This document shows, piece by piece, positions 1-64,000 of a stretch of DNA of 64,000 bases. Position 1 is the first letter of the stretch; the number at the start of each line of letters is the position of its first letter. The notes below the pieces were generated by a model that saw only the letters and a list, made by a program, of their open reading frames with translations, searched no databases and was not told the origin of the DNA. Source of the stretch: Micromonospora kangleipakensis. GTDB taxonomy: Bacteria > Actinomycetota > Actinomycetes > Mycobacteriales > Micromonosporaceae. The stretch spans positions 2,542,001 through 2,606,000 of the forward strand of contig NZ_SHLD01000001.1 of assembly GCF_004217615.1 (NCBI RefSeq), read 5' to 3'. Both the position numbers and the translations under genes were made by a program.

Positions 1-462
1 GAACTTCCGGGTCGCCTCGTCCCCGTCGAACGCCCAGGCCACCGCCCGGGTGAAGCCGTCTTCCCGCCAGCGGTCCACGGCGGCGGAGAGCAGCCGGCTG
101 CCGTGCCCGCGCCGACCCCAGCGCGGCTCGATCAGCAGGTCGGTCACCGCCACCACACCGTCGGCGAGCGCGTCGGCCGGCTCGCCGGGGGCGAGCGCCT
201 CCGCGTCGGCCGGACCGGATGCGGCGAAACCCACCAGATACGATTGCTCGGCCTGTTCGACGGCGACCAGCACGCGGTGCGCGCCCGAGGGCGGCTCCTG
301 CACCGCCGCGCTCCACCGCCGGGCGAGGTACGCCTCGTCCAGGTTGTCGAGCACGTGCCGGGGCAGGATCCGGCGGTACGCGACCCGCCAGGTCGCGAGC
401 TGAATGCGTGCGATCTCGCCGGCGTCCTCGGGACGCGCCGGGCGGACGTACCCGAGAGCCAT
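1..462 (-). CDS. GNAT family N-acetyltransferase (3' end cut by window edge)
   Basis: The reverse strand from the ATG at 460-462 stays open to the window edge for 154 codons. The N-terminus has the GNAT pattern of a short first strand, a D-A-x-x-I-A-R-I helix and a W-R-x-A-Y segment, as in acyl-CoA-dependent acetyltransferases. A later P-R-W-G-R-R-G-H-G-S-R stretch fits the acetyl-CoA pyrophosphate loop (Q/RxxGxG/A). The C-terminus lies outside the window, so length and substrate are unknown. It is divergent from the GT87 gene, with only 32 bp between start codons. Confidence 0.75.
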   Translation of the reverse strand, partial: MALGYVRPARPEDAGEIARIQLATWRVAYRRILPRHVLDNLDEAYLARRWSAAVQEPPSGAHRVLVAVEQAEQSYLVGFAASGPADAEALAPGEPADALADGVVAVTDLLIEPRWGRRGHGSRLLSAAVDRWREDGFTRAVAWAFDGDEATRKF

Positions 463-494
463 GGCACGAGAGCCTACGCAGGGCGAGGGAGGCG

Positions 495-1835
495 ATGGTG
501 GCGCAGGGTGCCAGGCGGACGTACGGGCAGGTCGCCGGCGTGGTGGTGCTCGCCGTCGTGGTGGCCGCCTTCCTCTCCGTCGCGGCCGTGCGGCACGGCT
601 TCTTCGACCTGAAGGTCTACTACGGCGCGCTGACCTTCTGGGTGCACGACGGCGGGGAGATCTACGACTTCCTCAAGGCCGGCACCCAGTACGGCTTCAC
701 CTATCCGCCGTTCGCCGCGCTGGTCATGCTGCCGATGGCGTACCTGCCGTGGCCGGCGGCGATCACGGTGAGCGTGGCCGCCAGCGTGCTGACCAGCGCG
801 GTGCTCATCCGGTGGCTGGTCGACCCGATCGCCCGCCGGGTCGGCTGGACCCGCTGGTTCGCCCTCGCGGTGGCGCTCTGCCTGGCCGCCGCGTTCGAGC
901 CGATGCGCGAGACGGTCAACTTCGGCCAGGTCAACACGCTGCTGCTCTTCCTGGTGGCGGTGGACCTGCTGCGGCTGCTGCCGGCCGGCAACCGGTGGGC
1001 CGGGGTGGGCATCGGCCTGGCCACCGCGATCAAGCTGACCCCGGGCGTCTTCATCGTCTACCTGCTGGTCACCCGGCGCTGGCGGGCCGCGTTCACCGCG
1101 ATGGCCGCCGCCGCCGGGGCGACCCTGCTCGCCGCCGCGCTCTTCCCGGACGCCTCGCGGGAGTTCTGGACCGAGGCGCTGTGGAACACCGGCCGGGTCG
1201 GGGAGCTGGCGTTCGTCTCCAACCAGTCGCTGCGCGGGGTGGTCGCCCGCCTCGATCCGGAGCACCCGAGCACGGTGGCCTGGCTGGCGCTGGTGCTCGC
1301 CACCCTCGCCGTCTGGGCCTGGCGGTCCCGGTCCGCGGTGGCCGCGGGCGACGAGGCCACCGGCCTGGCGCTGACCGGCGTGATGATGTGCCTGGTCAGT
1401 CCGGTGACCTGGGTGCACCACCTGGTCTGGCTGATTCCCGGACTGATCCTGCTGGTGGACAACGCCATGGCCGCGCCCGCGCGTGGCCGCCGGCGCCGCG
1501 TCCTGCTGGCCGCCGCGATCATCGGGTACGGCTTCCTGATCAGCCGGATCGTCTGGGCCTGGGAGAAGGACTTCACCGGGGTGGACGGCTTCCTCGGCAG
1601 CAACACCTACGTCTGGATCAGCCTGGCGCTGCTGCTCGGCCTGCCGATCCGCCGCTGGGCCGTGCCGGCCGACGGCGGGCCGGGCCGGGCGCCGGGGCCG
1701 GTCGGGTCGGCCGGGGAGCCGGGGCCCGCCGGGTCAGTCGGTGAGCCGGGCGGTGTACCGCAGCTCGACCAGCGCGAGGGGGTCGCGTCCGCCGGAGAGC
1801 GGCACCGGGTAGACGGACTCCGCCCCGTCGGGTGA
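495..1835 (+). CDS. GT87 family membrane glycosyltransferase (alpha-1,2-mannosyltransferase-like)
   Basis: This 446-residue polytopic membrane protein begins with a hydrophobic segment (about residues 12-30) and carries roughly ten membrane spans. The early segment F-F-D-L-K-V-Y-Y-G-A-L followed by Y-G-F-T-Y-P-P-F-A matches GT87/DUF2029 polyprenol-phosphate-mannose-dependent mannosyltransferases of actinobacteria, which act on lipid-linked substrates outside the membrane. The S-P-V-T-W-V-H-H motif near residue 300 is also typical. The ATG at 495 was chosen because a purine-rich GGGCGAGGGAGG lies just upstream. The last 102 bp run antisense through the end of the next, convergent gene, and the proline/glycine-rich tail there is probably not conserved. 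The acceptor is unknown. Confidence 0.8.
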   Translation: MVAQGARRTYGQVAGVVVLAVVVAAFLSVAAVRHGFFDLKVYYGALTFWVHDGGEIYDFLKAGTQYGFTYPPFAALVMLPMAYLPWPAAITVSVAASVLTSAVLIRWLVDPIARRVGWTRWFALAVALCLAAAFEPMRETVNFGQVNTLLLFLVAVDLLRLLPAGNRWAGVGIGLATAIKLTPGVFIVYLLVTRRWRAAFTAMAAAAGATLLAAALFPDASREFWTEALWNTGRVGELAFVSNQSLRGVVARLDPEHPSTVAWLALVLATLAVWAWRSRSAVAAGDEATGLALTGVMMCLVSPVTWVHHLVWLIPGLILLVDNAMAAPARGRRRRVLLAAAIIGYGFLISRIVWAWEKDFTGVDGFLGSNTYVWISLALLLGLPIRRWAVPADGGPGRAPGPVGSAGEPGPAGSVGEPGGVPQLDQREGVASAGERHRVDGLRPVG

Positions 1836-2285
1836 CAGCCCGGCCCGCTCGTAGAAGTGCCGGGCCCGCACGTTGTCGGCCAGCACCCAGAGCCGGTACT
1901 CCGTCCAGCCCCGCTCGGCCAGCCCGGCGCGGGCCGCGGCCAGCAGCGCCCGGCCGGTCCCGCCGCCCCAGCGCGCCGGCTCCACGTACATGGTCACGAT
2001 CTCGCCGAACGCCGGGTCGAGGTCGGCCCGGTCCTGGTCGTTGCGGTACGGCCCGAAGGTGGCGAAGCCGGTGACGGCGCCGTCGACCTCGGTGACCAGG
2101 GTGGTGAACGGGTGCTCCGGGTCGGCGGTGCCGAAGTCCCGGCGGCGCTGCGCCCAGGCCGCCGGGTTGAGCCGGCGCAGCACCTCGTCCGGCATGATCC
2201 CGGCATAGCCGGCCTGCCAGCTCCGCACGTGCACCCGGGCGATCGCCTCGGCGTCGTCCGGCTCCTCCCGGCGAATGGTGAGCAT
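1734..2285 (-). CDS. GNAT family N-acetyltransferase
   Basis: This is a complete 183-residue GNAT domain. It has an N-terminal strand and [10 protein letters not shown] helix, a central [15 protein letters not shown] acetyl-CoA loop (about residues 100-115), and a C-terminal [13 protein letters not shown] segment. The W-Q-A-G-Y-A-G-I motif near residue 24 is common in uncharacterised actinobacterial GNATs. The protein resembles the acetyltransferase at the window's left edge. The substrate is unknown. Its last ~100 bp overlap the 3' end of the GT87 gene on the opposite strand. Confidence 0.85.
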
Positions 2286-2362
2286 CCGTCCGTTCTATTC
2301 CCTCGCGGGCGATCGGTCCAGCGTCCGCGCGGCGTCGTACCCGTGGAATAGGGTGCCCGACG

Positions 2363-3592
2363 ATGGCTGTACCGGAATCGCTCTCACTCGCCCAGGCCCG
2401 GCGCATCGCCCTCGCGGCCCAGGGCTTCGCCGACCCGGCGCCCGGCGGCGCGCCCACCCGCCGGCACCTGCGCCGGGTGCTCGACCGGGTCGGGCTGATC
2501 CAGATGGATTCGGTCAACGTGCTGCAGCGCGCGCACTACCTGCCGCTCTACAGCCGGCTCGGGCCGTACCCGACCACGCTGCTCGACTCCGCGGCCTACC
2601 GCCGCCCGCGGGAGCTCTTCGAGTACTGGGGGCACGAGGCGTCGCTGGTCCCGGTCGGGCTGCACCCGGTGCTGCGCTGGCGGATGGCCAAGGCCCGGGA
2701 CGACGCCTGGGGCGGCATGCGCCGGATCGCGCAGGAGCAGCCCGAGCTGGTGGCCTGGGTCCGCGACGAGGTGGCCGCCCGGGGGCCGCTGACCGCCGCC
2801 GAGATCGAGCACGACGCCCCCCGGGAGACCGGCAACTGGGGCTGGAACTGGTCGGCGGTGAAGCGGGCGCTGGAGTTCCTGTTCTGGGCCGGCGAGGTGA
2901 CCGCCGCCGAGCGCACCACCTCGTTCGCCCGCCGCTACGACCTGCCCGAGCGGGTGCTGCCGGCCGCCGTGCTGGACGCCCCCACCCCGAGCGACGCCGA
3001 CGCCTGGCGCGCCCTGGTGTCGGTCGCCGCCCGATCGCTCGGCGTGGCCGCCGAGCCGGAGCTGCGCGACTACTTCCGGCTGCCGCTGGCCGGCGCCCGG
3101 CGGGCGGTCGCCGAGCTGGTCGAGGCGGGGGAGCTGACGCCGGTCACGGTGCAGGGCTGGCGGCAGCCGGCGTACCTGCACGCGCAGGCCCGGCTGCCCC
3201 GGTGGGTGCGGGGCAACAGGCTGGTCAGCCCCTTCGACCCGCTGGTCTGGGAGCGGGCCCGCACCGAGCGGCTCTTCGGTTTCAGCTACCGGATCGAGAT
3301 CTACGTGCCCGCCCCGCAGCGGGTGCACGGCTACTACGTGCTGCCGTTCCTGCAAGGGGAGCGGCTTACCGCCCGGGTCGACCTGAAGGCCGACCGGAGG
3401 GCGGGGGTGCTGCTCGTGCCGGCCGCCTGGATCGAGCCCGGGGCCGAGCCGGGGGAGACCGCGATGGCCCTGGCCGGCGAGCTCTACCGGCTGGCCGGCT
3501 GGCTCGGCCTGGACGCGGTGGCCCCGCCCGAGGCGGGGGACCTGGCGGTGCCGCTGGCCGCCGCGCTGGCGGGTGTCGCCGGTGTACGGTGA
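2363..3592 (+). CDS. YcaQ/AlkX-type winged-helix DNA glycosylase
   Basis: The 409-residue protein belongs to the HTH_42 (DUF1006) winged-helix superfamily, whose members include E. coli YcaQ (AlkX) and Streptomyces AlkZ, glycosylases that unhook alkylated interstrand crosslinks. The catalytic-region motif is Q47-M48-D49 within G-L-I-Q-M-D-S-V. Q-x-D is the YcaQ-like version, whereas AlkZ carries Q-x-Q. Further family landmarks are F-E-Y-W-G-H-E-A-S (about residue 90) and the V-S-P-F-D-P-L region (about residue 290). A TAGGGT element at 2349-2354 sits 8 nt before the ATG, so the mRNA may be leaderless. The repair role is inferred from family and motif. Confidence 0.8.
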
Positions 3593-3596
3593 GCGC

Positions 3597-4220
3597 GTGA
3601 CGAGCGTCGACCGGCCGGCCACCCAGCCGGGCCAGCAGTTCCCCGACGGTGTCGCCCCGACCGCCCCGGCGGTCCCCGGCGCCGGGCACGCGGAGCCCGG
3701 GCCGGCGGCCTGGCCCACCGGCGAGGTCCCGGCCGGCGGCTGGCCGCAGCCGGTGGCCTACCAGCCCGTCGAGCCGGACCGGTTCACCCGGCTGGTGATC
3801 CGCCTCCACGAGCGCGCCCCGCGCTGGGCGGTGCCGCTGGCCGCGCTCGGCTGCGTCGGCATGGGCATGGCGTACGCGCTGGTCAGCGACCCCACCCACA
3901 GCGACCCGGACGCCCGGCCGACCTGCCTGCTCAAGCTCACCACCGGCCTGGACTGCCCGGGCTGCGGCGGCACCCGCGCCCTCTGGTACGCGCTGCACGG
4001 CGACCTGCCGGCCGCCGCCCGGCACCACCTCCTCTTCATCTTCTCGGTGCCCTTCCTCGCCTACCTCTTCGTCGCCTGGGCGGGAAACCAGGCGTTCGGC
4101 TGGCGCCTGCCGGAGCTGCGGCTCAGCCCCAAGGTGATCGGCGGCTTCCTGGCCGCCTGGCTCGCCTTCTCGGTGCTGCGCAACCTGCCCTGGGCGCCCT
4201 TCACCGCGCTCTACGTCTGA
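3597..4220 (+). CDS. DUF2752 membrane protein
   Basis: This is a membrane protein with a proline-rich cytoplasmic N-terminus of about 65 residues and three or four hydrophobic segments. Its diagnostic feature is C-P-G-C-G-G-T-R in the segment G-L-D-C-P-G-C-G-G-T-R (about residues 121-131), the hallmark of DUF2752 proteins. The function of that family is unknown. Two upstream in-frame GTGs (3573 and 3582) overlap the preceding gene. GTG 3597 was preferred because it lies just after the YcaQ-like gene's stop at 3592. The close spacing suggests co-transcription with that gene. Confidence 0.75.
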   Translation: MTSVDRPATQPGQQFPDGVAPTAPAVPGAGHAEPGPAAWPTGEVPAGGWPQPVAYQPVEPDRFTRLVIRLHERAPRWAVPLAALGCVGMGMAYALVSDPTHSDPDARPTCLLKLTTGLDCPGCGGTRALWYALHGDLPAAARHHLLFIFSVPFLAYLFVAWAGNQAFGWRLPELRLSPKVIGGFLAAWLAFSVLRNLPWAPFTALYV

Positions 4221-4307
4221 TCGGCCCCGGGCCGGCTGATGGTGGGCGCTTTCACGTCCGCGCGCCCAAGTTTCGCCACCGGGCGTCCGGCCACTACAGT
4301 CCGAGGA

Positions 4308-5054
4308 ATGCCGGAGATGGTGCAGCCCCAGGTCAAGCTGATCGCGTGGACCCAGTTCCAGGCCCCGGACGACGTGCCGTGGTCGACCGACGCCGAGGGC
4401 GGGCAGGCGCTCGCCGAGTTCGCCGGCCGGGCCTGTTACCAGAGCTGGAAGAAGCCGAACCCGGCCACCGCGACCAACGCTGGCTACCTGGCGCACATCC
4501 TGGAGGTCGGGCACCTCTCGGTGCTGGAGCACGGCTCGGTGAGCTTCTACTTCAGCGGCGTGTCCCGCTCGTTCACCCACGAGCTGATCCGGCACCGGCA
4601 CTTCTCGTACTCCCAGCTGTCCCAGCGGTACGTCCCGGAGCGGGACGCCGCCATGGTCGAGCCGGCGGTGATCGCCGACGACCCGGAGCTGCACAAGAAG
4701 TTCGTCGAGGCCGCCGAGGCGAGCGTCCGGGCGTACACCGAGCTGCTGGAGGGCCTGGAGCAGCGCTTCGCCGACGAGCCGAACCCGACGCTGCGCCGCA
4801 AGCAGGCCCGGCAGGCGGCCCGGGCGGTGCTGCCCAACGCCACCGAGACCCGGATCGTGGTCACCGGCAACTACCGGGCCTGGCGGCACTTCATCAAGAT
4901 GCGCGCCACCGAGCACGCCGACGTGGAGATCCGCGAGCTGGCCGTGGAGTGCCTGCGGCAGCTCAAGGGCGTCGCGCCGAACGTCTTCGCCGACTTCGTG
5001 CTCGCCACGCTGCCGGACGGCACCGAGGTGGCGGCCAGCCCGCACGCCGAGTGA
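4308..5054 (+). CDS. thyX: flavin-dependent thymidylate synthase ThyX
   Basis: ThyX converts dUMP to dTMP using methylenetetrahydrofolate and FAD/NADPH. The 248-residue protein carries the ThyX signature RHRX7S at residues 95-105 ([11 protein letters not shown]). It is close to mycobacterial ThyX along its length, including the C-Y-Q-S-W and G-N-Y-R-A-W-R-H-F segments. The ATG at 4308 was chosen because it gives the same N-terminal length as mycobacterial ThyX and lies 7 nt after a TACAGT -10 element (4295-4300), suggesting a leaderless message. ATG 4317, with GAGGA 9 nt upstream, is an alternative. It is followed by dapA, as in mycobacteria. Confidence 0.97.
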
Positions 5055-5107
5055 CTCCTGAACCCTTCCCCGCCGGGGCCCCGGTGGTTGTCCGCTAGGT
5101 TGTGAAC

Positions 5108-6034
5108 ATGACGCACGACCACCCTGCCGCCCCCGACCGGGGCGCGTCACGCCCGTTCGGGCGGCTGCTCACGGCCATGGTGACCCCGTTCACCCCGGAC
5201 GGGTCCCTCGACCTCGACGGTGCCGTACGCCTCGCGCAGCACCTCGTCGACGAGCAGGGCAACGACGCGCTGGTGCTCAACGGCACCACCGGCGAGTCGC
5301 CGACCACCAGCGACGCGGAGAAGGAGGCCCTGATCCGCGCCGTCGCGGAGGCGGTCGGCGACCGGGCCAGGATCGTCGCCGGGGTCGGCACCAACGACAC
5401 CCGGCACACCATCGAGCTGGCCGTGTCGGCGGAGAAGGCCGGCGCGCACGGGCTGCTGGTGGTCACCCCGTACTACAACAAGCCGCCGCAGAGCGGCCTG
5501 CTGCGGCACTTCACCGCGGTCGCGGACGCCACCGGGCTGCCGATCATGCTCTACGACATCCCGCACCGCGCCGGGACGGCGATCGCCACGGAGACGATGG
5601 TCAAGCTGGCCGAGCACGGCCGGATCGTCGCGGTCAAGGACGCCAAGGGCGACCTCACCGCCACCTCGTGGGTGCTCAGCCGGTGCGACCTGGCCTACTA
5701 CAGCGGCGAGGACTCGCTGACCCTGCCCGAGCTCGCCGTCGGCGGCGTCGGCCTGGTCGGCACCTCGACGCACTTCACCGGGGCGCTGGCCAAGCAGATG
5801 ATCGAGGCGTACGACGCCGGGGAGACCGCGACCGCGCTGAGCCTGCACCGGCGGCTGCTGCCCCTGTTCACCGGCATCTTCCGTACCCAGGGCGTGATCC
5901 TGGTGAAGGCGGGCCTGGCGGCCAAGGGACTGCCCGCCGGCCCGGTACGACCGCCGCTGGTGGACGCCACCGCCGACGAACTGGCCCAGCTGCGCGCGGA
6001 CTGCGCGGCGGCGGGCCTGGAACTGCCCGAATGA
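5108..6034 (+). CDS. dapA: 4-hydroxy-tetrahydrodipicolinate synthase
   Basis: DapA condenses pyruvate with aspartate semialdehyde at the first committed step of the lysine and diaminopimelate pathway. The 308-residue TIM-barrel protein has G-T-T-G-E (residues 59-63), P-Y-Y-N-K-P (121-126), L-Y-D-I-P (148-152) and the Schiff-base lysine K177 in I-V-A-V-K-D. The ATG at 5108 lies 6 nt after TAGGTT (5096-5101), consistent with a leaderless transcript. An in-frame GTG at 5102 is less likely. The gene sits between thyX and rnj, the usual actinobacterial order. Confidence 0.96.
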   Translation: MTHDHPAAPDRGASRPFGRLLTAMVTPFTPDGSLDLDGAVRLAQHLVDEQGNDALVLNGTTGESPTTSDAEKEALIRAVAEAVGDRARIVAGVGTNDTRHTIELAVSAEKAGAHGLLVVTPYYNKPPQSGLLRHFTAVADATGLPIMLYDIPHRAGTAIATETMVKLAEHGRIVAVKDAKGDLTATSWVLSRCDLAYYSGEDSLTLPELAVGGVGLVGTSTHFTGALAKQMIEAYDAGETATALSLHRRLLPLFTGIFRTQGVILVKAGLAAKGLPAGPVRPPLVDATADELAQLRADCAAAGLELPE

Positions 6035-6086
6035 TCGAACGACACGACGGACACCGGGTGACGGTGTCGCAGAATGAGGTGGACGC

Positions 6087-7775
6087 GTGACCGAGGCGCA
6101 TTTCGAGGGTGAACAGCCCCCGCCGCTGCCGGCGGGTGGCCTGCGGATCATCCCGCTCGGCGGACTCGGCGCCATCGGCCGGAACATGACCGTCTTCGAG
6201 TTCGACGGCAAGCTGCTGATCGTCGACTGCGGGGTGCTCTTCCCCGACGTCGAGCAGCCGGGCGTGGACCTGATCCTGCCCGACTTCGGTCCGATCCTGG
6301 ACCGGCTCGACGACGTCCAGGCGATCGTGCTCACGCACGGTCACGAGGACCACATCGGCGCGGTGCCGTACCTGCTCGCCCACAAGTCGGACATCCCGCT
6401 GGTCGGCTCCCAGTTCACCCTCGCCCTGGTCGAGGCGAAGCTGGCCGAGCGGCGGATCCAGCCGTACACGCTGACCGTGCGGGAGGGTGGCCGGGAGCGG
6501 CTCGGCCCGTTCAAGCTGGAGTTCTTCGCCGTCAACCACTCCATCCCGGACGCGCTCGCGGTGGCCATCCGCACGCCGGCCGGCCTGGTGCTGCACACCG
6601 GCGACTTCAAGATGGACCAGCTCCCGCTGGACGGCCGGATCACCGACCTGGCCGGCTTCGCCCGGCTCGGCGCCGAGGGCGTCGACCTGCTGCTGTCGGA
6701 CTCCACCAACGCGGAGATCCCCGGCTTCGTCACCCCGGAGCGGGAGATCGGGCCGGTGCTCGACTCGATCTTCGCGAAGGCCAAGGGGCGGATCATCGTC
6801 GCCTCGTTCGCCTCGCACGTGCACCGGGTGCAGCAGGTCTTCGACTCGGCGATCGAGCACGGCCGCAAGGTGGCGCTGATCGGCCGGTCCATGGTCCGGA
6901 ACATGGGCATCGCCCGGGACCTCGGCCTGCTCAACATCCCGGCCGGCCTGGTGGTCGGCATCGAGGAGGCAACCACGCTGCCGCCCGAGCAGATCGTGCT
7001 GATGTCCACCGGCTCGCAGGGCGAGCCGATGAGCGCCCTGGGCCGGATGGCCAGCGGCGACCACCGGCACATCACCATCGCCCCCGGCGACACGGTGGTG
7101 CTCGCCTCCTCGCTGGTACCCGGCAACGAGACCTCCGTCTACCGGGTGATCAACCGGCTGGCCCGGGCCGGCGCGGTGGTCGTGCACAAGGACGTCGCCA
7201 AGGTGCACGTCTCCGGCCACGCCCCCGCCGGGGAGCTGCTCTACCTGCTCAACGTCGTCCGGCCGAGCAACCTGATGCCGGTGCACGGCGAGTGGCGGCA
7301 CCTGCGCGCCCACGCCCGCCTCGGCATCGAGTCCGGAGTCGCCGCGGACCGGGTGGTGCTCTGCGAGGACGGCGACGTGGTCGACCTGGTCGAGGGACGC
7401 GCCAGCCTGGTCGGGCACGTGAAGAGCCGGTACGTCTACGTCGACGGGCTCGCCGTCGGCGACGTCAGCGAGTCGCTGCTGACCGAGCGGCGGATTCTCG
7501 GCGACGGCGGCTTCATCGCCACCACCGTGGTGGTCGACTCGGTGACCGGCAAGGTGGTCGCCGGCCCGACGCTGTCGGCGAAGGGCTTCTCCGAGGACCC
7601 GGAGGCGTTCAACCCGGTGATCCCGCTGGTCACCGAGGCGCTCAACCGGGCCGCCGCGGACGGCATCACCGACCCGCACCAGCTCCAGCAGATCGTCCGG
7701 CGCACCGTCGGGCGGTGGGTCAACGACGCGTACCGGCGTCGGCCGATGATCGTCCCGACCGTGGTCGAGGTCTGA
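6087..7775 (+). CDS. rnj: ribonuclease J
   Basis: RNase J is a metallo-beta-lactamase/beta-CASP ribonuclease with endonuclease and 5'-3' exonuclease activity, acting in mRNA turnover and rRNA maturation. The 562-residue protein has the zinc-binding H-G-H-E-D-H-I-G at residues 84-91, the L-H-T-G-D-F-K motif (about 170-176), beta-CASP segments including S-T-G-S-Q-G-E-P, and the P-V-H-G-E-W motif. Its C-terminal domain is full length. Translation starts at a GTG with a GAGGTGG ribosome-binding site 5 nt upstream. It follows dapA by 52 bp, probably in one operon. A strong hairpin follows the stop. Confidence 0.96.
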   Translation: MTEAHFEGEQPPPLPAGGLRIIPLGGLGAIGRNMTVFEFDGKLLIVDCGVLFPDVEQPGVDLILPDFGPILDRLDDVQAIVLTHGHEDHIGAVPYLLAHKSDIPLVGSQFTLALVEAKLAERRIQPYTLTVREGGRERLGPFKLEFFAVNHSIPDALAVAIRTPAGLVLHTGDFKMDQLPLDGRITDLAGFARLGAEGVDLLLSDSTNAEIPGFVTPEREIGPVLDSIFAKAKGRIIVASFASHVHRVQQVFDSAIEHGRKVALIGRSMVRNMGIARDLGLLNIPAGLVVGIEEATTLPPEQIVLMSTGSQGEPMSALGRMASGDHRHITIAPGDTVVLASSLVPGNETSVYRVINRLARAGAVVVHKDVAKVHVSGHAPAGELLYLLNVVRPSNLMPVHGEWRHLRAHARLGIESGVAADRVVLCEDGDVVDLVEGRASLVGHVKSRYVYVDGLAVGDVSESLLTERRILGDGGFIATTVVVDSVTGKVVAGPTLSAKGFSEDPEAFNPVIPLVTEALNRAAADGITDPHQLQQIVRRTVGRWVNDAYRRRPMIVPTVVEV

Positions 7776-7790
7776 CCCCACCCGCTCCGC

Positions 7791-7822
7791 ACGCCGGTCC
7801 ACCGTCCGCGGTGGGCCGGCGT
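7791..7822 (+). terminator. rho-independent-like hairpin after rnj
   Basis: A 13-bp stem (ACGCCGGTCCACC paired with GGTGGGCCGGCGT, one T-G pair) with a 6-nt loop begins 15 bp after the rnj stop codon. No long T-run follows, which is usual for high-GC actinobacterial terminators. It probably ends the thyX-dapA-rnj transcription unit. Confidence 0.6.
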
Positions 7823-7959
7823 CGTCACTCTCCGGGTACGCCCCGATGCCGCCCGGCCACGCTCGGTCGATCGTCGACGGTCACTTCAACCGATCGGCGT
7901 CCGTCTCCGTACTCCGCTCCGGCAGGCGTACCCCGCGCCGGCCGGGAGGAGCGTGGCGG

Positions 7960-9522
7960 ATGGACCGCAGACGGATCACAGCCATCGGCGTACTGGTGGT
8001 GGCGGCGGGAGCGGCGGCGGCGGTGACCCTGCCGTCGTTCGCCGGGGAGGGCGCGGCGCCCCGCGGCGGTGCGCCCGCGGCGTCCGACGGCGTCGCGCCG
8101 GAGGTGGTCGACGCCCTGAGCCGCGACCTCTCGCTGAGCCGGCAACAGGCCGCGACGCGGCTGAGGACCGAGCGCTGGGCGGCGGGCACGGTCGCCCGGC
8201 TCCGCACCGAGCTGGGCGAGGACTACGGCGGCAGCTGGCTCAGCGCCGACGGCGCGACGCTCACCGTGGCGGTGGCCGATCCGGCGCGGGCGGCGCGGGT
8301 GAAGGCCGCCGGCGCGGTTCCGAAGCAGGTCGACCGGGGTGCCCGCGAGCTGGACGCGGTGAAGAGCCGGCTCGACTCGGCCGGCGGCAAGGCCAGCCCG
8401 GACGTCTCCGGCTGGTACGTCGACGTCGCCACCAACTCGGTGGTGGTGCTCGCCCAGCCGGGCGCGGAGGCGGCCGGCCGGCGGTTCGCCGAGGCCAGTG
8501 GCGTGCCCGCCGGGTCGGTCCGGGTGCGGGCCGCCGCCGAGACGCCCCGCCCGCTCTTCGACGTACGCGGCGGCGACGCCTTCTTCATCAACAACGCCGG
8601 CCTCTGCTCGGTCGGCTTCTCGGTGGTCGGCGGCTTCGTCACCGCCGGGCACTGCGGCCAGCCGGGCGACCGGACCACCGGCGCGAACCGGATCGCCCAG
8701 GGCACCTTCACCGCCTCCTCGTTCCCCGGGGACGACTGGGCGGTCGTCGAGGTCAACGGCGAGTGGACGCCGCAGGGCGTGGTGAACGACTTCAACGGCG
8801 GCACGGTGCCGGTGAACGGCTCCACCGAGGCCCCGGTCGGCGCCTCGGTCTGCCGCTCCGGCTCGACCACCGGCACCCGCTGCGGCGTGATCCAGGCGAA
8901 GAACGCCACGGTGAACTATCCGGAGGGGACGGTCACCGGGCTGACCCGGACGGACGTCTGCGCCGAACCGGGCGACTCCGGCGGCGCGTGGCTCTCCGGC
9001 GACCAGGCGCAGGGGGTCACCTCCGGCGGGTCCGGGGACTGCACGCAGGGCGGGGTGACCTTCTTCCAGCCCGTCAACGAGATCCTCCAGCGCAACAACC
9101 TGGCCCTGGTCACCGCGGCCGGCCGGTCGGCGCCGTCCGCGCCGCCCGCCGGTGGCGGCGCCACCGCCCCGCCGGCCACCGCGGCCCCGAGCGCGCCGCC
9201 GGCCGGGGAGCAGACCGCGTGCACCGGCCAGGTGAGCCGCACCGGCCAGATCGCCGCCGGCCGGGCGCAGAACCAGCCGGACGGTCGCTGGTTCCGGGCC
9301 GCCACCGGCAGCCAGCAGGCCTGCCTGGACGCGCCGGAGGGCACCCTGGTGGCGGTGCAGCTGCAACGCTTCACCGGGACGTCGTTCGAGACCGTGGCCA
9401 GCGCCGACACCTCCGACGGCGTGGCCCGGCTGACCGCCGGGACCCCGGCCGGCGTCTACCGCTACCGGGTCGTCGGGCTGGACGGCGCCGGGGCGTACAC
9501 CCTGGCCTTCTCCGCCCGCTGA
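7960..9522 (+). CDS. secreted S1 family serine protease (streptogrisin-like) with C-terminal beta domain
   Basis: The 520-residue preproprotein has a basic start and hydrophobic signal segment (residues 6-28) and an alpha-lytic-protease-type prodomain (about 45-185). The S1E/streptogrisin-like protease domain (about 200-380) has catalytic H231 in T-A-G-H-C, the Asp in D-D-W-A-V-V (about 258-259) and S340 in G-D-S-G-G. Three pairs of cysteines in that domain could form disulfides. A proline/alanine/glycine linker (390-415) leads to a compact beta-rich C-terminal domain (about 418-520) that could be a substrate-binding or PPC-like module. The ATG at 7960 follows GGGAGGA by 9 nt. It is expected to be exported by Sec and to mature itself outside the cell. 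Confidence 0.93.
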   Translation: MDRRRITAIGVLVVAAGAAAAVTLPSFAGEGAAPRGGAPAASDGVAPEVVDALSRDLSLSRQQAATRLRTERWAAGTVARLRTELGEDYGGSWLSADGATLTVAVADPARAARVKAAGAVPKQVDRGARELDAVKSRLDSAGGKASPDVSGWYVDVATNSVVVLAQPGAEAAGRRFAEASGVPAGSVRVRAAAETPRPLFDVRGGDAFFINNAGLCSVGFSVVGGFVTAGHCGQPGDRTTGANRIAQGTFTASSFPGDDWAVVEVNGEWTPQGVVNDFNGGTVPVNGSTEAPVGASVCRSGSTTGTRCGVIQAKNATVNYPEGTVTGLTRTDVCAEPGDSGGAWLSGDQAQGVTSGGSGDCTQGGVTFFQPVNEILQRNNLALVTAAGRSAPSAPPAGGGATAPPATAAPSAPPAGEQTACTGQVSRTGQIAAGRAQNQPDGRWFRAATGSQQACLDAPEGTLVAVQLQRFTGTSFETVASADTSDGVARLTAGTPAGVYRYRVVGLDGAGAYTLAFSAR

Positions 9523-9527
9523 GTCGT

Positions 9528-9548
9528 CGCCGGGCGCTCCGCCCGGCG
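9528..9548 (+). terminator. terminator hairpin between convergent protease and YbjN genes
   Basis: A perfect 9-bp stem CGCCGGGCG/CGCCCGGCG with a 3-nt CTC loop lies 5 bp after the protease stop. A second GC-rich hairpin (GGCCCCCG ... CGGGGGCC) follows at about 9559-9597 and could serve the opposite strand. Confidence 0.6.
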
Positions 9549-9614
9549 CTCCGGACCGCGGCCCCCGCCCACCACCGCCCGGCGGCCGGGGGCCGTGCCG
9601 CAGCCGGCGGTCGG

Positions 9615-11243
9615 TCAGGGCAGGGCGGCGACCGCGGCGGCGTACCCGACGCCGGTGGCCACCGTCGCGTCGATCAGCACGTCGAGCTGGACGGGGGCCA
9701 CCCCGTGCTCCAGGTCGGTGCTGACGTCCCCGGCCAGCAGCAGCTCGCCCTCGTCCAGCTCGTGCACGTACGCCTTGGGCAGCAGCCGGTCGTGGTTCCA
9801 GGCGTTGCAGAACGCGTACGCCTCGGCGCGCCGGGCCGCCGGCAGCCGTCGGGTGGCGACCACCCGGGCGTGCAGGATCTCCCCGCGCTGCCCCAGCCGG
9901 CGGTACCGGATCACCGCCTCGCCCCAGCGGCCCACCACCGCGCCGTCCGGCTCCACCCCGTACCCGTCGCCCCGCCGGTCCAGGGCGGCGGTCACCAGGG
10001 CCAGGCTCAGCGGGGCCGGCTCCTCCGCCGGCGGTTCGGCCCGCTCCGTCGCCGGGTCGGCCGGCCACTCGTCGGGGTCGTCCTCAGCGGCCAGCGGCAC
10101 CGGGTCGGCGAGCGGCCGTTCGGCCAGCCAGGAGGCGATCCGCCCGGCCTGGTGGCCGGTGCCGTTGCGGGCGTCGAAGCTGCCGGCCAGCTCGGTCGCC
10201 ACCGCGAGCAGGTCCGCGCCGAGCGTCGCCACGTCCACCTCGGCCGCCGGCCGGGGACCGTGCCCGGGGCGGTGCAGCCGCCGCCCGCCCCGCCCGGCCT
10301 CGGCGGCCAGCGCGCAGAGCAGCGCGCCGGCGGCGGCGAACTCCATCGCGGACAGATCGTCGTACGGGTGGTCCAGCCGGGGCAGCTGCTCGGCGAGGAT
10401 GTCCAGCCCCCGGTCCAGGTGCCCGCCCAGCGCGCAGAACCGCAGGTGCGCGGCGAGCTGGGGGAAGGCGGTCCGTTCCCGCCGGTGCCGCCGGTACGCC
10501 CGCAGGTGCGCCCGCCCCGCCCGGTCGGCCGCCCCGGTCCGCAGCCACGGCAGCAGCGCCACCGCGAGCGCCCGCTCCGGCTGGTCGGTGCAGCGCACCT
10601 CGCCGTCGAGCACCGGCCGCAGCGCGTCGAGCGCCGCCGCGTGCTCGCCCCACCCGGCCAGCAGCTCGGCCCGGCGGGCCGGCGCGCAACCCGGGCAGCC
10701 GCCGGCCGGGTCGGGCGCGGCGGCCGACTGTTCCGGGTCGCGGCCCGGTGTCGGACGCGCCGAGCCGTGGCGCCACCGGTCGCACTCCCGGCGCGCGGTC
10801 GGCTCGTCGCCGAGGTGGTCGGCGAGCCGGCAGCGCAGCTCGGCGACCGGCTCGGCGTCCGGGCCGAGCCGGTCGGCGAGGTCGTCCAGCAGGGAGCGGG
10901 CCTGGTCCAGCCCGACCCGCGGGGTGCCGAGGAACGCCTCCACCGCCTGCCGCTGGTGGCGGCGCAGCGTCTCGGCGTCGTCGGGGCGGCCGGCCAGCAG
11001 CCCGGGCGCCCGGTCGACCGCCGCCAGGCAGCGGCGCACCGGTTCGAGCAGCCGCCACCGCTCCCCGTGGTGCAGGTACCCCTCGATCAGCGCGAGCCGG
11101 GCGGCCAGCGCGGTGCCCGGGTCGCCGGTCGCGTCGGCCTGACCGGCGATCCGTTCCAGCTCGGCGAAGCGGGCCTCGCCGTCGGGCAGGTCCCGGGCGT
11201 CGGCGAGCGCCTCGGCCAGCCCCCGGCCACGGGAGATGGTCAC
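9615..11243 (-). CDS. large protein with helical-repeat-like N-terminus and C-terminal YbjN domain
   Basis: The 542-residue protein starts at GTG 11241-11243, whose GTGA overlaps the stop of the upstream YbjN gene, so the two are probably translationally coupled. About 390 alanine/arginine/leucine-rich residues resemble TPR-like helical repeats and include a C-P-G-C pair. The last ~135 residues form a YbjN-type domain. Its A-F-C-N-A-W-N-H-D-R-L core and V-S-T-D-L-E-H-G-V segment closely match the smaller upstream protein, so these are paralogous domains. YbjN domains have a fold like type III secretion chaperones and may bind proteins. No enzymatic motif is visible and the function is unknown. 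Confidence 0.8.
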   Translation of the reverse strand: MTISRGRGLAEALADARDLPDGEARFAELERIAGQADATGDPGTALAARLALIEGYLHHGERWRLLEPVRRCLAAVDRAPGLLAGRPDDAETLRRHQRQAVEAFLGTPRVGLDQARSLLDDLADRLGPDAEPVAELRCRLADHLGDEPTARRECDRWRHGSARPTPGRDPEQSAAAPDPAGGCPGCAPARRAELLAGWGEHAAALDALRPVLDGEVRCTDQPERALAVALLPWLRTGAADRAGRAHLRAYRRHRRERTAFPQLAAHLRFCALGGHLDRGLDILAEQLPRLDHPYDDLSAMEFAAAGALLCALAAEAGRGGRRLHRPGHGPRPAAEVDVATLGADLLAVATELAGSFDARNGTGHQAGRIASWLAERPLADPVPLAAEDDPDEWPADPATERAEPPAEEPAPLSLALVTAALDRRGDGYGVEPDGAVVGRWGEAVIRYRRLGQRGEILHARVVATRRLPAARRAEAYAFCNAWNHDRLLPKAYVHELDEGELLLAGDVSTDLEHGVAPVQLDVLIDATVATGVGYAAAVAALP

Positions 11244-11719
11244 CGGACCGACCCGCCGGGGAGGTCGCCGACGGCGGCGGCGAGCTGGCAGCCGGTGGAG
11301 ATGCCGCAGTCGATCAGCTGGTCGAGCTGGTGCGGGGTGACCCCGCGTTCCAGGTCGGTGATCACCTCGCCGCAGATCTGGGCCAGCCCGTCGTCGGCGA
11401 CGTGCACGAACGCCTTGGGCCAGAGCCGGTCGTGGTTCCAGCTGTTGCAGAAGGCGTAGAGGTCCGGCACGTGCTCGATGCCGAAGCGGGGGGCGGTGAC
11501 GGTGCGGACCTGGAGCAGCTCGCCCGCGGCGCCCCGGCGGAAGAACCAGATCAGATTGTCCTCCCAGCGGCCCACCAGGTTGCCGTCGGCGTCCGCGGCG
11601 ACCGTGTAGCCCCGGTTGGCCAGCACCGCGGCGATCAGTTCGCGGGTCAGTGGCCGTAGTGCCTGCGGATGTCCGGCCAGGGGGCCGTCCGGACCGTCCT
11701 CGATCTCCGGCGACGCCAT
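11240..11719 (-). CDS. YbjN domain-containing protein
   Basis: This 159-residue single-domain YbjN protein has the conserved core Y-A-F-C-N-S-W-N-H-D-R-L followed by P-K-A-F-V-H and I-T-D-L-E-R-G-V. The ATG at 11719 is preceded by GAAGGGA at good spacing; an upstream in-frame start would lack a ribosome-binding site. It overlaps the downstream, larger YbjN gene by 4 bp. In actinobacteria such proteins are usually annotated as putative sensory-transduction or chaperone-like proteins without proven function. The operon is divergent from ftsK. Confidence 0.85.
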   Translation of the reverse strand: MASPEIEDGPDGPLAGHPQALRPLTRELIAAVLANRGYTVAADADGNLVGRWEDNLIWFFRRGAAGELLQVRTVTAPRFGIEHVPDLYAFCNSWNHDRLWPKAFVHVADDGLAQICGEVITDLERGVTPHQLDQLIDCGISTGCQLAAAVGDLPGGSVR

Positions 11720-11832
11720 CGGGCATCCCTTCTGAGGCAAATAACACAACGGACGGCGCGGTCCGTGCTGCGACGCGCGGACACGACCCGGAAAAGCGGC
11801 GATCTGCCGGGCGACGCCGTTACGGTGACTGT

Positions 11833-14283
11833 ATGGCGGGCCGTACCTCTCAGGCGAGCCGGCGGCGCGGCGCGTCGCCGCGCGGCACCACGAACAGCCG
11901 CGCCCGCCAACCGGCGAAGAAGACCACCCGGGCGGCGGCCCGGCGGCGATCCGCGGCCCGGCCCGGCCTCGCCGTCTACGTCGGGCGCGGGCTCGGCGCG
12001 GTCTGGATGGGGCTGGCGCACGGGGTGGGCTGGGCGGTCCGGGCGGCCGGTCGGCAGGCCGCGTCGGCCCGCGACCTGGATCCGGAGCACCGCCGCGACG
12101 GTGGCGGGCTGCTGCTCCTCGGCTTCGCCATCCTCACCGCGGTGGCCATCTGGTTCGGCGCCGCCGGGCCGGTCGGCGCCCGGCTGGCCGACACCGTGCG
12201 GCTCTTCCTCGGCGCGATCGCGATCGTGGTGCCGGTGCTGCTGATGATCGGCGCCTGGCGGCTGATGCGCACGCCGGTCGATCCCGAGCACCGGGGCCGC
12301 GGCCTGGTCGGCTGGGGGTCGATGCTGATCGCCACCGCGGCGATGCTGCACATCGGACAGGATCCGGTCGACTCCGTCCAGCGGGACTACGCGGGCGGCC
12401 TGATCGGCGCGGGCGTCGGTGACCTGCTGGAGTCGGCGATCACCGCCTGGGTGGCGGTGCCGCTGCTGATCCTGCTGCTCCTCTTCGGCCTGCTGGTGGT
12501 CACCGCGACCCCGATCAACAAGATCCCGGAGCGGCTCGGGCTGCTCGCCGGCACGCTGGTCGCGCCCCCGGCCACCGACGAGGCCGAGGTGGTGGAGAAG
12601 CCGGCCCGCAAGGGGCCGGCCAAGCGGCTGCCGCCGCCGCTGGACCCGGACGACCCGGACGGCGACTACGACGGCGTCGACCTCCAGGACACCGTGGTGC
12701 TGCCCCGCAAGCCCCGGGCGAAGGTGCCCGGCTCCCGTAAGCCGGTCGAGCCGCCGGAGCATTCGCCGCTGCCCACCCGGGCCGAGCAGCTCGCGCTCAC
12801 CGGGCTGGCCGGCGACTACACCCTGCCGCCAGCCAACATGCTCAGCAGCGGCGCCGCCCCGAAGACCCGGAGCAAGGCCAACGACGAGGTGATCGCGGCG
12901 CTGACCGGCGTCTTCGAACAGTTCGACGTGGACGCCGCCGTCACCGGCTTCACCCGGGGCCCGACGGTCACCCGGTACGAGGTCGAGCTGGGCCACGGCG
13001 TCAAGGTCGAGCGGATCACCCAGCTCTCCCGCAACATCGCGTACGCGGTGAAGTCGCCGGACGTACGGATCCTCAGCCCGATCCCGGGCAAGAGCGCGGT
13101 CGGCGTGGAGATCCCGAACACCGACCCGGAGAACGTCGCGCTCGGCGACGTGCTCCGCTCGCGGGCCGCGAAGAGCGACCACCACCCGATGGTGGTGGCG
13201 CTCGGCAAGGACATCGAGGGCGGCTACGTGGTGGCCAACCTCGCGAAGATGCCCCACATCCTCATTGCGGGGGCCACGGGTGCTGGGAAATCGAGCTGCC
13301 TCAACACCTTGCTCGTGTCGATCCTGAGCCGGGCCACGCCGGACGAGGTGCGGCTGCTGCTGATCGACCCGAAGCGGGTCGAGATGACCGGCTACGAGGG
13401 CATCCCGCACCTGGTCACCCCGATCGTGACCAACGCCAAGAAGGCGGCCGATTCGCTGGACTGGGTCGTCCGCGAGATGGACATGCGCTACGACGACCTC
13501 GCCGCCAACGGGGTCCGGCACGTCGACGACTTCAACCGCAAGGTGCGCAACGGCGAGATCAAGGCGCCGCCGGGCAGCGAGCGGGAGATGCGGCCGTACC
13601 CGTACCTGCTGGTGATAGTGGACGAGCTGGCCGACCTGATGATGGTCGCCCCGCGCGACGTGGAGGACTCGGTCGTCCGGATCACCCAGCTCGCCCGGGC
13701 CGCCGGCATCCACCTGGTGCTCGCCACTCAGCGCCCCTCGGTCGACGTGGTCACCGGCCTGATCAAGGCGAACGTGCCGTCCCGGCTGGCGTTCGCCACG
13801 TCCTCGCTGGCCGACTCGCGGGTCATCCTCGACCAGCCCGGCGCGGAGAAGCTGCTCGGCCGCGGCGACGGGCTCTTTCTGCCGATGGGCGCCTCGAAGC
13901 CGATCCGGATCCAGGGCGCCTGGGTGACCGAGCGCGAGATCGCCGACGTGGTGAAGTTCTGCAAGGACCAGCGCGAGCCGGAGTTCCGCCCGGACGTGCT
14001 CGCCCCGGCGCAGGACAGCAGGAAGAAGATCGACGAGGACATCGGCGACGACCTGGACCTGCTGGTGCAGGCGGTCGAGCTGGTGGTCACCTCACAGTTC
14101 GGCTCGACCTCGATGCTCCAGCGCAAGCTGCGGGTCGGCTTCGCCAAGGCGGGCCGGCTGATGGACCTGATGGAGACCCGGGGCGTGGTCGGCCCGTCCG
14201 AGGGCTCTAAGGCGCGCGACGTGCTGGTCAAGCCGGACGAGCTGGAGGAGGTCCTGGCCGGCCTGCACGGCGGCGAGGGGTAG
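11833..14283 (+). CDS. ftsK: FtsK/SpoIIIE DNA translocase
   Basis: FtsK pumps chromosomal DNA across the division septum and supports XerCD-dif dimer resolution. The 816-residue protein has a basic N-terminal tail, four membrane spans (about residues 95-225), a short linker, and the RecA-like motor with Walker A G-A-T-G-A-G-K-S at 480-487 and a Walker B L-L-V-I-V-D-E-L. The C-terminal winged-helix gamma domain spans about 745-810 and would read KOPS-type sequences. The ATG lies 6 nt after TACGGT (11821-11826), suggesting a leaderless mRNA. Codons around the Walker A loop (13255-13315) are unlike the rest of the gene. Confidence 0.96.
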   Translation: MAGRTSQASRRRGASPRGTTNSRARQPAKKTTRAAARRRSAARPGLAVYVGRGLGAVWMGLAHGVGWAVRAAGRQAASARDLDPEHRRDGGGLLLLGFAILTAVAIWFGAAGPVGARLADTVRLFLGAIAIVVPVLLMIGAWRLMRTPVDPEHRGRGLVGWGSMLIATAAMLHIGQDPVDSVQRDYAGGLIGAGVGDLLESAITAWVAVPLLILLLLFGLLVVTATPINKIPERLGLLAGTLVAPPATDEAEVVEKPARKGPAKRLPPPLDPDDPDGDYDGVDLQDTVVLPRKPRAKVPGSRKPVEPPEHSPLPTRAEQLALTGLAGDYTLPPANMLSSGAAPKTRSKANDEVIAALTGVFEQFDVDAAVTGFTRGPTVTRYEVELGHGVKVERITQLSRNIAYAVKSPDVRILSPIPGKSAVGVEIPNTDPENVALGDVLRSRAAKSDHHPMVVALGKDIEGGYVVANLAKMPHILIAGATGAGKSSCLNTLLVSILSRATPDEVRLLLIDPKRVEMTGYEGIPHLVTPIVTNAKKAADSLDWVVREMDMRYDDLAANGVRHVDDFNRKVRNGEIKAPPGSEREMRPYPYLLVIVDELADLMMVAPRDVEDSVVRITQLARAAGIHLVLATQRPSVDVVTGLIKANVPSRLAFATSSLADSRVILDQPGAEKLLGRGDGLFLPMGASKPIRIQGAWVTEREIADVVKFCKDQREPEFRPDVLAPAQDSRKKIDEDIGDDLDLLVQAVELVVTSQFGSTSMLQRKLRVGFAKAGRLMDLMETRGVVGPSEGSKARDVLVKPDELEEVLAGLHGGEG

Positions 14284-14309
14284 GCCCGCCCGGTGCACCC
14301 GACGCGACA

Positions 14310-14334
14310 AGGCCCGCCGGGATCCGGCGGGCCT
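14310..14334 (+). terminator. ftsK terminator hairpin
   Basis: An 11-bp perfect stem AGGCCCGCCGG/CCGGCGGGCCT with a GAT loop begins 27 bp after the ftsK stop. It lies between ftsK and a convergent gene and could act in both directions. Confidence 0.75.
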
Positions 14335-14371
14335 ATGTCGTGCCGCGGTTGGTCAGGAGTTCAGCGGTTGG

Positions 14372-14617
14372 TCAGGAGCTCATCAGCGCGGCGCCGATGA
14401 CCATGCCGAGGATCGCGCCGACGACGCTCGCGGCGGCGGCGTACCAACCCAGCGGCTTGTCGCCGAGGACCGCGCCGACGATGCCGAGGATCAGACCGGC
14501 CAGGCCGAAGAACGGCGGCAGGAAGAAGACCGCGATGACGGCAAAGACGAAACCCAGGATGGTGCAGATTCGCGCGGCGCTGCTGCGCGGGCGGGCGGTG
14601 GCGTGGATGTCGGCCAT
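14372..14617 (-). CDS. small two-span membrane protein (DUF4190-like)
   Basis: The 81-residue protein has a short charged N-terminus and two hydrophobic hairpin segments. One contains F-F-L-P-P-F-F-G-L-A-G-L-I-L-G-I; the second is glycine/alanine-rich. This pattern is shared with DUF4190-like small membrane proteins of unknown function. A GGAGG ribosome-binding site precedes the ATG. Just after the stop, a ~19-bp tandem duplication (14344-14380) repeats the last codons and the stop. Confidence 0.75.
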   Translation of the reverse strand: MADIHATARPRSSAARICTILGFVFAVIAVFFLPPFFGLAGLILGIVGAVLGDKPLGWYAAAASVVGAILGMVIGAALMSS

Positions 14618-14721
14618 GGTGTCCTCCGTGAGTAGGCCCTTCGGTGGGTGGACAGGTCTCTACCCAGTTGGCGCTCGCGCTACGCATCCGGGGCGATACA
14701 GCCCGGCAAGGGCGGTACCGG

Positions 14722-15036
14722 TCAGTGGAAGAACTTCAGGCCCACGACGCCGGCCACCACCAGGAGCAGGCAGAGGATCCGGGGCAGGCTGGCCGGCTCG
14801 TGCAGGGCGAGCATGCCGACCAGCGCGGTGCCCACCGCACCGATGCCCACCCAGACCGCGTAGCCGGTGCCGACCGGGATCTCCCGCAGCGCGTACGCCA
14901 GGCCGGCCATGCTCAGCACCAGGGTGACCGCGAAGACGGCGGAGGGGAGGGGGCGGCTGAAACCGGCGCTGCGGTCGAGGGCGATCGCCCACGCCGTCTC
15001 GAGAAGTCCGGAGAGCACCAGCACGATCCAGGCCAT
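14722..15036 (-). CDS. gdx: SMR family guanidinium exporter (SugE/Gdx type)
   Basis: This is a 104-residue, four-span small multidrug resistance protein. The sequence M-A-W-I-V-L-V-L-S-G-L-L-E-T-A-W-A-I-A-L has the essential membrane glutamate at position 13. With G-F-S-R, P-V-G-T-G-Y-A-V-W and G-I-G-A-V-G it follows the SugE/Gdx subgroup, which exports guanidinium in exchange for protons, rather than the quaternary-ammonium EmrE subgroup. The ATG at 15036 has GAGGTG upstream. A guanidine-III riboswitch lies 60 nt upstream on the same strand, which strongly supports guanidinium as substrate. Confidence 0.93.
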   Translation of the reverse strand: MAWIVLVLSGLLETAWAIALDRSAGFSRPLPSAVFAVTLVLSMAGLAYALREIPVGTGYAVWVGIGAVGTALVGMLALHEPASLPRILCLLLVVAGVVGLKFFH

Positions 15037-15075
15037 GGCGGTCACCTCTTGCGGGCGGCCCGGCCACCGGGGCCG

Positions 15076-15085
15076 GGACGAGTCG
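15076..15085 (-). promoter_or_regulatory. candidate anti-aptamer strand of the gdx riboswitch
   Basis: The gdx leader reads CGACTCGTCC here, a perfect 10-nt complement of GGACGAGTCG in the 5' strand of the upstream guanidine-III aptamer (15126-15135). It directly abuts a 7-bp CCCGGCC/GGCCGGG hairpin (15059-15077) that lies before the gdx start. Pairing with this segment would destroy the aptamer, so it is a plausible expression platform; the direction of switching is inference. Confidence 0.55.
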
Positions 15086-15096
15086 GTCGTCGTGCG

Positions 15097-15137
15097 GGGC
15101 GTCTTGGCCTGACCGGGTACGCCCACGACTCGTCCGG
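15097..15137 (-). ncRNA. guanidine-III (ykkC-III) riboswitch aptamer
   Basis: On the reverse strand this 41-nt segment contains CCGGACGAG, then a P2 strand GGGCGT, then ACCCGGTCAGG, CCAAG and the P2 partner ACGCCC. These conserved blocks and their spacing match the guanidine-III class, such as the Thermobifida fusca aptamer. The P2 base pairs differ from that aptamer in a compensatory way (GGGCGU/ACGCCC), and CCGG can form the class pseudoknot with the CCGG in the loop. It lies 60 nt upstream of a Gdx/SugE guanidinium exporter gene, the expected target. Confidence 0.93.
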
Positions 15138-15237
15138 GGCGGCCCGGCCGCTGCTGCGCCGGCGGGTGCCGCCGCAGCCGACGCTAGCACCGGCCGGGCG
15201 CGGCGGCGGCCGGTGCGGTGACGAACCCCACCACCGG

Positions 15238-15268
15238 TGGATCTCAACCTCGCTTCAGGTTGCAGGAT
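15238..15268 (+). promoter_or_regulatory. MerR-type promoter with over-long spacer and dyad
   Basis: A weak -35 (TGGATC, 15238-15243) and a -10 (CAGGAT, 15263-15268) are separated by 19 bp instead of 17. The spacer holds an inverted repeat CAACCT-N6-AGGTTG (15245-15262) centred on its middle. That geometry is typical of promoters twisted open by MerR-family activators. The ATG of the downstream gene begins 6 nt after the -10, so the transcript may be leaderless. No merR gene is in the window. Confidence 0.55.
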
Positions 15269-15274
15269 GGAGTC

Positions 15275-16198
15275 ATGACGCTGCTCTTCTCCGACGAGGA
15301 CGTCGCCGCCACCCTGGACGCCCCGGTCACCGTCGCCGTGATGCGGGACGCCCTGCTGGCCGCGTACGCCGGTCGGCTGGTCGCCCCGCCCCGGGCGAGC
15401 GCGCCGCTCGGCGGCGGCCGGATGGTGCTCACCGCCGGCCACCTGACCGGCGAGTGGTACGGCTTCCGGTCGTACGACACGTTCGGGCACCCGGAGAGCG
15501 GGCAGCTGGTCGTGCTGCACGACGGACGGACCGGGACGGTGCGGGCGATCGCGGTCGGCGAGGAGCTGGGCTCCCGGCGGACCGGGGGACTGGGCGGCGT
15601 GGCCGTGGACACCCTCGCCCGCGCGGACGCGGCCACCCTCGGCGTGGTCGGCTCCGGCCGGCAGGCGTGGACGCAGGTGTGGGCCGCCGCCGCGGTGCGC
15701 CCGCTGCGCGAGGTCACCGTGCACAGCCGCTCGGCGGCCCGGCGGGAGGCGTTCGCCGCCCGGGTCCGGGCCGAGCTGGGCGTCCCGGCGCGGGCCGTGG
15801 GGTCCGCCCGCGAGGCGGTGGCCGGCCGCGACGTGGTGGTGCTCGCCACCACCAGCACCACCCCGGTGCTCGACGCCGCCGACCTCGCCCCGGGCACTCA
15901 CGTCAACACCGTCGGCTTCAAGCAGGCCGACCGGCACGAGTTCGGCACCGACCTGCTCGACGTCGCCGACGTCCTGGTCACCGACTCGCCTTCGCAGGCC
16001 GCCGCGTACGCCCCGCCGATGCTCGCCGCCGTCGAGCCGTACGCCGGGCGGCTGCGCGACCTGGGCGCGGTGCTGGCGGGGGCGGTCCCGGGCCGGACCG
16101 GCGCGGACCAGATCTCGGTCTTCTGCTCGACCGGCCTCGCCGGCACCGAGGTCTTCCTGCTCGACCGGCTGGTCCGGGTCGGCGCGGCGACGGTCTGA
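15275..16198 (+). CDS. ornithine cyclodeaminase / mu-crystallin family protein
   Basis: The 307-residue protein has the OCD/mu-crystallin layout: an N-terminal substrate domain with P-P-R-A-S and an R-T-G-T-V-R-A region, then a Rossmann domain starting at G-V-V-G-S-G-R-Q-A (about residue 127) for NAD(P)H. Such proteins catalyse ornithine deamination, ketimine reduction or amino-acid dehydrogenation, and sequence alone does not decide which. The ATG at 15275 was chosen over an upstream in-frame start because the promoter ends only 6 nt before it. It is divergent from the gdx gene. Confidence 0.85.
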   Translation: MTLLFSDEDVAATLDAPVTVAVMRDALLAAYAGRLVAPPRASAPLGGGRMVLTAGHLTGEWYGFRSYDTFGHPESGQLVVLHDGRTGTVRAIAVGEELGSRRTGGLGGVAVDTLARADAATLGVVGSGRQAWTQVWAAAAVRPLREVTVHSRSAARREAFAARVRAELGVPARAVGSAREAVAGRDVVVLATTSTTPVLDAADLAPGTHVNTVGFKQADRHEFGTDLLDVADVLVTDSPSQAAAYAPPMLAAVEPYAGRLRDLGAVLAGAVPGRTGADQISVFCSTGLAGTEVFLLDRLVRVGAATV

Positions 16199-16337
16199 CC
16201 GGGCCGGTCGGGCGATCGCGGCGGCGGTCGGCGCGGCGGCGGTCGGCGCGGCGCGCGCCCGGCGGCGGATGTGAGCCGGCCGATGCCGGCGGCCCGCCGT
16301 TGGTGGAGACCCGGACGCGGCCCGGTACCCTCGGGTG

Positions 16338-17888
16338 GTGTCTGCCACCTCCCCCTCCGACAACTCCAGCTCGGCGCGTCTGTCGCCGCGCCGCGACCTG
16401 GAGCTGTCGTCCGCCGCCGACGGCCGCCGCGTCGCCCTGCTGACCCTGGGCTGTTCCCGTAACGAGGTCGACTCGGAGGAGCTGGCCGCCCGGCTGCACG
16501 CCGACGGCTGGCAGGTGACCACCGACGGCGAGGGCGCCGACGTGGTGGTCGTCAACACCTGCGGCTTCGTGGAGAAGGCGAAGCAGGACTCGATCCAGAC
16601 GCTGCTCGCCGCCGCCGACACCGGCGCCAAGGTGGTCGCCGCCGGCTGCATGGCCGAGCGGTACGGCCGGGAGCTGGCCGACAGCCTGCCCGAGGCGCAG
16701 GCGGTGCTGAGCTTCGACGACTACCCGGACATCTCCGCCCGGCTGAACGCCGTGGTGGCCGGCGAGTCGATCGACGCGCACACCCCGCGCGACCGGCGCG
16801 AGCTGCTGCCGCTCACCCCGGTCAAGCGGCGCGAGGCGGCGGTCTCGCTGCCCGGCCACGGCACCCCCACCCGGGCGGTCACCGAGACCGACGAGCACAC
16901 CCCGGCCCACCTGCGCCAGGTGCTGCGGCACCGGCTGGACACCGGCCCGGTCGCCTCGCTCAAGCTCGCCAGCGGCTGCGACCGGCGCTGCGCGTTCTGC
17001 GCCATCCCCGCCTTCCGCGGCGCCTTCGTCTCGCGTACCCCGGACGAGCTGCTCGCCGAGGCGGAGTGGCTGGCCAAGACCGGCGTCCGGGAGCTGGTGC
17101 TGGTCAGCGAGAACTCGACGTCGTACGGCAAGGACCTGGGCGACCCGCGGGCGCTGGAGAAGCTGCTCCCGCAGCTCGCCGGGATCGACGGCATCGTCCG
17201 GGTGCGGGCCAGCTACCTCCAGCCCGCCGAGACCCGGCCCGGCCTGGTCGAGGTGCTCGCCACCACGCCCGGGGTCGCGCCCTACTTCGACCTGTCGTTC
17301 CAGCACTCCAGCGAGCCGGTGCTGCGCCGGATGCGCCGTTTCGGCTCCACCGACCGGTTCCTGGAGCTGCTGGCCTCCGCCCGCGCGCTGGCCCCGGCGG
17401 CGGGCGCCCGGAGCAACTTCATCGTCGGCTTCCCCGGGGAGACCCGGGCCGACGTGGACGAGCTGGTCCGGTTCCTGACCGAGGCGCGGCTCGACGCGAT
17501 CGGCATGTTCGACTACAGCGACGAGGACGGCACCGAGGCCGCCGGGCTGTCCGGCAAGGTCTCCGCCGCCACCATCAAGCGCCGGTACGACAAGCTCAGC
17601 GCGCTCGCCGACGAGCTCTGCTCGCAGCGGGCCGAGGACCGGGTCGGCTCGACGGTCGAGGTGCTGGTCGACTCGGTCGCCGACGGCGTGGTGGAGGGGC
17701 GGGCGGCCCACCAGGCGCCCGAGGTCGACGGCTCGACCACGCTGGTCGCGCCGGACGGCGGCGGGGTGGACCTGGCCGCGCTGCGCCCCGGTGACCTGGT
17801 GCGGGCCACGGTCACCGCGACCGAGGGTGTCGACCTGGTCGCCGTGCCGGATGAGATGATCTCGGCGGCGCCCGGCGCGGCACGGTGA
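16338..17888 (+). CDS. rimO: ribosomal protein uS12 methylthiotransferase RimO
   Basis: RimO is a radical-SAM methylthiotransferase that modifies an aspartate of ribosomal protein S12. The 516-residue protein has the UPF0004 domain with cluster-binding cysteines in L-G-C-S-R-N, N-T-C-G-F and A-G-C-M-A. The radical-SAM CX3CX2C follows as [10 protein letters not shown], and a TRAM domain lies at the C-terminus. R-N-E-V-D-S-E and A-I-P-A-F-R-G favour RimO over MiaB, which appears separately at the window's right end. GTG 16338 lies 6 nt after TACCCT (16326-16331), pointing to a leaderless message; GTG 16335 is an alternative. It overlaps pgsA by 4 bp. Confidence 0.94.
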
Positions 17889-18547
17889 CGTCGGGTCCGG
17901 GCGGAGCGGGGGAGCCACGTGGTGCGGTGCCAGGAACGCCACGGCGGCCGGAGCGAGGTGCGGGGATGATCGGAGCGGAGTCCACGGTGGTGGCCCGGGT
18001 GCCGGTGCTCAACGCGGCGAACGCGCTGACCGCGCTGCGGCTGGTGCTGGTCCCGGTCTTCGGGGCGACGGTGGTCGTCTCGGGCATGACCCACGCCGGT
18101 TGGCGGATGGCCGCCTGCCTGATCTTCGTCGTCGCCTCGGTGACCGACCTGGTGGACGGCTGGATCGCCCGCCGGTTCAAGCTCGTCACCTCGGTCGGCA
18201 AGGTCGCCGACCCGATCGCCGACAAGGCGCTCACCGGGGCGGCCCTGGTGCTGCTCTCCTGGTACGACGTGCTGCCCTGGTGGGTGACCGCGGTGATCCT
18301 CGTCCGTGAGGTGGGGATCACGGCGCTGCGCTTCTGGGTGATCCGGCACGGGGTGATCGCGGCCAGCCGGGGCGGGAAGATCAAGACCGCGCTGCAGATC
18401 CTGGCCATCACCTGGTACCTGTGGCCGATGCCCGACGCCCTGGTCCCCGTCGGCCCGTGGATCTTGGGCGCTGCCGTCCTCGTCACGGTCCTGACCGGCT
18501 TCGACTACATCGCCCAGGCGCTCCGCCTCCGCCGCCCCACCCCCTGA
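17885..18547 (+). CDS. pgsA: CDP-diacylglycerol-glycerol-3-phosphate 3-phosphatidyltransferase
   Basis: PgsA makes phosphatidylglycerol phosphate, a precursor of phosphatidylglycerol and cardiolipin, at the inner membrane. The protein is polytopic and contains the complete CDP-alcohol phosphotransferase motif D-G-x2-A-R-x8-G-x3-D-x3-D as D-G-W-I-A-R ... [12 protein letters not shown] 17885 overlaps the rimO stop in a GTGA and gives 220 residues with a Gly/Pro-rich leader. ATG 17966, preceded by a GAGG sequence, would give 193 residues and is a credible alternative. The rimO-pgsA-cinA-clgR-psp order is conserved in actinobacteria. Confidence 0.92.
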
Positions 18548-18589
18548 CCCCTTCCTCCGCCCGGGGCCCCGCCTCCGCCGTCGCGCCGG

Positions 18590-18646
18590 TGATCATGAAG
18601 TTGTTGTCCGCCGGCCCGGCGTGTCGTGGCGATAACTTCATGATCA
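18590..18646. repeat. 57-bp imperfect palindrome, probable dispersed intergenic repeat
   Basis: Perfect 13-bp arms TGATCATGAAGTT and AACTTCATGATCA flank a GC-rich centre that itself pairs partly. The arms are much richer in A and T than the surroundings. It lies between pgsA and cinA. A related TGATCATGA word occurs at about 55398, next to another palindrome. The style resembles the abundant intergenic repeats of Micromonospora, but that is from memory and not checked here. Confidence 0.6.
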
Positions 18647-18701
18647 ACGGATCGGGGCGGAGGATGAGTAGGGCGGGTTGGGGAGGGAAGGAGAGCGGGG
18701 C

Positions 18702-19256
18702 ATGGGGACGGATGCGAGGCACGAGCGGACCGCCGGTAGTCCGGCGGCGGGCGTGGTGCACAGCCTGCACGAGCGGCACGAGACGCTGGCCACCGTCGAA
18801 TCCCTCACCGGCGGCCTGCTCTCCGCCTCGATCGTGGAGATCGCCGGGGTGAGCGGCGTCTACCGGGGCGGCCTGGTGGTCTACGCCACCGAGCTGAAGT
18901 CCGAGCTGGCCGGCGTGCCGGCGGAGCTGCTCGCCGAGCGCGGGCCGGTGGACCCGGACGTGGCGGTCGCGCTCGCCGAGGGCGGACGCCGGCGCTGCGG
19001 CGCCGACTGGGGGCTGGCCACCACCGGGGTGGCCGGGCCGGAGCCGCAGGACGGCAAGCCGGTCGGCCTGGTCTACGTCGCCGTGGCCGGCCCGCTCGGC
19101 ACGGAGGTGCAGCGGCTCGACCTGGACGGCGGCCGGGACCACATCCGCTCGGCCGCGGTGATCGAGGCGCTGCGGCTGCTGGCCGAGCGGATCCGCGACG
19201 CCGACCAGGTCGACGGGGCGCGGGCCGCCGACCCGGCCGGCGCGGGTCGCCGGTGA
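18702..19256 (+). CDS. cinA: CinA-family nicotinamide-nucleotide amidohydrolase (PncC-like)
   Basis: The 184-residue protein is the stand-alone C-terminal CinA domain, an enzyme that deamidates nicotinamide mononucleotide in NAD recycling. Conserved features include A-T-V-E-S-L-T-G-G-L-L-S near residue 35, S-G-V-Y-R-G-G-L-V-V-Y-A-T and A-T-T-G-V-A-G-P. The ATG at 18702 follows a GGGAAGGAGAG ribosome-binding region. The N-terminal molybdopterin-binding domain of long CinA proteins is absent, as is usual for this locus. A Gly/Ala/Asp-rich C-terminal tail follows the domain. Confidence 0.9.
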   Translation: MGTDARHERTAGSPAAGVVHSLHERHETLATVESLTGGLLSASIVEIAGVSGVYRGGLVVYATELKSELAGVPAELLAERGPVDPDVAVALAEGGRRRCGADWGLATTGVAGPEPQDGKPVGLVYVAVAGPLGTEVQRLDLDGGRDHIRSAAVIEALRLLAERIRDADQVDGARAADPAGAGRR

Positions 19257-19493
19257 CCCCGGCCGCGGCACGGATCCCGACCCGCCCGACTGCGTGCCCG
19301 CCGCCGACCCGGCCGCCGGGGACCGGCGCGGGCGGATCGCCGGGATTGGAGGGGCGGGGTGGGATGTCGCCGGGCCGGCCAACGGGTACGGTTGCGGGAA
19401 GGCTCCGACGGTCGCCGTCGGCGCTGGGGCGGCCGGCCGCGTCCGGCGCGGCACGCCCGGTCGGAGATGGTGGTCCCGTCAGGGGGAGGTGCG

Positions 19494-19943
19494 ATGGTCC
19501 TGCTACGCCGTGTGATCGGTGACGCACTGCGAGCGCGCCGGCAGGGGCAGCACCGCACCCTGCGCGAGGTCTCCTCCGCCGCCAACGTGAGCCTGGGCTA
19601 CCTCTCTGAGATCGAGCGCGGCCAGAAGGAGCCCTCCAGCGAGCTGCTGGCCGCCATCTGCGACGCGCTCGGCGCCCGCCTCTCCGAGCTGCTCCGCGAG
19701 GTCAGCGACCACGTCGCCCTGGCCGAGCAGATGCCGGGGGTGCTGGTCCCCGTGGTCGAGCAGGCGGCCGAGCCGACGCCCGTTCCGGCGGCCGCCGTCC
19801 GCAAGGCCACCAACCGGGGGGTCCGCCAGGTCACCTCCGACGGCGCGGTCGCCGTCCAGGTGCGCCAGGATTCGCCGCTCAAGGCCACGCTGCGCAGCAC
19901 CCGGGTCCGCTCCAAGGACCGGGACGTGGTCTGCGCCGCCTGA
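19494..19943 (+). CDS. clgR: XRE-type regulator ClgR
   Basis: ClgR is a helix-turn-helix activator of clp protease genes, and in mycobacteria of pspA. The 149-residue protein has an XRE HTH at about residues 8-65 ([21 protein letters not shown]) and a short C-terminal region. It ends in V-V-C-A-A; a terminal Ala-Ala acts as a Clp degron in Streptomyces ClgR, so feedback proteolysis is likely. The ATG at 19494 follows GGGGGAGG. The context cinA-clgR-pspA-pspM supports the assignment. Confidence 0.9.
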
Positions 19944-19965
19944 TCCGCGCGCCGCGCGCCGTGGC

Positions 19966-19980
19966 CGGGGGTGGCCCCCG
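19966..19980 (+). terminator. possible terminator hairpin after clgR
   Basis: A 6-bp CGGGGG/CCCCCG stem with a TGG loop lies 22 bp after the clgR stop. It is short and could be partial, allowing read-through to pspA. Confidence 0.3.
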
Positions 19981-20137
19981 CCGCGTAGGCTTGATCAGGG
20001 TTGCGTGACCGCCCCCTCGTCGTACGGATGCCGGGCTGGCGTCGGGCTGGGACGATGGAGACACGCCGCGCGGCCCGCCGGTCGGCCCCGTCCGGCAGGT
20101 CGAGGCGGAGCGACGCTACTGAGGGGACAACGCGGAG

Positions 20138-21010
20138 ATGGCTAACCCGTTCGCCAAGGGTTGGAAGTACCTGATGGCGCTCTTCGGCGCGAAGATCGAC
20201 GAGCACGCCGACCCGAAGGTGCAGATCCAGCAGGCCATCGAGGAGGCCCAGCGGCAGCACCAGGCGCTGGTCCAGCAGGCGGCCGCCGTGATCGGCAACC
20301 AGCGCCAGCTCGAGATGAAGCTCTCCCGGCAGATGACCGAGGTCGAGCAGCTCCAGGCCAACGCCCGGCAGGCCCTCGTCCTCGCCGACCAGGCCCGGGC
20401 CCGGGGCGAGGAGCCCGAGGCCGGCCGGTACGAGCAGTCCGCCCAGCTGATGGCCACCCAGCTGGTCTCCGCCGAGCAGGCCACCGAGGACCTGAAGACG
20501 CTGCACGACCAGGCGCTCGGCGCGGCCGCCCAGGCCCGCAAGGCGGTGGAGAACAACTCGATGATCCTCCAGCAGAAGCTGGCCGAGCGGACCAAGCTGC
20601 TCAGCCAGCTCGAGCAGGCCAAGATGCAGGAGAGCGTGGCCCGCTCGCTGGAGTCGATGTCCTCGCTGACCGCACCCGGCAGCACCCCCTCGCTGAACGA
20701 GGTGCGGGACCGGATCGAGCGCCGGTACGCCACCGCGATGGGCCGGGCCGAGCTGGCCGGCAACTCGGTCGAGGGTCGGATGCTCGAGATCCAGAAGGCG
20801 ACCCTCGACTCGGCCGGGTCGGCCAGACTGGAGCAGATCCGGTCGAGCATGGCCGGCGAGCAGCTCACCGGCCGGCAGGAGCGGCCCGCGGTGGCGCAGG
20901 CCGGCGAGAGCACGCCGGCCACCGACCCGGCGGCCGCCGCGCGGCTCGACGAGATCCGGGCCAGCATGAGCCGGGAACGCGGCACCGGGGACAGCACCGC
21001 AGCGGGCTGA
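20138..21010 (+). CDS. pspA: PspA/IM30 family envelope-stress protein
   Basis: PspA proteins assemble into ESCRT-III-like scaffolds on the inner face of the membrane and maintain it under stress. The 290-residue protein starts [12 protein letters not shown] with an amphipathic helix, followed by a long coiled coil (about residues 25-225) rich in Gln and Ala. The C-terminal tail contains two similar motifs, [10 protein letters not shown] (229-238) and [10 protein letters not shown] (268-277), separated by a flexible linker. The 194-bp gap after clgR probably holds its promoter. It is followed by pspM. Confidence 0.94.
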
Positions 21011-21034
21011 CCCGGGCGGGGCGAGGAGGCGGGG

Positions 21035-21814
21035 ATGGCAGACGAGCGAGCGCGACACTTCCGCCGGCTGCGTCGGTTGCGACGCTCCGCGCGGCGGTGG
21101 AGCGTACTGGCCGGCGGGCTCGGCGGCGCCGCCGCCGTGCTGACCCCGTACGCGGGGCTCGGCCTGCCGGACGCGGCCTGGGCGGGCGCCGCCGGCAGCG
21201 CGATCGCGCTCGCCGCCTGGCGCTGGATCGACCTGCGGGCGCTCGCCGCCGTGCCGGCGCCGCCGGCGCTCGACCCGGCCGAGGCCGCCGCCCGCTCCCG
21301 GGCCCGGCTGGTCGCCGCCGTCGAGCGACTGCCCGTCGGCCCCGGTGTGCTGGCCAAGGTGCGCCGGGTGCGCTCCCGGCTGGCGCTGCGCGGCACCACG
21401 GCGGCCGAGGCGTGGGCCCGGCTGGACCGGGCCGCGCTGACCCTGGCCGGGATGGCCGGCCGGTTGACCGGGCTGGCCGAGCCGGCTGTGCGGGAGGCGA
21501 CCGCCGCCGACCGCTCGCTGCGGGACCTGGCCGAGCGGGTGGCGAGCGTGGAACGCGCGCTGCGGCTCGCCCCGGCCGAGGCTCGGGGGTCGCTTGCCGA
21601 GGCGCACGGCACCCTGGTCGCCCAGTTGGACGCCGGGGTGTCCGCGTACGAGCGGCTGGTGGTGGCGGCGGCCGGCTACGTCGCCGAGGACGCCCGCCCG
21701 ACCACCGAGCACCCCGCCGCCGCCCGGCTCACCGAGGCGACCGACCTGCTGCACGGGGTGGCCGCCGCGCTCGCCGAGCTGCGGACCGCCGGCCTGCCCC
21801 TGCGTACCCCCTGA
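21035..21814 (+). CDS. pspM: PspM-like phage-shock membrane protein
   Basis: The 259-residue protein has a very basic N-terminus (H-F-R-R-L-R-R-L-R-R) followed by two short hydrophobic spans (about residues 24-62), then a long Ala/Leu/Arg helical region. Its position directly after clgR-pspA and its topology match PspM (Rv2743c in M. tuberculosis), an integral membrane partner of the mycobacterial Psp system. A strong GGCGAGGAGG site precedes the ATG. Only 24 bp separate it from pspA. The assignment rests mainly on synteny and topology. Confidence 0.75.
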   Translation: MADERARHFRRLRRLRRSARRWSVLAGGLGGAAAVLTPYAGLGLPDAAWAGAAGSAIALAAWRWIDLRALAAVPAPPALDPAEAAARSRARLVAAVERLPVGPGVLAKVRRVRSRLALRGTTAAEAWARLDRAALTLAGMAGRLTGLAEPAVREATAADRSLRDLAERVASVERALRLAPAEARGSLAEAHGTLVAQLDAGVSAYERLVVAAAGYVAEDARPTTEHPAAARLTEATDLLHGVAAALAELRTAGLPLRTP

Positions 21815-21832
21815 GGCAGGCCCGGGGGCGGC

Positions 21833-24800
21833 TCACGCCGGGGTGGTGACCGGGACCGGGCCGGTCCAGGTGGAGGTGCCCACGACGTTGAACGACCGGA
21901 TCCGGTAGTGGTAGGTGACGCCCCGGGCCAGCCCGGTGTTGGTGAAGCCCCGACCGGTGACGCTGAAGGTGGCCAACTCCTGGCCGAACGCCGCGTCCAG
22001 CGCCCGCTGCACCACGAACCCGGACCCCGGCCCGGTGGGGGTGCTGGCCGACCAGCTCAGGATCACCGCCGCGGTGTCCGGCGTGGGCGCGGTGGCGGTG
22101 GCGCACACCGTGCCCGGCGTCCCGGGCCGGGGCGGGGTGGTCACGGTGGCGACCGTGGACCAGGGTGACGACGCGCCCAGGTAGGTGGTGCGGACCCGGT
22201 AGTAGTACGTGGTGTCCGGGGCGACGGCCGGGTCGACGTGGTTGTCGCCGACCGCGATGGCGGTGGTGCCCGGCCCGCTGGTGAAGGTCGGGTTGGTGGC
22301 CCGCTGCACGTCGACCCCGGTGGCGAACGAGCGGTTGGCCCAGCGCAGCGCCACCCGCAGCGGCGCGGCCGGCGGCACCGCCGCGGTCAGCCTGGCCGGC
22401 GCGGTGAGCTGCACCGACGCCGGGACGCTGTTCGACCAGGCGGAGCAGCTCACCGCGTTCTCCGCCCGGATCCGGTAGTGGTAGGTCACCCCCGGGGTGA
22501 CCGTGGCGTCGGTGTACCGCGTCGCGGTGGCGGCCACGGTGATCTCGGTCAGCCCCACGGTGAAGGTGGCGTCGGTGGCCCGTTGCAGCAGGTGGCTGGT
22601 GGCCGGCGGCCGACTGCCGTTGCCGGTCCAGGCCAGCGCGATCGCCGGCAGCGCGGTCGCCGAGCCGGGCGCCGGGGTGGCGGTCAGCCCGGTCGGCGCC
22701 TTCGGGGAGGCCCGCAGCACCAGCGGCCGGCTCATGCCCTGGTCCCGCAGGCCCGCGGCCCGGGTGTGCCAGCGGTACTCCCAGCCGAGGTTCACCAGCT
22801 GGTTCACCACCGTGGCGGGCCGCCCGTCGAGCGGGCTGACCGGGGAGGCGTCGAGCCGGGCGCCGGCCGGCCGGGTCGGGTCGAGCAGCCGTACGCTGTC
22901 GCCGATCTTGAACGGCAGGGTGGGCGGCACCGGGCGCAGCGCCACGATCACGTCCTCCCGCGGGTTGACCCGGACGGTCTCCTTCCAGCCCAGCTCGTTG
23001 GCGTCCGGCGGGCGGGCCGTGCCGTCCCAGCCGACCCGGTTGACCAGCTGCACGTCGCAGCCCTCCACATGCACCGGATGGGTCTGCGGGGCGTCGCCGA
23101 CGATTCGCCAGAGCTGGGTGCCGTCGGCCGGGGCGCCCAGCGGCACGGTCGGATCGGCCGCGAAGAGCACCTCGGTCGCCGGGTCGGCGGGGCCGAGCGA
23201 CAGGGTGGCCGGGGTGAGCGGGCCGGCGTGCGGATGGCCGACGCCGAGCCGGCCCACCGCGCGGCCGTGCCGGGGCTCGAAGACCTGCCCCACCGCCTTT
23301 ACCGCGAGCGGGAGGGTGACCGGGGCGGCGGCGCCGGGCGGGGTGAAGCTGACCGAGGTGGCGCGCGCCGGCACCAGCGTCTCCCGGGGCGTCCGGGTGC
23401 CGAACGCCGGGTCGTACGCCGGCTGCGGCACGATCGGCGGGCGCTGGCTGGCCGCGTACGCGCCGGGCAGCCGCTTGGCGAGCCGGGCGAGGTCGTACCG
23501 GGGCGCCGGGGCGCCGGCCACCCGGATCTGGAGCAGCGTCCTCGTGTTCGGGCCGTACCCGGAACGGGTGGGCGGGAGCCCGCCGACGGCGGTGCGGTCC
23601 GGGGCGTCGGTGCGGTGGTCGTACCGGGGGTCGAAGCGGGGCAGCGGGGCGGGGCAGTCGTTGTAGAGGATCAGGGTGGCGCCCGGGGGCACGGTGGAGA
23701 AGTCCACCACCACGTCGGCCCGCTCGCCGGGGGCGAGCAGCAGCGTGTGCCCGTCCACGTTGAGCACGGTCGGGTCCTGCCGGTCGTACCGGTAGCCCAC
23801 CGGCCGGTTGGGCAGCACCACGGGGGCGGGCAGCAGACCGCACTCGTTGCCGACCTGGATCAGCGCCGGGCCGGCCGCCCGGGGATCCGGCACCCCGCCG
23901 TCCCGCCCGTCGGTCGGCCAGGCCGCCGGCCGGTCCGCCGCCCGGATTGCCTCGACCATCGGCACCTCACCGGCGTCCGGGTCGGCCGGGCCGCCGTCGT
24001 CCGGCCACAGCGGACCGTCCGAGCGGGCCCGGTAGAGCTGGAGGTTGAGGCTGCGGTCGGCGCAGGCGTTGAGGATCCGGAACCGGTACGCCCTCGGCTC
24101 GACCGTCAGGTACGGGTAGGCCGCGCCGTTGACCAGCATGGTGTCCCCGTACGCCGCGGGGACGGCCGACGGGTGCGGCACGCCCGGCGTCAGCGGCGGC
24201 TCGTCCGGCTCGGCGACCGGGTCGTGGTGCGGGTTCGGCACCGGGGCGACCCACGGACTGCCGCCGCCGTCGGGGTCGTGCGTCCACGGCCCGTAGTCCC
24301 AGCGACCGGTCGGGTTCCGCCCGTCCGCGCGGTACGGGTTCTGCCGGGGCTGGTAGACGTGCGGGTACCAGAGGTTGCCCTTGGCGCCCCAGCGGTCCCG
24401 GTCCCAGGTCGGGTCCTGCGCGGCGAGCTGGTCGTCGTCCGGCACGAAGGTCTTGTCCTGGATCACCAGCGGCAGCTGGTCGGCCGGGAGCACGCCGTCG
24501 GCGACGAGCCGCTCCTCCGCCGGGTCGGTGAGCAGGTAGAGCGCCAGCTGTCCGGAGTAGACGGTGAGCCGGGACAGGCCGAGGGTGTTGTCGTGCAGCC
24601 ACATCAGCCGGCCGCTCTGCTCGTTCGGGAAGTAGAGCGTGGTGGCGCCGGCGCCCGGCGGCGGCATGTCCGGCACGGGCGTCGCCCCGACCCCGGTTGG
24701 GTACGGGGTGATCTCACCCGCCGGGGTGACCCACCGCCACGGGTTGCCCGCGCTGATCCAGGCCGTCTGCCCGCCTGCCAGGTGCGGCGCCGCCCGGTTC

Positions 24801-25441
24801 TGCGGGTACGGCGCCGGCCCGTCCAGCGGCCCCACGCCCGCCCCGTCGACCGTCTCGTCGACCGGCAGGAAGAGCTCCCCGGCCCGGCCGGTCGGGAGCT
24901 GGTTGATGAACTTGATCCGGACCGGTCGGCCGCGCCGGGCCTGGATCAGCGGTCCGAGATGCCAGGGGCGGTCCGGCGGAATCACCGTGTTGTGCCCGGA
25001 CGAGTCGGTGCCGAGGTTGAGCTGGCGGTAGCCGCGCAGCCGGGTGGCCGGCAGGTCCCGGTGCAGCCGCTGGGGGTACTCCTGCAACCCGATCTCGTAG
25101 TAGTCGCAGCCCGGCCAGGTGATGGTGTCCGGCGCCGCCACCGGCAGGTGGGCGCCCAACCCGTTGCGGCCCAGCGGCCCGGGCAGCGGCAGCGCGTCGA
25201 GGAACTTGCGGATGCCGGTGCCGGGCACCGGCCGGCCGTGCCGGTCCGCGACCGGCAGCGGGCTGCCGGCGACGTTCGGCACCGGACCGAAGCAGCGCGG
25301 CACGGCGGCCGGGTCGAGGCTGGCCGGCGCGGGATCACCCGGCTCGCCGTCGCGGGCGGCGGGCACGGTCGGGGGGTGGTCCTCGCCGGTGCGGACCGCG
25401 CGGTCCGCCCAGCTCGGCCGCAGTCTCCGGAACAGCACCAT
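21833..25441 (-). CDS. multicopper-oxidase-fold protein lacking copper ligands, with three fibronectin III domains
   Basis: This 1202-residue protein follows large bacterial multicopper oxidases from about residue 140 to 905 (for example I-Q-D-K-T-F-V and N-R-V-G-W-D-G). All four copper motifs are altered. HLHG is H-L-A-G at 220-223, HDH is H-D-N at 283-285, and HxxHxH is H-P-V-H-V-E at 788-793. The final HCHxxxHxxxxM is H-T-R-A-A-G-L-R-D-Q-G-M at about 892-903, so the type-1 cysteine is gone. Three fibronectin III domains follow (about 912-1202), each ending in a T-Y-H/Y-Y-R-I/V-R strand. No signal peptide is visible. The frame is intact, so it looks like a maintained non-enzymatic scaffold or binding protein. 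The ATG at 25441 was chosen as the start of conserved-looking sequence. Confidence 0.85.
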   Translation of the reverse strand: MVLFRRLRPSWADRAVRTGEDHPPTVPAARDGEPGDPAPASLDPAAVPRCFGPVPNVAGSPLPVADRHGRPVPGTGIRKFLDALPLPGPLGRNGLGAHLPVAAPDTITWPGCDYYEIGLQEYPQRLHRDLPATRLRGYRQLNLGTDSSGHNTVIPPDRPWHLGPLIQARRGRPVRIKFINQLPTGRAGELFLPVDETVDGAGVGPLDGPAPYPQNRAAPHLAGGQTAWISAGNPWRWVTPAGEITPYPTGVGATPVPDMPPPGAGATTLYFPNEQSGRLMWLHDNTLGLSRLTVYSGQLALYLLTDPAEERLVADGVLPADQLPLVIQDKTFVPDDDQLAAQDPTWDRDRWGAKGNLWYPHVYQPRQNPYRADGRNPTGRWDYGPWTHDPDGGGSPWVAPVPNPHHDPVAEPDEPPLTPGVPHPSAVPAAYGDTMLVNGAAYPYLTVEPRAYRFRILNACADRSLNLQLYRARSDGPLWPDDGGPADPDAGEVPMVEAIRAADRPAAWPTDGRDGGVPDPRAAGPALIQVGNECGLLPAPVVLPNRPVGYRYDRQDPTVLNVDGHTLLLAPGERADVVVDFSTVPPGATLILYNDCPAPLPRFDPRYDHRTDAPDRTAVGGLPPTRSGYGPNTRTLLQIRVAGAPAPRYDLARLAKRLPGAYAASQRPPIVPQPAYDPAFGTRTPRETLVPARATSVSFTPPGAAAPVTLPLAVKAVGQVFEPRHGRAVGRLGVGHPHAGPLTPATLSLGPADPATEVLFAADPTVPLGAPADGTQLWRIVGDAPQTHPVHVEGCDVQLVNRVGWDGTARPPDANELGWKETVRVNPREDVIVALRPVPPTLPFKIGDSVRLLDPTRPAGARLDASPVSPLDGRPATVVNQLVNLGWEYRWHTRAAGLRDQGMSRPLVLRASPKAPTGLTATPAPGSATALPAIALAWTGNGSRPPATSHLLQRATDATFTVGLTEITVAATATRYTDATVTPGVTYHYRIRAENAVSCSAWSNSVPASVQLTAPARLTAAVPPAAPLRVALRWANRSFATGVDVQRATNPTFTSGPGTTAIAVGDNHVDPAVAPDTTYYYRVRTTYLGASSPWSTVATVTTPPRPGTPGTVCATATAPTPDTAAVILSWSASTPTGPGSGFVVQRALDAAFGQELATFSVTGRGFTNTGLARGVTYHYRIRSFNVVGTSTWTGPVPVTTPA

Positions 25442-25606
25442 GGCTCTCCCCGGGATCGGGGCGCGACGGCCGTCACTCCGGCGTGGCGGACGAACGCCCT
25501 GCTGACGATCGGTGAGCACTCCACCGCAGCATGCGACCCGTACACCGGCAGAGGGAACTACCCAATCGTCCCTATCTCGGGCGATCTTGACCGGTTCGTG
25601 GAAGTT

Positions 25607-26446
25607 CTACGGTCCGGCGAGGGCGGGGCGTTCCGGCTGGCAGACCGGGCACCAGTAGGTGACCCGCTCGCCCAGCTCCTCCTTGCGGATCGCGGTGCCG
25701 CAGCGGCGGCACGGCTGGGCCCGGCGGCCGTAGACGTAGCTGGTCTGCCCGCGGTGCAGCGAGCCGGTGGTGCTCTGCGTCCACCGCCCCCGGTTGGCGG
25801 CCAGCAGCCGCTGCGCCAGGGTGACCGTGCCGGTCAGGTCGGGCACCGCGCCGACCGGAGTCCACGGGGAGACACCGCGCAGGAACAGCACCTCGCACTT
25901 GTAGAGGTTGCCCACCCCGGCCAGGTTGCGCTGGTCGAGCAGCGCCTCGCCGATGGTGGCCTCCGGCTGCGCGGCCATCCGGCGGACCGCCTCGGCCGGG
26001 TCCCAGTCCGGGCCGAGCAGGTCCGGGCCGAGGTGACCGACCAGCGACTGCTCCTGGTCGGTCGGGATCAACGCCAGCTCGTGCAGGTGGTACCCGACCG
26101 CGACCGCCCCGGCGGAGCGGAGCACCACCCGGATCAGGTGCGCCGGCCGGGCCGCCCACCGCTCGCCCGGCGCGTACGCCCGCCAGGCGCCGTCCATCCG
26201 CAGGTGCGAGTGCAGCGTCCAGTCCCGCCCGCCGCCGGATGTGCCCTCGGGGCCGGGCGTGCCGGTCGGGGCGGTGAGCCGGAGCAGCAGGTGCTTGCCG
26301 CGGCTGTCCGACTCGCGGACGGTCCAGCCGGTCAGGTCGGTCGCGGCGAGCTGCGGCACCCGGAAGTCGGAGCCGGTGAGCCGGGTGCCGGCCAGCGCCC
26401 GTTGCAGGACGCGGGCGGTGTTCCAGACGGTGTCGCCTTCGGGCAC
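25607..26446 (-). CDS. nei2: Fpg/Nei family DNA glycosylase (Nei2-like endonuclease VIII)
   Basis: This enzyme excises oxidised pyrimidines and nicks abasic sites. The 279-residue protein begins P-E-G-D-T-V-W after the initiator, which supplies the catalytic N-terminal proline and Glu3 once the start residue is removed. It also has the G-V-G-N-L-Y-K helix-two-turn-helix signature. The C-terminal zinc finger is complete (C-R-R-C-G ... C-P-V-C). The GTG at 26444-26446 is fixed by this N-terminus. In mycobacteria nei2 is next to lhr; here the two lie on the same strand with three small genes between. Confidence 0.93.
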   Translation of the reverse strand: MPEGDTVWNTARVLQRALAGTRLTGSDFRVPQLAATDLTGWTVRESDSRGKHLLLRLTAPTGTPGPEGTSGGGRDWTLHSHLRMDGAWRAYAPGERWAARPAHLIRVVLRSAGAVAVGYHLHELALIPTDQEQSLVGHLGPDLLGPDWDPAEAVRRMAAQPEATIGEALLDQRNLAGVGNLYKCEVLFLRGVSPWTPVGAVPDLTGTVTLAQRLLAANRGRWTQSTTGSLHRGQTSYVYGRRAQPCRRCGTAIRKEELGERVTYWCPVCQPERPALAGP

Positions 26447-26564
26447 CGCTCCATCTTCCCTCGCCCGGGCGGGGTCCGCATGTGTCGCTATTTGTCGGGA
26501 GGTTCCCCCTTGATCCGCCGACACAGCATCACCAGGGGTTCTCAGGAGAATGCAGACACCCGGC

Positions 26565-26586
26565 CCGCCTGCGGGCCCGCAGGCGG
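26565..26586 (-). terminator. 22-bp perfect palindrome, probable terminator of the CPCC gene
   Basis: The perfect palindrome CCGCCTGCGGG/CCCGCAGGCGG lies 4 bp after the stop of the reverse-strand CPCC gene and upstream of nei2. As RNA it would form a very stable stem. Confidence 0.5.
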
Positions 26587-26590
26587 TCGA

Positions 26591-26833
26591 TCAGGGCCGC
26601 TCGTCGGGGCGGGCAGAGCGGACCATGTCCTGGTAGCGCGGGTGGCTGGCGCCGTAGACGGCGAAGTTCAGCCGGGCGTGGGTGAGGCTCAGGTCCCCGT
26701 TAAGGCCGCCGCGCACCACATCGGCGTCCGCGTCCGACTGGCCGTCGTCCGTCCAGAAGCAGACCGGGCAGGTGCCTCCGCCGGTCCGGGACGTGCAACA
26801 CGGACACGCGACGGGAACCCAGTGCTCACCCAC
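26591..26833 (-). CDS. CPCC family cysteine-rich protein
   Basis: The 80-residue protein has C-P-C-C at residues 10-13 and C-P-V-C-F-W-T-D-D-G-Q at 22-32. This four-cysteine cluster with a following Trp/Asp patch defines the CPCC family, thought to bind zinc. The downstream segment N-G-D-L-S-L-T-H-A-R-L-N is also typical. Translation starts at GTG 26831-26833. The function is unknown. Confidence 0.85.
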   Translation of the reverse strand: MGEHWVPVACPCCTSRTGGGTCPVCFWTDDGQSDADADVVRGGLNGDLSLTHARLNFAVYGASHPRYQDMVRSARPDERP

Positions 26834-26877
26834 CGGAGCAGCATTCCATACTCGACGCCGACCGGTAAGGAGCGATC

Positions 26878-27663
26878 TCACTCGCCGCTCAGCGACAGGA
26901 CGTCTCCGGGGCGTACGGCGAGCAGGTCGACCGCCCGGCCGTCGCGTACCGCCACCGCCACCAAGCCGGCGGAGTCGACGTGGACGACCAGGGCGCCGAC
27001 CTCGGCGTCGCCGAAGGTGCGCCCGCGTACCGCCGCCCGGCCGGCCACCCGGATCCGCTTCGGGAGCTGTTCCAGCAGCTCGCCGGGGGCGGCGAGCTGG
27101 ACGTTGCCGAAGTGGTCCACGGTGAGCACCTCGGCGGCGAACCCCGCGCCGATCCGCCGGAGCACCGGTGCCGGCAGCCGGACCAGGGTCGCCGGGTCCA
27201 CCGCCGGGCCGGCCCCGGCCAGCGGCGCGCCGAGCGCGAGCCGGGCGGCGACCGGGGCGAAGACGTCCCGCCCGTGGAAGGTCCGGGAGACCGTGGGCGC
27301 CAGCCACTCCGGGTTGGTCAGCTCGACGGCGCCGGTGATCCCGCCGAGGGCCTCGGCGGCGTCGAGCAGCAGGCCGTTGTCCGGCCCGACCAGCAGCCCG
27401 CCCGGGGCGGCGAGGGCGACGCCCCGCCGGCCGGTGCCCACCCCCGGGTCCACGACCGCCACGTGCACCCCCACCGGCAGGTACGGCACCGTCTGCGCGA
27501 GCACGGCCGAGCCCCGGCGGACGTCCCCCGGGGGGACCAGGTGGGTCACGTCGATGACCCGGGCGGCCGGGGCGAGCCGGACGACGACCCCGTGGCACGC
27601 CGCCACGAACCCGTCGGCGAGGCCGTAGTCGGTGGTCAGCGAGACCCACGGCGTCCCGGTCAC
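26878..27663 (-). CDS. SAM hydroxide adenosyltransferase (DUF62, SAM hydrolase)
   Basis: The 261-residue protein belongs to the DUF62 family, which hydrolyses S-adenosylmethionine to adenosine and methionine and is related to fluorinase and chlorinase. Landmarks are L-T-T-D-Y-G near the N-terminus, V-D-P-G-V-G-x-x-R with the conserved Asp and Arg, G-P-D-N-G-L-L, F-H-G-R-D-V-F-A-P with the conserved His, and D-H-F-G-N in the C-terminal barrel. The halogenase-specific loop is absent, so halogenation is unlikely. Its GTG start overlaps the stop of the upstream GNAT gene in a GTGA, so the two are coupled. Confidence 0.9.
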   Translation of the reverse strand: MTGTPWVSLTTDYGLADGFVAACHGVVVRLAPAARVIDVTHLVPPGDVRRGSAVLAQTVPYLPVGVHVAVVDPGVGTGRRGVALAAPGGLLVGPDNGLLLDAAEALGGITGAVELTNPEWLAPTVSRTFHGRDVFAPVAARLALGAPLAGAGPAVDPATLVRLPAPVLRRIGAGFAAEVLTVDHFGNVQLAAPGELLEQLPKRIRVAGRAAVRGRTFGDAEVGALVVHVDSAGLVAVAVRDGRAVDLLAVRPGDVLSLSGE

Positions 27664-28160
27664 CGGGCCGTCCCGGTGAGTCGCCGCTCCAGCAGCAGCT
27701 CGTCGTGCAGCGGGATGTCGTCCTCGCCGAGGTACGGGATGGTGGGCTTGAGCTGCCGGGCCCGGTTGACCGCGCCCGCGTGGACCGCCACGATGCGCAG
27801 CCCGCGCCGCTGGTAGAAGCGGAGCGCGGAGAGGTTGTCGTTGGTGGTGACCAGCCAGAGCCGGTCGGCCCCGGCGGCCACCGCCACCGCCTCGGCGGCC
27901 GCGAGCAGGGCGCGGCCCGCCCCGAGGCCCGGCGCGGTGGCGGCCAGGCTCACCACCTCCAGCCCGCCGTCGGCGAGCCGGTGCGCCAGCGCGCCGGCGA
28001 AGTGCCCCGCCCCGTCCACCGCCACCAGCGTCGGCAGGGCACGCAGGTCGTAGCGGGTGTCGTGGACCACCACGTGCGGGCCACCCCACTCCCGCCGGTG
28101 CAGGGCCGCCACGTCGTCGTGATCGTGTGGCGCCGCTGGTCGTACCTCGATCGCGCCCAT
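27660..28160 (-). CDS. GNAT family N-acetyltransferase
   Basis: This 166-residue GNAT protein has the acetyl-CoA loop A-P-G-L-G-A-G-R-A-L-L (about residues 76-86) and a C-terminal N-L-S-A-L-R-F-Y-Q-R-R-G-L motif. An N-terminal R-R-E-W-G-G-P-H-V-V segment is seen in a subgroup of actinobacterial GNATs of unknown substrate. It overlaps the SAM hydrolase gene by 4 bp, so the two proteins are probably made together. Co-expression alone does not define a pathway. Confidence 0.85.
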   Translation of the reverse strand: MGAIEVRPAAPHDHDDVAALHRREWGGPHVVVHDTRYDLRALPTLVAVDGAGHFAGALAHRLADGGLEVVSLAATAPGLGAGRALLAAAEAVAVAAGADRLWLVTTNDNLSALRFYQRRGLRIVAVHAGAVNRARQLKPTIPYLGEDDIPLHDELLLERRLTGTAR

Positions 28161-28277
28161 CCCACCGTCCCGTGCTGCGCTGCCGGCCGGATCACCCTAC
28201 CCACCGTGCGCGGCCGGTCGAGGCGCCCGCCGTGCCGTCGCCGGGCCGGAGATTGGCCCGGCGGCGGTGGGCCGGGT

Positions 28278-31200
28278 TCAGCCGCGCAGCCGCAGGCCGC
28301 GGGGGGTGGCCCGGAAGCCGGCGGCGGTCAGCGCGTCGCGCAGCGGCGACGAGTGCACGGCCTCGCCGTCGGCCCGCTCCACCGACATCGCACCGAGCGC
28401 GCCGGAGTGCACCGCGTCGGCGAGCGCCTTGCCGGCCACGGCGAGCGTGTCGGTGTCGTCGGTGAAGGAGAGGATCGTCCGCCCGCCCCGCTCCACGTAG
28501 AGCACCAGGTCGCCGCCGACCAGCACCACCAGCGCGCCGGCCTTGCGCCCGGCCCGGTGCCCGCTGGCCGGGGCCGCGCCGTCACCCGAGTCGACCACCC
28601 GCTCCGGCCAGGGCAGCGCCGCGCCGTACGGGTTGGCCGGGTCGGTGGCGGCGAGCACCAGCGTCGGCCCGCCCCGGCCCCGGCCGCCGTCGGCCGGGTC
28701 GGCCAGGGCGCGGATCCGGTCCACCGCGCCGGGCACGGCGAACTGGGCGGCGCCCAGCCCCTCGACGAAGTAGCCCCGGCGGGCCGCCCCGCGCTCCTCC
28801 AGCGCCGACAGCACCGGGTAGACCGCGGCGAAGCCGCCGACCACCTGCTCGGCCATGACCGCGCCCCGGGTGACCACGCCGTGCCGTTCGAGCAGCAGGT
28901 CGGCGAGGGCGGCGGCCCGGCGGGTCGGGTCGAGGTCCCGCTCGGGCAGCCGCGACCAGCGCCCGGCCACCGTCGGCGGGCCGCTGCGGCTGGGCAGCGC
29001 CACCCGGCCGGGACGGCGGTAGCGGGTCCGCGGCGCGGACGGGCGGGACCGGTGCGCGCCGCCGCCGCCGAGCGCCGCCCGCAGCGGGGCGAGCGTGTCG
29101 TTGGTGAGGTGACCGGCCCAGACCAGGTCCCAGACGGCGGCGGCCAGCGCGGCGTCGTCGGTGGCCCCCACCCGGTCCGACAGGGAGCGGAAGAAGAGCG
29201 CCTGGCCGTCGGCGAGCGCGTCGAGCACCGCGTCGTGCAGCGGGGTGCGGGTGAGCGCCTCGTCGGGCGGCGGGAGCAGCAGCGGCGCGGCGTCCGCGTA
29301 CGCCAGGGTGACCCAGCCGTCGCCGCCGGAGATCGCCCCGGACCCGGCCCAGACCACCTCGCCGCTGGCGCAGAGCTCGTCGAGCTGGGCGGGGGAGTAG
29401 TCGGCCACCCGGGCGGGCAGCACGAGGCGTTCCAACGCGGACGCGGGCACCGCCGCGCCCTGCAACTGCTCGACGGCGGCGGCGAGCGCCTCCACCCCCC
29501 GCGCCGACGAACCGACCTGCTGCCAGCGGGGCAGGAACGCCGCGAGGGCCCGGGGCGGCACCGGCTCGATCTCCCGGCGCAGCGCGGCCAGCGAGCGGCG
29601 GCGCAGCAGCCGCAGCACCTCCGCGTCGCACCACTGGGTGCCGACGCTGTCCGGGGCGAACTCCCCGGAGACCACCCGGCCGGTGGCGGCGAGCCGGCGC
29701 AGCGCCTGCTCCACCACGAAGACGCCCAGCCCGAACCGGGCGGCGCAGCTGGCCGCCGCGAACGGGCCGTGGGTGCGGGCGTAGCGGGCCACCAGGTCGC
29801 CGAGCGGGTCGGCCACCGGCGCCAGGTACGCCTCGGCCACCCCGACCGGCAGCGCCACGCCGAGCGCGTCGCGCAGCCGGGCGGCGTCCTCGACGCCCAC
29901 CCAGCGCTCCTCGCCGGCGACGCGGACCCGCAGCACCCGGCGGGCGGCCTCCAGCTCGGTCAGCCACGCCACCGGCGCGCCCCGCTCGGCCAGCTCGGCC
30001 TCGCTCAGGTCGCCGACCACCCGGAGCAGCTCGACCACGTCCTCGGCGTCGCGCGGGCGGCGCTGCTCGGTCAGCCAGCGCAGCTGCCGCTCGGTCTCGG
30101 CGAGCACCGTCGGGTCGAGTAGCTCCCGCAGGTCGACCCGGCCGAGCAGCTCGCCGAGCAGGCCCGAATCCAGGGCCAGGGCGGCGGCCCGGCGCTCCGC
30201 GAGGGGCGCGTCGCCCTCGTAGAGGAACGCCCCGACGTAGCCGAAGAGCAGCGAGCGGGCGAACGGCGAGGGCCGCTCGGACTCCACCTCGACCAGCCGC
30301 ACCTTGCGGCTGCCCAGGTCGCGCATCAGCTCCGCGAGGGCGGGCTGGTCGAAGACGTCCTGGAGGCACTCGCGGGCGGCCTCCAGGGTGACCGGGAAGT
30401 CGGCGTACTCGCGGGCGACGTCGAGCAGCTGGGCGGCGCGTTGGCGCTGCTGCCAGAGCGGCTGCCGGCGACGCGGATCGCGGCGGGGCAGCAGCAGCGA
30501 CCGGGCCGCGCACTCGCGGAACCGGGCGGCGAAGAGCGCGGAGGTGCCGACGGACTCCTCGACGAGCTGGGCGATCTCGTCGGGCTCGAAGACCACCACG
30601 TCGGCGCCGGGTGGCTCGTCGGCGGTGTCGGGCAGCCGGACCACGATGCCGTCGTCGGAGGGCATCACCTGGGCGTCCACCCCGTACCGTTCGGCGAGCC
30701 GGCGGCCGATCGCCAGCGCCCACGGGCCGTTGACCCGGGCGCCGAGCACCGAGTGGACGGCGAGCCGCCAGTCGCCCAGCTCGTCGCGGAACCGTTCGAC
30801 GACCACCGTCCGGTCGTCCGGCAGGGAGCGGGTCGCCGCCTTCTGCTCGCGCAGGTACCCCATCAGGTTGCCGGCGGCCCAGTCGTCGAGCCCGCCGGCG
30901 CGCAGTGCGGCGGTGGCGGTCTCGTCGTCCTGGCGGAGCAGGGCGCGGACCCGGGCGCCGATGGCCCGGCCCAGCTCGACCGGCCGGCCGAGCTGGTCGC
31001 CCTTCCAGAACGGCATCCGGGCGGCCTGGCCGGGGGCGGGGGAGACCAGCACCCGGTCGGGGGTGATCTCCTCGATCCGCCAGGAGGAGGAGCCGAGCAG
31101 GAAGACGTCGCCGACCCGGGACTCGTAGACCATCTCCTCGTCCAGCTCGCCGACCCGGGCGGCGCGTTCCGCCCCGGCCAGGAAGACGCCGAAGAGGCCC

Positions 31201-32900
31201 CGGTCGGGGATGGTGCCGCCGCTGGTCACCGCGAGCCGCTGCGCGCCGGGGCGGCCGGTGAGCACGTCGGTGGCCCGGTCCCACACCAGCCGGGGCCGCA
31301 GCTCGGCGAAGGCGGTCGACGGGTACCGCCCGGAGAGCATGTCGAGCACCGCGTGCAGTGCCGAGTCGGGCAGCTCGGCGAAGGGTGCGGCCCGGCGGAC
31401 CAGCACGGCCAGGTCGCCGAGCTGCCACGGCTCCAGCGCCACCATCGCCACGATCTGCTGGGCCAGCACGTCGAGCGGGTTGCGCGGGTAGTGCAGCTCC
31501 TCGATGGCGCCCGCGGCCATCCGCTCGGCGACCACCGTGCAGGAGAGCAGGTCGCCGCGGTGCTTGGGGAAGACCACGCCGCGGGAGACCGCGCCGACCT
31601 GGTGCCCGGCCCGGCCGACCCGTTGCAGGCCGGCGGCGACGCTCGGCGGCGCCTCGATCTGCACCACCAGGTCGACCGCGCCCATGTCGATGCCCAGCTC
31701 CAGGCTGGAGGTGGCGACCACGGCCGGGAGCTGGCCGGACTTGAGCGCCTCCTCGATGTGCTTGCGCTCCTCCCGGGAGACGCTGCCGTGGTGGGCCCGC
31801 GCGATCACCGGGGCCGCGCCGGCCGCCGCGCCGGACTGCGCCATCACCTCCGCCGGCTGGCGCGGCGCCCGCACCGAACCGTCGGGTACGCCCACCGGCC
31901 CGCCGCCGTCGGCGGCCCGGCCGGCGTCCGGGCCGGCCGCGGCCGCCAGCTCCTCGGCGGCCAGCTCGTTGAGGCGGGCGCAGAGCCGTTCGGCGCTGCG
32001 CCGCGAGTTGGTGAAGACGATGGTCGAGCGGTGCGCCCGGATCAGCGAGAAGACCCGCTCCTCCACGGCCGGCCAGATCGACGGCCGGCGCGGGCCGCCG
32101 GGGCCGCCCAGGTCGTCCGGCGGCTGCTCCTGCTCGTCGAGGCGGGTCATGTCCTCCACCGGGACCTGGACGCTGACCTCGATGGTCTTGCTGCTGCGCG
32201 GCTGCACCACGTCGACCGGGCGGGCCCCGCCGAGGAAGCGGGCGCAGACGTCGATCGGCCGGACGGTGGCGGAGAGGCCGATCCGCTGCGCGGGCGTCGC
32301 CAGCAGCTCGTCGAGGCGTTCCAGGGAGAGGGCCAGGTGGGCGCCGCGCTTCGTGCCGGCCACCGCGTGCACCTCGTCGACGATCACCGTCTCGATCCCG
32401 CGCAGCGAGTCGCGGGCGGCGGAGGTGAGCAGCAGGAAGAGCGACTCGGGGGTGGTGATGAGGATGTCCGGCGGGGTGCGGGCGAAGGCACGCCGCTCGT
32501 CGGCCGGGGTGTCGCCGGTGCGCATCCCGACGGTGATCTCCGGCGGGGCGACGCCGAGCCGGGTGGCGGCCTGCCGGATGCCGGCGAGCGGGGTGCGCAG
32601 GTTGCGCTCCACGTCGACGGCGAGCGCCTTCAGCGGGCTGACGTAGAGCACCCGGCAGCGCTGCCGCGCCTCGGCGGGCGGCGGCTCCTTGGCCAGCCGG
32701 TCGAGCGACCAGAGGAACGCGGCGAGGGTCTTGCCGGAGCCGGTGGGGGCGACGACCAGGGCGTTGCGCCCGGCGGCCACCGAACGCCAGGCGCCGGCCT
32801 GGGCGGCGGTGGGCGCGGCGAACGCCGCGGTGAACCACTCCCGGGTCGCCGCGCCGAAATCCGCCAGCACCGCGTCCCCGCCGGTCATCTCGTTCGCCAC
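28278..32900 (-). CDS. lhr: Lhr-type large ATP-dependent DNA helicase
   Basis: Lhr is a 3'-5' single-strand DNA translocase and helicase used in DNA repair. The 1540-residue protein has Walker A A-P-T-G-S-G-K-T (about residues 51-58), motif Ia V-S-P-L-K-A-L, the D-E-V-H box, S-A-T, and the motif VI region Q-R-V-G-R-A-G-H. The very long Lhr-CTD region completes the usual ~1500-residue length. A low-complexity Ala/Pro insert near residues 325-360 lies in the second RecA fold. GTG 32898-32900 is preceded by GGGAG; ATG 32888 is an alternative. It is divergent from the gene at 33082. Confidence 0.95.
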   Translation of the reverse strand: MANEMTGGDAVLADFGAATREWFTAAFAAPTAAQAGAWRSVAAGRNALVVAPTGSGKTLAAFLWSLDRLAKEPPPAEARQRCRVLYVSPLKALAVDVERNLRTPLAGIRQAATRLGVAPPEITVGMRTGDTPADERRAFARTPPDILITTPESLFLLLTSAARDSLRGIETVIVDEVHAVAGTKRGAHLALSLERLDELLATPAQRIGLSATVRPIDVCARFLGGARPVDVVQPRSSKTIEVSVQVPVEDMTRLDEQEQPPDDLGGPGGPRRPSIWPAVEERVFSLIRAHRSTIVFTNSRRSAERLCARLNELAAEELAAAAGPDAGRAADGGGPVGVPDGSVRAPRQPAEVMAQSGAAAGAAPVIARAHHGSVSREERKHIEEALKSGQLPAVVATSSLELGIDMGAVDLVVQIEAPPSVAAGLQRVGRAGHQVGAVSRGVVFPKHRGDLLSCTVVAERMAAGAIEELHYPRNPLDVLAQQIVAMVALEPWQLGDLAVLVRRAAPFAELPDSALHAVLDMLSGRYPSTAFAELRPRLVWDRATDVLTGRPGAQRLAVTSGGTIPDRGLFGVFLAGAERAARVGELDEEMVYESRVGDVFLLGSSSWRIEEITPDRVLVSPAPGQAARMPFWKGDQLGRPVELGRAIGARVRALLRQDDETATAALRAGGLDDWAAGNLMGYLREQKAATRSLPDDRTVVVERFRDELGDWRLAVHSVLGARVNGPWALAIGRRLAERYGVDAQVMPSDDGIVVRLPDTADEPPGADVVVFEPDEIAQLVEESVGTSALFAARFRECAARSLLLPRRDPRRRQPLWQQRQRAAQLLDVAREYADFPVTLEAARECLQDVFDQPALAELMRDLGSRKVRLVEVESERPSPFARSLLFGYVGAFLYEGDAPLAERRAAALALDSGLLGELLGRVDLRELLDPTVLAETERQLRWLTEQRRPRDAEDVVELLRVVGDLSEAELAERGAPVAWLTELEAARRVLRVRVAGEERWVGVEDAARLRDALGVALPVGVAEAYLAPVADPLGDLVARYARTHGPFAAASCAARFGLGVFVVEQALRRLAATGRVVSGEFAPDSVGTQWCDAEVLRLLRRRSLAALRREIEPVPPRALAAFLPRWQQVGSSARGVEALAAAVEQLQGAAVPASALERLVLPARVADYSPAQLDELCASGEVVWAGSGAISGGDGWVTLAYADAAPLLLPPPDEALTRTPLHDAVLDALADGQALFFRSLSDRVGATDDAALAAAVWDLVWAGHLTNDTLAPLRAALGGGGAHRSRPSAPRTRYRRPGRVALPSRSGPPTVAGRWSRLPERDLDPTRRAAALADLLLERHGVVTRGAVMAEQVVGGFAAVYPVLSALEERGAARRGYFVEGLGAAQFAVPGAVDRIRALADPADGGRGRGGPTLVLAATDPANPYGAALPWPERVVDSGDGAAPASGHRAGRKAGALVVLVGGDLVLYVERGGRTILSFTDDTDTLAVAGKALADAVHSGALGAMSVERADGEAVHSSPLRDALTAAGFRATPRGLRLRG

Positions 32901-33081
32901 GCTCCCATCCTGCCCCGGCGGTGTGACATCCCGCCCGCGCCGGACGCGGGTTCTGTCCGGCTCCGGGCGCTTACGCGACGGATGCGACGTTGAACGCGTT
33001 AAGTCTTAACTAACTGCTTGCTTGTGCCGCGCAACATAAAGTAACTTCACTCGCAACGCAGCGTCGGGTGGAGGGCTTTGG
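32901..33081. promoter_or_regulatory. divergent AT-rich control region with dyads
   Basis: This 181-bp gap separates divergent lhr and the gene at 33082. Its centre (about 32985-33060) is markedly AT-rich. It contains the palindrome AACGCGTT (32993-33000) immediately joined to GTTAAG-T-CTTAAC (32998-33010), and a TAAAGT -10-like element at 33037-33042 for the rightward gene. These could be operator sites; no known factor is assigned. Confidence 0.4.
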
Positions 33082-33468
33082 ATGACCGTCGAGGAGCGAG
33101 GCTCCGGGCCCGGGACCGATGTGCTCATCCGCAAGGTCGACAGCCATCTCGCCGCGCTCCGCACCGGCCTGCAGGGCCCCGAGTTGGAGCTCGCCGAGCA
33201 GCTCGCCCGCTGCCTGCGCGAGCTGGTCATCGCCACCGCCCACTCCAGCGCCGCCGACCGGGGGCTGGTCCGCGCCGCGGTGCACTACTTCGTCCTCCGC
33301 CGGGAGAGCCGCGGCCGGCTGCTCTCGGTGCGCTCCCTCGCCGCCGCCCAGCGGGTGGTCAACAAGGCCGTGCGCCAGCTCGGCCGCCCCGACCTGCTGG
33401 TGGAGACCCGCCGGGAGCGGCCGTCCCGCGCGCCCGCGCTCTCCACCGGCGACAGCGCGCTGCGCTGA
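33082..33468 (+). CDS. small uncharacterised helical protein
   Basis: The 128-residue protein is predicted to be mostly helical, with an acidic start and a basic, proline-containing tail (R-R-E-R-P-S-R-A-P). No known domain was recognised. A GGTGGAGGG ribosome-binding region precedes the ATG by 7 nt, and the AT-rich upstream region supports a real promoter. GC at the third codon position is typical of the genome, so recent transfer is unlikely. Confidence 0.65.
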   Translation: MTVEERGSGPGTDVLIRKVDSHLAALRTGLQGPELELAEQLARCLRELVIATAHSSAADRGLVRAAVHYFVLRRESRGRLLSVRSLAAAQRVVNKAVRQLGRPDLLVETRRERPSRAPALSTGDSALR

Positions 33469-33625
33469 CCCCGCTCCGGTACGCCGTACCGCGTCGCTGA
33501 CCCGGCCCGGTCCCGGTCGGACCGTTTTCCGCAAACCCGCCCCTGGGCCGGCGATCTGACGTCTGATCGGTCGTGGCCGGAGCGTGCCCGCCCCGGCGTG
33601 CGGTCCCACTCGACCTGGAGCCCGC

Positions 33626-36460
33626 GTGCTCGTACTGCTGATCCTGCACCTGGTGGCGGCCCTGCTCGCGCCGTTGCTGGTCCGCTGGTGGGGTCCGCGC
33701 GCCTGCTACCCGCTCGCCCTCGCGCCGGCCGCCGCGTTCGGCTGGGCCGTCGCCCACACCCCGACGGTCCGCGACGGCGGCGCGGTCGTCGAGACGTACC
33801 GGTGGATCGGCCAGCTCCGGCTCGACCTCGCGCTGCGGGTCACCACCCTGTCCTGGCTGATGTTGCTGCTGGTCGGCGGCGTCGGCGCGCTGGTGCTGGT
33901 CTACTCCGCCCGCTACTTCCACCCCGGCTCGGCGGGGGTGGCCCGGTTCGCGGCCGTGCTGGTCGCCTTCGCCGGGGCGATGCTCGGCCTGGTGGTCGCC
34001 GACGACCTGCTGCTGCTCTACGTCTTCTGGGAGCTGACCACGGTCTTCTCCTACCTGCTGATCGGGCACAGCACCGAGCGGCGGTCCAGCCGCTGGGCGG
34101 CCGCCCAGGCGCTGACCGTGACCACCCTCGGCGGGCTGGCGATGCTGGTCGGCTTCCTGCTGCTCGGCCGGCACGCCGGCGGCTACCGCTGGTCGGCGAT
34201 CGCGGCCGCGCCGCTGCCCGGTGGCGGGTACCTCGCCGCGGCGGTGCTGCTGATCCTGGCCGGGGCGCTGGCCAAGTCCGCCGTCGTGCCGTTCAGCTCC
34301 TGGCTGCCGGTGGCGATGGCCGCGCCGACGCCGGTCAGCGCGTACCTGCACGCGGCGGCGATGGTGAAGGCCGGGGTCTACCTGGTCGGGCTGCTCGCCC
34401 CGGTGCTCGCGATCGCCGGCCCGTGGCGTCCGGTCACCGTGGTCGCCGGGCTGGTCACCCTGGTCGCCGGGGGCTGGGCGGCGTTGCGGCAGACCGACCT
34501 GAAGCTGCTGCTGGCGTACGGGACGGTCAGCCAGCTCGGCCTGCTGACCGTGGTGATCGGCGCGGGCACGCCGAAGGCCGCGCTGGCCGGCACGGCGATG
34601 CTGCTGGCGCACGCGCTGTTCAAGGCGGCCCTGTTCCTCGTCGTCGGCCTCCTCGACCACTGTGCCGGCACCCGTGACCTGCGGGAGCTCTCCGGGGTCG
34701 GGCGTACCGCGCCGCTGCTGGCGGTGGTCGCCGGGCTCGCCGCCGCGTCGATGGCCGGGCTGCCGCCGCTGTTCGGCTTCGTCGCGAAGGAGGCGGTCCT
34801 CGCCGCCTTCACCGACCGGCCGCTCGTGCTCGCCGTGCTGGTCGGCGGCACCGCCCTCACCGTCGCCTACAGCATCCGGTTCCTGTGGGGCGCCTTCGCC
34901 ACCCGGCCCGGCACGCCGGCCACCGAACTGGCCGCCGCCCCGGCCGCGATGCTGGCGCCACCGGCCCTGCTCGCCGCCGCCGGGCTGGCCTTCGGTCCCG
35001 CCGCCGGCTGGCTGGGCGGCCTGCTCCACCCGTACGCCGAACTCTTCGGTCCGGGGGAGGCGCACCTCGCGCTCTGGCCCGGGCCGAACCTGGCGCTGGG
35101 GCTCTCCGCGGTCGCGGTCGCCGCCGGCGTCGCGCTGCACCTGGTACGCGGCCCGCTCGCCCCTGCGCTGGCCCGGCTGCACGTCCCGGTCGGCGGCAAC
35201 CAGGGCTACGAGTGGGTGACCCACCGCTTCGACCGGTTCGCCATCGAGGTCACCGGCGCCACCCAGCGCGGCTCGCTGCCGCAGTACCTCGGCGCCATCC
35301 TGCTCGCGCTGGTGCTGTTGCCCGGCGCGGCGATGCTGACCGCCCGCCCCTGGCGGGAACGGATCGCGCTCTGGGACACCCCCGCCCAGCTCGTGGTCTG
35401 CCTGGTGATCGCGGTGGCGGCGGTGTTCGCCGTCGGCGCCCGCCGCCGGCTCACCGCGATGCTGCTGGTCGGGGTGACCGGCTACGGCACCGCGATGATG
35501 TTCGTCCTCTACGGCGCGCCCGACCTGGCGCTCACCCAGTTCCTGGTCGAGACCGCCACCATCGTGCTCTTCGTGCTGGTGCTGCGGCGGCTGCCGGACC
35601 GGTTCTCGGCCCGACCGCTGCGCCGCAGCCGCTGGCTGCGGCGGGGAATCGGGGTGGCGGCCGGGGTGGTGATGGCCGGCCTCGCCCTCGCGGCGGCCGG
35701 CGCCCGGCGGACGCCGTCGATCTCGCTCGCCTTCCCCGACCTGGCGGTCGCCCAGGGCTACGGCCGCAACGTGGTCAACGTGACCCTGGTCGACATCCGG
35801 GCCTGGGACACCATGGGCGAGCTCTCCGTGCTGGTGGTGGCCGCGACCGGCGTGGCCAGCCTGATCTTCGAACGGTCCCGCACCGGGCCGCGGCCGCGCC
35901 GCCCCGCGCCGTCCGCGCCCCGTCGGGACCGGCGGCCGGTCTGGCTGCGCGGCGGGGCCACCCTGCGCGAGCGGCGCCGGTCGATCGTCTTCGAGGTGGT
36001 CACCCGGCTGATCTTCCACACCGTGCTGCTCTTCTCCCTCTTCCTGCTCTTCTCCGGGCACAACGCCCCCGGCGGCGGCTTTGCCGGCGGCCTGGTCGCC
36101 GGCCTCGCCCTCGCCGTCCGCTACCTGGCCGGCGGCCGGTACGAGCTGGCCGAGGCGGCGCCGGTCGGGGCGGGGACGGTGCTCGGCGCCGGGCTGGCCG
36201 TCTCCGTCGGCACCGGCGCGATCGGGCTGCTCCGCACCGGATCCGTGCTGGAGAGCGTGAAGGTCGACCTCTGGCTGCCCGCCGTCGGCCACTGCTACCT
36301 GGTCACGTCGCTCTTCTTCGACGTGGGCGTCTACCTGATCGTGGTCGGGCTGGTGCTGGACATCCTGCGCAGCCTCGGCGCGGAGGTGGACCGGCACGTC
36401 GAGGCGAGCGGCGGCCCGGAGGCGGGCCTGGCGGTCCACCGGGAGGGGGACCGGACGTGA
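33626..36460 (+). CDS. mrpA: Na+/H+ antiporter subunit A (MrpA with fused MrpB-type domain)
   Basis: MrpA is the largest subunit of the multisubunit Mrp/Mnh cation-proton antiporter and is related to NuoL. The 944-residue protein has about 20 membrane spans. The NuoL-like proton channel region includes V-P-F-S-S-W-L-P-V-A-M-A-A-P-T-P-V-S and the H-A-A-A-M-V-K-A-G motif. A C-terminal part resembles MrpB (F-S-L-F-L-L-F-S-G-H-N-A-P-G-G-G-F). Translation starts at GTG 33626 with GGAG upstream. Its stop codon lies inside the first copy of a 59-bp repeat that separates it from mrpC. Confidence 0.93.
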   Translation: MLVLLILHLVAALLAPLLVRWWGPRACYPLALAPAAAFGWAVAHTPTVRDGGAVVETYRWIGQLRLDLALRVTTLSWLMLLLVGGVGALVLVYSARYFHPGSAGVARFAAVLVAFAGAMLGLVVADDLLLLYVFWELTTVFSYLLIGHSTERRSSRWAAAQALTVTTLGGLAMLVGFLLLGRHAGGYRWSAIAAAPLPGGGYLAAAVLLILAGALAKSAVVPFSSWLPVAMAAPTPVSAYLHAAAMVKAGVYLVGLLAPVLAIAGPWRPVTVVAGLVTLVAGGWAALRQTDLKLLLAYGTVSQLGLLTVVIGAGTPKAALAGTAMLLAHALFKAALFLVVGLLDHCAGTRDLRELSGVGRTAPLLAVVAGLAAASMAGLPPLFGFVAKEAVLAAFTDRPLVLAVLVGGTALTVAYSIRFLWGAFATRPGTPATELAAAPAAMLAPPALLAAAGLAFGPAAGWLGGLLHPYAELFGPGEAHLALWPGPNLALGLSAVAVAAGVALHLVRGPLAPALARLHVPVGGNQGYEWVTHRFDRFAIEVTGATQRGSLPQYLGAILLALVLLPGAAMLTARPWRERIALWDTPAQLVVCLVIAVAAVFAVGARRRLTAMLLVGVTGYGTAMMFVLYGAPDLALTQFLVETATIVLFVLVLRRLPDRFSARPLRRSRWLRRGIGVAAGVVMAGLALAAAGARRTPSISLAFPDLAVAQGYGRNVVNVTLVDIRAWDTMGELSVLVVAATGVASLIFERSRTGPRPRRPAPSAPRRDRRPVWLRGGATLRERRRSIVFEVVTRLIFHTVLLFSLFLLFSGHNAPGGGFAGGLVAGLALAVRYLAGGRYELAEAAPVGAGTVLGAGLAVSVGTGAIGLLRTGSVLESVKVDLWLPAVGHCYLVTSLFFDVGVYLIVVGLVLDILRSLGAEVDRHVEASGGPEAGLAVHREGDRT

Positions 36461-36692
36461 GCGCGAGGAGTGAGCCGGTTCTGCGAGCCCCGCAGTCGCG
36501 AACAGAGGTGGCGCGGTGAGCGCGAGGAGTGAGCCGGTTCTGCGAGCCCCGCAGTCGCGAACAGAGGTGGCGCGGTGAGGGCGAGGAGTGAGCCGGTTCT
36601 GCGAGCCCCGCAGTCGCGAACAGAGGTGGCGCGGTGAGCGCGAGGAGTGAGCCGGTTCTGCGAGCCCCGCAGTCGCGAACAGAGGTGGCGCG
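36457..36692 (+). repeat. four tandem 59-bp repeats between mrpA and mrpC
   Basis: Four consecutive 59-bp units begin at 36457, 36516, 36575 and 36634. They are identical except for one C-to-G change at position 6 of the third unit. Each starts GTGAG(C/G)GCGAGGAGTGAGCC and ends with AGAGGTGGCGCG. The mrpA stop (TGA at 36458-36460) is within the first unit, and the mrpC GTG follows directly after the fourth. The repeat therefore appears inserted into an original GTGA stop-start overlap, and each unit restores GTGA at its border. It is too regular and spacer-free to be a CRISPR. Confidence 0.97.
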
Positions 36693-36696
36693 GTGA
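36457..36696 (+). other. chain of four overlapping 20-codon mini-ORFs in the repeat array
   Basis: Each repeat unit opens with GTG and reads 20 codons (M-S-A-R-S-E-P-V-L-R then A-P-Q-S-R-T-E-V-A-R) before a TGA that overlaps the GTG of the next unit. The coding parts are 36457-36519, 36516-36578, 36575-36637 and 36634-36696. AGAGGTG, 5 nt before each next GTG, serves as ribosome-binding site. The last mini-ORF overlaps the mrpC start. The third copy would read M-R-A-R. Translation is inferred from the layout, not shown. Confidence 0.5.
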
Positions 36697-37172
36697 AGGC
36701 GGTTGGGGCGGGACCGACCCTGGTGCTGGTGATCGCCGTCGGGGTGCTGGTGGCCACCGGCGTCACCCTGCTGCTGGAGCGGAGCCTGAGCCGGATCCTG
36801 CTCGGGGTCATCCTGCTCGGCAACGGGGTGAATCTGCTGATCCTGCTCGGCGGCCGGTCCGGGGCCGCCCCGGTGGTGGGCACCGCGCCCAGCGGGGAGA
36901 TGAGCGACGCGCTGTCCCAGGCGATGGTGCTGACCGCCGTGGTGATCACCTTCGGGCTGACCGCGTTCCTGCTCGCGGTCGCGTACCGGAGCTGGTATCT
37001 CACCGGCGACGACGAGGTGCAGGACGACCTGGAGGACCGGCAGGTCGTTCGGCTCGCCGAGCGGAACGAGGTCTCCACCGCGGACCTCGGCGGCGAGGGT
37101 CCGGACAACGACCCGGAGCAGGTGGACCCGGGGCCCGCGCTGCGTCGGCTGCGCCGCGGGGAGCAGGGGTGA
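36693..37172 (+). CDS. mrpC: Na+/H+ antiporter subunit C
   Basis: The 159-residue protein is a NuoK-like subunit with three membrane spans in the first ~110 residues. It contains the conserved L-L-G-V-I-L-L-G-N-G-V-N-L-L-I-L segment and D-A-L-S-Q-A-M-V-L-T-A-V-V-I. An acidic C-terminal tail (about 50 residues) is longer than in Bacillus MrpC. The GTG at 36693 uses the AGAGGTG ribosome-binding site supplied by the last repeat copy. Its stop overlaps mrpD by 4 bp. Confidence 0.94.
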   Translation: MKAVGAGPTLVLVIAVGVLVATGVTLLLERSLSRILLGVILLGNGVNLLILLGGRSGAAPVVGTAPSGEMSDALSQAMVLTAVVITFGLTAFLLAVAYRSWYLTGDDEVQDDLEDRQVVRLAERNEVSTADLGGEGPDNDPEQVDPGPALRRLRRGEQG

Positions 37173-38677
37173 CCCCGGCGCTGGTGCCGTTGCCCGTGGT
37201 GGTGCCGCTGCTCGGCGCCGCGCTGACGCTGATCCTGGCCAACCGGCCCCGGCTGCAACGGTCGGTCAGCGTGGTCGGCCTCGCCACCACCCTGGCGGTC
37301 GCCGTGACGCTGCTGGTCGAGGCGTACCGGCACGGGCCGGTGGTCGTGCAGGTGGGCGGCTGGCCGGCGCCGGTGGGCATCGTGCTGGTCGCCGACCAGC
37401 TCGCCGCGCTGATGCTGGTGGTCTCGTCGGCGGTGACGCTCTGCGTGCTGCTCTACTCGATCGGCCAGGGGCGCGGGGAGACCAGCGAGACCGCGCCGGT
37501 CAGCATCTACCACCCCACCTACCTGGTGCTGACCGCCGGCGTCACCAACGCCTTCCTGGCCGGGGACCTGTTCAACCTCTTCGTCGGCTTCGAGATCCTG
37601 CTGGCGGCGAGCTTCGTGCTGATCACGCTGGGCGGCACCGAGACCCGGATCCGGACCGGCTCGACGTACGTGGTGGTCAGCGTCCTCTCTTCGATGATCT
37701 TCCTGGCCGCGGTGGGCCTGGTGTACGCGGCCACCGGCACCCTCAACATGGCCCAGCTCGCCGGGCGGCTGGACGGCCTGCCGGCCGGCGTACGGATGGC
37801 GTTGCAGCTCATGCTGCTGCTCGCCTTCGGCATCAAGGCGGCGGTCTTCCCGGTCTCCGCCTGGCTGCCGGACAGCTACCCGACCGCCCCGGCCCCGGTC
37901 ACCGCGGTCTTCGCCGGCCTGCTCACCAAGGTCGGCGTGTACTCCATCATCCGCACCAAGACGCTGCTGTTCCCCGGCGGGCAGGCCGACCGGCTGCTCA
38001 TGGTGGTCGCCGGGCTGACCATGGTGGTCGGCATCCTCGGCGCGGTGGCCCAGTCCGACATGAAGCGGCTCTTCTCGTTCACCCTGGTCAGCCACATCGG
38101 TTTCATGATCTTCGGGGTGGCGCTGAGCAGCGTCGCCGGCCTCTCCGGGGCGATCTTCTACGTGGTGCACCACATCACCATCCAGACCACCCTCTTCCTG
38201 GTCGCCGGTCTGGTCGAGGAGCGGGCCGGCAGCACCGACCTGCGCCGCCTCGGCGGGCTGGCCCGGGTCGCGCCGCTGCTCGCGGTGCTCTTCTTCGTCC
38301 CGGCGATGAACCTCGCCGGCGTCCCGCCCTTCTCCGGCTTCCTCGGCAAGCTCGGTCTGCTCCAGGCCGGCGTGGCGGCGCCCGGGGTGCTCCCCGGGGT
38401 GCTGGTGGGAGCGGGGGCGGTGACCAGCCTGCTCACCCTCTACGCCGCCTCCCGGGTGTGGAACATCGCGTTCTGGCGCTCGCCCCGGCTCGCCACCACC
38501 GATCCGACCGTACGGCTGCCGGCGCTGATGGTCGGCGCGACCACGGCCCTGGTCGTGCTCGGCGTGGCGCTGACCCTCGCCGCCGGGCCGCTCTTCGAGG
38601 TCACCGCGGACGCCGCCACCGACCTGCGCGCACGTACCCCCTACGTGCGGGCCGTCTTCCCGGGTGGCGTTCCGTGA
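37169..38677 (+). CDS. mrpD: Na+/H+ antiporter subunit D
   Basis: MrpD is the second NuoN/NuoM-like channel subunit. The 502-residue protein has about 14 membrane spans and the conserved F-P-V-S-A-W-L-P-D-S-Y-P-T-A-P-A-P-V-T-A segment. It also has L-L-T-K-V-G-V-Y-S-I-I-R and a functionally expected glutamate in the early F-V-G-F-E-I-L-L-A span. GTG 37169 overlaps the mrpC stop as GTGA, and its own stop overlaps mrpE, so the operon is tightly coupled. Confidence 0.95.
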   Translation: MTPALVPLPVVVPLLGAALTLILANRPRLQRSVSVVGLATTLAVAVTLLVEAYRHGPVVVQVGGWPAPVGIVLVADQLAALMLVVSSAVTLCVLLYSIGQGRGETSETAPVSIYHPTYLVLTAGVTNAFLAGDLFNLFVGFEILLAASFVLITLGGTETRIRTGSTYVVVSVLSSMIFLAAVGLVYAATGTLNMAQLAGRLDGLPAGVRMALQLMLLLAFGIKAAVFPVSAWLPDSYPTAPAPVTAVFAGLLTKVGVYSIIRTKTLLFPGGQADRLLMVVAGLTMVVGILGAVAQSDMKRLFSFTLVSHIGFMIFGVALSSVAGLSGAIFYVVHHITIQTTLFLVAGLVEERAGSTDLRRLGGLARVAPLLAVLFFVPAMNLAGVPPFSGFLGKLGLLQAGVAAPGVLPGVLVGAGAVTSLLTLYAASRVWNIAFWRSPRLATTDPTVRLPALMVGATTALVVLGVALTLAAGPLFEVTADAATDLRARTPYVRAVFPGGVP

Positions 38678-39327
38678 CGGCCGGCGGGCCGTCCGGTCGC
38701 GACGGGCCGGCGGCTCCGCCGCCGCACCCCGGCGCCGGGCCGTCCGGGGCGCCGGGCCGCAACGCGAAAGTGGGGCGCGGCGGCCGGTGGCGGGACGAGG
38801 CGGTCGCGCTCGGCTGGCTGGTGCTGACCTGGCTGCTGCTCTGGGGGGAGGTGACCTGGGGCAACGTGCTCGGCGGGCTGGTCGTCGGCGGCGCCGTGCT
38901 GCTCTTCTTCCCGCTGCCGCCGGTCACCTTCGGCGGCCGGCTCCGCCCCGGGGCGCTGCTCGTGCTGGCCGCCACCTTCGCCGGTGAGCTGGTGAGCGCC
39001 AGCGTCCATGTCGCCGCGATCGCCGTCCGCCCCGGCTACCGGCCGCGCGGCGCGATCATCGCGGTGCCGCTGCGGGTCCGCACCGACCTCAACCTGGCGC
39101 TCACCGCCGAGGTGATCTCCCTGGTCCCGGGCACCCTCATCCTCGAGGTGGACCGGGACCGGGCCGTCCTCTACGCGCACGTGCTCGACGTCCGCGGCCC
39201 GGCGGACCTGACCGCGAGCCGCGACCGGATCCTCGCCGTCGAGCGGCGCATCGTCCGCGCGATCGGCTCGCCCGCCGAGGTACGCCAGCTGCGTACCGAA
39301 CCCGTCGACCGGAGGAACAATCCGTGA
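38674..39327 (+). CDS. mrpE: Na+/H+ antiporter subunit E
   Basis: The 217-residue protein is an MrpE subunit with a Pro/Gly-rich N-terminal extension of about 40 residues not found in Bacillus MrpE, then membrane spans including L-V-L-T-W-L-L-L-W-G-E-V-T-W-G-N. The conserved soluble part has V-P-L-R-V-R-T-D-L-N-L-A and S-L-V-P-G-T-L-I-L-E-V. It overlaps mrpD and mrpF by 4 bp on each side. MrpE is thought to be needed for complex assembly. Confidence 0.93.
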   Translation: MTAGGPSGRDGPAAPPPHPGAGPSGAPGRNAKVGRGGRWRDEAVALGWLVLTWLLLWGEVTWGNVLGGLVVGGAVLLFFPLPPVTFGGRLRPGALLVLAATFAGELVSASVHVAAIAVRPGYRPRGAIIAVPLRVRTDLNLALTAEVISLVPGTLILEVDRDRAVLYAHVLDVRGPADLTASRDRILAVERRIVRAIGSPAEVRQLRTEPVDRRNNP

Positions 39328-39587
39328 CCACGCTCCTCGCCGTCGTGCTGACCGTGCTGCTCTCGGTCACCGCCCTGCTCGCCCTGGCCCGCATCTACCG
39401 GGGGCCGTCGCTGCTGGACCGGGTCGTCGCCGCCGACCTGCTGCTCTCCATCATGCTCGGCGCGGTCGGCGCCGAGGCGGCGGTCAACCGGCACGCCACC
39501 ACGCTGCCCGTGCTGGTGGTGCTCTCCCTGCTCGGCTTCGTCGGCTCGGTGGCGATGGTCCGCTTCGCCGTCCGCGAGGAGGCGTGA
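39324..39587 (+). CDS. mrpF: Na+/H+ antiporter subunit F
   Basis: The 87-residue, three-span protein has the MrpF signature R-I-Y-R-G-P-S-L-L-D-R-V-V-A-A-D near residue 23, with the conserved aspartate of the second segment. The G-F-V-G-S-V-A-M-V-R-F end is also typical. It starts at GTG 39324 within the mrpE stop and ends overlapping mrpG. Confidence 0.94.
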   Translation: MTTLLAVVLTVLLSVTALLALARIYRGPSLLDRVVAADLLLSIMLGAVGAEAAVNRHATTLPVLVVLSLLGFVGSVAMVRFAVREEA

Positions 39588-39916
39588 TGGGGGCGGTCGC
39601 CGACTGGCTCGGCGCGGCCTGCCTGGTTGCCGGGGCCCTGCTCAGCCTGGCCGCCGGGATCGGCGTGCTGCGCTTCCCGGACGTGCTGGACCGGATGCAC
39701 GCGGCCACCAAGCCGCAGGTGCTCGGCGTGCTGCTCCTGCTGGCCGGGGTGGCGCTGCGCCTGCGTACGCCGTCGGACCTGGGCATGCTGGCGCTGGTCG
39801 CGATCTTCCAACTGGCCACCGCGCCGGTCGCCGCCCAGATGGTCGGTCGGGCCGCGTACCGGTCGGGTCGGGTCGACCGGGCCCTGCTCGACACGGACGA
39901 GCTGGCCGACCGCTGA
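39587..39916 (+). CDS. mrpG: Na+/H+ antiporter subunit G
   Basis: The 109-residue, three-span protein carries the MrpG segment G-V-L-R-F-P-D-V-L-D-R-M-H-A-A-T-K (about residues 27-43). The ATG overlaps the mrpF stop in TGATG and has GGAGG upstream; GTG 39584 is an alternative. It is the last gene of the mrpA-C-D-E-F-G operon, which lacks a separate mrpB because mrpA carries an MrpB-like domain. Confidence 0.93.
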   Translation: MGAVADWLGAACLVAGALLSLAAGIGVLRFPDVLDRMHAATKPQVLGVLLLLAGVALRLRTPSDLGMLALVAIFQLATAPVAAQMVGRAAYRSGRVDRALLDTDELADR

Positions 39917-39971
39917 CCGGGGTGGAACCGGACAACTGCGCCACCTTCAGCGGGCGTCCAGCCAGCGCGGA

Positions 39972-40078
39972 TAAAATGGGGGCATGATCGACTCCTCTGC
40001 CCAGGAGGGCAGCAGTAGCCAGCCGGGTCGTGCCCGGCATTCCCTCGCCCCGACGACCCCGGGAGCCCTGAACCTCCC
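39972..40078 (+). promoter_or_regulatory. promoter and structured leader of the CNNM gene
   Basis: TAAAAT (39972-39977) is a good -10 element. The predicted leader of about 95 nt contains three hairpins: CTCCT/AGGAG near 39991, GCCGGG/CCCGGC near 40022, and GGGAG/CTCCC (40061-40078) that would bury the ribosome-binding site just before GTG 40079. This arrangement suggests control of translation. No known riboswitch class was recognised. Confidence 0.4.
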
Positions 40079-40085
40079 GTGCTGA
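39984..40085 (+). CDS. possible leaderless upstream ORF of the CNNM gene
   Basis: An ATG lies exactly 6 nt after the TAAAAT element, so it may be the first codon of a leaderless mRNA. It reads 33 codons (start M-I-D-S-S-A-Q-E-G, end A-L-N-L-P-C) and stops at 40083-40085, overlapping the GTG of the downstream transporter gene in another frame. Ribosomes reading it would disrupt the hairpin over the transporter's start. The peptide resembles nothing known and its role would be regulatory. Confidence 0.35.
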   Translation: MIDSSAQEGSSSQPGRARHSLAPTTPGALNLPC

Positions 40086-41434
40086 TCGTCGTGGGTCTCG
40101 TACTCATCATCGTGCTCACCGCCGCCACCGGTTACTTCGTGGCCCAGGAGTTCGGTTACGTCGCCGTGGACCGCGGCAGGCTCAAGCAGCTCGCCGACGC
40201 CGGCGACGTGCCCGCCGCCCGGGCCCTGGCGGTGACCGGTCGGCTGTCGTTCATGCTCTCCGGCGCCCAGCTCGGCATCACCGTCACCGCCCTGCTCGTC
40301 GGTTACGTCGCCGAGCCGTACCTGGGCACCGGGCTGGCCGACCTGCTCGGCGTCGCCGGGGTCTCCACCGGGATCAGCCTGCCGCTCTCGGTGGTGCTGG
40401 CCCTGCTCATCGCCACCGTGGTGCAGATGGTCCTCGGCGAGCTGGCCCCGAAGAACCTGGCCATCGCCCGCGCCGTACCCCTCGCGCGGGCGCTGAGCCG
40501 GTCCACCCTGATCTACCTGAAGCTCGCCGGCCCGGTGATCACCCTCTTCGACCGGGCCGCCGTCCGGCTGCTCCGCCGGGTCGGCATCGAGCCGATCGAG
40601 GAGCTGCCCAGCGGCGCCACCCCGGCGGACCTGGAACAGATCATCGCCGAGTCCCGCGAGGAGGGCAGCCTCGACGCCGAGATGTCCGACCTGCTCGACC
40701 GGGGCCTGGACTTCCGCGAGCTGACCGCCGGTGAGGCCATGGTGCCCCGGGTCGACGTGCACACCGTGCGCGCCGACGAGCCGGTCAGCCGGGTCGTCGA
40801 GCTGCTCGACACCGGCCACTCCCGCTTCCCGGTCCGCGGCGCCGAGGGCGTCGACGACCTGGTGGGCGTGGTCGGCATCGCCGATGTGCTCGGCGTGCCG
40901 CCGGCCGAGCGGGCGACCACCCGGGTCGGCGCGGTGGCCGTACCGCCGCTGCTGGTGCCGGAGACGCTGCCGCTGCCGACGGTGCTGGACCGGCTCCGGG
41001 TCGGCCACCGGCAGCTCGCTTGCGTGGTCGACGAGTACGGCGGCTTCGCCGGCGTGATCACCCTGGAGGACATCGCCGAGGAGCTGGTCGGGCCGATCCG
41101 CGACGAGGACGACCCGCCGGAGCGGGCCCCGGCCCGGCAGGACGACGGCTCCTGGGTGGTGCCGGCCCGCTGGCGGATCGACGAGGTCGCCGACAGCACC
41201 GGCATTTCGCTGCCCGAGGCTCCGGAGTACGACACCCTCTCCGGGCTGGTCATGCGGGAGCTGGGCCGGGTGCCCGAGGTCGGCGACCGGCTGGAGATCA
41301 GCCTCGCCGCCGACGGCGGCGAGCCCGACGCCGAGCCGCGCGCCCTGGTCGAGGTGCTGGCCGTGGACCGGCACGTCGCCGACTCCGTCCGGCTCCGGAT
41401 GGCCGCGGCCGAACGCGGGGAGGAGGCGGCATGA
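40079..41434 (+). CDS. CNNM/CorC-type transporter with CBS domains (hemolysin C family)
   Basis: The 451-residue protein has an N-terminal CNNM (DUF21) membrane domain of four spans with Q-E-F-G-Y-V-A-V and S-G-A-Q-L-G-I-T-V-T. Two CBS domains follow (about residues 215-335) including V-P-R-V-D-V and V-V-D-E-Y-G-G-F-A-G-V-I-T-L-E-D, then a C-terminal CorC/HlyC transporter-associated domain. Such proteins are linked to magnesium efflux or sodium-coupled magnesium transport. GTG 40079 has GGGAG upstream within a hairpin. A paralogue follows 43 bp downstream. Confidence 0.92.
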   Translation: MLIVVGLVLIIVLTAATGYFVAQEFGYVAVDRGRLKQLADAGDVPAARALAVTGRLSFMLSGAQLGITVTALLVGYVAEPYLGTGLADLLGVAGVSTGISLPLSVVLALLIATVVQMVLGELAPKNLAIARAVPLARALSRSTLIYLKLAGPVITLFDRAAVRLLRRVGIEPIEELPSGATPADLEQIIAESREEGSLDAEMSDLLDRGLDFRELTAGEAMVPRVDVHTVRADEPVSRVVELLDTGHSRFPVRGAEGVDDLVGVVGIADVLGVPPAERATTRVGAVAVPPLLVPETLPLPTVLDRLRVGHRQLACVVDEYGGFAGVITLEDIAEELVGPIRDEDDPPERAPARQDDGSWVVPARWRIDEVADSTGISLPEAPEYDTLSGLVMRELGRVPEVGDRLEISLAADGGEPDAEPRALVEVLAVDRHVADSVRLRMAAAERGEEAA

Positions 41435-41477
41435 GCGGGTTGACCATGTCCGCCGCGCGGCGCGGGGAGGTCCCCGC

Positions 41478-42542
41478 ATGAGCCCCGGCTTCGCACTCTT
41501 CTTCAGCGCCGTGCTGCTGGCGTTGAACGGCTTCTTCGTGGCCGCCGAGTTCGCCCTGGTGGCCTCCAAGCGGTACCGGCTGGAGCAGGCGGCGTCCGGC
41601 GGCGGCCGGGCCGCCCGCGCGGCGCTCGACGGCGTCCGCGAGCTGTCCCTGATGCTGGCCGGCGCGCAGCTCGGCATCACGCTCTGCACCCTGGGCCTGG
41701 GCGCCCTGGCCGAGCCGGCGATCGAACACCTGCTCAGCCCGCTGCTGCACGCGGTGGGCCTGCCGGACGCGGTCAGCCGCCTGGTGGCGCTGCTCTTCGC
41801 CCTCGGCCTGGTGACGTTCCTGCACCTGGTGGTCGGCGAGATGGCCCCGAAGTCGTGGGCGATCACCGACGCGGAGCGCTCGGCGACGCTGCTGGCGCTG
41901 CCGTTCCGGGCCTTCGCCCGGGTCTCCCGCCCGGTGCTCTCGGCGCTGAACGCGCTGGCCAACCTGGTGCTGCGGCTGGTCGGCGTGCGGCAGCAGGACC
42001 AGCTCGCCATGGTGCACGGCCCGGACGAGCTGCGCATCCTGCTGGAGCAGTCCCGCGAGCACGGGCTGCTCGGCGCGGAGCAGCACCAGCTGCTGACCAG
42101 CATGCTGGAGCTGCAGGGCACCACGGTGGCGCAGGTGATGGAGCCGTTCGACCGGATCGTCACGGTCCGCCGGGACGACACCGCCGAGCGGATCGAGCAC
42201 GTCTCCCGGGACAGCGGCCGGTCCCGGCTGGCCGTGCTCGACGCCGGCGGCGAGGTCTGCGGCCTGGTGCACGTCCGGGAGGCGGTCCGAGCCGTCACCA
42301 CCGGCCGGGCGGCTACCGCCGCTGAGCTGATGACCCCGGCCTTCACCCTGCCCGGGGCGGCCTCGGTGACCGAGGCGGTGGCGGCGATGCGCGGCCGGCA
42401 GGCCCAGCTGGCGCTGGTCAGCAACGGCGGTGGCCCGACCCGGCCGATCGGCTTCGTGGCCCTGGAGGACCTTCTGGAGGAGGTCATCGGCGAGTTCGAC
42501 GACGAGACCGACCCGGTGCCGAGGGGCCGGCGCATGCGCTGA
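41478..42542 (+). CDS. second CNNM/CorC-type transporter with CBS domains
   Basis: The 354-residue paralogue has the CNNM domain (A-A-E-F-A-L-V-A-S-K-R-Y-R-L-E and L-A-G-A-Q-L-G-I-T-L) and two CBS domains (about residues 215-340), but lacks the C-terminal transporter-associated domain of its neighbour. Tandem long-plus-short CNNM pairs are common in actinobacteria and may form heteromers. The second CBS ends in F-V-A-L-E-D-L-L-E-E-V-I-G-E. GGGGAGG precedes the ATG. It is presumably co-transcribed with the first gene. Confidence 0.9.
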   Translation: MSPGFALFFSAVLLALNGFFVAAEFALVASKRYRLEQAASGGGRAARAALDGVRELSLMLAGAQLGITLCTLGLGALAEPAIEHLLSPLLHAVGLPDAVSRLVALLFALGLVTFLHLVVGEMAPKSWAITDAERSATLLALPFRAFARVSRPVLSALNALANLVLRLVGVRQQDQLAMVHGPDELRILLEQSREHGLLGAEQHQLLTSMLELQGTTVAQVMEPFDRIVTVRRDDTAERIEHVSRDSGRSRLAVLDAGGEVCGLVHVREAVRAVTTGRAATAAELMTPAFTLPGAASVTEAVAAMRGRQAQLALVSNGGGPTRPIGFVALEDLLEEVIGEFDDETDPVPRGRRMR

Positions 42543-42579
42543 TGCCTCCCGCATTCCCGACCGGCCGCCGGGTCCCCGT

Positions 42580-42609
42580 GCGCCGCCGCCGTACCGCCGG
42601 GGGCGGCGC
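42580..42609 (+). terminator. GC-rich hairpin after the CNNM pair
   Basis: An 8-bp stem GCGCCGCC/GGCGGCGC with a 14-nt loop lies 37 bp after the second CNNM gene and may end that operon before the Spo0M-like gene. Confidence 0.35.
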
Positions 42610-42696
42610 GGACCGACGGCCGGCGCCGGCAAAGGAGTGCCGGGCCGAGGACCGGGAATGCCGCCGGGGCGGCGGCGACGGGAACGGGGGAGCGGG

Positions 42697-43617
42697 GTGC
42701 GGCTGACCGGGGTGTCCTCGGAGTCCGGCTGGACCGGGCTGTCGGTGACCACCACCCTGACCAACCCGAGCACCCGTCCCGGCCTGCGCCTGCCGGGGCG
42801 GGTGACGCTCGCCGCCGGGGGAGAGGACGTGCCGGTCCGGCACATCCGGCTGGGCCTGATCGCCCAGGCCGAGCCGGAGGATCCGGGCTCGCCGCGCCGC
42901 CTGGTGCAGTTCCACCAGGTGCCGGTCGCCGGCCGGTTCGTGGTGCCGGCGGGGCGGCGGCGGGCGGTCGACTTCGCGCTGCCGCTGCCCTGGGAGACCC
43001 CGGTGACGATCTTCGGCGAGGTGCCGCTGATGAGCCTGCGCACCGGTCTGCGTACCGAGGTGTCGGTGGATCCGGACCTGGACCAGGGCGCGATGGTGCC
43101 GGTCTTCGTCCACCCGCTCCCCACCCAGCAGCACATCCTCGCCGCGCTGGACACCCTGGGTTTCGTGATGCGGCAGGCGGGTCTGCAGCTGGGCCGGCTG
43201 CCCGGGGTGGAGCAGACGCTGCCCCTGTACGAGCGGCTGGGCTACTGGGTGGCGCCGCTCTACGCCGGCCCGATCACCGAGCTGGAACTGATCTTCGTGA
43301 CCAACGCGGCGGGGTTGGAGGTGCTGCTCTGGCTGGACCGGCGGCTCTCCCTCGCCGGGGTGACCCACCAGAGCATCAGCCGGTTCCGGGTCTGGCACGC
43401 GGGTCAGGACCGGCGGGACTGGGTGGCCACGGTCGACGGGTGGCTGCGGCACGCCATCAACCGGCACGCGGCCGACGCCGCGCACGCCGACTGGTCCGCC
43501 ACGATCAGCGAGTCCGCGCACGTCAGCCGCCACCCCGACGAGCCGGTCGCGCCCGGCTACGGCCTGGGCGGCACGGCCGGCGGTGGCGGCATCGGCGGCG
43601 GTGGCGACGGCACCTGA
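42697..43617 (+). CDS. Spo0M-family sporulation-control protein
   Basis: The 306-residue protein follows the Spo0M (PF07070) arrestin-like layout: a beta-sandwich N-terminal half with F-H-Q-V-P-V-A-G-R-F and L-P-W-E-T-P-V-T, then V-H-P-L-P-T-Q-Q-H-I-L-A-A-L-D-T-L-G-F. In Bacillus Spo0M influences sporulation and cell division; in actinobacteria the role is unknown. GTG 42697 has GGGGGAG upstream; ATG 42658 is an alternative. The end is Gly-rich. It converges with leuE with only 11 bp between. Confidence 0.85.
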   Translation: MRLTGVSSESGWTGLSVTTTLTNPSTRPGLRLPGRVTLAAGGEDVPVRHIRLGLIAQAEPEDPGSPRRLVQFHQVPVAGRFVVPAGRRRAVDFALPLPWETPVTIFGEVPLMSLRTGLRTEVSVDPDLDQGAMVPVFVHPLPTQQHILAALDTLGFVMRQAGLQLGRLPGVEQTLPLYERLGYWVAPLYAGPITELELIFVTNAAGLEVLLWLDRRLSLAGVTHQSISRFRVWHAGQDRRDWVATVDGWLRHAINRHAADAAHADWSATISESAHVSRHPDEPVAPGYGLGGTAGGGGIGGGGDGT

Positions 43618-43628
43618 CCGCCGCGTGG

Positions 43629-44297
43629 TCAGACCGAGGCGGTGGCGAGCTTGATGCTGAAGCCGAGGAAGAGGGCGGCGACGGCGGTGGTGCCGGTGGC
43701 GGCGAGCCGGCGGCGGCGGTGGAACTGGGCGGCGAGGAAGGTCCCGGCGAAGATCAGCGCGGTCAGGTAGAGCGCGCTGGTCACCTGGGCGATCAGGCCG
43801 AGCAGCAGGAACGACAGCGCCGGCCAGGCGTACCCGGGGTCGACGAACTGGATGAAGAACGAGATGAAGAAGAGGATCGCCTTCGGGTTGAGCAGGCTGA
43901 TCACCAGCGCCTTGCGGAACGGGCTGCGCAGCGCCGCCGGCTCCGCCGCGTCGATCAGCCGCGGCGTGGTCGGGTCGTTGCGGTCGCGCCAGCGTCGCCA
44001 GGCGCCGCGCAGCATCGTCAACCCCACATAACCGAGGTACGCCGCGCCGGCGTACTTGATCACCAGGAAGAGCGGTGGGTACGCCTGGAGCAGCGACGCC
44101 ACCCCGGCGGCGGAGAGGGCCATCAGCACCGAGTCGCCGACGAACACCCCGCCCGCGGCCCGGTAGCCGGCTCCCACCCCGCGCCGGGCGGCGGTGGAGA
44201 GCACGAAGAGCGAGTTCGGCCCGGGGAGCAGGATGATCGCCACGGTCCCCAGCAGGTACGTCCAGATGTCGGTGATGCCCAGCACGCCGGTCATCAT
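43629..44297 (-). CDS. leuE: LysE-family amino acid exporter, LeuE-like
   Basis: The 222-residue membrane protein has six spans and the RhtB/LysE signature L-P-G-P-N-S-L-F-V-L. It aligns with E. coli LeuE over W-T-Y-L, G-V-F-V-G-D-S-V-L-M, N-P-K-A-I-L-F-F-I-S-F-F-I-Q-F and G-F-S-I-K-L-A-T. LeuE exports leucine and some other amino acids. The start ATGATG overlaps the stop of the PNPOx-GNAT gene, so the two are translated as a unit. Both are divergent from a MocR regulator that may control them. Confidence 0.88.
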   Translation of the reverse strand: MMTGVLGITDIWTYLLGTVAIILLPGPNSLFVLSTAARRGVGAGYRAAGGVFVGDSVLMALSAAGVASLLQAYPPLFLVIKYAGAAYLGYVGLTMLRGAWRRWRDRNDPTTPRLIDAAEPAALRSPFRKALVISLLNPKAILFFISFFIQFVDPGYAWPALSFLLLGLIAQVTSALYLTALIFAGTFLAAQFHRRRRLAATGTTAVAALFLGFSIKLATASV

Positions 44298-45541
44298 GAC
44301 GCCACCGGTGCCGCCGGGCGAAGCCTTTCCCGCAGCCTGACCTGTGCGTTCGGCCACTCGTCGACGGTCATCGAATACTGCACGGTGTCCCGCCAGGAGC
44401 CGTCCGCCCGCGGCCGGTGCATCCGGAGCACCCCCTCCCGGGTGGCGCCGAGGCGCTCGATCGCCCGCTGTGAGCGCTCGTTGCGGATGTCGGTGTGCCA
44501 GACGACCCGGACCGCACCGAGCTCATCGAAGGCCCGACCGAGCAGCAGCAACTTCGCCTCGGTGTTGATCCCGGTCCGCCACCAGGGACGGCCGAGCCAG
44601 GTGTACCCGATCGCCACCGACCGGCGGTCGGCGTCCACCTCGTAGAACGAGGTGGCGCCGACCACCGCCCCCGTTGCCGCGCAGCGCTGCACCCACGGCA
44701 CCCGCTCTTCCCGGTGGTGCGCGGTCAGCGCTGCCTGGATGGCTCGGCGCATCTCGGTCGCGTCCACCGGCTGCCGGCCGCCGAGGTGCCGCCAGACCTC
44801 GGGGTCGGCGGTCGCCGTGAACAGCTCCTCGGCGTGGGCCAGGTCGAGGGGTTCCAGCACGACGTGTTCGCCGCGCAGCACCACCGGCTCCAGCCAGGCC
44901 GACCGGGCCGGCCGCAGGTACGCCGGCAGCGGCGCGGTCACCCCGGGGGCCGGCTCCGGCACCCCGGCGGTCAGCCGCAGCGGCAGCACCCCGGCCCAGT
45001 ACGGCAGGTCGAGGTCGGCGGGGTCGTCGTTGACCCCGCCGGTGCGGGTCCGGACCGACACCTCGCGCAGCGGCAGCGCCAGCACGGCCGTCTCGGCCAG
45101 CTCCCGGCGGCTCGGCGGCCGGCTGTCCGCGCTGCGCCCGGCTGCGGCCTTCTCGACCAGCGCGGTGAGGACGGCGGTCTTCTCCCGCTCGTCGGTGACC
45201 AGCCGCGCGGTGCCGTGCGCGACCAGGGAGCGGTAGTTGGCGCTGTGGTGGAACTGGGAGCGGCCGTAGATCAGCGCGTCGAGCAGGGTCACCGCGACGC
45301 AGACCGGCAGCCCGGCGTCGTCCCGGGCGGCGAGCAGCGGCCGGCTGCCGGTGGAGCCGTGCAGGTAGAGGGTGTCGCCGACGCGGACGTGCAGGGTGGG
45401 CAGGACCCGCGGCTCACCGTCCACGGTGAACCCCAGCGCGCAGTGGTACGCCTCGTCGAGGACGGCGTGCGCGGCGTTCTCGTCGTAGCTCATCCGGTCG
45501 CGGGTCCGGCTGGCGGTGGTCCGTTCGGTGCGGGGGTACAT
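44294..45541 (-). CDS. PNPOx-like flavin/FMN domain fused to a GNAT acetyltransferase
   Basis: The 415-residue protein has two domains. Residues about 15-215 resemble the pyridoxamine 5'-phosphate oxidase-like split-barrel family (L-H-G-S-T-G-S-R, S-A-N-Y-R-S-L-V-A-H-G). Residues about 240-410 form a RimJ/RimL-type GNAT domain (R-G-E-H-V-V-L-E-P-L, I-G-Y-T-W-L-G-R-P-W-W, N-E-R-S-Q-R-A-I-E-R-L-G-A). Each domain usually occurs alone. The ATG at 45541 was chosen; an in-frame ATG 12 bp upstream lacks better support. The downstream leuE and divergent mocR suggest a B6 or amino-acid-linked function, which is inference. Confidence 0.85.
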   Translation of the reverse strand: MYPRTERTTASRTRDRMSYDENAAHAVLDEAYHCALGFTVDGEPRVLPTLHVRVGDTLYLHGSTGSRPLLAARDDAGLPVCVAVTLLDALIYGRSQFHHSANYRSLVAHGTARLVTDEREKTAVLTALVEKAAAGRSADSRPPSRRELAETAVLALPLREVSVRTRTGGVNDDPADLDLPYWAGVLPLRLTAGVPEPAPGVTAPLPAYLRPARSAWLEPVVLRGEHVVLEPLDLAHAEELFTATADPEVWRHLGGRQPVDATEMRRAIQAALTAHHREERVPWVQRCAATGAVVGATSFYEVDADRRSVAIGYTWLGRPWWRTGINTEAKLLLLGRAFDELGAVRVVWHTDIRNERSQRAIERLGATREGVLRMHRPRADGSWRDTVQYSMTVDEWPNAQVRLRERLRPAAPVAS

Positions 45542-45555
45542 GCGACATCCCATCT

Positions 45556-45569
45556 TTGTTCTAGTACAA
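45556..45569. promoter_or_regulatory. palindromic operator between mocR and the PNPOx-GNAT/leuE operon
   Basis: TTGTTCTAGTACAA is a near-perfect 14-bp palindrome (one mismatched pair about a CTAG centre) in a locally AT-rich 38-bp divergent spacer. It overlaps TACAAT (45565-45570), a -10 element 9 nt before the mocR GTG. Such sites upstream of GntR/MocR genes are usually bound by the regulator itself. Confidence 0.6.
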
Positions 45570-45579
45570 TCTCCAAACT

Positions 45580-46920
45580 GTGGCAGCACATTATCAGATC
45601 GCAGGGTCGACGTCGGCCGCCATTTCGGCCAGCGTGGAGAGCGGGATCCGCAGCGGGGCACTCGCCCCGGGCGACGCCCTGCCCGCCGTCCGCACCCTGG
45701 CCACCGGGCTGGCGGTGAGCCCGGCCACCGTCGCCCGGGCGTACCAGGAGCTGCGGCAGCGCGGCCTGGTGGTCACCGCCGGCCGGCACGGCACCCGGGT
45801 CCGGCCCCGCCCGCCGGTCGCCACCCGCCGCGCCGGGCTGATGCCGCCACCGCTGCCCGGCAGCCGCAACCTCTCCGCCGGGCAGCCCGACAGGCGGCTG
45901 CTGCCACCGCTCGGCCCGCACCTGGCCGCGCTCGCCGCCGAGATCGGCGCGCCCACCGGGTACGCCGCCGCCGCCGTCCTCCCCGAGCTGGTCGACGCCG
46001 CCCGGGAGCGGCTCGCCGCCGACGGCGTACCGGCCGAGGAGATCACCGTCACCGGCGGCGCGCTGGACGGCATCGAGCGGCTGCTCGCCGCCCACCTCCG
46101 GCCCGGTGACGCGGTGGCGGTCGAGGACCCCGGCTGGGCCAACCTGCTGGACCTGGTCGCCGCGCTCGGGCTGCGCGCCATCGGCGTGCCGGTCGACGAC
46201 GAGGGCCCCACCGAGCCGGGGGTGCGGGCCGCCCTCGCCGCCGGGGCCCGCGCGCTGGTCGTCACCAGCCGCGCCCAGAACCCGACCGGCGCGGCCCTCT
46301 CCGCCGACCGCGCCGACGCGCTGCGGGCGCTGCTCGCCGGCCGGTCCGACCTGCTGCTGATCGAGGACGACCACGCCGCCGAGCTGGCCCGCGTACCGCT
46401 GCATCCGCTCGCCGGGGCGACCCCGGCCTGGGCCTTCGTCCGGTCGGTGAGCAAGCCCTACGGCCCGGACCTGCGCCTGGCGGTGCTCGCCGGCGACGAG
46501 GCCACGGTGGCCCGGGTCGCCGGCCGGGCCCGGGTTGGTGCCGGCTGGGTCTCCACCGTGCTGCAACGCCTCGTGCTGGCGCTCTGGCGCGACCCCGCCA
46601 CCGCCGACCTGGTGCGCCGCGCCGGGGAGAGCTACGAGCGGCGGAGGAACGGGCTGGCGCGAGAGCTCGCCGCACACGGCCTCGCCGCCCACGCCCGAAC
46701 CGGGATCAACGTCTGGGTGCCCGTGCCGGACGAGACCGTGGTGGTCACCGCGCTGCGGGACGCCGGCTGGTCGGTCGCCCCCGGCGTGATCAACCGGATC
46801 GCCGCCGGCCCGGGCGTCCGGATCACGGTCAGCTCCCTCGACGAGGCCGACCTCGCCCCGCTCGCCGCCGCGATCGCCCGCGCGGTACGCCCCACCGCGC
46901 CGTTCGGGTTCACCGCGTGA
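45580..46920 (+). CDS. MocR-type GntR regulator with aminotransferase-like domain
   Basis: The 446-residue protein joins an N-terminal GntR winged helix (about residues 8-75, with L-P-A-V-R-T-L-A and S-P-A-T-V-A-R-A-Y-Q-E-L) to a fold-type I aminotransferase domain. PLP would bind K292 in S-V-S-K-P-Y-G-P-D, and N-P-T-G is present. MocR proteins such as PdxR respond to PLP or amino-acid-derived ligands. The GTG start lies 9 nt after a -10 element. It probably controls the divergent genes. A mobile element begins 1 nt after its stop codon. Confidence 0.92.
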   Translation: MAAHYQIAGSTSAAISASVESGIRSGALAPGDALPAVRTLATGLAVSPATVARAYQELRQRGLVVTAGRHGTRVRPRPPVATRRAGLMPPPLPGSRNLSAGQPDRRLLPPLGPHLAALAAEIGAPTGYAAAAVLPELVDAARERLAADGVPAEEITVTGGALDGIERLLAAHLRPGDAVAVEDPGWANLLDLVAALGLRAIGVPVDDEGPTEPGVRAALAAGARALVVTSRAQNPTGAALSADRADALRALLAGRSDLLLIEDDHAAELARVPLHPLAGATPAWAFVRSVSKPYGPDLRLAVLAGDEATVARVAGRARVGAGWVSTVLQRLVLALWRDPATADLVRRAGESYERRRNGLARELAAHGLAAHARTGINVWVPVPDETVVVTALRDAGWSVAPGVINRIAAGPGVRITVSSLDEADLAPLAAAIARAVRPTAPFGFTA

Positions 46921-46921
46921 C

Positions 46922-46944
46922 CTAGTGCGGTGTCCACTAACGTT
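46922..46944. repeat. left terminal inverted repeat of the TnpB element
   Basis: CTAGTGCGGTGTCCAC then TAACGTT; mismatches to the right repeat are at positions 8 and 17. Looser matching (CCGGG) continues to position 30. The stop codon of tnpB lies within it. Confidence 0.85.
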
Positions 46945-48355
46945 CACCGGGTTTTCGGTGGGTGTTGTGGATCCTCGCTTTGGGGGCGAGCGACTCCCCA
47001 CCGGTTGGTGGGGCGGGCCTCCGCGGGCCAACTGATCCTCGCGCCGCCCGGGGTGGGCGGCGGGGGTCACGTCGGGACCGGCCGGCACCGGGCAGGTGCC
47101 GGCCGGCTCGACGGTGCGTGACCACCTCCGGCTGCACAACAGCTGTCGGGGTGGTGGATCCGCCGCCCGGGGTGCGGGTGGCGATGCTGGCCGCCGCGAC
47201 CAGGTCGCGGTGACCGGAGAATGCGCAGTGCGGGCAGGACAACGTCCTGCCCCGGGGTTTCGGCACCCGCCTTCGGCAGGCGGGGCAGGTGGACGACGTG
47301 CCGCGTTCGTCGACCAGCCGGACGGTGATCCCGGCCAGGGTGGCCTTGTCGGTGAGAACTTGGAGGAGCCGGCCGATCTGCCACTGCCGTAGCCGCAGGT
47401 TGTGCCGCCGCCCCGCCGGCAGATTCAGCACACCGCGAGGATCGCCGACGTGCAGGACACCGACCCGCTGCCGCACCGCCCACGAGACGACCGTGCGGGC
47501 GGCCTCGTGCTGGGCCTGCCGGACCCTGCGCCGGTGCCGGCCCTCCACCAGCCGTGCCCGACGGCGGTACTGCCGCCACCGCCGCGACCCCTTCTCACCA
47601 GGTTTCGGCGCCCGCCGTGCCACGGCGCGGCGGCGGGCTTTCGTGTCGGCCAGGTGCATGCGGTGCTCGGCGCGGATCGCCCGCCCCGACACCAACAACC
47701 CCTCCCCGTCAGGACCGGCCACCGCGTACGGGTGGATGATCCCGAGATCCACCCCGGCGACCCTGGCCGGGTCCGGTTCCTCGCCGGGCGGGTAGACCGC
47801 AATCGGAACCTCGGCGGTGACATCGAGGAACAGGCGGCCGTCCTCGCACATCAGCGTGATCGACCGGACTTGTTCGGCCGGATACGGCACCTCCCGCGCC
47901 AGGCGCACCCACAACGGCGCCCCACCTTTGGCGGTGGGGATCCGCACCCGGCGTCCGTCGAGGGTGAACGTGCCGTGATACCAGCGCACCGGCACCAACC
48001 CCCGCCGGCGACGCGGAAACCGCGCCAACAGGTCACCCGCGCTGCGGCGCTTCGCCGCCGCGAACCACGCATCGGAAAACCGACGCAACACCGACCGCGC
48101 ACCGACGGAATCCAGTTCCGCGAACGTGCCCGGCCCGGACGTCGCCAACTCCCGGCACAACTCCTGATAACCGGACAGGGGTACATCCCGGCGGCGACGC
48201 CGCCACCCGTTGACCTCCAACACACACGCCCACACGTCACCGGCCGAGCGCAGCAGCCCGAAACACCGCCGCCGCTGCCCGGGCGTCACCCGCAACGCGA
48301 CGCGCGCGGTGCGGTGCACGGCCCGCGGGGCGGCGGGATCCCGACGACGAGGCAC
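46937..48355 (-). CDS. tnpB: TnpB-family (IS200/IS605/IS607-type) RNA-guided nuclease homologue, unusual active site
   Basis: The 472-residue protein has a basic N-terminal part and a C-terminal RuvC-like nuclease. D203 in A-G-V-D-L-G is the first catalytic acid and D384 in G-H-R-D-L the third. The zinc-finger cysteines are C357/C360 and C374/C377. The usual second acid (the Glu of an E-D-L motif) is replaced by Gly304 in H-V-G-D-P-R-G. E350 in V-D-E-R-G-T-S-S might substitute. After residue 395 the sequence is a Pro/Arg-rich tail over DNA that can form several hairpins, as expected if a guide-RNA scaffold overlaps the 3' end. Translation starts at GTG 48355. Confidence 0.88.
   Translation of the reverse strand: MPRRRDPAAPRAVHRTARVALRVTPGQRRRCFGLLRSAGDVWACVLEVNGWRRRRRDVPLSGYQELCRELATSGPGTFAELDSVGARSVLRRFSDAWFAAAKRRSAGDLLARFPRRRRGLVPVRWYHGTFTLDGRRVRIPTAKGGAPLWVRLAREVPYPAEQVRSITLMCEDGRLFLDVTAEVPIAVYPPGEEPDPARVAGVDLGIIHPYAVAGPDGEGLLVSGRAIRAEHRMHLADTKARRRAVARRAPKPGEKGSRRWRQYRRRARLVEGRHRRRVRQAQHEAARTVVSWAVRQRVGVLHVGDPRGVLNLPAGRRHNLRLRQWQIGRLLQVLTDKATLAGITVRLVDERGTSSTCPACRRRVPKPRGRTLSCPHCAFSGHRDLVAAASIATRTPGGGSTTPTAVVQPEVVTHRRAGRHLPGAGRSRRDPRRPPRAARGSVGPRRPAPPTGGESLAPKARIHNTHRKPGER
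46945..47013 (-). ncRNA. possible omega-RNA (guide scaffold) region at the tnpB 3' end
   Basis: Three hairpins are packed in the last ~75 bp before the left inverted repeat: CACCG/CGGTG (46945-46960), CTCGC/GCGAG (46974-46990) and CCCCACC/GGTGGGG with a GGTT loop (46996-47013). TnpB guide RNAs are usually encoded here, overlapping the tnpB 3' end and running into the flank. The boundary and activity are inferred. Confidence 0.35.
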
Positions 48356-48410
48356 GAACCGAAGCCAACACCACCCCTACGACATTTTCCCAACCCCGAC
48401 CAACCCGGCC

Positions 48411-48433
48411 AACGTTTGTGGACACGGCACTAG
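48411..48433. repeat. right terminal inverted repeat of the TnpB element
   Basis: Read inward on the reverse strand it is CTAGTGCCGTGTCCAC then AAACGTT, matching the left repeat at 21 of 23 positions. It lies 55 bp upstream of the tnpB GTG. Confidence 0.85.
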
Positions 48434-48486
48434 CCGGGGCATGCCGGCCGCACCTGTGGGAATGCCGCGCCGGGAGGTGGTCGACC

Positions 48487-48603
48487 ATGGATTCGAACAA
48501 GTCGCGGACCGGACTCTGGATCGCCATCGCGGTGGCGGTGATCATCGTGATCATCGTGATCGCGCTGGCCGCACGCGACGGCGGCGGAGGGGGCGGTTAC
48601 TGA
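48487..48603 (+). CDS. 38-residue single-span membrane peptide
   Basis: The short ORF begins M-D-S-N-K-S-R-T-G-L-W and has one strong membrane span of Ile/Val/Ala (about residues 11-30), followed by A-R-D and a Gly-rich end G-G-G-G-G-G-Y. GGGAGG lies 9 nt before the ATG. Similar tiny proteins are annotated as hypothetical in actinobacteria. The good ribosome-binding site and the coherent membrane span support it as real. Confidence 0.55.
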   Translation: MDSNKSRTGLWIAIAVAVIIVIIVIALAARDGGGGGGY

Positions 48604-48674
48604 CGCACGGAATACTCTGCCGCGCGACGGGCGGGAACCCGGCGTCCGGCAGGAAACCGGTATATAAAGTCGGC

Positions 48675-49379
48675 ATGGCCGAGCAGACCGAGAGCGCCCC
48701 CGGCGCCCAGCAGTTCATCCCGCCGCAGGCCGACACCATCGACGAGCTGCGCGCCGCGGCGGCCGGCTGCCAGGGGTGTGAGCTCTACCGGGACGCCTCG
48801 CAGACCGTCTTCGGCCGGGGCGACGAGAGCGCCCGGGTGGTCCTCGTGGGCGAGCAGCCCGGCGACATGGAGGACCAGAAGGGCCTGCCCTTCGTCGGCC
48901 CGGCCGGCCGGCTGCTGCGCAAGGCGGTGGACGACGCCGGCATCGACCCTGGTCACATCTACCTGACCAACGCAGTCAAGCACTTCAGATTCGAGCTGCG
49001 CGGCAAGCGCCGGATCCACCAGTCGCCGGACCGGGTGCACATCACCGCCTGCCGGCCCTGGCTGGTGGCCGAGTTCGCCCGGCTGAGCCCCGAGGTGGTG
49101 GTGGTGCTCGGCGCCACCGCCGCCAAGGCCCTGCTCGGCCCGACGTTCCGGGTGACGAAGCAGCGCGGCGAGCTGCTGCCCTGGCCGGACGCCGCGCAGC
49201 ACCCGGAGGACTTCAAGCGGGTGCCGGTGGACAACACGGGCAAGGTGGCCGACGTGCCTCCGGCGCAACTCCTGGCCACCATCCACCCGTCCGCGGTGCT
49301 GCGCGCCGACAACCAGGACGTGGCGTACGGGGGGCTGGTCGCCGACCTCACTGTCGCCGCCCGCGCCCTCGCCGCCTGA
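48675..49379 (+). CDS. udgX: UdgX-type uracil-DNA glycosylase (covalent uracil binder)
   Basis: The 234-residue protein is an iron-sulfur uracil-DNA glycosylase of the UdgX group. Motif A is G-E-Q-P-G at residues 59-63, followed by F-V-G-P-A-G. The UdgX-specific loop K-R-R-I-H at 111-115 supplies the histidine that forms a covalent bond with the abasic deoxyribose after uracil excision. Cluster cysteines include C32 and C35. Motif H-P-S-A-V-L is near the C-terminus. The ATG lies just after TATATAAAGT (48661-48670), suggesting a leaderless or very short leader. Confidence 0.93.
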   Translation: MAEQTESAPGAQQFIPPQADTIDELRAAAAGCQGCELYRDASQTVFGRGDESARVVLVGEQPGDMEDQKGLPFVGPAGRLLRKAVDDAGIDPGHIYLTNAVKHFRFELRGKRRIHQSPDRVHITACRPWLVAEFARLSPEVVVVLGATAAKALLGPTFRVTKQRGELLPWPDAAQHPEDFKRVPVDNTGKVADVPPAQLLATIHPSAVLRADNQDVAYGGLVADLTVAARALAA

Positions 49380-49483
49380 TGCGCTGGGCCAGGCAAGATC
49401 ACGCTCGACGATCCTGCAGCGACCTGAGCTGACGAGCATCCACTGGGGAGTGCCGGAGGCTCGGGCGGGGTAACCCCCGCGCC

Positions 49484-49711
49484 ATGGCCGACGACCGTTC
49501 CCGCCGTTCCCTGCCGGTGCGGCTCGGCGCGCCCGGCCCGTACGTGCTCGCCGCTCTGATCCTGTTCGCGCTGCTGGTGGCGGGGAGTGTCCGCTGGGCG
49601 GCGATCTACGGGCTGGTCGCGGCGGTCTGCCTGGGCGTCGCGGCGCTGACCCTGTGCCGGGTGCGCCGGCTGGATCGGCGGCTGACCGCACCCTCTGGGC
49701 AGCGCGGTTGA
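49484..49711 (+). CDS. small two-span membrane protein (DUF3017-like)
   Basis: The 75-residue protein has a basic start, two hydrophobic segments (about residues 18-35 and 40-58) and a basic tail (C-R-V-R-R-L-D-R-R). It may belong to a DUF3017-type group of small actinobacterial membrane proteins, but this is a guess from size and topology. No strong ribosome-binding site is visible. It precedes the acyl-CoA dehydrogenase gene by 20 bp. Confidence 0.5.
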   Translation: MADDRSRRSLPVRLGAPGPYVLAALILFALLVAGSVRWAAIYGLVAAVCLGVAALTLCRVRRLDRRLTAPSGQRG

Positions 49712-49731
49712 GCGGTGCCACACTGGCCGCC

Positions 49732-50874
49732 ATGGAGCAGCATCTCTACGAACCCGTCCACGAGGAGTTCCGCGACCTGTGCCGGGAGTTTCTGGCCCGG
49801 GAGGCCGCCCCGCACCACGAGCGCTGGGAGGCCGACGGGATCGTCGACCGGGAGGTCTGGCGCAAGGCCGGCGCGGCCGGGCTGCTCGGCATGGACGTCG
49901 ACACCGAGTATGGCGGCGGCGGCCAGCGGGACTTCCGGTTCAACGCGGTGCTGGTCGAGGAGATCGTCGCGTCCGGCTGTTCCGGGCTCGGCTTCGGCCT
50001 GCACAACGATGTGGTGGCGCCGTACCTGACCGAGCTGACCACCGACGACCAGCGCAAGCGCTGGCTGCCGCGCTTCTGCTCCGGGGACCTGGTCACCGCG
50101 ATCGCGATGAGCGAGCCCGGCGCGGGCAGCGACCTGGCCGGGATCCGCACCAGCGCGGTCCGCGACGGTGACACGTACCTGCTCAACGGCCAGAAGACGT
50201 TCATCACCAACGGCGAGATGGCCGACCTGGTGGTGCTGGTCGTCCGGACCGCCCCGGACCAGGGCGCCCACGGGGTGAGCCTGGTCGCGGTGGAGACCGG
50301 GACCCCCGGGTTCACCCGGGGCCGGCGGCTGGCCAAGGTCGGGCTGAAGGCCAACGACACCGCCGAGCTCTTCTTCGACGACTGCCGGGTGCCGGCGGAG
50401 AACCTGATCGGCACCGAGAACCACGGCTTCTACCACCTGATGGGGAACCTGCCCCGGGAGCGGCTGAGCATCGCGGTGGCCGCGGTCGCGGCGGCGGAGA
50501 AGCTGCTCGCGGTCACCCTCGACTACGCCCGCTCGCGGGAGGCGTTCGGCCGGCCGATCGGGAAGTTCCAGCACAACCGTTTCCTCCTGGCCGAGCTGGA
50601 CACCGAGGTGACGATCGCGCGCACCTTCGTCAACCACTGCGTCGCCGAGTTCAACGCCGGCCGGCTGTCGGTGACCGACGCGGCGAAGGCCAAGTGGTGG
50701 ACCACCGAGCTGCAGAACAAGGTCGCCGACCGCTGCGTGCAGCTGCACGGCGGCTACGGCTTCATGCTGGAGTACCCGGTGGCGAAGGCCTGGCTGGACG
50801 GGCGGGTGCAGACCATCTACGGCGGCACCACCGAGATCATGAAGGAGATCATCGGCCGAGGTCTCGGCCTGTAG
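49732..50874 (+). CDS. acyl-CoA dehydrogenase
   Basis: The 380-residue protein has the full acyl-CoA dehydrogenase fold. It contains A-M-S-E-P-G-A-G-S-D-L (about residues 123-133), the FAD-binding W-x-x-x-L-x-N-G-x-K-x-F-I-T-N region (L-N-G-Q-K-T-F-I-T-N) and the C-terminal I-Y-G-G-T-T-E-I-M-K-E-I-I-G-R, which contains the catalytic glutamate. It oxidises an acyl-CoA to the enoyl-CoA and passes electrons to ETF; chain-length preference cannot be read. CACACT (49719-49724) lies 7 nt before the ATG and no ribosome-binding site is present, so the mRNA is probably leaderless. Confidence 0.93.
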   Translation: MEQHLYEPVHEEFRDLCREFLAREAAPHHERWEADGIVDREVWRKAGAAGLLGMDVDTEYGGGGQRDFRFNAVLVEEIVASGCSGLGFGLHNDVVAPYLTELTTDDQRKRWLPRFCSGDLVTAIAMSEPGAGSDLAGIRTSAVRDGDTYLLNGQKTFITNGEMADLVVLVVRTAPDQGAHGVSLVAVETGTPGFTRGRRLAKVGLKANDTAELFFDDCRVPAENLIGTENHGFYHLMGNLPRERLSIAVAAVAAAEKLLAVTLDYARSREAFGRPIGKFQHNRFLLAELDTEVTIARTFVNHCVAEFNAGRLSVTDAAKAKWWTTELQNKVADRCVQLHGGYGFMLEYPVAKAWLDGRVQTIYGGTTEIMKEIIGRGLGL

Positions 50875-50949
50875 CGAAACCGGGTGCCGCCGGGTGGGGC
50901 GGGTGCGCAAGGATGGGGCTTCGTCTGACCCCTAACCGAGGAGGCCGGG

Positions 50950-52299
50950 ATGGCCACCGATCTGACCGCGCCGGCCCGTACCCGGCCGGACGTCGCGCCG
51001 ATCCAGCGGCGGACCCTGCGCCTGCTCTTCACCACCCAGATCATCGGCGGGGTCGGCGTCACCATCGGCATCGCGGTGGGGGCGCTGCTCGCCGCGCGGG
51101 TCGCCGGCACCGCGATGGCCGGCCTGGCGCAGAGCGCCGCCGTGGTGGGTGGGGCCCTGCTTGCCGTCCCGGTCACCCGGATCATGAACGGGCACGGACG
51201 CCGGCCGGGACTGGCCGTCGCCTACCTGGCCGGCGCGGTCGGCGCCGTGCTGGTGGTGCTCGCCACCGTCACCCGCTCCGTGCCGCTGCTCTTCCTCGGC
51301 ATGCTGCTCTTCGGTGGGGGCACCGCGGCGAACCTCCAGGCCCGCTACGCCGCGGTGGACCTCGCCGAGCCGGCCCGCCGGGGCCGTCAGCTCTCGCTGA
51401 TCGTCTGGGCCACCACCATCGGCGCCGTGGCGGCGCCGAACTTCGCCGCGCTCGCCGACCGCGCCACCACCGGTTGGGGGCTGCCGGCGCTGGCCGGCCC
51501 GTTCGCGTTCAGCGCTGCCGCCTTCGCGCTCGCCGCCGTCGTACTCCTCGTGCTCTTGCGGCCCGACCCGCTGCTCACCGCCCGCCGGCTGGCGGCGGCC
51601 GAGGCCCCGGTGGCGGCCGCCGTCGCGCCGCCGGACCTCACCCCGCCGGCGGACGCCGTCGCCCCGCCAGCTCCGACCGCCCGGCGCGGCGCGGGGATGC
51701 GGGCGGCCTGGCAGGTGGTACGCGGGCGCCCGGCCGCCCGGCTCGGCATCGCGGCGGTGGCGGTGGGCCACGTGGTGATGGTGGCGGTGATGTCGATGAC
51801 CCCGGTACGCCTCGGCGAGTCGCACTCCGACGCGGACGTGCTGCGGGTGGTCGGCATCGTGCTGAGCCTGCACATCGCCGGCATGTACGCCCTCAGCCCG
51901 CTGGTGGGCTGGCTCACCGACCGGGCGGGCCGGCGCGCGGTCATCCTGGGCGGGGTCGCAACGCTGCTGGCCGCGTGCGCGGTCGCCGGCACCGCCGGGC
52001 ACCACACGCCCCGGCTCTCGATCGGCCTGGTCCTGCTCGGACTGGGCTGGTCCGGCACCATGGTGGCCGGCTCGACGCTGCTGTCGGAGTCGGTGCCGGC
52101 CGCGGTCCGGCCGAGCGTGCAGGGGTTCTCCGACCTGACGATGGGGCTGGCCGGCGCGGGAGCCGCCGCGGTCAGCGGGTTTGTCATGCGGGCGGCCGGT
52201 TATCCGGTGCTCACCCTGCTGGCGGCGATCGCGGTCGTGCCCCTGGTGGCGCTAGCGTTGCGTCCGGTGCCCGGGCGGGTGCCCGACGAGGAGGACTGA
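50950..52299 (+). CDS. MFS transporter
   Basis: The 449-residue protein has 12 membrane spans with a central loop (about residues 215-250) rich in Ala and Pro. The loop N-G-H-G-R-R-P-G after span 2 and T-D-R-A-G-R-R in the second half match the MFS G-x3-D-R-x-G-R-R motif. The substrate is unknown; drug efflux is possible. GAGGAGG precedes the ATG. It stops 4 bp before the DUF3046 gene that leads into recA. Confidence 0.88.
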   Translation: MATDLTAPARTRPDVAPIQRRTLRLLFTTQIIGGVGVTIGIAVGALLAARVAGTAMAGLAQSAAVVGGALLAVPVTRIMNGHGRRPGLAVAYLAGAVGAVLVVLATVTRSVPLLFLGMLLFGGGTAANLQARYAAVDLAEPARRGRQLSLIVWATTIGAVAAPNFAALADRATTGWGLPALAGPFAFSAAAFALAAVVLLVLLRPDPLLTARRLAAAEAPVAAAVAPPDLTPPADAVAPPAPTARRGAGMRAAWQVVRGRPAARLGIAAVAVGHVVMVAVMSMTPVRLGESHSDADVLRVVGIVLSLHIAGMYALSPLVGWLTDRAGRRAVILGGVATLLAACAVAGTAGHHTPRLSIGLVLLGLGWSGTMVAGSTLLSESVPAAVRPSVQGFSDLTMGLAGAGAAAVSGFVMRAAGYPVLTLLAAIAVVPLVALALRPVPGRVPDEED

Positions 52300-52303
52300 T
52301 CAC

Positions 52304-52504
52304 GTGCGGCTGACCGACTTCTGGGCGCGGCTGGAGGAGGCGTTCGGGCCGGATTACGCGGCCAGCATCGCCCGCGACCAGGTGCTGTCCCAGCTCGGCG
52401 GGCGGACCATCGAGCAGGCGCTCCGGTCGGGTGAGCAGACCCACGTGGTCTGGCGGGCCGTCGTCGCCGCCTATCCCGACCGGGTCCCCGCCCGGCTACG
52501 TTGA
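52304..52504 (+). CDS. DUF3046 protein
   Basis: The 66-residue protein ([10 protein letters not shown] ... I-E-Q-A-L ... V-W-R-A-V) is the DUF3046 family member found directly upstream of recA in actinobacteria (Rv2738c in M. tuberculosis). It starts at GTG 52304 right after the MFS gene. The function is unknown, and co-expression with recA from upstream promoters is possible. Confidence 0.9.
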
Positions 52505-52541
52505 GCGGCCCTTTCGCCGCGTCCGCGTGTCGCTTGCCGAG

Positions 52542-52557
52542 TCGTACACCTGTTCGG
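52542..52557. promoter_or_regulatory. LexA SOS box upstream of recA
   Basis: TCGTAC-ACCT-GTTCGG matches the actinobacterial SOS box TCGAAC-N4-GTTCGA at 10 of 12 defined positions. It lies between a possible -35 (TTGCCG, 52534-52539) and -10 (TATTGT, 52559-52564), so LexA would block this promoter. Confidence 0.85.
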
Positions 52558-52611
52558 CTATTGTCCACAGCGGGGTGCTCGTCCACAGCTCGCGGCCCGT
52601 CGGCTGGTTTT

Positions 52612-52634
52612 CTGTCGGACCCAGCGCCTAGCGT
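52612..52634 (+). promoter_or_regulatory. RecA-NDp (PafBC-type) promoter of recA
   Basis: CTGTCGGAC, then exactly 8 bp, then TAGCGT matches the mycobacterial RecA-NDp consensus (TTGTCRGTG-N8-TAGNGT), the LexA-independent DNA-damage promoter activated by PafBC. It lies about 55 bp before the recA start, downstream of the SOS-controlled promoter. Confidence 0.8.
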
Positions 52635-52689
52635 GTCCCGCGTGACGCGAAGCTCAGGAAAGACGCCGGCGAAGGCAGGGGTGGCAAAC

Positions 52690-53736
52690 ATGGCCGCAGG
52701 GCCCGATCGGGAGAAGGCACTCGACCTTGCTCTCGCTCAGATCGACAAGCAGTTCGGCAAGGGTTCGGTGATGCGGCTGGGCGAGCGGCCGGTCATCCAG
52801 ACCGCGGTGATTCCGACCGGCTCGATCGCGCTCGACGTGGCGCTCGGCGTGGGCGGTCTGCCCCGCGGCCGGGTCGTCGAGATCTACGGTCCCGAGTCCA
52901 GCGGTAAGACCACGGTCGCCCTGCACGCAGTGGCCAACGCCCAGCGGGCCGGTGGCATCGCCGCTTTCATCGACGCCGAGCACGCGCTCGACCCGGATTA
53001 CGCGAAGGCCCTCGGTGTCGACACCGACGCCCTGCTGGTCTCCCAGCCGGACACCGGTGAGCAGGCGCTGGAGATCGTCGACATGCTGGTCCGCTCCGGC
53101 GCGATCGACGTCATCGTGATCGACTCGGTCGCGGCCCTGGTGCCGCGTGCCGAGATCGAGGGCGAGATGGGCGACAGCCACGTGGGTCTGCAGGCCCGGC
53201 TGATGAGCCAGGCGCTGCGGAAGATCACCGGTGTGCTCAACAACACCGGCACCACGGCGATCTTCATCAACCAGCTCCGCGAGAAGATCGGCGTGATGTT
53301 CGGCAGCCCGGAGACCACCACCGGTGGTCGGGCGCTGAAGTTCTACGCCTCGGTCCGGCTCGACGTGCGCCGCATCGAGAGCCTCAAGGACGGCACCGAC
53401 GTGGTCGGTAACCGCACCCGCGTCAAGGTCGTGAAGAACAAGGTCGCCGCGCCGTTCAAGCAGGCCGAGTTCGACATCATGTACGGCAAGGGCATCTCCC
53501 GCGAGGGCTCGCTGATCGACGTCGGCGTGGAGCAGGCGATCATCCGCAAGTCCGGCGCCTGGTACACCTACGACGGCGACCAGCTCGGCCAGGGCAAGGA
53601 GAAGGCCCGGGAGTTCCTCAAGGAGAACCCGGACGTGGCCGCCGAGATCGAGAAGAAGATCCTGGAGAAGCTCGGCGTCGGGGTCGGCGCGGGCGACGCC
53701 GCCGGTGGCCCGGAGCTGCCGCCGGTCGACTTCTGA
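52690..53736 (+). CDS. recA: recombinase RecA
   Basis: RecA forms filaments on single-stranded DNA, drives strand exchange and triggers LexA cleavage. The 348-residue protein has Walker A G-P-E-S-S-G-K-T at residues 67-74, the M-A-W-like L2 region, [17 protein letters not shown] and a C-terminal acidic tail. No intein interrupts it, unlike M. tuberculosis recA. ATG 52690 has AGGGGTGG upstream; GTG 52681 is an alternative. It is followed 15 bp later by recX. Confidence 0.98.
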
Positions 53737-53751
53737 CCGGTCGCCGGCTAA

Positions 53752-54450
53752 GTGGCAGGACGACGCGCCCGCACGGGGCGGGGCTGGGACGCGAGCCCGC
53801 CCCGGGCGGGTGACGACAACACGACCCCCCGGCCCCGACGGGGCCGCCGCGGCCGGTCCGAGGAGGCCGACCCGGAGGCGACCCCGGCGCCACCGCGCGA
53901 CGAGGCCGAGGTGGCCCGGGAGATCTGCCTGCGGCAGCTCGCGGTGCGGCCGCGTACCCGGGCGGAGCTGGCCGGCGCGCTGGCCAAGCGGGGCATCTCC
54001 GAGGAGGTCTCCGCGCAGGTGCTCGACCGGTACGACGAGGTCGGCATCATCGACGACGCCGCCTTCGCCCGGGCCTGGGTCTCCAGCCGGCACGCCGGCC
54101 GGGGGCTGGCCCGGCGGGCGCTCGCCAACGAGCTGCGCCAGCGCGGGGTGGACGGGGACACCGCCAGCGAGGCCCTCGGCGAGCTGGACGAGGAGACCGA
54201 GGCGGAGACCGCCCGCGCCCTGGTGGACCGGAAGCTGCGCTCCGTCCGGGGCGAGCCGGACGCGGTCTTCCGCCGGCTGGTGGGCATGCTCGCCCGCAAG
54301 GGCTACCCGCCGGGCGTGGCGATCCGGGCGGTGAAGGACGCGCTCGCCGCGCAGAGCGCGGAGGCGGCCGAGTTCGCCGACCAGATCGACGCCGACGCCC
54401 TCGCCGACGCCGAGGGCGAGCTCGACCGGGACAACCGAGTGCCGGAGTGA
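53752..54450 (+). CDS. recX: RecA regulator RecX
   Basis: RecX binds and inhibits RecA filaments. The 232-residue protein has a basic, disordered N-terminal extension (about 55 residues) and then three-helix repeats typical of RecX (C-L-R-Q-L-A-V-R-P-R-T-R-A-E-L, Y-D-E-V-G-I-I-D-D-A-A-F-A, R-R-A-L-A-N-E-L-R-Q-R-G-V). It starts at GTG 53752, 15 bp after recA, and is probably expressed with it. The C-terminal ~45 residues are acidic. Confidence 0.95.
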   Translation: MAGRRARTGRGWDASPPRAGDDNTTPRPRRGRRGRSEEADPEATPAPPRDEAEVAREICLRQLAVRPRTRAELAGALAKRGISEEVSAQVLDRYDEVGIIDDAAFARAWVSSRHAGRGLARRALANELRQRGVDGDTASEALGELDEETEAETARALVDRKLRSVRGEPDAVFRRLVGMLARKGYPPGVAIRAVKDALAAQSAEAAEFADQIDADALADAEGELDRDNRVPE

Positions 54451-54506
54451 CCCGGGCAGAGCGGGGAGAGCCGGGTCCCTGGCGCCCGCCGGGCCGCCGG
54501 CACCGG

Positions 54507-55082
54507 TCAACGCTTCACCCGCAACGAGCCCGTGACCAGGTCGCAGCCGGCCCGGATCTCCGTTCTGCGGTGCTCGTACCCGCAGTAGACCATGAAGATC
54601 TCCTTACCTCCGGGGATCCGGCCGGCGACCATGATCACGGGAGCTGCCCCCGGTCCGGTCTGTCGTGGTCCGGGTGACCAGTCCGGGTCGCTCCGGACCG
54701 ACTGCATGCCGTCGACGGTCAACCACTGCAGCGAGGGCTGATTGGGCGTCCCGGGCGGGATGTCCAGGTAGTACTCCACGGGGTCTGCGTCTGCCTCCGG
54801 GCGGAAGACGAGCACCGTGATCCGGTCCAACGGGCCGGCTGCCGGCGGAGCGAGGTGCAGGCAGGTCGGCGGAACGGGCGGGCATGGCTGCTGTGCCCAA
54901 TCCGCCGGCAGATCGACGCTGAGCCGACCATCGCCGGTGGCGACCCGGCCGTCGGTGGTCATCCGGCTGTCGGTGGCGCTTCCGCCCAGCTCGCGCGCGG
55001 CGATCAGGTGGCGACCCCAGACGACCCCCGCGCCGATGGTGAGCGTGAGCACGAGGAGCATCGCGAGCAGGGTCCGCTTCAT
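54507..55082 (-). CDS. secreted or membrane-anchored protein of unknown function
   Basis: The 191-residue protein starts M-K-R-T-L-L-A-M-L-L-V-L-T-L-T-I-G-A-G with an N-terminal signal or anchor segment. The rest is a soluble domain with C-P-P-V-P-P-T-C and two more cysteines near the end (Y-C-G-Y, A-G-C-D-L-V), which may form disulfides outside the cell. No known domain was recognised. TAGTGT on the reverse strand ends 7 nt before the ATG, so the mRNA is likely leaderless. It converges with recX. Confidence 0.7.
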   Translation of the reverse strand: MKRTLLAMLLVLTLTIGAGVVWGRHLIAARELGGSATDSRMTTDGRVATGDGRLSVDLPADWAQQPCPPVPPTCLHLAPPAAGPLDRITVLVFRPEADADPVEYYLDIPPGTPNQPSLQWLTVDGMQSVRSDPDWSPGPRQTGPGAAPVIMVAGRIPGGKEIFMVYCGYEHRRTEIRAGCDLVTGSLRVKR

Positions 55083-55170
55083 GATCGCGACACTAGGGAG
55101 CCGGCCTCGGGGAGAGAATCGTCCATCGGGCCGGTCGTGGGCGCCGCCAGGGTGTTGATCCACTCCATTT

Positions 55171-55219
55171 CATGGAAGTCGGGATGCCGCGAGTTAGGTC
55201 GGCCAGCCCGACTTCCATG
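55171..55219. repeat. inverted repeat, probable dispersed intergenic element
   Basis: Perfect 13-bp arms CATGGAAGTCGGG and CCCGACTTCCATG (14 bp with the flanking T/A) are separated by 23 bp. The arms are AT-richer than the surroundings. It resembles the pgsA-cinA repeat in layout but differs in sequence. Confidence 0.6.
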
Positions 55220-55410
55220 ACCCTGCCCTCGAATGGCCCGCACCCTTGCGCCGGGGCGGTCTCGCCCGGGTCGGCCGCGCGGCCCCTGCCGGCTGGGCAG
55301 CGCTGGCCCGGCCTGGAACGTGTCCTCCTTTGTCCTCCGCTGTCCGGCTGTGGATCAGCGGAAAGTTACGCCGCGAATTCCCTCCGTCCGGGGGGTTTGA
55401 TCATGAGTTC

Positions 55411-55440
55411 TTGACCAGAGCGGCCCCGGAGACCTAGCCT
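55411..55440 (+). promoter_or_regulatory. candidate promoter of rny
   Basis: TTGACC (55411-55416) and TAGCCT (55435-55440) are separated by 18 bp. This would start a transcript near 55446 with a leader of about 280 nt before the small coupled ORF and about 360 nt before rny. Confidence 0.5.
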
Positions 55441-55723
55441 CGCCATACAGGCTCACATTGCCCGACCAGCGCAGGCTAAGCGCACAACATAGATCTCGTA
55501 ACAGAACAGCATCACTTTGGCCAGCTTCACCGGCCTTTGACGGCAGCTCCGGACAGCCGGTCCGGAGCCGACCGACAACTGCAACCGGCTGTCGGCGATG
55601 TCCTTCCGGGGGCACCGCCGACGGAGAGCTACCCACTGCCAGCCGCTCCGGTCGGGCGTCCAGAGCCGCAGGTGCGTGCCCCTGGCACGTCTCCTGCGGA
55701 GTCGACGTTCAGGGGAGGCGGCC

Positions 55724-55807
55724 ATGGCGGGGCGGCACAGGTTCACCGGCGGTCTTCCACGCATCGGCGGCCGGACGGCGGCCGCAGGCTCCGGGGCGAC
55801 GGCATGA
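55724..55807 (+). CDS. 27-codon leader ORF overlapping the rny start
   Basis: The ATG at 55724 has a strong AGGGGAGG ribosome-binding site 6 nt upstream. The ORF (M-A-G-R-H-R-F-T-G-G-L ... S-G-A-T-A) ends with TGA at 55805-55807, overlapping the rny ATG as ATGA. rny has only a weak site of its own, so its translation may depend on this ORF. The peptide is basic and Gly-rich, with no known relative. It may be a coupling device rather than a functional protein. Confidence 0.5.
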   Translation: MAGRHRFTGGLPRIGGRTAAAGSGATA

Positions 55808-57570
55808 GCGCCTTCGACGTGGTCATCCTCGCGGTGGTGCTGATCCTGGCCGTCGTGGTGGTCGGGGCCGTCCTGGTGGGCGTCCGGACGATGCGCCGGA
55901 TCAGCGTCGCGCCGACCCCCGGGGACCCGGCCTTCATCGCCGAGAAGGACCGCCAGGAGCAGTCCCTGGCCGCCCTGCGCTCCGCCGCCGACGAGGCGAA
56001 CAGCACCATCGACGTGGCGAAGTCGGCCGCCGCCGCGGCTCGCGCCGAGGCGGCCGCCGCGAAGGCCGAGGCGAAGGCGGCCCGGGCCGAGGCCGGGCGG
56101 GTGCTCGACGACGCCCGCGCGGAGGCCGACACCGTCCTGGAGCGGGCGCACAAGCAGGCCGAGGCGGACGCCGAGCGGCTCCGTACGGCCGCCCGGCGCA
56201 GCGGCGAGCGGGAGGTCGCCGTGCTCGCCGCGACCACCCGGGAGCAGGCCGCCGAGGTGGAGCGCCGGGCCGCCCGGATGGACGAGCGGGAGCGGCTGCA
56301 CACCGAGGAGGTGGAGCGGCTCGCCGAGCGGGAGCGGCAGCTCACCGCCGCCAGCGCCGCCCTCGCCGCCCGGGAGAACGCCCTGGCGGAGCGGGAGCGG
56401 GCGGTGGCCGAGGCGGAGGAGCAGCGCCGACGGGAGCTGGAGCGGGTGGCCGGGCTGACCGCCGACGCCGCCCGGGCCGAGCTGGTCGAGGTGATCGAGG
56501 GCCAGGCCAAGCGGGAGGCCGCGCTGCTGGTCCGGGACATCGAGTCGGACGCCCGCAACACCGCCGAGCAGCGCGCCCGGCACATCGTGGTCGACGCCAT
56601 CCAGCGGGTGGCCAGCGAGCAGACCGCGGAGAGCGTGGTCAGTGTCCTGCACCTGCCCGGCGACGAGATGAAGGGGCGGATCATCGGCCGGGAGGGTCGC
56701 AACATCCGCGCCTTCGAGTCCGTCACCGGGGTCAACCTGATCATCGACGACACCCCCGAGGCGGTGCTGCTCTCCTGCTTCGACCCGGTCCGCCGGGAGG
56801 TCGGCCGGCTCACCCTGGAGAAGCTGGTCCTCGACGGGCGGATCCACCCGCACCGGATCGAGGAGGTCTACGAGCTGGCCCGGCACGAGGTGGAGGAGCT
56901 GTGCCACCGCGCCGCCGAGGACGCGCTGGTCGAGGTCGGCATCACCGACATCCACCCGGAGTTGGTCACCCTGCTCGGCCGGCTGCGCTACCGGACGTCG
57001 TACGGGCAGAACGTGCTCAAGCACCTGGTGGAGACCGCGCACATCGCCGGCATCATGGCCGCCGAGCTGCGGCTGGACGTGCCGACCATCAAGCGGTCGG
57101 CGTTCCTGCACGACATCGGCAAGGCGCTCACCCACGAGGTGGAGGGGAGCCACGCCATCATCGGCGCCGACCTCGCCCGCAAGTACGGCGAGAGCGAGGA
57201 CGTGGTGCACGCCATCGAGGCGCACCACAACGAGGTGCCGCCGCAGACCATCGAGGCCGTCCTCACCCAGGCCTCCGACGCCTGCTCCGGGGGCCGGCCG
57301 GGCGCCCGCCGGGAGAGCCTGGAGGCGTACGTCAAGCGGCTGGAGCGGATCGAGGAGATCGCGGCCGGCAAGCCCGGCGTGGAGAAGGTCTTCGCGATGC
57401 AGGCGGGCCGGGAGATCCGGGTCATGGTGAAGCCGGACGACGTCGACGACATCGGCGCGGCGGTCCTCGCGCGGGACGTGGCCAAGCAGATCGAGGAGGA
57501 GCTGACCTACCCCGGTCAGATCCGGGTGACCGTGGTCCGCGAGTCCCGGGTCACCGAGATCGCCCGCTGA
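55804..57570 (+). CDS. rny: ribonuclease Y
   Basis: RNase Y is a membrane-anchored endoribonuclease that starts mRNA decay. The 588-residue protein has an N-terminal membrane span (residues 3-25), a long Ala/Glu/Arg coiled coil (about 45-235), a KH domain with G-R-I-I-G-R-E-G-R-N-I-R (about 295-310) and an HD domain with H-D-I-G-K-A (about 437). The end includes V-R-E-S-R-V-T-E-I-A. The coiled coil is longer than in Bacillus. The start overlaps a small leader ORF. A very strong terminator follows. Confidence 0.94.
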   Translation: MSAFDVVILAVVLILAVVVVGAVLVGVRTMRRISVAPTPGDPAFIAEKDRQEQSLAALRSAADEANSTIDVAKSAAAAARAEAAAAKAEAKAARAEAGRVLDDARAEADTVLERAHKQAEADAERLRTAARRSGEREVAVLAATTREQAAEVERRAARMDERERLHTEEVERLAERERQLTAASAALAARENALAERERAVAEAEEQRRRELERVAGLTADAARAELVEVIEGQAKREAALLVRDIESDARNTAEQRARHIVVDAIQRVASEQTAESVVSVLHLPGDEMKGRIIGREGRNIRAFESVTGVNLIIDDTPEAVLLSCFDPVRREVGRLTLEKLVLDGRIHPHRIEEVYELARHEVEELCHRAAEDALVEVGITDIHPELVTLLGRLRYRTSYGQNVLKHLVETAHIAGIMAAELRLDVPTIKRSAFLHDIGKALTHEVEGSHAIIGADLARKYGESEDVVHAIEAHHNEVPPQTIEAVLTQASDACSGGRPGARRESLEAYVKRLERIEEIAAGKPGVEKVFAMQAGREIRVMVKPDDVDDIGAAVLARDVAKQIEEELTYPGQIRVTVVRESRVTEIAR

Positions 57571-57578
57571 GGACGCGG

Positions 57579-57613
57579 AAAGGGCCGGCCCGGGACACCC
57601 GGGCCGGCCCTTT
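57579..57613. terminator. bidirectional terminator between rny and gluD
   Basis: A perfect 16-bp stem AAAGGGCCGGCCCGGG/CCCGGGCCGGCCCTTT with a 3-nt ACA loop lies between convergent genes. The TTT/AAA ends give a short U-run in each direction. Confidence 0.9.
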
Positions 57614-57630
57614 CGACGTACGGCTGGGGG

Positions 57631-58599
57631 TCAGTTGCCGCCGGCGCCCTCGGCCTGCGACATGAGCGCCGCGGGCGGCGGGTTCAGGGCGGGGATGCCG
57701 GCGGTCTTGCGACCGCGGGCGAGCCGGCGCTGGAGGTACTGGGCCAGCTTCGACAGCGAGTAGTTCACCGCGATGAAGAGCACGGCGATCACCACGTAGA
57801 CCTGGATCGGGTTGCCCAGCACGCCGATGATCTGCTTGCCGATGTTCAGGGTCTCCTCGTAGCTGATGATGAAGCCCAGCGAGGTGTCCTTGAGCACCAC
57901 GACCAGCTGGCTGATCAGCGCCGGCAGCATGATCCGGAAGGCCTGGGGCAGCAGGATCATCCGGGTGGTCTGCGCGGGGGAGAGCCCGATGGCGGCGGCG
58001 GCCTCCGCCTGCCCGCCGGGCAGGCCTTCCATGCCGGAGCGGAGGATCTCGGCGATGACCACGGAGTTGTAAACGGTCAGGCCGATCACCAGGTACCAGA
58101 GGTTGTCGAACGAGACGCCGAACTCGGGGAAGCCGCGGGCCACGAAGAAGATGGTGAGCACGACCGGCAGGCCGCGGAACACCTCGACGCAGACCCGGGT
58201 GACCGCCGACAGCAGCAGGCTCAGCCCGCGCAGCAGGTACGCCAGCGGCGTGGCCAGCCCGGTGAACCGCCGCCGGGTGAGGCTCTTGAGCTGGATCCGC
58301 AGGACGGCCAGCAGGGTGCCGACCACCAGCGAGGCGACGATGGCCAGCGCGGCGGCGGTGAGCGTGTTCTTGAAGCCGAGGCCGATCCGGTCCCACACCA
58401 GGGAGAAGTTCTCGTTGGAGGGGTCGACCAGCGGCCCCCAGAGCTCCATCGAGAACTGGCCCTTGTCGTCCAGCGGCTGGTAGATCAGGAAGTACGCCCC
58501 GAGGAGCAGGACCACCCCGGCGACCAGGCTGCTGATCAGGGTGATCCGCCGCTGGCGGGGGCCGGGGACGTCGTAGAGGACGCTGGTCTGCTGACTCAT
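57631..58599 (-). CDS. gluD: glutamate ABC transporter permease GluD
   Basis: The 322-residue inner-membrane permease has five or six spans and the EAA loop E-A-A-A-A-I-G-L-S, of the His/Glu/Gln/Arg permease family. Its N-terminal region (about 75 residues) is longer than in GluC. It overlaps gluC by 4 bp in ATGA. With GluA, GluB and GluC it would import glutamate, as first shown for gluABCD in Corynebacterium. It ends at the strong terminator shared with rny. Confidence 0.93.
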   Translation of the reverse strand: MSQQTSVLYDVPGPRQRRITLISSLVAGVVLLLGAYFLIYQPLDDKGQFSMELWGPLVDPSNENFSLVWDRIGLGFKNTLTAAALAIVASLVVGTLLAVLRIQLKSLTRRRFTGLATPLAYLLRGLSLLLSAVTRVCVEVFRGLPVVLTIFFVARGFPEFGVSFDNLWYLVIGLTVYNSVVIAEILRSGMEGLPGGQAEAAAAIGLSPAQTTRMILLPQAFRIMLPALISQLVVVLKDTSLGFIISYEETLNIGKQIIGVLGNPIQVYVVIAVLFIAVNYSLSKLAQYLQRRLARGRKTAGIPALNPPPAALMSQAEGAGGN

Positions 58600-59303
58600 C
58601 GGGCCACCGCCTGTCGCTTCTCGATCCGGTCCAGCAGGGCGCCGAGCGGCACGGTCATGATCAGGTAGCCGATCGAGATGCCGATGGCGACCGGGATGAA
58701 GGCGTAGCCCTCGGCTCCGGTGAGCTGGTCGGCCGTGGCCGACAGATCGCCGACGACCCCGAAGAAGCCGGCCAGCGCCGAGTTCTTGATCATGGCGATG
58801 ATGACCGAGCCGAGCGGCACGACCGAGGCCTTCCAGGACTGCGGCAGGACCACGTAGCGCAGGTTCTGGCCGAAGGTGAGACCGATGGAGCGCGCGGCCT
58901 CGGCCTGCCCGGCCGGCACCGCGTTCACGCCGGAGCGCAGCGCCTCACAGACGAACGCCGCGGTGTAGAGCACCAGGGCGATCAGCGCGAAGCGGAAGTA
59001 CGGCAGGTCGGTGCCGAGCCGGGTGAAGAGCGCGTCCACGCCGGGGATGCGCAGGAAGTCGGCGTTGGAGCCGAGCGCCGGCAGGCCGAAGGCGGCGAAG
59101 AACATCACCACGGTCAGCGGCATGTTGCGGAAGACGTTCACGTAGCCGGTGCCGACGGCGCGCAGCGGCGGCACCGGGGAGATCCGGAGCACCGCCACGA
59201 CGGCGCCCAGGATCAGGGCGCCGATCGCGGCCAGTACGCAGATCTGGAGGGTGAGCCAGAAACCACCCGCAAAGACGTCGAACTTGTCGATGAGCACGTT
59301 CAC
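58596..59303 (-). CDS. gluC: glutamate ABC transporter permease GluC
   Basis: The 235-residue permease has five spans and the EAA loop E-A-A-R-S-I-G-L-T-F-G. R-N-M-P-L-T-V-V-M-F-F is the usual second-span region of polar amino-acid permeases. It follows gluB by 41 bp and overlaps gluD by 4 bp. Confidence 0.93.
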   Translation of the reverse strand: MNVLIDKFDVFAGGFWLTLQICVLAAIGALILGAVVAVLRISPVPPLRAVGTGYVNVFRNMPLTVVMFFAAFGLPALGSNADFLRIPGVDALFTRLGTDLPYFRFALIALVLYTAAFVCEALRSGVNAVPAGQAEAARSIGLTFGQNLRYVVLPQSWKASVVPLGSVIIAMIKNSALAGFFGVVGDLSATADQLTGAEGYAFIPVAIGISIGYLIMTVPLGALLDRIEKRQAVAR

Positions 59304-59344
59304 GGGTCGGTGTTCCTCCCCACCCTCCAGATCGAAGGATCAGA

Positions 59345-60220
59345 TCAGTAGCGGTTGATGGTCGGGGCGCTGCCCAGCTCCGCGCCGAACTTGCCGGCGG
59401 TGCCGTCCCAGGCCTTCTTCCAGCTGCCGTCGGCGATCGCCTTCTCCAGCGTGTCGTTGATGAAGGTGCGGAACGCGGTGTCCTCCTTCTTCACCCCGAT
59501 GCCGTACGGCTCCTTGGTGAAGTTGTCGCCGGCCAGCTTGAAGGACGCCTCGTCCTTGGCGATGTAGCCGAGCAGGATCACGTTGTCCGTGGTGACCGCG
59601 TTCACCTGGCCGCCCTTGAGGGCGTCCCGGCACTTGTCGTAGGTGTCGAAGAGCACCAGCTGGGTGCCGACGTCCTTGACGTACTGCTTGATGTTCTCGG
59701 CCGGGGTCGAGCCGGTGACCGAGCAGACCTTCTTGGTGCCGTCCTTGAAGGAGTCCGGCCCGGTGATGGTGGTGTCGTCCTTCTTGACCAGGATGTTCTG
59801 GCCGGCCTCGTAGTACGGCCCGGCGAAGGCGATGCGCTCCTTGCGCTTGTCGTTGATCGTGTAGGTCGCCGCGACGAGGTCGACGGTGCCGTTGACGATC
59901 ACGTCCTCGCGGACCTTGGACGGCGTCTCCACGAACTCGATCTTGTCCTCGGGGATGCCGAGCTCCTTGACGATGATCTTCGCGATCTCGACGTCGAAGC
60001 CCTCCGGCTTGCCCGACAGGCCCTTCTGGCCGAAGCCCGGCTGGTCGAACTTGGTGCCGATCTTGATCTTCTGGGCCTTGTTGAGCTTCTCCATGGTGCT
60101 GCCGGCGGCGAAGGACTTGCTGCCGGCGCCGGTGCCCTCCTCGGAGTCGCCGCCGCAGGCGGCCATCCCGAGCGCCAGGGTGGCGGCCGCCGCGAGCGCC
60201 GCTACGCGCTTCATACGCAT
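59345..60220 (-). CDS. gluB: glutamate-binding lipoprotein GluB
   Basis: The 291-residue solute-binding protein has a lipoprotein signal with lipobox L-G-M-A-A-C-G (Cys at about residue 22) after a basic start. The periplasmic-binding type 2 fold shows K-I-G-T-K-F-D-Q-P-G-F-G, F-D-V-E-I-A-K and D-L-V-A-A-T-Y-T-I-N. The ATG at 60220 follows AAGGAG. It is anchored to the outer face of the membrane and delivers glutamate to GluCD. It lies 57 bp after gluA. Confidence 0.94.
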   Translation of the reverse strand: MRMKRVAALAAAATLALGMAACGGDSEEGTGAGSKSFAAGSTMEKLNKAQKIKIGTKFDQPGFGQKGLSGKPEGFDVEIAKIIVKELGIPEDKIEFVETPSKVREDVIVNGTVDLVAATYTINDKRKERIAFAGPYYEAGQNILVKKDDTTITGPDSFKDGTKKVCSVTGSTPAENIKQYVKDVGTQLVLFDTYDKCRDALKGGQVNAVTTDNVILLGYIAKDEASFKLAGDNFTKEPYGIGVKKEDTAFRTFINDTLEKAIADGSWKKAWDGTAGKFGAELGSAPTINRY

Positions 60221-60277
60221 ACTTTTCTCCTTCTTCGACGGAGCCCGCCGGGGGACGGCGTGCTCCACAACGGACGC

Positions 60278-61024
60278 CTAGTGCGTGAGGATCTTGGACA
60301 GGAAATCCCTGGCCCGCTCGCTGCGGGGGTTCGCGAAGAATTCGGCCGGCGGCGCGTCCTCGACCAGCTGCCCGTCGGCCATGAAGATCACCCGGTTGGC
60401 CGCGTGCCGGGCGAAGCCCATCTCGTGGGTGACCACGACCATGGTCATGCCCTCCCGGGCCAGCGACGTCATCACGTCCAGCACCTCGCCGACCATCTCC
60501 GGGTCCAGCGCGCTGGTCGGCTCGTCGAAGAGCATCGCCTTGGGCTGCATGGCCAGCGCGCGGGCGATCGCCGCCCGCTGCTGCTGGCCGCCGGAGAGCT
60601 GCGCCGGGTACTTGTCGGCCTGGTTGGCGATGCCGACCCGGTCCAGCAGGGCCAGGGCGCGCTCGCGCGCGGCAGCCGGCTTCTCCTTGCGGACCTTCAC
60701 CGGGCCCAGGGTCACGTTCTCCAGGATCGTCTTGTGCGCGAAGAGGTTGAACGACTGGAAGACCATGCCGACCTCGCTGCGCAGCTTGGCCAGCGCCTTC
60801 CCCTCGGCCGGCAGCGGCTGGCCGTCGAAGGTGATGGTGCCGGAGTTGATCGGCTCGAGTCGGTTGATCGCCCGGCAGAGCGTCGACTTGCCGGAGCCCG
60901 AGGGGCCGATGACCACGACCACCTCGCCCTTGCCGACGGAGAGTGACACGTCGTCCAGCACGTGCAGCGGGCCGAAGTACTTGTTGACCCCGTCCAGCAC
61001 GATGAGCGGTTCGCCCGTCGCCAC
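60278..61024 (-). CDS. gluA: glutamate ABC transporter ATP-binding protein GluA
   Basis: The 248-residue ATPase has Walker A G-P-S-G-S-G-K-S at about residues 40-47, the signature L-S-G-G-Q-Q-Q-R, Walker [14 protein letters not shown] and the H-loop V-T-H-E-M. It energises glutamate import with GluBCD. GTG 61024 was chosen as close to the usual start of the family; GTG 61033 is equally possible. It is the first gene of the operon and is divergent from selD across about 200 bp. Confidence 0.94.
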
Positions 61025-61230
61025 GTCGTCCACCGTCCCTGTCGGTCGTCCCCAAAGTGGGGTCGGTCGACCCCCGGTTGGGCAACTGTAGGCGGGCCCA
61101 CGTGGCGGAACGCAACTCAGATGGTCACGGAGCGATAACACCGGTCCCCGCCGTGTCCCGGAGTCCGAATTCCGTCACGCGCCGGTCCGTCCGGATGGCG
61201 GGGGCCGGGTTTCACGGAGATCATGTGAGG

Positions 61231-62220
61231 ATGACCGATGCGATCCGGTTGACCGATTACGCCCGGGGCGGCGGCTGCGCCTGCAAGATCCCACCGAGCG
61301 AGCTGGAGGCGATGGTCGCCGGGCTGGGACCGGCGAGCGGCACCGCCGACCTGCTGGTCGGCCTGGAGAACGGCGACGACGCCGCGGTGGTCCGGCTGGA
61401 CGAGCGGACCGGCCTGGTCGCCACCGCCGACTTCTTCACCCCGGTCGTCGACGACGCGTACGACTGGGGCCGGATCGCCGCCGCCAACGCGCTCTCCGAC
61501 GTGTACGCGATGGGCGGCACCCCGCTGGTGGCCCTCAACCTGCTCTGCTGGCCGCGGGAGAAGCTGCCGGTGGAGCTGGCCCGGGAGGTGCTGCGCGGCG
61601 GCCAGGACGTGGCCCGGGAGGCGGGTTGCCACCTGGCCGGCGGGCACAGCGTCGACGACGACGGCCCGAAGTACGGCCTCGCGGTCACCGGCGTGGTCCG
61701 GCCCGAGGAGCTGATCACCCTGGACGCCGGTCGCGCCGGCCTGCCGCTCTCGCTGACCAAGCCGCTCGGCGTGGGGGTGTTGAACACCCGACACAAGGCC
61801 ACCGGCGAGCGTTTCCCGGAGGCGGTCGCCTCGATGAGCGCGCTGAACCGGGACGCCGCCCGGGCGGCGGTCGCCGCCGGCGTCCGCTGCGGCACCGACG
61901 TGACCGGCTTCGGCCTGCTCGGGCACGCCGCCAAGCTGGCCCGGGCGAGCCGGCTGACAGTCGCCATCGACGCGGCCCGGGTGCCGTACCTGCCGGGGGC
62001 CCGGGAGGCGCTGCGGGACGGGTACGTCAGCGGCGGCACCCGCCGCAACCTGGACTGGGTGACCCCGTGGACGGACTTCGGCGCCGCCGACGAGGGGGAG
62101 CGGCTGCTGCTGGCCGACGCGCAGACCTCCGGTGGCCTGCTGGTCGCCGGCGAGGTGCCCGGCGGCACGGTGATCGGCGAGCTGCTGCCTCGGGGCGAGC
62201 ACCTGATCCGGGTCCGCTGA
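61231..62220 (+). CDS. selD: selenide, water dikinase SelD
   Basis: SelD makes selenophosphate from selenide and ATP, the donor for selenocysteine or selenouridine. The 329-residue protein has the catalytic Cys and Lys in G-G-G-C-A-C-K-I (C16, C18, K19), the phosphate-binding G-D-D-A-A-V region, and C-G-T-D-V-T-G-F-G-L-L-G-H. The active-site residue is Cys, not Sec (no in-frame TGA there). ATG 61231 is taken; GTG 61225, with GGAG upstream, is possible. No selA, selB, selC or selU gene is visible in the window. Confidence 0.93.
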   Translation: MTDAIRLTDYARGGGCACKIPPSELEAMVAGLGPASGTADLLVGLENGDDAAVVRLDERTGLVATADFFTPVVDDAYDWGRIAAANALSDVYAMGGTPLVALNLLCWPREKLPVELAREVLRGGQDVAREAGCHLAGGHSVDDDGPKYGLAVTGVVRPEELITLDAGRAGLPLSLTKPLGVGVLNTRHKATGERFPEAVASMSALNRDAARAAVAAGVRCGTDVTGFGLLGHAAKLARASRLTVAIDAARVPYLPGAREALRDGYVSGGTRRNLDWVTPWTDFGAADEGERLLLADAQTSGGLLVAGEVPGGTVIGELLPRGEHLIRVR

Positions 62221-62421
62221 CTGTCATGTCGTTCGCCCGGCCGGGCACCATACCCGATAAACTGTCATCTTCCCGCTACTCGGAGCAACGATGCCCGAGG
62301 AATTTTTGCCCGGAATGGTCACAGACCGGTAACTTGCCCCCGGCTGAGGTCATATGCACCCCACCATCGTCAGTAAGGCCCGATCCGGAGGCCGGTGGGA
62401 CGAGCACAGCGAGGAGGCGGC

Positions 62422-62901
62422 ATGACCGAGCTGTGGAACTGGAGAATCGACGGGGCGGCACCCGTGGAGGTGTACCCCGCGCTGGCCGAGGCGCTCGGCC
62501 GGGTGGTGATGCCCCTCGCCGTCGCCGACCCGGCCCGGCTGCCCACGTACGCGGTGATCTGCGACGTGTGGGAGGCGCCGGGGGAGTTCGGCACGATGGT
62601 CGACTGCTACGGGGTGCCCGAGCGGCTGCCCGAGCTCCCCAGCATCGCGGCGCTGGCCCGGCTGCTGGACCGCAACTGCCTGATGCGTGACGACACCCTC
62701 GACGCCGGCCGGCACCTGCTGGTCGCCCCCGACGGCACGATCCGCCCGGTGCACTTCACCGTCACCGAGACGGACGACGGCGAGGTGCTGAGCGAGCAAC
62801 GGCTCTGCACCGTGGCCCACCCGGGCTGCCGGGGCTGGTCACAGTGCCACCGCTCCCGGTGGGCCCCAGACTCGGTCGCCCCGGCGCTCGCCGCAGCCTG
62901 A
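62422..62901 (+). CDS. uncharacterised cysteine-containing protein
   Basis: The 159-residue protein (start M-T-E-L-W-N-W-R-I) has six cysteines, including C-P-like pairs H-P-G-C-R-G-W-S-Q-C near residues 139-148. A GAGGAGG site lies 5 nt before the ATG. No family was recognised. The 200-bp region upstream includes an AT-rich stretch around 62255-62300 that could hold its promoter. It converges with the DUF2277 gene. Confidence 0.65.
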   Translation: MTELWNWRIDGAAPVEVYPALAEALGRVVMPLAVADPARLPTYAVICDVWEAPGEFGTMVDCYGVPERLPELPSIAALARLLDRNCLMRDDTLDAGRHLLVAPDGTIRPVHFTVTETDDGEVLSEQRLCTVAHPGCRGWSQCHRSRWAPDSVAPALAAA

Positions 62902-62978
62902 GCCCGGGCCGGCCGGCGCGGGTCGGCGGGCCGGCCGGGGCGGATCGGCGGGCCGGCCGGGGCGCGCGTCGGGCGGCG

Positions 62979-63206
62979 TCAGGCGCGGGCCGTCGGCTGC
63001 TGGCCGCGCACCACCAGCTGGTCGAGCAGCGTCGCGGTCGCGGCGGCCACGGCGTCCACCGCGGCGTCGAAAGCGGCCGCGTTGTGGGCGGCGGGCGTCC
63101 GGAAGCCCGAGATCTTCCGGACGTACTGCAACGCCGCCGCGCGGACGTCCTCCTCGGTGACCACCGGGACGTACGGCTCACGCAGGGTCTTGATGCTCCG
63201 GCACAC
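62979..63206 (-). CDS. DUF2277 family protein
   Basis: The 75-residue protein matches the DUF2277 pattern: C-R-S-I-K-T-L-R at the start, [17 protein letters not shown] and A-A-H-N-A-A-A-F-D. The start is GTG 63204-63206, after GAGGAGGAG. The function is unknown. It is divergent from miaB, a common arrangement in actinobacteria. Confidence 0.88.
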
Positions 63207-63258
63207 GGCTCCTCCTCGTTCGGTCCGACCAGCTCGGCCCGGATACGCTGTCCGGGTC

Positions 63259-64000
63259 ATGACTACCGCAGCCGTGGGCAGCCCGCGCACCTACCAGGTG
63301 CGAACGTACGGCTGCCAGATGAACGTGCACGACTCCGAGCGCATCTCCGGCCTGCTCGAACAGGCCGGCTACGTGCGCGCCGCCGAGGCCGACGATAACC
63401 CCGACGTGGTGGTGTTCAACACCTGCGCCGTCCGGGAGAACGCCGACAACCGGCTCTACGGCAACCTGGGTCATCTGCGCCCCGTGAAGGACAAGCACCC
63501 CGGGATGCAGATCGCCGTCGGCGGCTGCCTGGCCCAGAAGGACCGCGGCGAGATCGTCCGCAAGGCCCCCTGGGTGGACGTGGTCTTCGGCACGCACAAC
63601 ATCGGCTCGCTGCCGGTGCTGCTGGAGCGGGCCCGGCACAACGCCGCCGCCGAGGTGGAGATCCTCGAATCCCTCGACGTCTTCCCCTCCACGCTGCCGA
63701 CCCGGCGCGAGTCGACGTACGCCGGCTGGGTGTCGATCTCGGTGGGCTGCAACAACACCTGCACGTTCTGCATCGTGCCCTCCCTGCGCGGCAAGGAGAA
63801 GGACCGCCGCCCCGGCGACATCCTCTCCGAGGTGCGCGCCCTGGTCGACGAGGGCGTGCTGGAGGTGACCCTGCTTGGGCAGAACGTCAACTCCTACGGC
63901 GTCGAGTTCGGTGACCGGTACGCCTTCGGGAAGCTGCTGCGCGCCTGCGGCGACATCGAGGGGCTGGAGCGGGTCCGGTTCACCAGCCCGCACCCGAAGG
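63259..64000 (+). CDS. miaB: tRNA-2-methylthio-N6-dimethylallyladenosine synthase MiaB (5' part)
   Basis: MiaB adds a methylthio group to i6A37 of certain tRNAs. The visible 247 residues include the UPF0004 domain ([29 protein letters not shown]) and the radical-SAM cluster motif [17 protein letters not shown] distinguishes it from RimO earlier in the window. TACGCT (63244-63249) lies 9 nt before the ATG with no ribosome-binding site, so the mRNA may be leaderless. The 3' end is outside the window. Confidence 0.96.

Follow-up and report, generated by a model that had tools for sequence, protein, structure and literature searches.

The mycobacterial repeats known as MIRUs, which serve as typing markers for tuberculosis strains, show no marked dyad symmetry. 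Supply et al. are said to have proposed in 1997 that they transpose into DTGA sites involved in translational coupling, and reportedly placed them in the same orientation as the neighbouring genes. In the published passages that deal with them, MIRUs are units of 46-101 bp, arranged in tandem and scattered over 41 loci (PMC3914561), and are apparently mobile, inserting at start codons with an inner ORF coupled to the gene at -4 spacing (PMC12548453). The first-pass annotation of the window (the whole 64,000-nt stretch of Micromonospora kangleipakensis DNA analysed here) proposed that a repeat array in the mrp operon is adapted to insert into stop-start overlaps without breaking operons, and the present analysis supported that reading overall. 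The idea of an operon-safe repeat is not new: MIRUs have been described in such terms (PMC12548453), and what the annotation proposed is in essence the hypothesis already published for these mycobacterial repeats, met here in another genus. The repeat described here is a real, genus-wide, MIRU-like element.

The array consists of four head-to-tail 59-bp units (window 36457-36692) that exactly fill the junction between the mrpA stop and the mrpC start (Table 1), in an mrp antiporter operon that runs from an mrpA/B fusion through mrpC to mrpD, E, F and G. The nearest relatives of mrpC are Micromonospora records with up to 94% identity (its own record having possibly been left out). Every unit is a 20-codon GTG frame, (V/M)(S/R)ARSEPVLRAPQSRTEVAR, whose stop is the TGA within the following GTGA, and the fifth GTGA, at 36693-36696, is the start of mrpC. 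The core of unit 1 provides the GTG start and carries TGAs in the other two frames at +1 and +14. The coordinates, the unit sequences and TRF agreed with the annotated four-unit array (score 473, 98% matches; the runner-up among 25 rows for the window scores 108), and the 20-codon frame with its overlapping stop was seen in 4/4 units. By inspection, a Shine-Dalgarno-like AGAGG was present where a ribosome-binding site had been claimed for each unit, and the single base said to distinguish the copies was confined to unit 3. A separate tandem repeat (22 bp x 2.7, 94% matches) lies at window 62905-62964.

Table 1. Coordinates (window positions) of the array and its flanking genes, and loci with mini-ORFs at the mrpC/mrpD junction.
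Feature	Position or loci	Strand	Remarks
Repeat unit 1	36457..36515	+	GTGA 36457-36460 contains the mrpA stop TGA 36458-36460
Repeat unit 2	36516..36574	+	Identical to unit 1
Repeat unit 3	36575..36633	+	One base changed, C to G at unit position 6
Repeat unit 4	36634..36692	+	Identical to units 1 and 2; followed by the mrpC GTGA
Conserved 47-nt core, unit 1	36457..36503	+	GTGAGCGCGAGG...GCGAAC
12-nt locus-specific tail, unit 1	36504..36515	+	AGAGGTGGCGCG; Shine-Dalgarno-like AGAGG 7 nt before next GTG
AGAGG, likely ribosome-binding site of mrpC after insertion	36681..36685	+	By inspection
mrpA (MrpA-MrpB type fusion), upstream gene	33584..36460	+	
mrpC, downstream gene	36693..37172	+	Match to PF00420
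C/D mini-ORF loci	L158-L160, L163, L165, L167-L169, L172, L173, L177, L179, L180, L182-L184, L188, L191		L160 from TGATG

A search for the core (GAGCCCCGCAGTCGCGAAC) with up to 2 mismatches identified 73 copies in the 7.27-Mb chromosome from which the window comes, and the reversed pattern, used as a control, matched once. With up to 1 mismatch, the core was present in 116 of 250 genomes of the family; it was found in all 63 sampled Micromonospora genomes (that of the window included) at 7 to 85 copies per genome, and the other genera of this 250-genome sample had 0 to 48 copies. Copy number in the sample was high in group g58 and for part of g54, whereas none of the 22 g33 genomes had a copy. 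Outside the family, the core occurred once, in 1 of the 171 genomes of other families in a 200-genome sample of the order, which may or may not include mycobacteria. A DNA search over 61 genomes detected the unit in 37/37 genomes of the genus and in 0/24 of other families. One plasmid record matched, M. terminaliae pLB1, which carries one unit placed exactly between the stop of an acyltransferase gene and the start of a glycerol-3-phosphate dehydrogenase gene. On the stretch of this plasmid that was examined (L368), one lysophospholipid acyltransferase protein is annotated twice, in opposite orientation, and a repeat unit follows one of the two copies. The phage records held no match to the unit, and a phage vehicle was rejected on this basis. 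Among the literature matches listed, judged by title and the start of the abstract, none concerned such a repeat in Micromonospora, where the element is apparently unreported.

In the window's own genome (G000), 72 of the 73 core copies made up the 44 arrays that were classified, the remaining copy lying near the end of its extracted stretch. The addition of arrays from other genomes brought the set to 180, from which 133 distinct loci were kept once 2 arrays lying at contig edges, 14 whose 5′ end could not be recognised, 13 that had no NTGA 9-22 nt past the core, and 18 duplicates or orthologues had been removed. The prediction that copies would sit at GTGA/ATGA junctions rather than at random held: an NTGA was found 9-22 nt past the core in 151 of the 164 arrays with recognisable ends (duplicates included), compared with 98 of 716 control windows, and was missing in 13. 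Using a codon model trained on the window, we could call the upstream gene clearly in 119 of the 133 loci and the downstream frame in 125; the NTGA requirement favours junctions in the kept set, and these coding calls are independent of that rule. The upstream gene ended at the left NTGA in 95 of the 119 clear loci, as expected of a repeat suited to stop-start overlaps, and otherwise at the second TGA of the element (+14) in 10, at most 12 nt earlier in 9, elsewhere in 4, and antisense in 1. Of the 125 loci with a clear downstream frame, 118 had the right NTG in that frame, and both features were combined in 85 of the 133. For comparison, ordinary co-directional neighbours in 400 kb of the same genome overlapped by -4 in 27 of 165 pairs (home-made gene calls). 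The upstream stops at the second TGA suggest that insertion ended genes not stopping at the NTGA, so that the target may be the start codon rather than the stop.

Exceptions to this placement were also seen. By our own reading of the classification, the right end shows no clear start in 8 of the 44 arrays of G000. Among these is the antisense array of three units at ~1501-1679 of L006 (G000 404736-404914), which lies between genes that by eye resemble nadC and coaX. At L125 (G000 ~1810849), a diverged core apparently lies within a gene and is read through.

For a mini-ORF to start at the NTG of its unit and stop in the following NTGA, the unit must have a length of 2 modulo 3. The length of the last unit ranged from 54 to 67 bp over the 133 loci (59 in 71, 62 in 19, 56 in 13, 65 in 3, 60 in 11, 57 in 8, and eight others), making 59 bp typical and not universal. 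The stop-start overlap that had been described for each unit was present at most loci and absent from a minority: 106 of the 133 last units were in this chain phase, all of them open and ending in the next NTGA, and 27 were not. Shuffling tail lengths among loci gave a mean of 63.3 chained units (sd 4.6) and a maximum of 80 in 5000 shuffles, compared with the 106 observed; because members of a subfamily have inherited their core and tail lengths, the loci are not independent, and this count reflects a smaller number of independent events, so that binomial p-values overstate it. Twenty of the 27 exceptions were open in frame into the downstream gene, which would imply either a fusion (N-terminal extension) or internal initiation, 4 had no NTG where the unit begins on the left, and another 3 matched neither description. 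Phase 1 was nearly absent (4 of 133 loci). The same preference extended to the inner unit periods, of which 42 of 58 were in chain phase, 15 in frame, and 1 neither.

This phase was kept across cores of different length. The main core classes are 47, 45, 42 and 51 nt, such that the conserved 3′ half is read in different frames, and the tails mostly bring the phase back: in 72 of 89 loci whose core length is 2 mod 3, in 32 of 39 where it is 0 mod 3, and in 2 of 5 where it is 1 mod 3, these last five being the loci with a 43-nt core. Selection on the peptide was rejected, as mean variation outside the variable stretch was 0.013, 0.012 and 0.010 at the three codon positions with no third-position bias, values to which the locus-finding core pattern brings a bias against variation in the 3′ half. 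With variation equal at the three codon positions, it is the phase that is kept and not the peptide. Pairing of the tails with the anti-Shine-Dalgarno sequence averaged -7.49 over the 133 loci, stronger than for shuffled tails (-6.05) and roughly on a par with native upstream ends (-8.04).

Comparison of mrp operons gave a view of the same junctions with and without the repeat. We collected mrp stretches from the window's genome and from the 60 best-scoring of the 99 genomes, among 101, that have an mrpC relative, a choice that favours near relatives. Intact copies were found at the A/C junction in 13, at C/D in 6 and at F/G in 8 of the 61 genomes, with decayed copies at C/D in L147 and L153; none of the 61 stretches had a copy at D/E or E/F, or an antisense copy at any position. 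Copy number at A/C varied from 0 to 4, with no intact copy in 48 of the 61 operons. On the mrpD tree these states require at least 10 changes at A/C, 6 at C/D (8 with decayed copies) and 7 at F/G, counts in which gains are not separable from losses. The first-pass annotation had proposed a comparison of copy number, and between species both differences and precise empty sites exist: G034 (L195, putatively M. alfalfae) has four units at A/C, and in the same starred clade of the mrpD tree G095 (L194, putatively M. saelicesensis) and G029 (L190, putatively M. sp. H61) have clean ATGA overlaps there. The tree sister of the window's genome, G032 (L138), has one A/C unit whose tail is the same as that of the window's four, which fits the proposed recent expansion; gene conversion could also homogenise the units.

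The mrp spacers themselves also keep the frame. Among the spacers without an intact repeat at the three junctions (n=28), 26 are spanned by a single mini-ORF linking the NTGA of the upstream gene to that of the downstream gene; of the other two, one is fused in frame and the second, L160, starts at TGATG. Of the intact-repeat spacers (n=24), 17 are chained as one ORF, five are multi-unit arrays in which the first ORF stops short of the gene by an integral number of units, and two, L154 (C/D) and L152 (F/G), are not chained; these spacer counts leave out 3 A/C rows and 7 F/G rows. Of the 56 control gaps of 10-120 nt in the 400-kb stretch, one was a -4 chain and another a -1 chain, but few control gaps (5 of 56) have an NTGA at both ends, so the contrast between mrp and ordinary gaps is largely that of having both NTGAs; the single control gap with a repeat unit was not chained. 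The repeat-less mrp spacers keep frame across many lengths. By eye, the majority of the C/D mini-ORFs do not resemble the repeat, and their occurrence in related species reflects common descent; they may be old remnants or unrelated. Many species in the other main mrpD clade carry no repeat at mrpC/mrpD, where a chain-phase mini-ORF of 6-12 codons links the two genes (Table 1). At L142 (mrpC/mrpD), and possibly also at L153, a second, palindrome-like sequence of ~50 nt lies within the unit, and at L142 the mini-ORF is open and in phase despite it. Taken together, the comparative evidence that a relay frame is kept is good, and its retention in the intact units and the mrp spacers is comparative evidence that ribosomes may be relayed through the mini-ORFs.

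The bases that precede the left and right NTGA gave a partial signature of insertion. Positions -1, -2 and -3 match between the two sides of one locus in excess of the matches found across loci (z 9.7, 4.8 and 4.3), all three being the same in 33 of 133 loci compared with 6.2 after permutation, and nothing clear was found from -4 outward in the 133 loci. Such matches point to a target of about NNN-NTGA that was duplicated and then eroded, or to a homology-guided step; we call the signature partial because it is invisible at most filled mrp A/C sites. A long target duplication, in which the whole tail derives from the left flank, was rejected as a rule, given that the matches fade beyond -3 and that most filled A/C sites are without it. 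A few loci, L007, L016 and L208 among them, look as if the left flank had been copied into the tail. No autonomous long copy came to light, the matches to the 5′ end motif (71) nearly coinciding by eye with those to the core (73); one-mismatch 5′ ends without a listed core of their own lie at 166788, 544971 and 672472, and one at 2516837 has a diverged core only. A structured RNA was rejected, as five sequences folded no better than their shuffles (z 0.29 to 1.14), and so was a known RNA family, with 0 Rfam matches at E up to 1 for 36300-36850.

The explanation that best accounts for these observations, and one that we hold with considerable confidence, is that the unit belongs to a mobile, non-autonomous repeat family, dispersed in Micromonospora and certain related genera, that preserves coupling as a MIRU does. 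Its copies lie in the sense orientation at NTGA start codons, most of which also contain the stop of the upstream gene. Each supplies a start (GTG), a short frame that is open and a tail resembling a Shine-Dalgarno sequence, and a new NTGA stands at its right end. Ribosomes that finish the upstream gene could then re-initiate on the mini-ORF, which ends in the next NTGA, and re-initiate there on the downstream gene, and by this relay the operon is proposed to keep its translational coupling. After insertion, the unit would expand locally into a tandem array, as with the four units at mrpA/mrpC. Because the unit rebuilds the stop/start overlap with its own tiny frame, it can apparently move through operons and leave them intact. 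Position, orientation, reading phase, filled and empty sites and differences in copy number were observed as such; we infer that the mini-ORFs are translated, that spread is by transposition and that insertion is neutral to the host.

One alternative is that insertion is random and that purifying selection leaves only the copies in the right phase at NTGA junctions. The phases do look selected, with mrp spacers of varied length keeping frame and phase 1 being so rare, but long gaps between genes should tolerate copies under this model, and such gaps are common (57 of the 165 sampled co-directional pairs are >120 nt apart), yet the arrays without a clear right-end start number eight of 44 in G000. 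The excess of loci at which all three pre-NTGA bases match also points to a target-site step, and we regard random insertion as unlikely to be the explanation. A further alternative is that the array is regulatory, the number of units tuning the subunit ratio or mRNA behaviour of mrp and being kept for that reason. Its location in an operon that encodes the subunits of one complex, and the range of copy number at A/C, agree with such a role, but the element occurs at tens of other junctions of G000, most mrp operons have no intact copy at A/C, and the RNA fold is not unusual; a regulatory function accordingly seems improbable.

The unit is short, dispersed and non-autonomous, as are REP/BIME elements with their RAYT proteins, and movement by a RAYT or IS200-type Y1 transposase was considered because 13 of 41 genomes of the genus have a Y1 transposase. 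REPs are palindromic, but the unit has no hairpin beyond shuffled expectation, and the window's genome, with its 73 copies, has no Y1 transposase; REPs are also not known for restoring start codons. A REP-like origin is hence very hard to credit. The mobile, coupling-preserving repeat that we favour shares with MITEs its small size, lack of autonomy, multiple copies and possible short target duplication, and differs from them in that its placement is bound to start codons; no terminal inverted repeat is visible by inspection of the consensus.

The closest likeness is to MIRUs, and in its behaviour the unit works like one, whether or not it is one by descent. It too is short, dispersed and often tandem; it lies in the sense orientation at NTGA junctions, with the one antisense array of G000 as noted; its short inner ORF overlaps the neighbouring start by -4 at the 106 chained loci; and it has no dyad excess in the five folded sequences. 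It differs in range, being found in Micromonosporaceae, with the core missing from 170 of the 171 sampled genomes of the order's other families. For the Micromonospora unit, moreover, four main core-length classes, mostly compensating tails and frame-keeping spacers are documented. We tentatively consider, as a possibility somewhat against the odds, that start-codon cassettes arose more than once: the present family and MIRUs would be unrelated and convergent, the unit would target an NTGA that follows a Shine-Dalgarno sequence and be moved by some recombinase, and its copies would be translated relays in which the phase, and not the peptide, is selected.

The passages on MIRUs in the two reviews (PMC12548453, PMC3914561) cite no experiment on movement or on translation of the ORF. 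In Micromonospora, a soil genus, the element is present in 7 to 85 copies per genome, its empty sites are precise and its turnover is fast, so that both movement and translation become testable in a host that is harmless, and gene starts at repeat sites could get better annotation. The finding is of moderate interest in that the old MIRU idea gains a host that is easy to work with and many natural examples to draw on.
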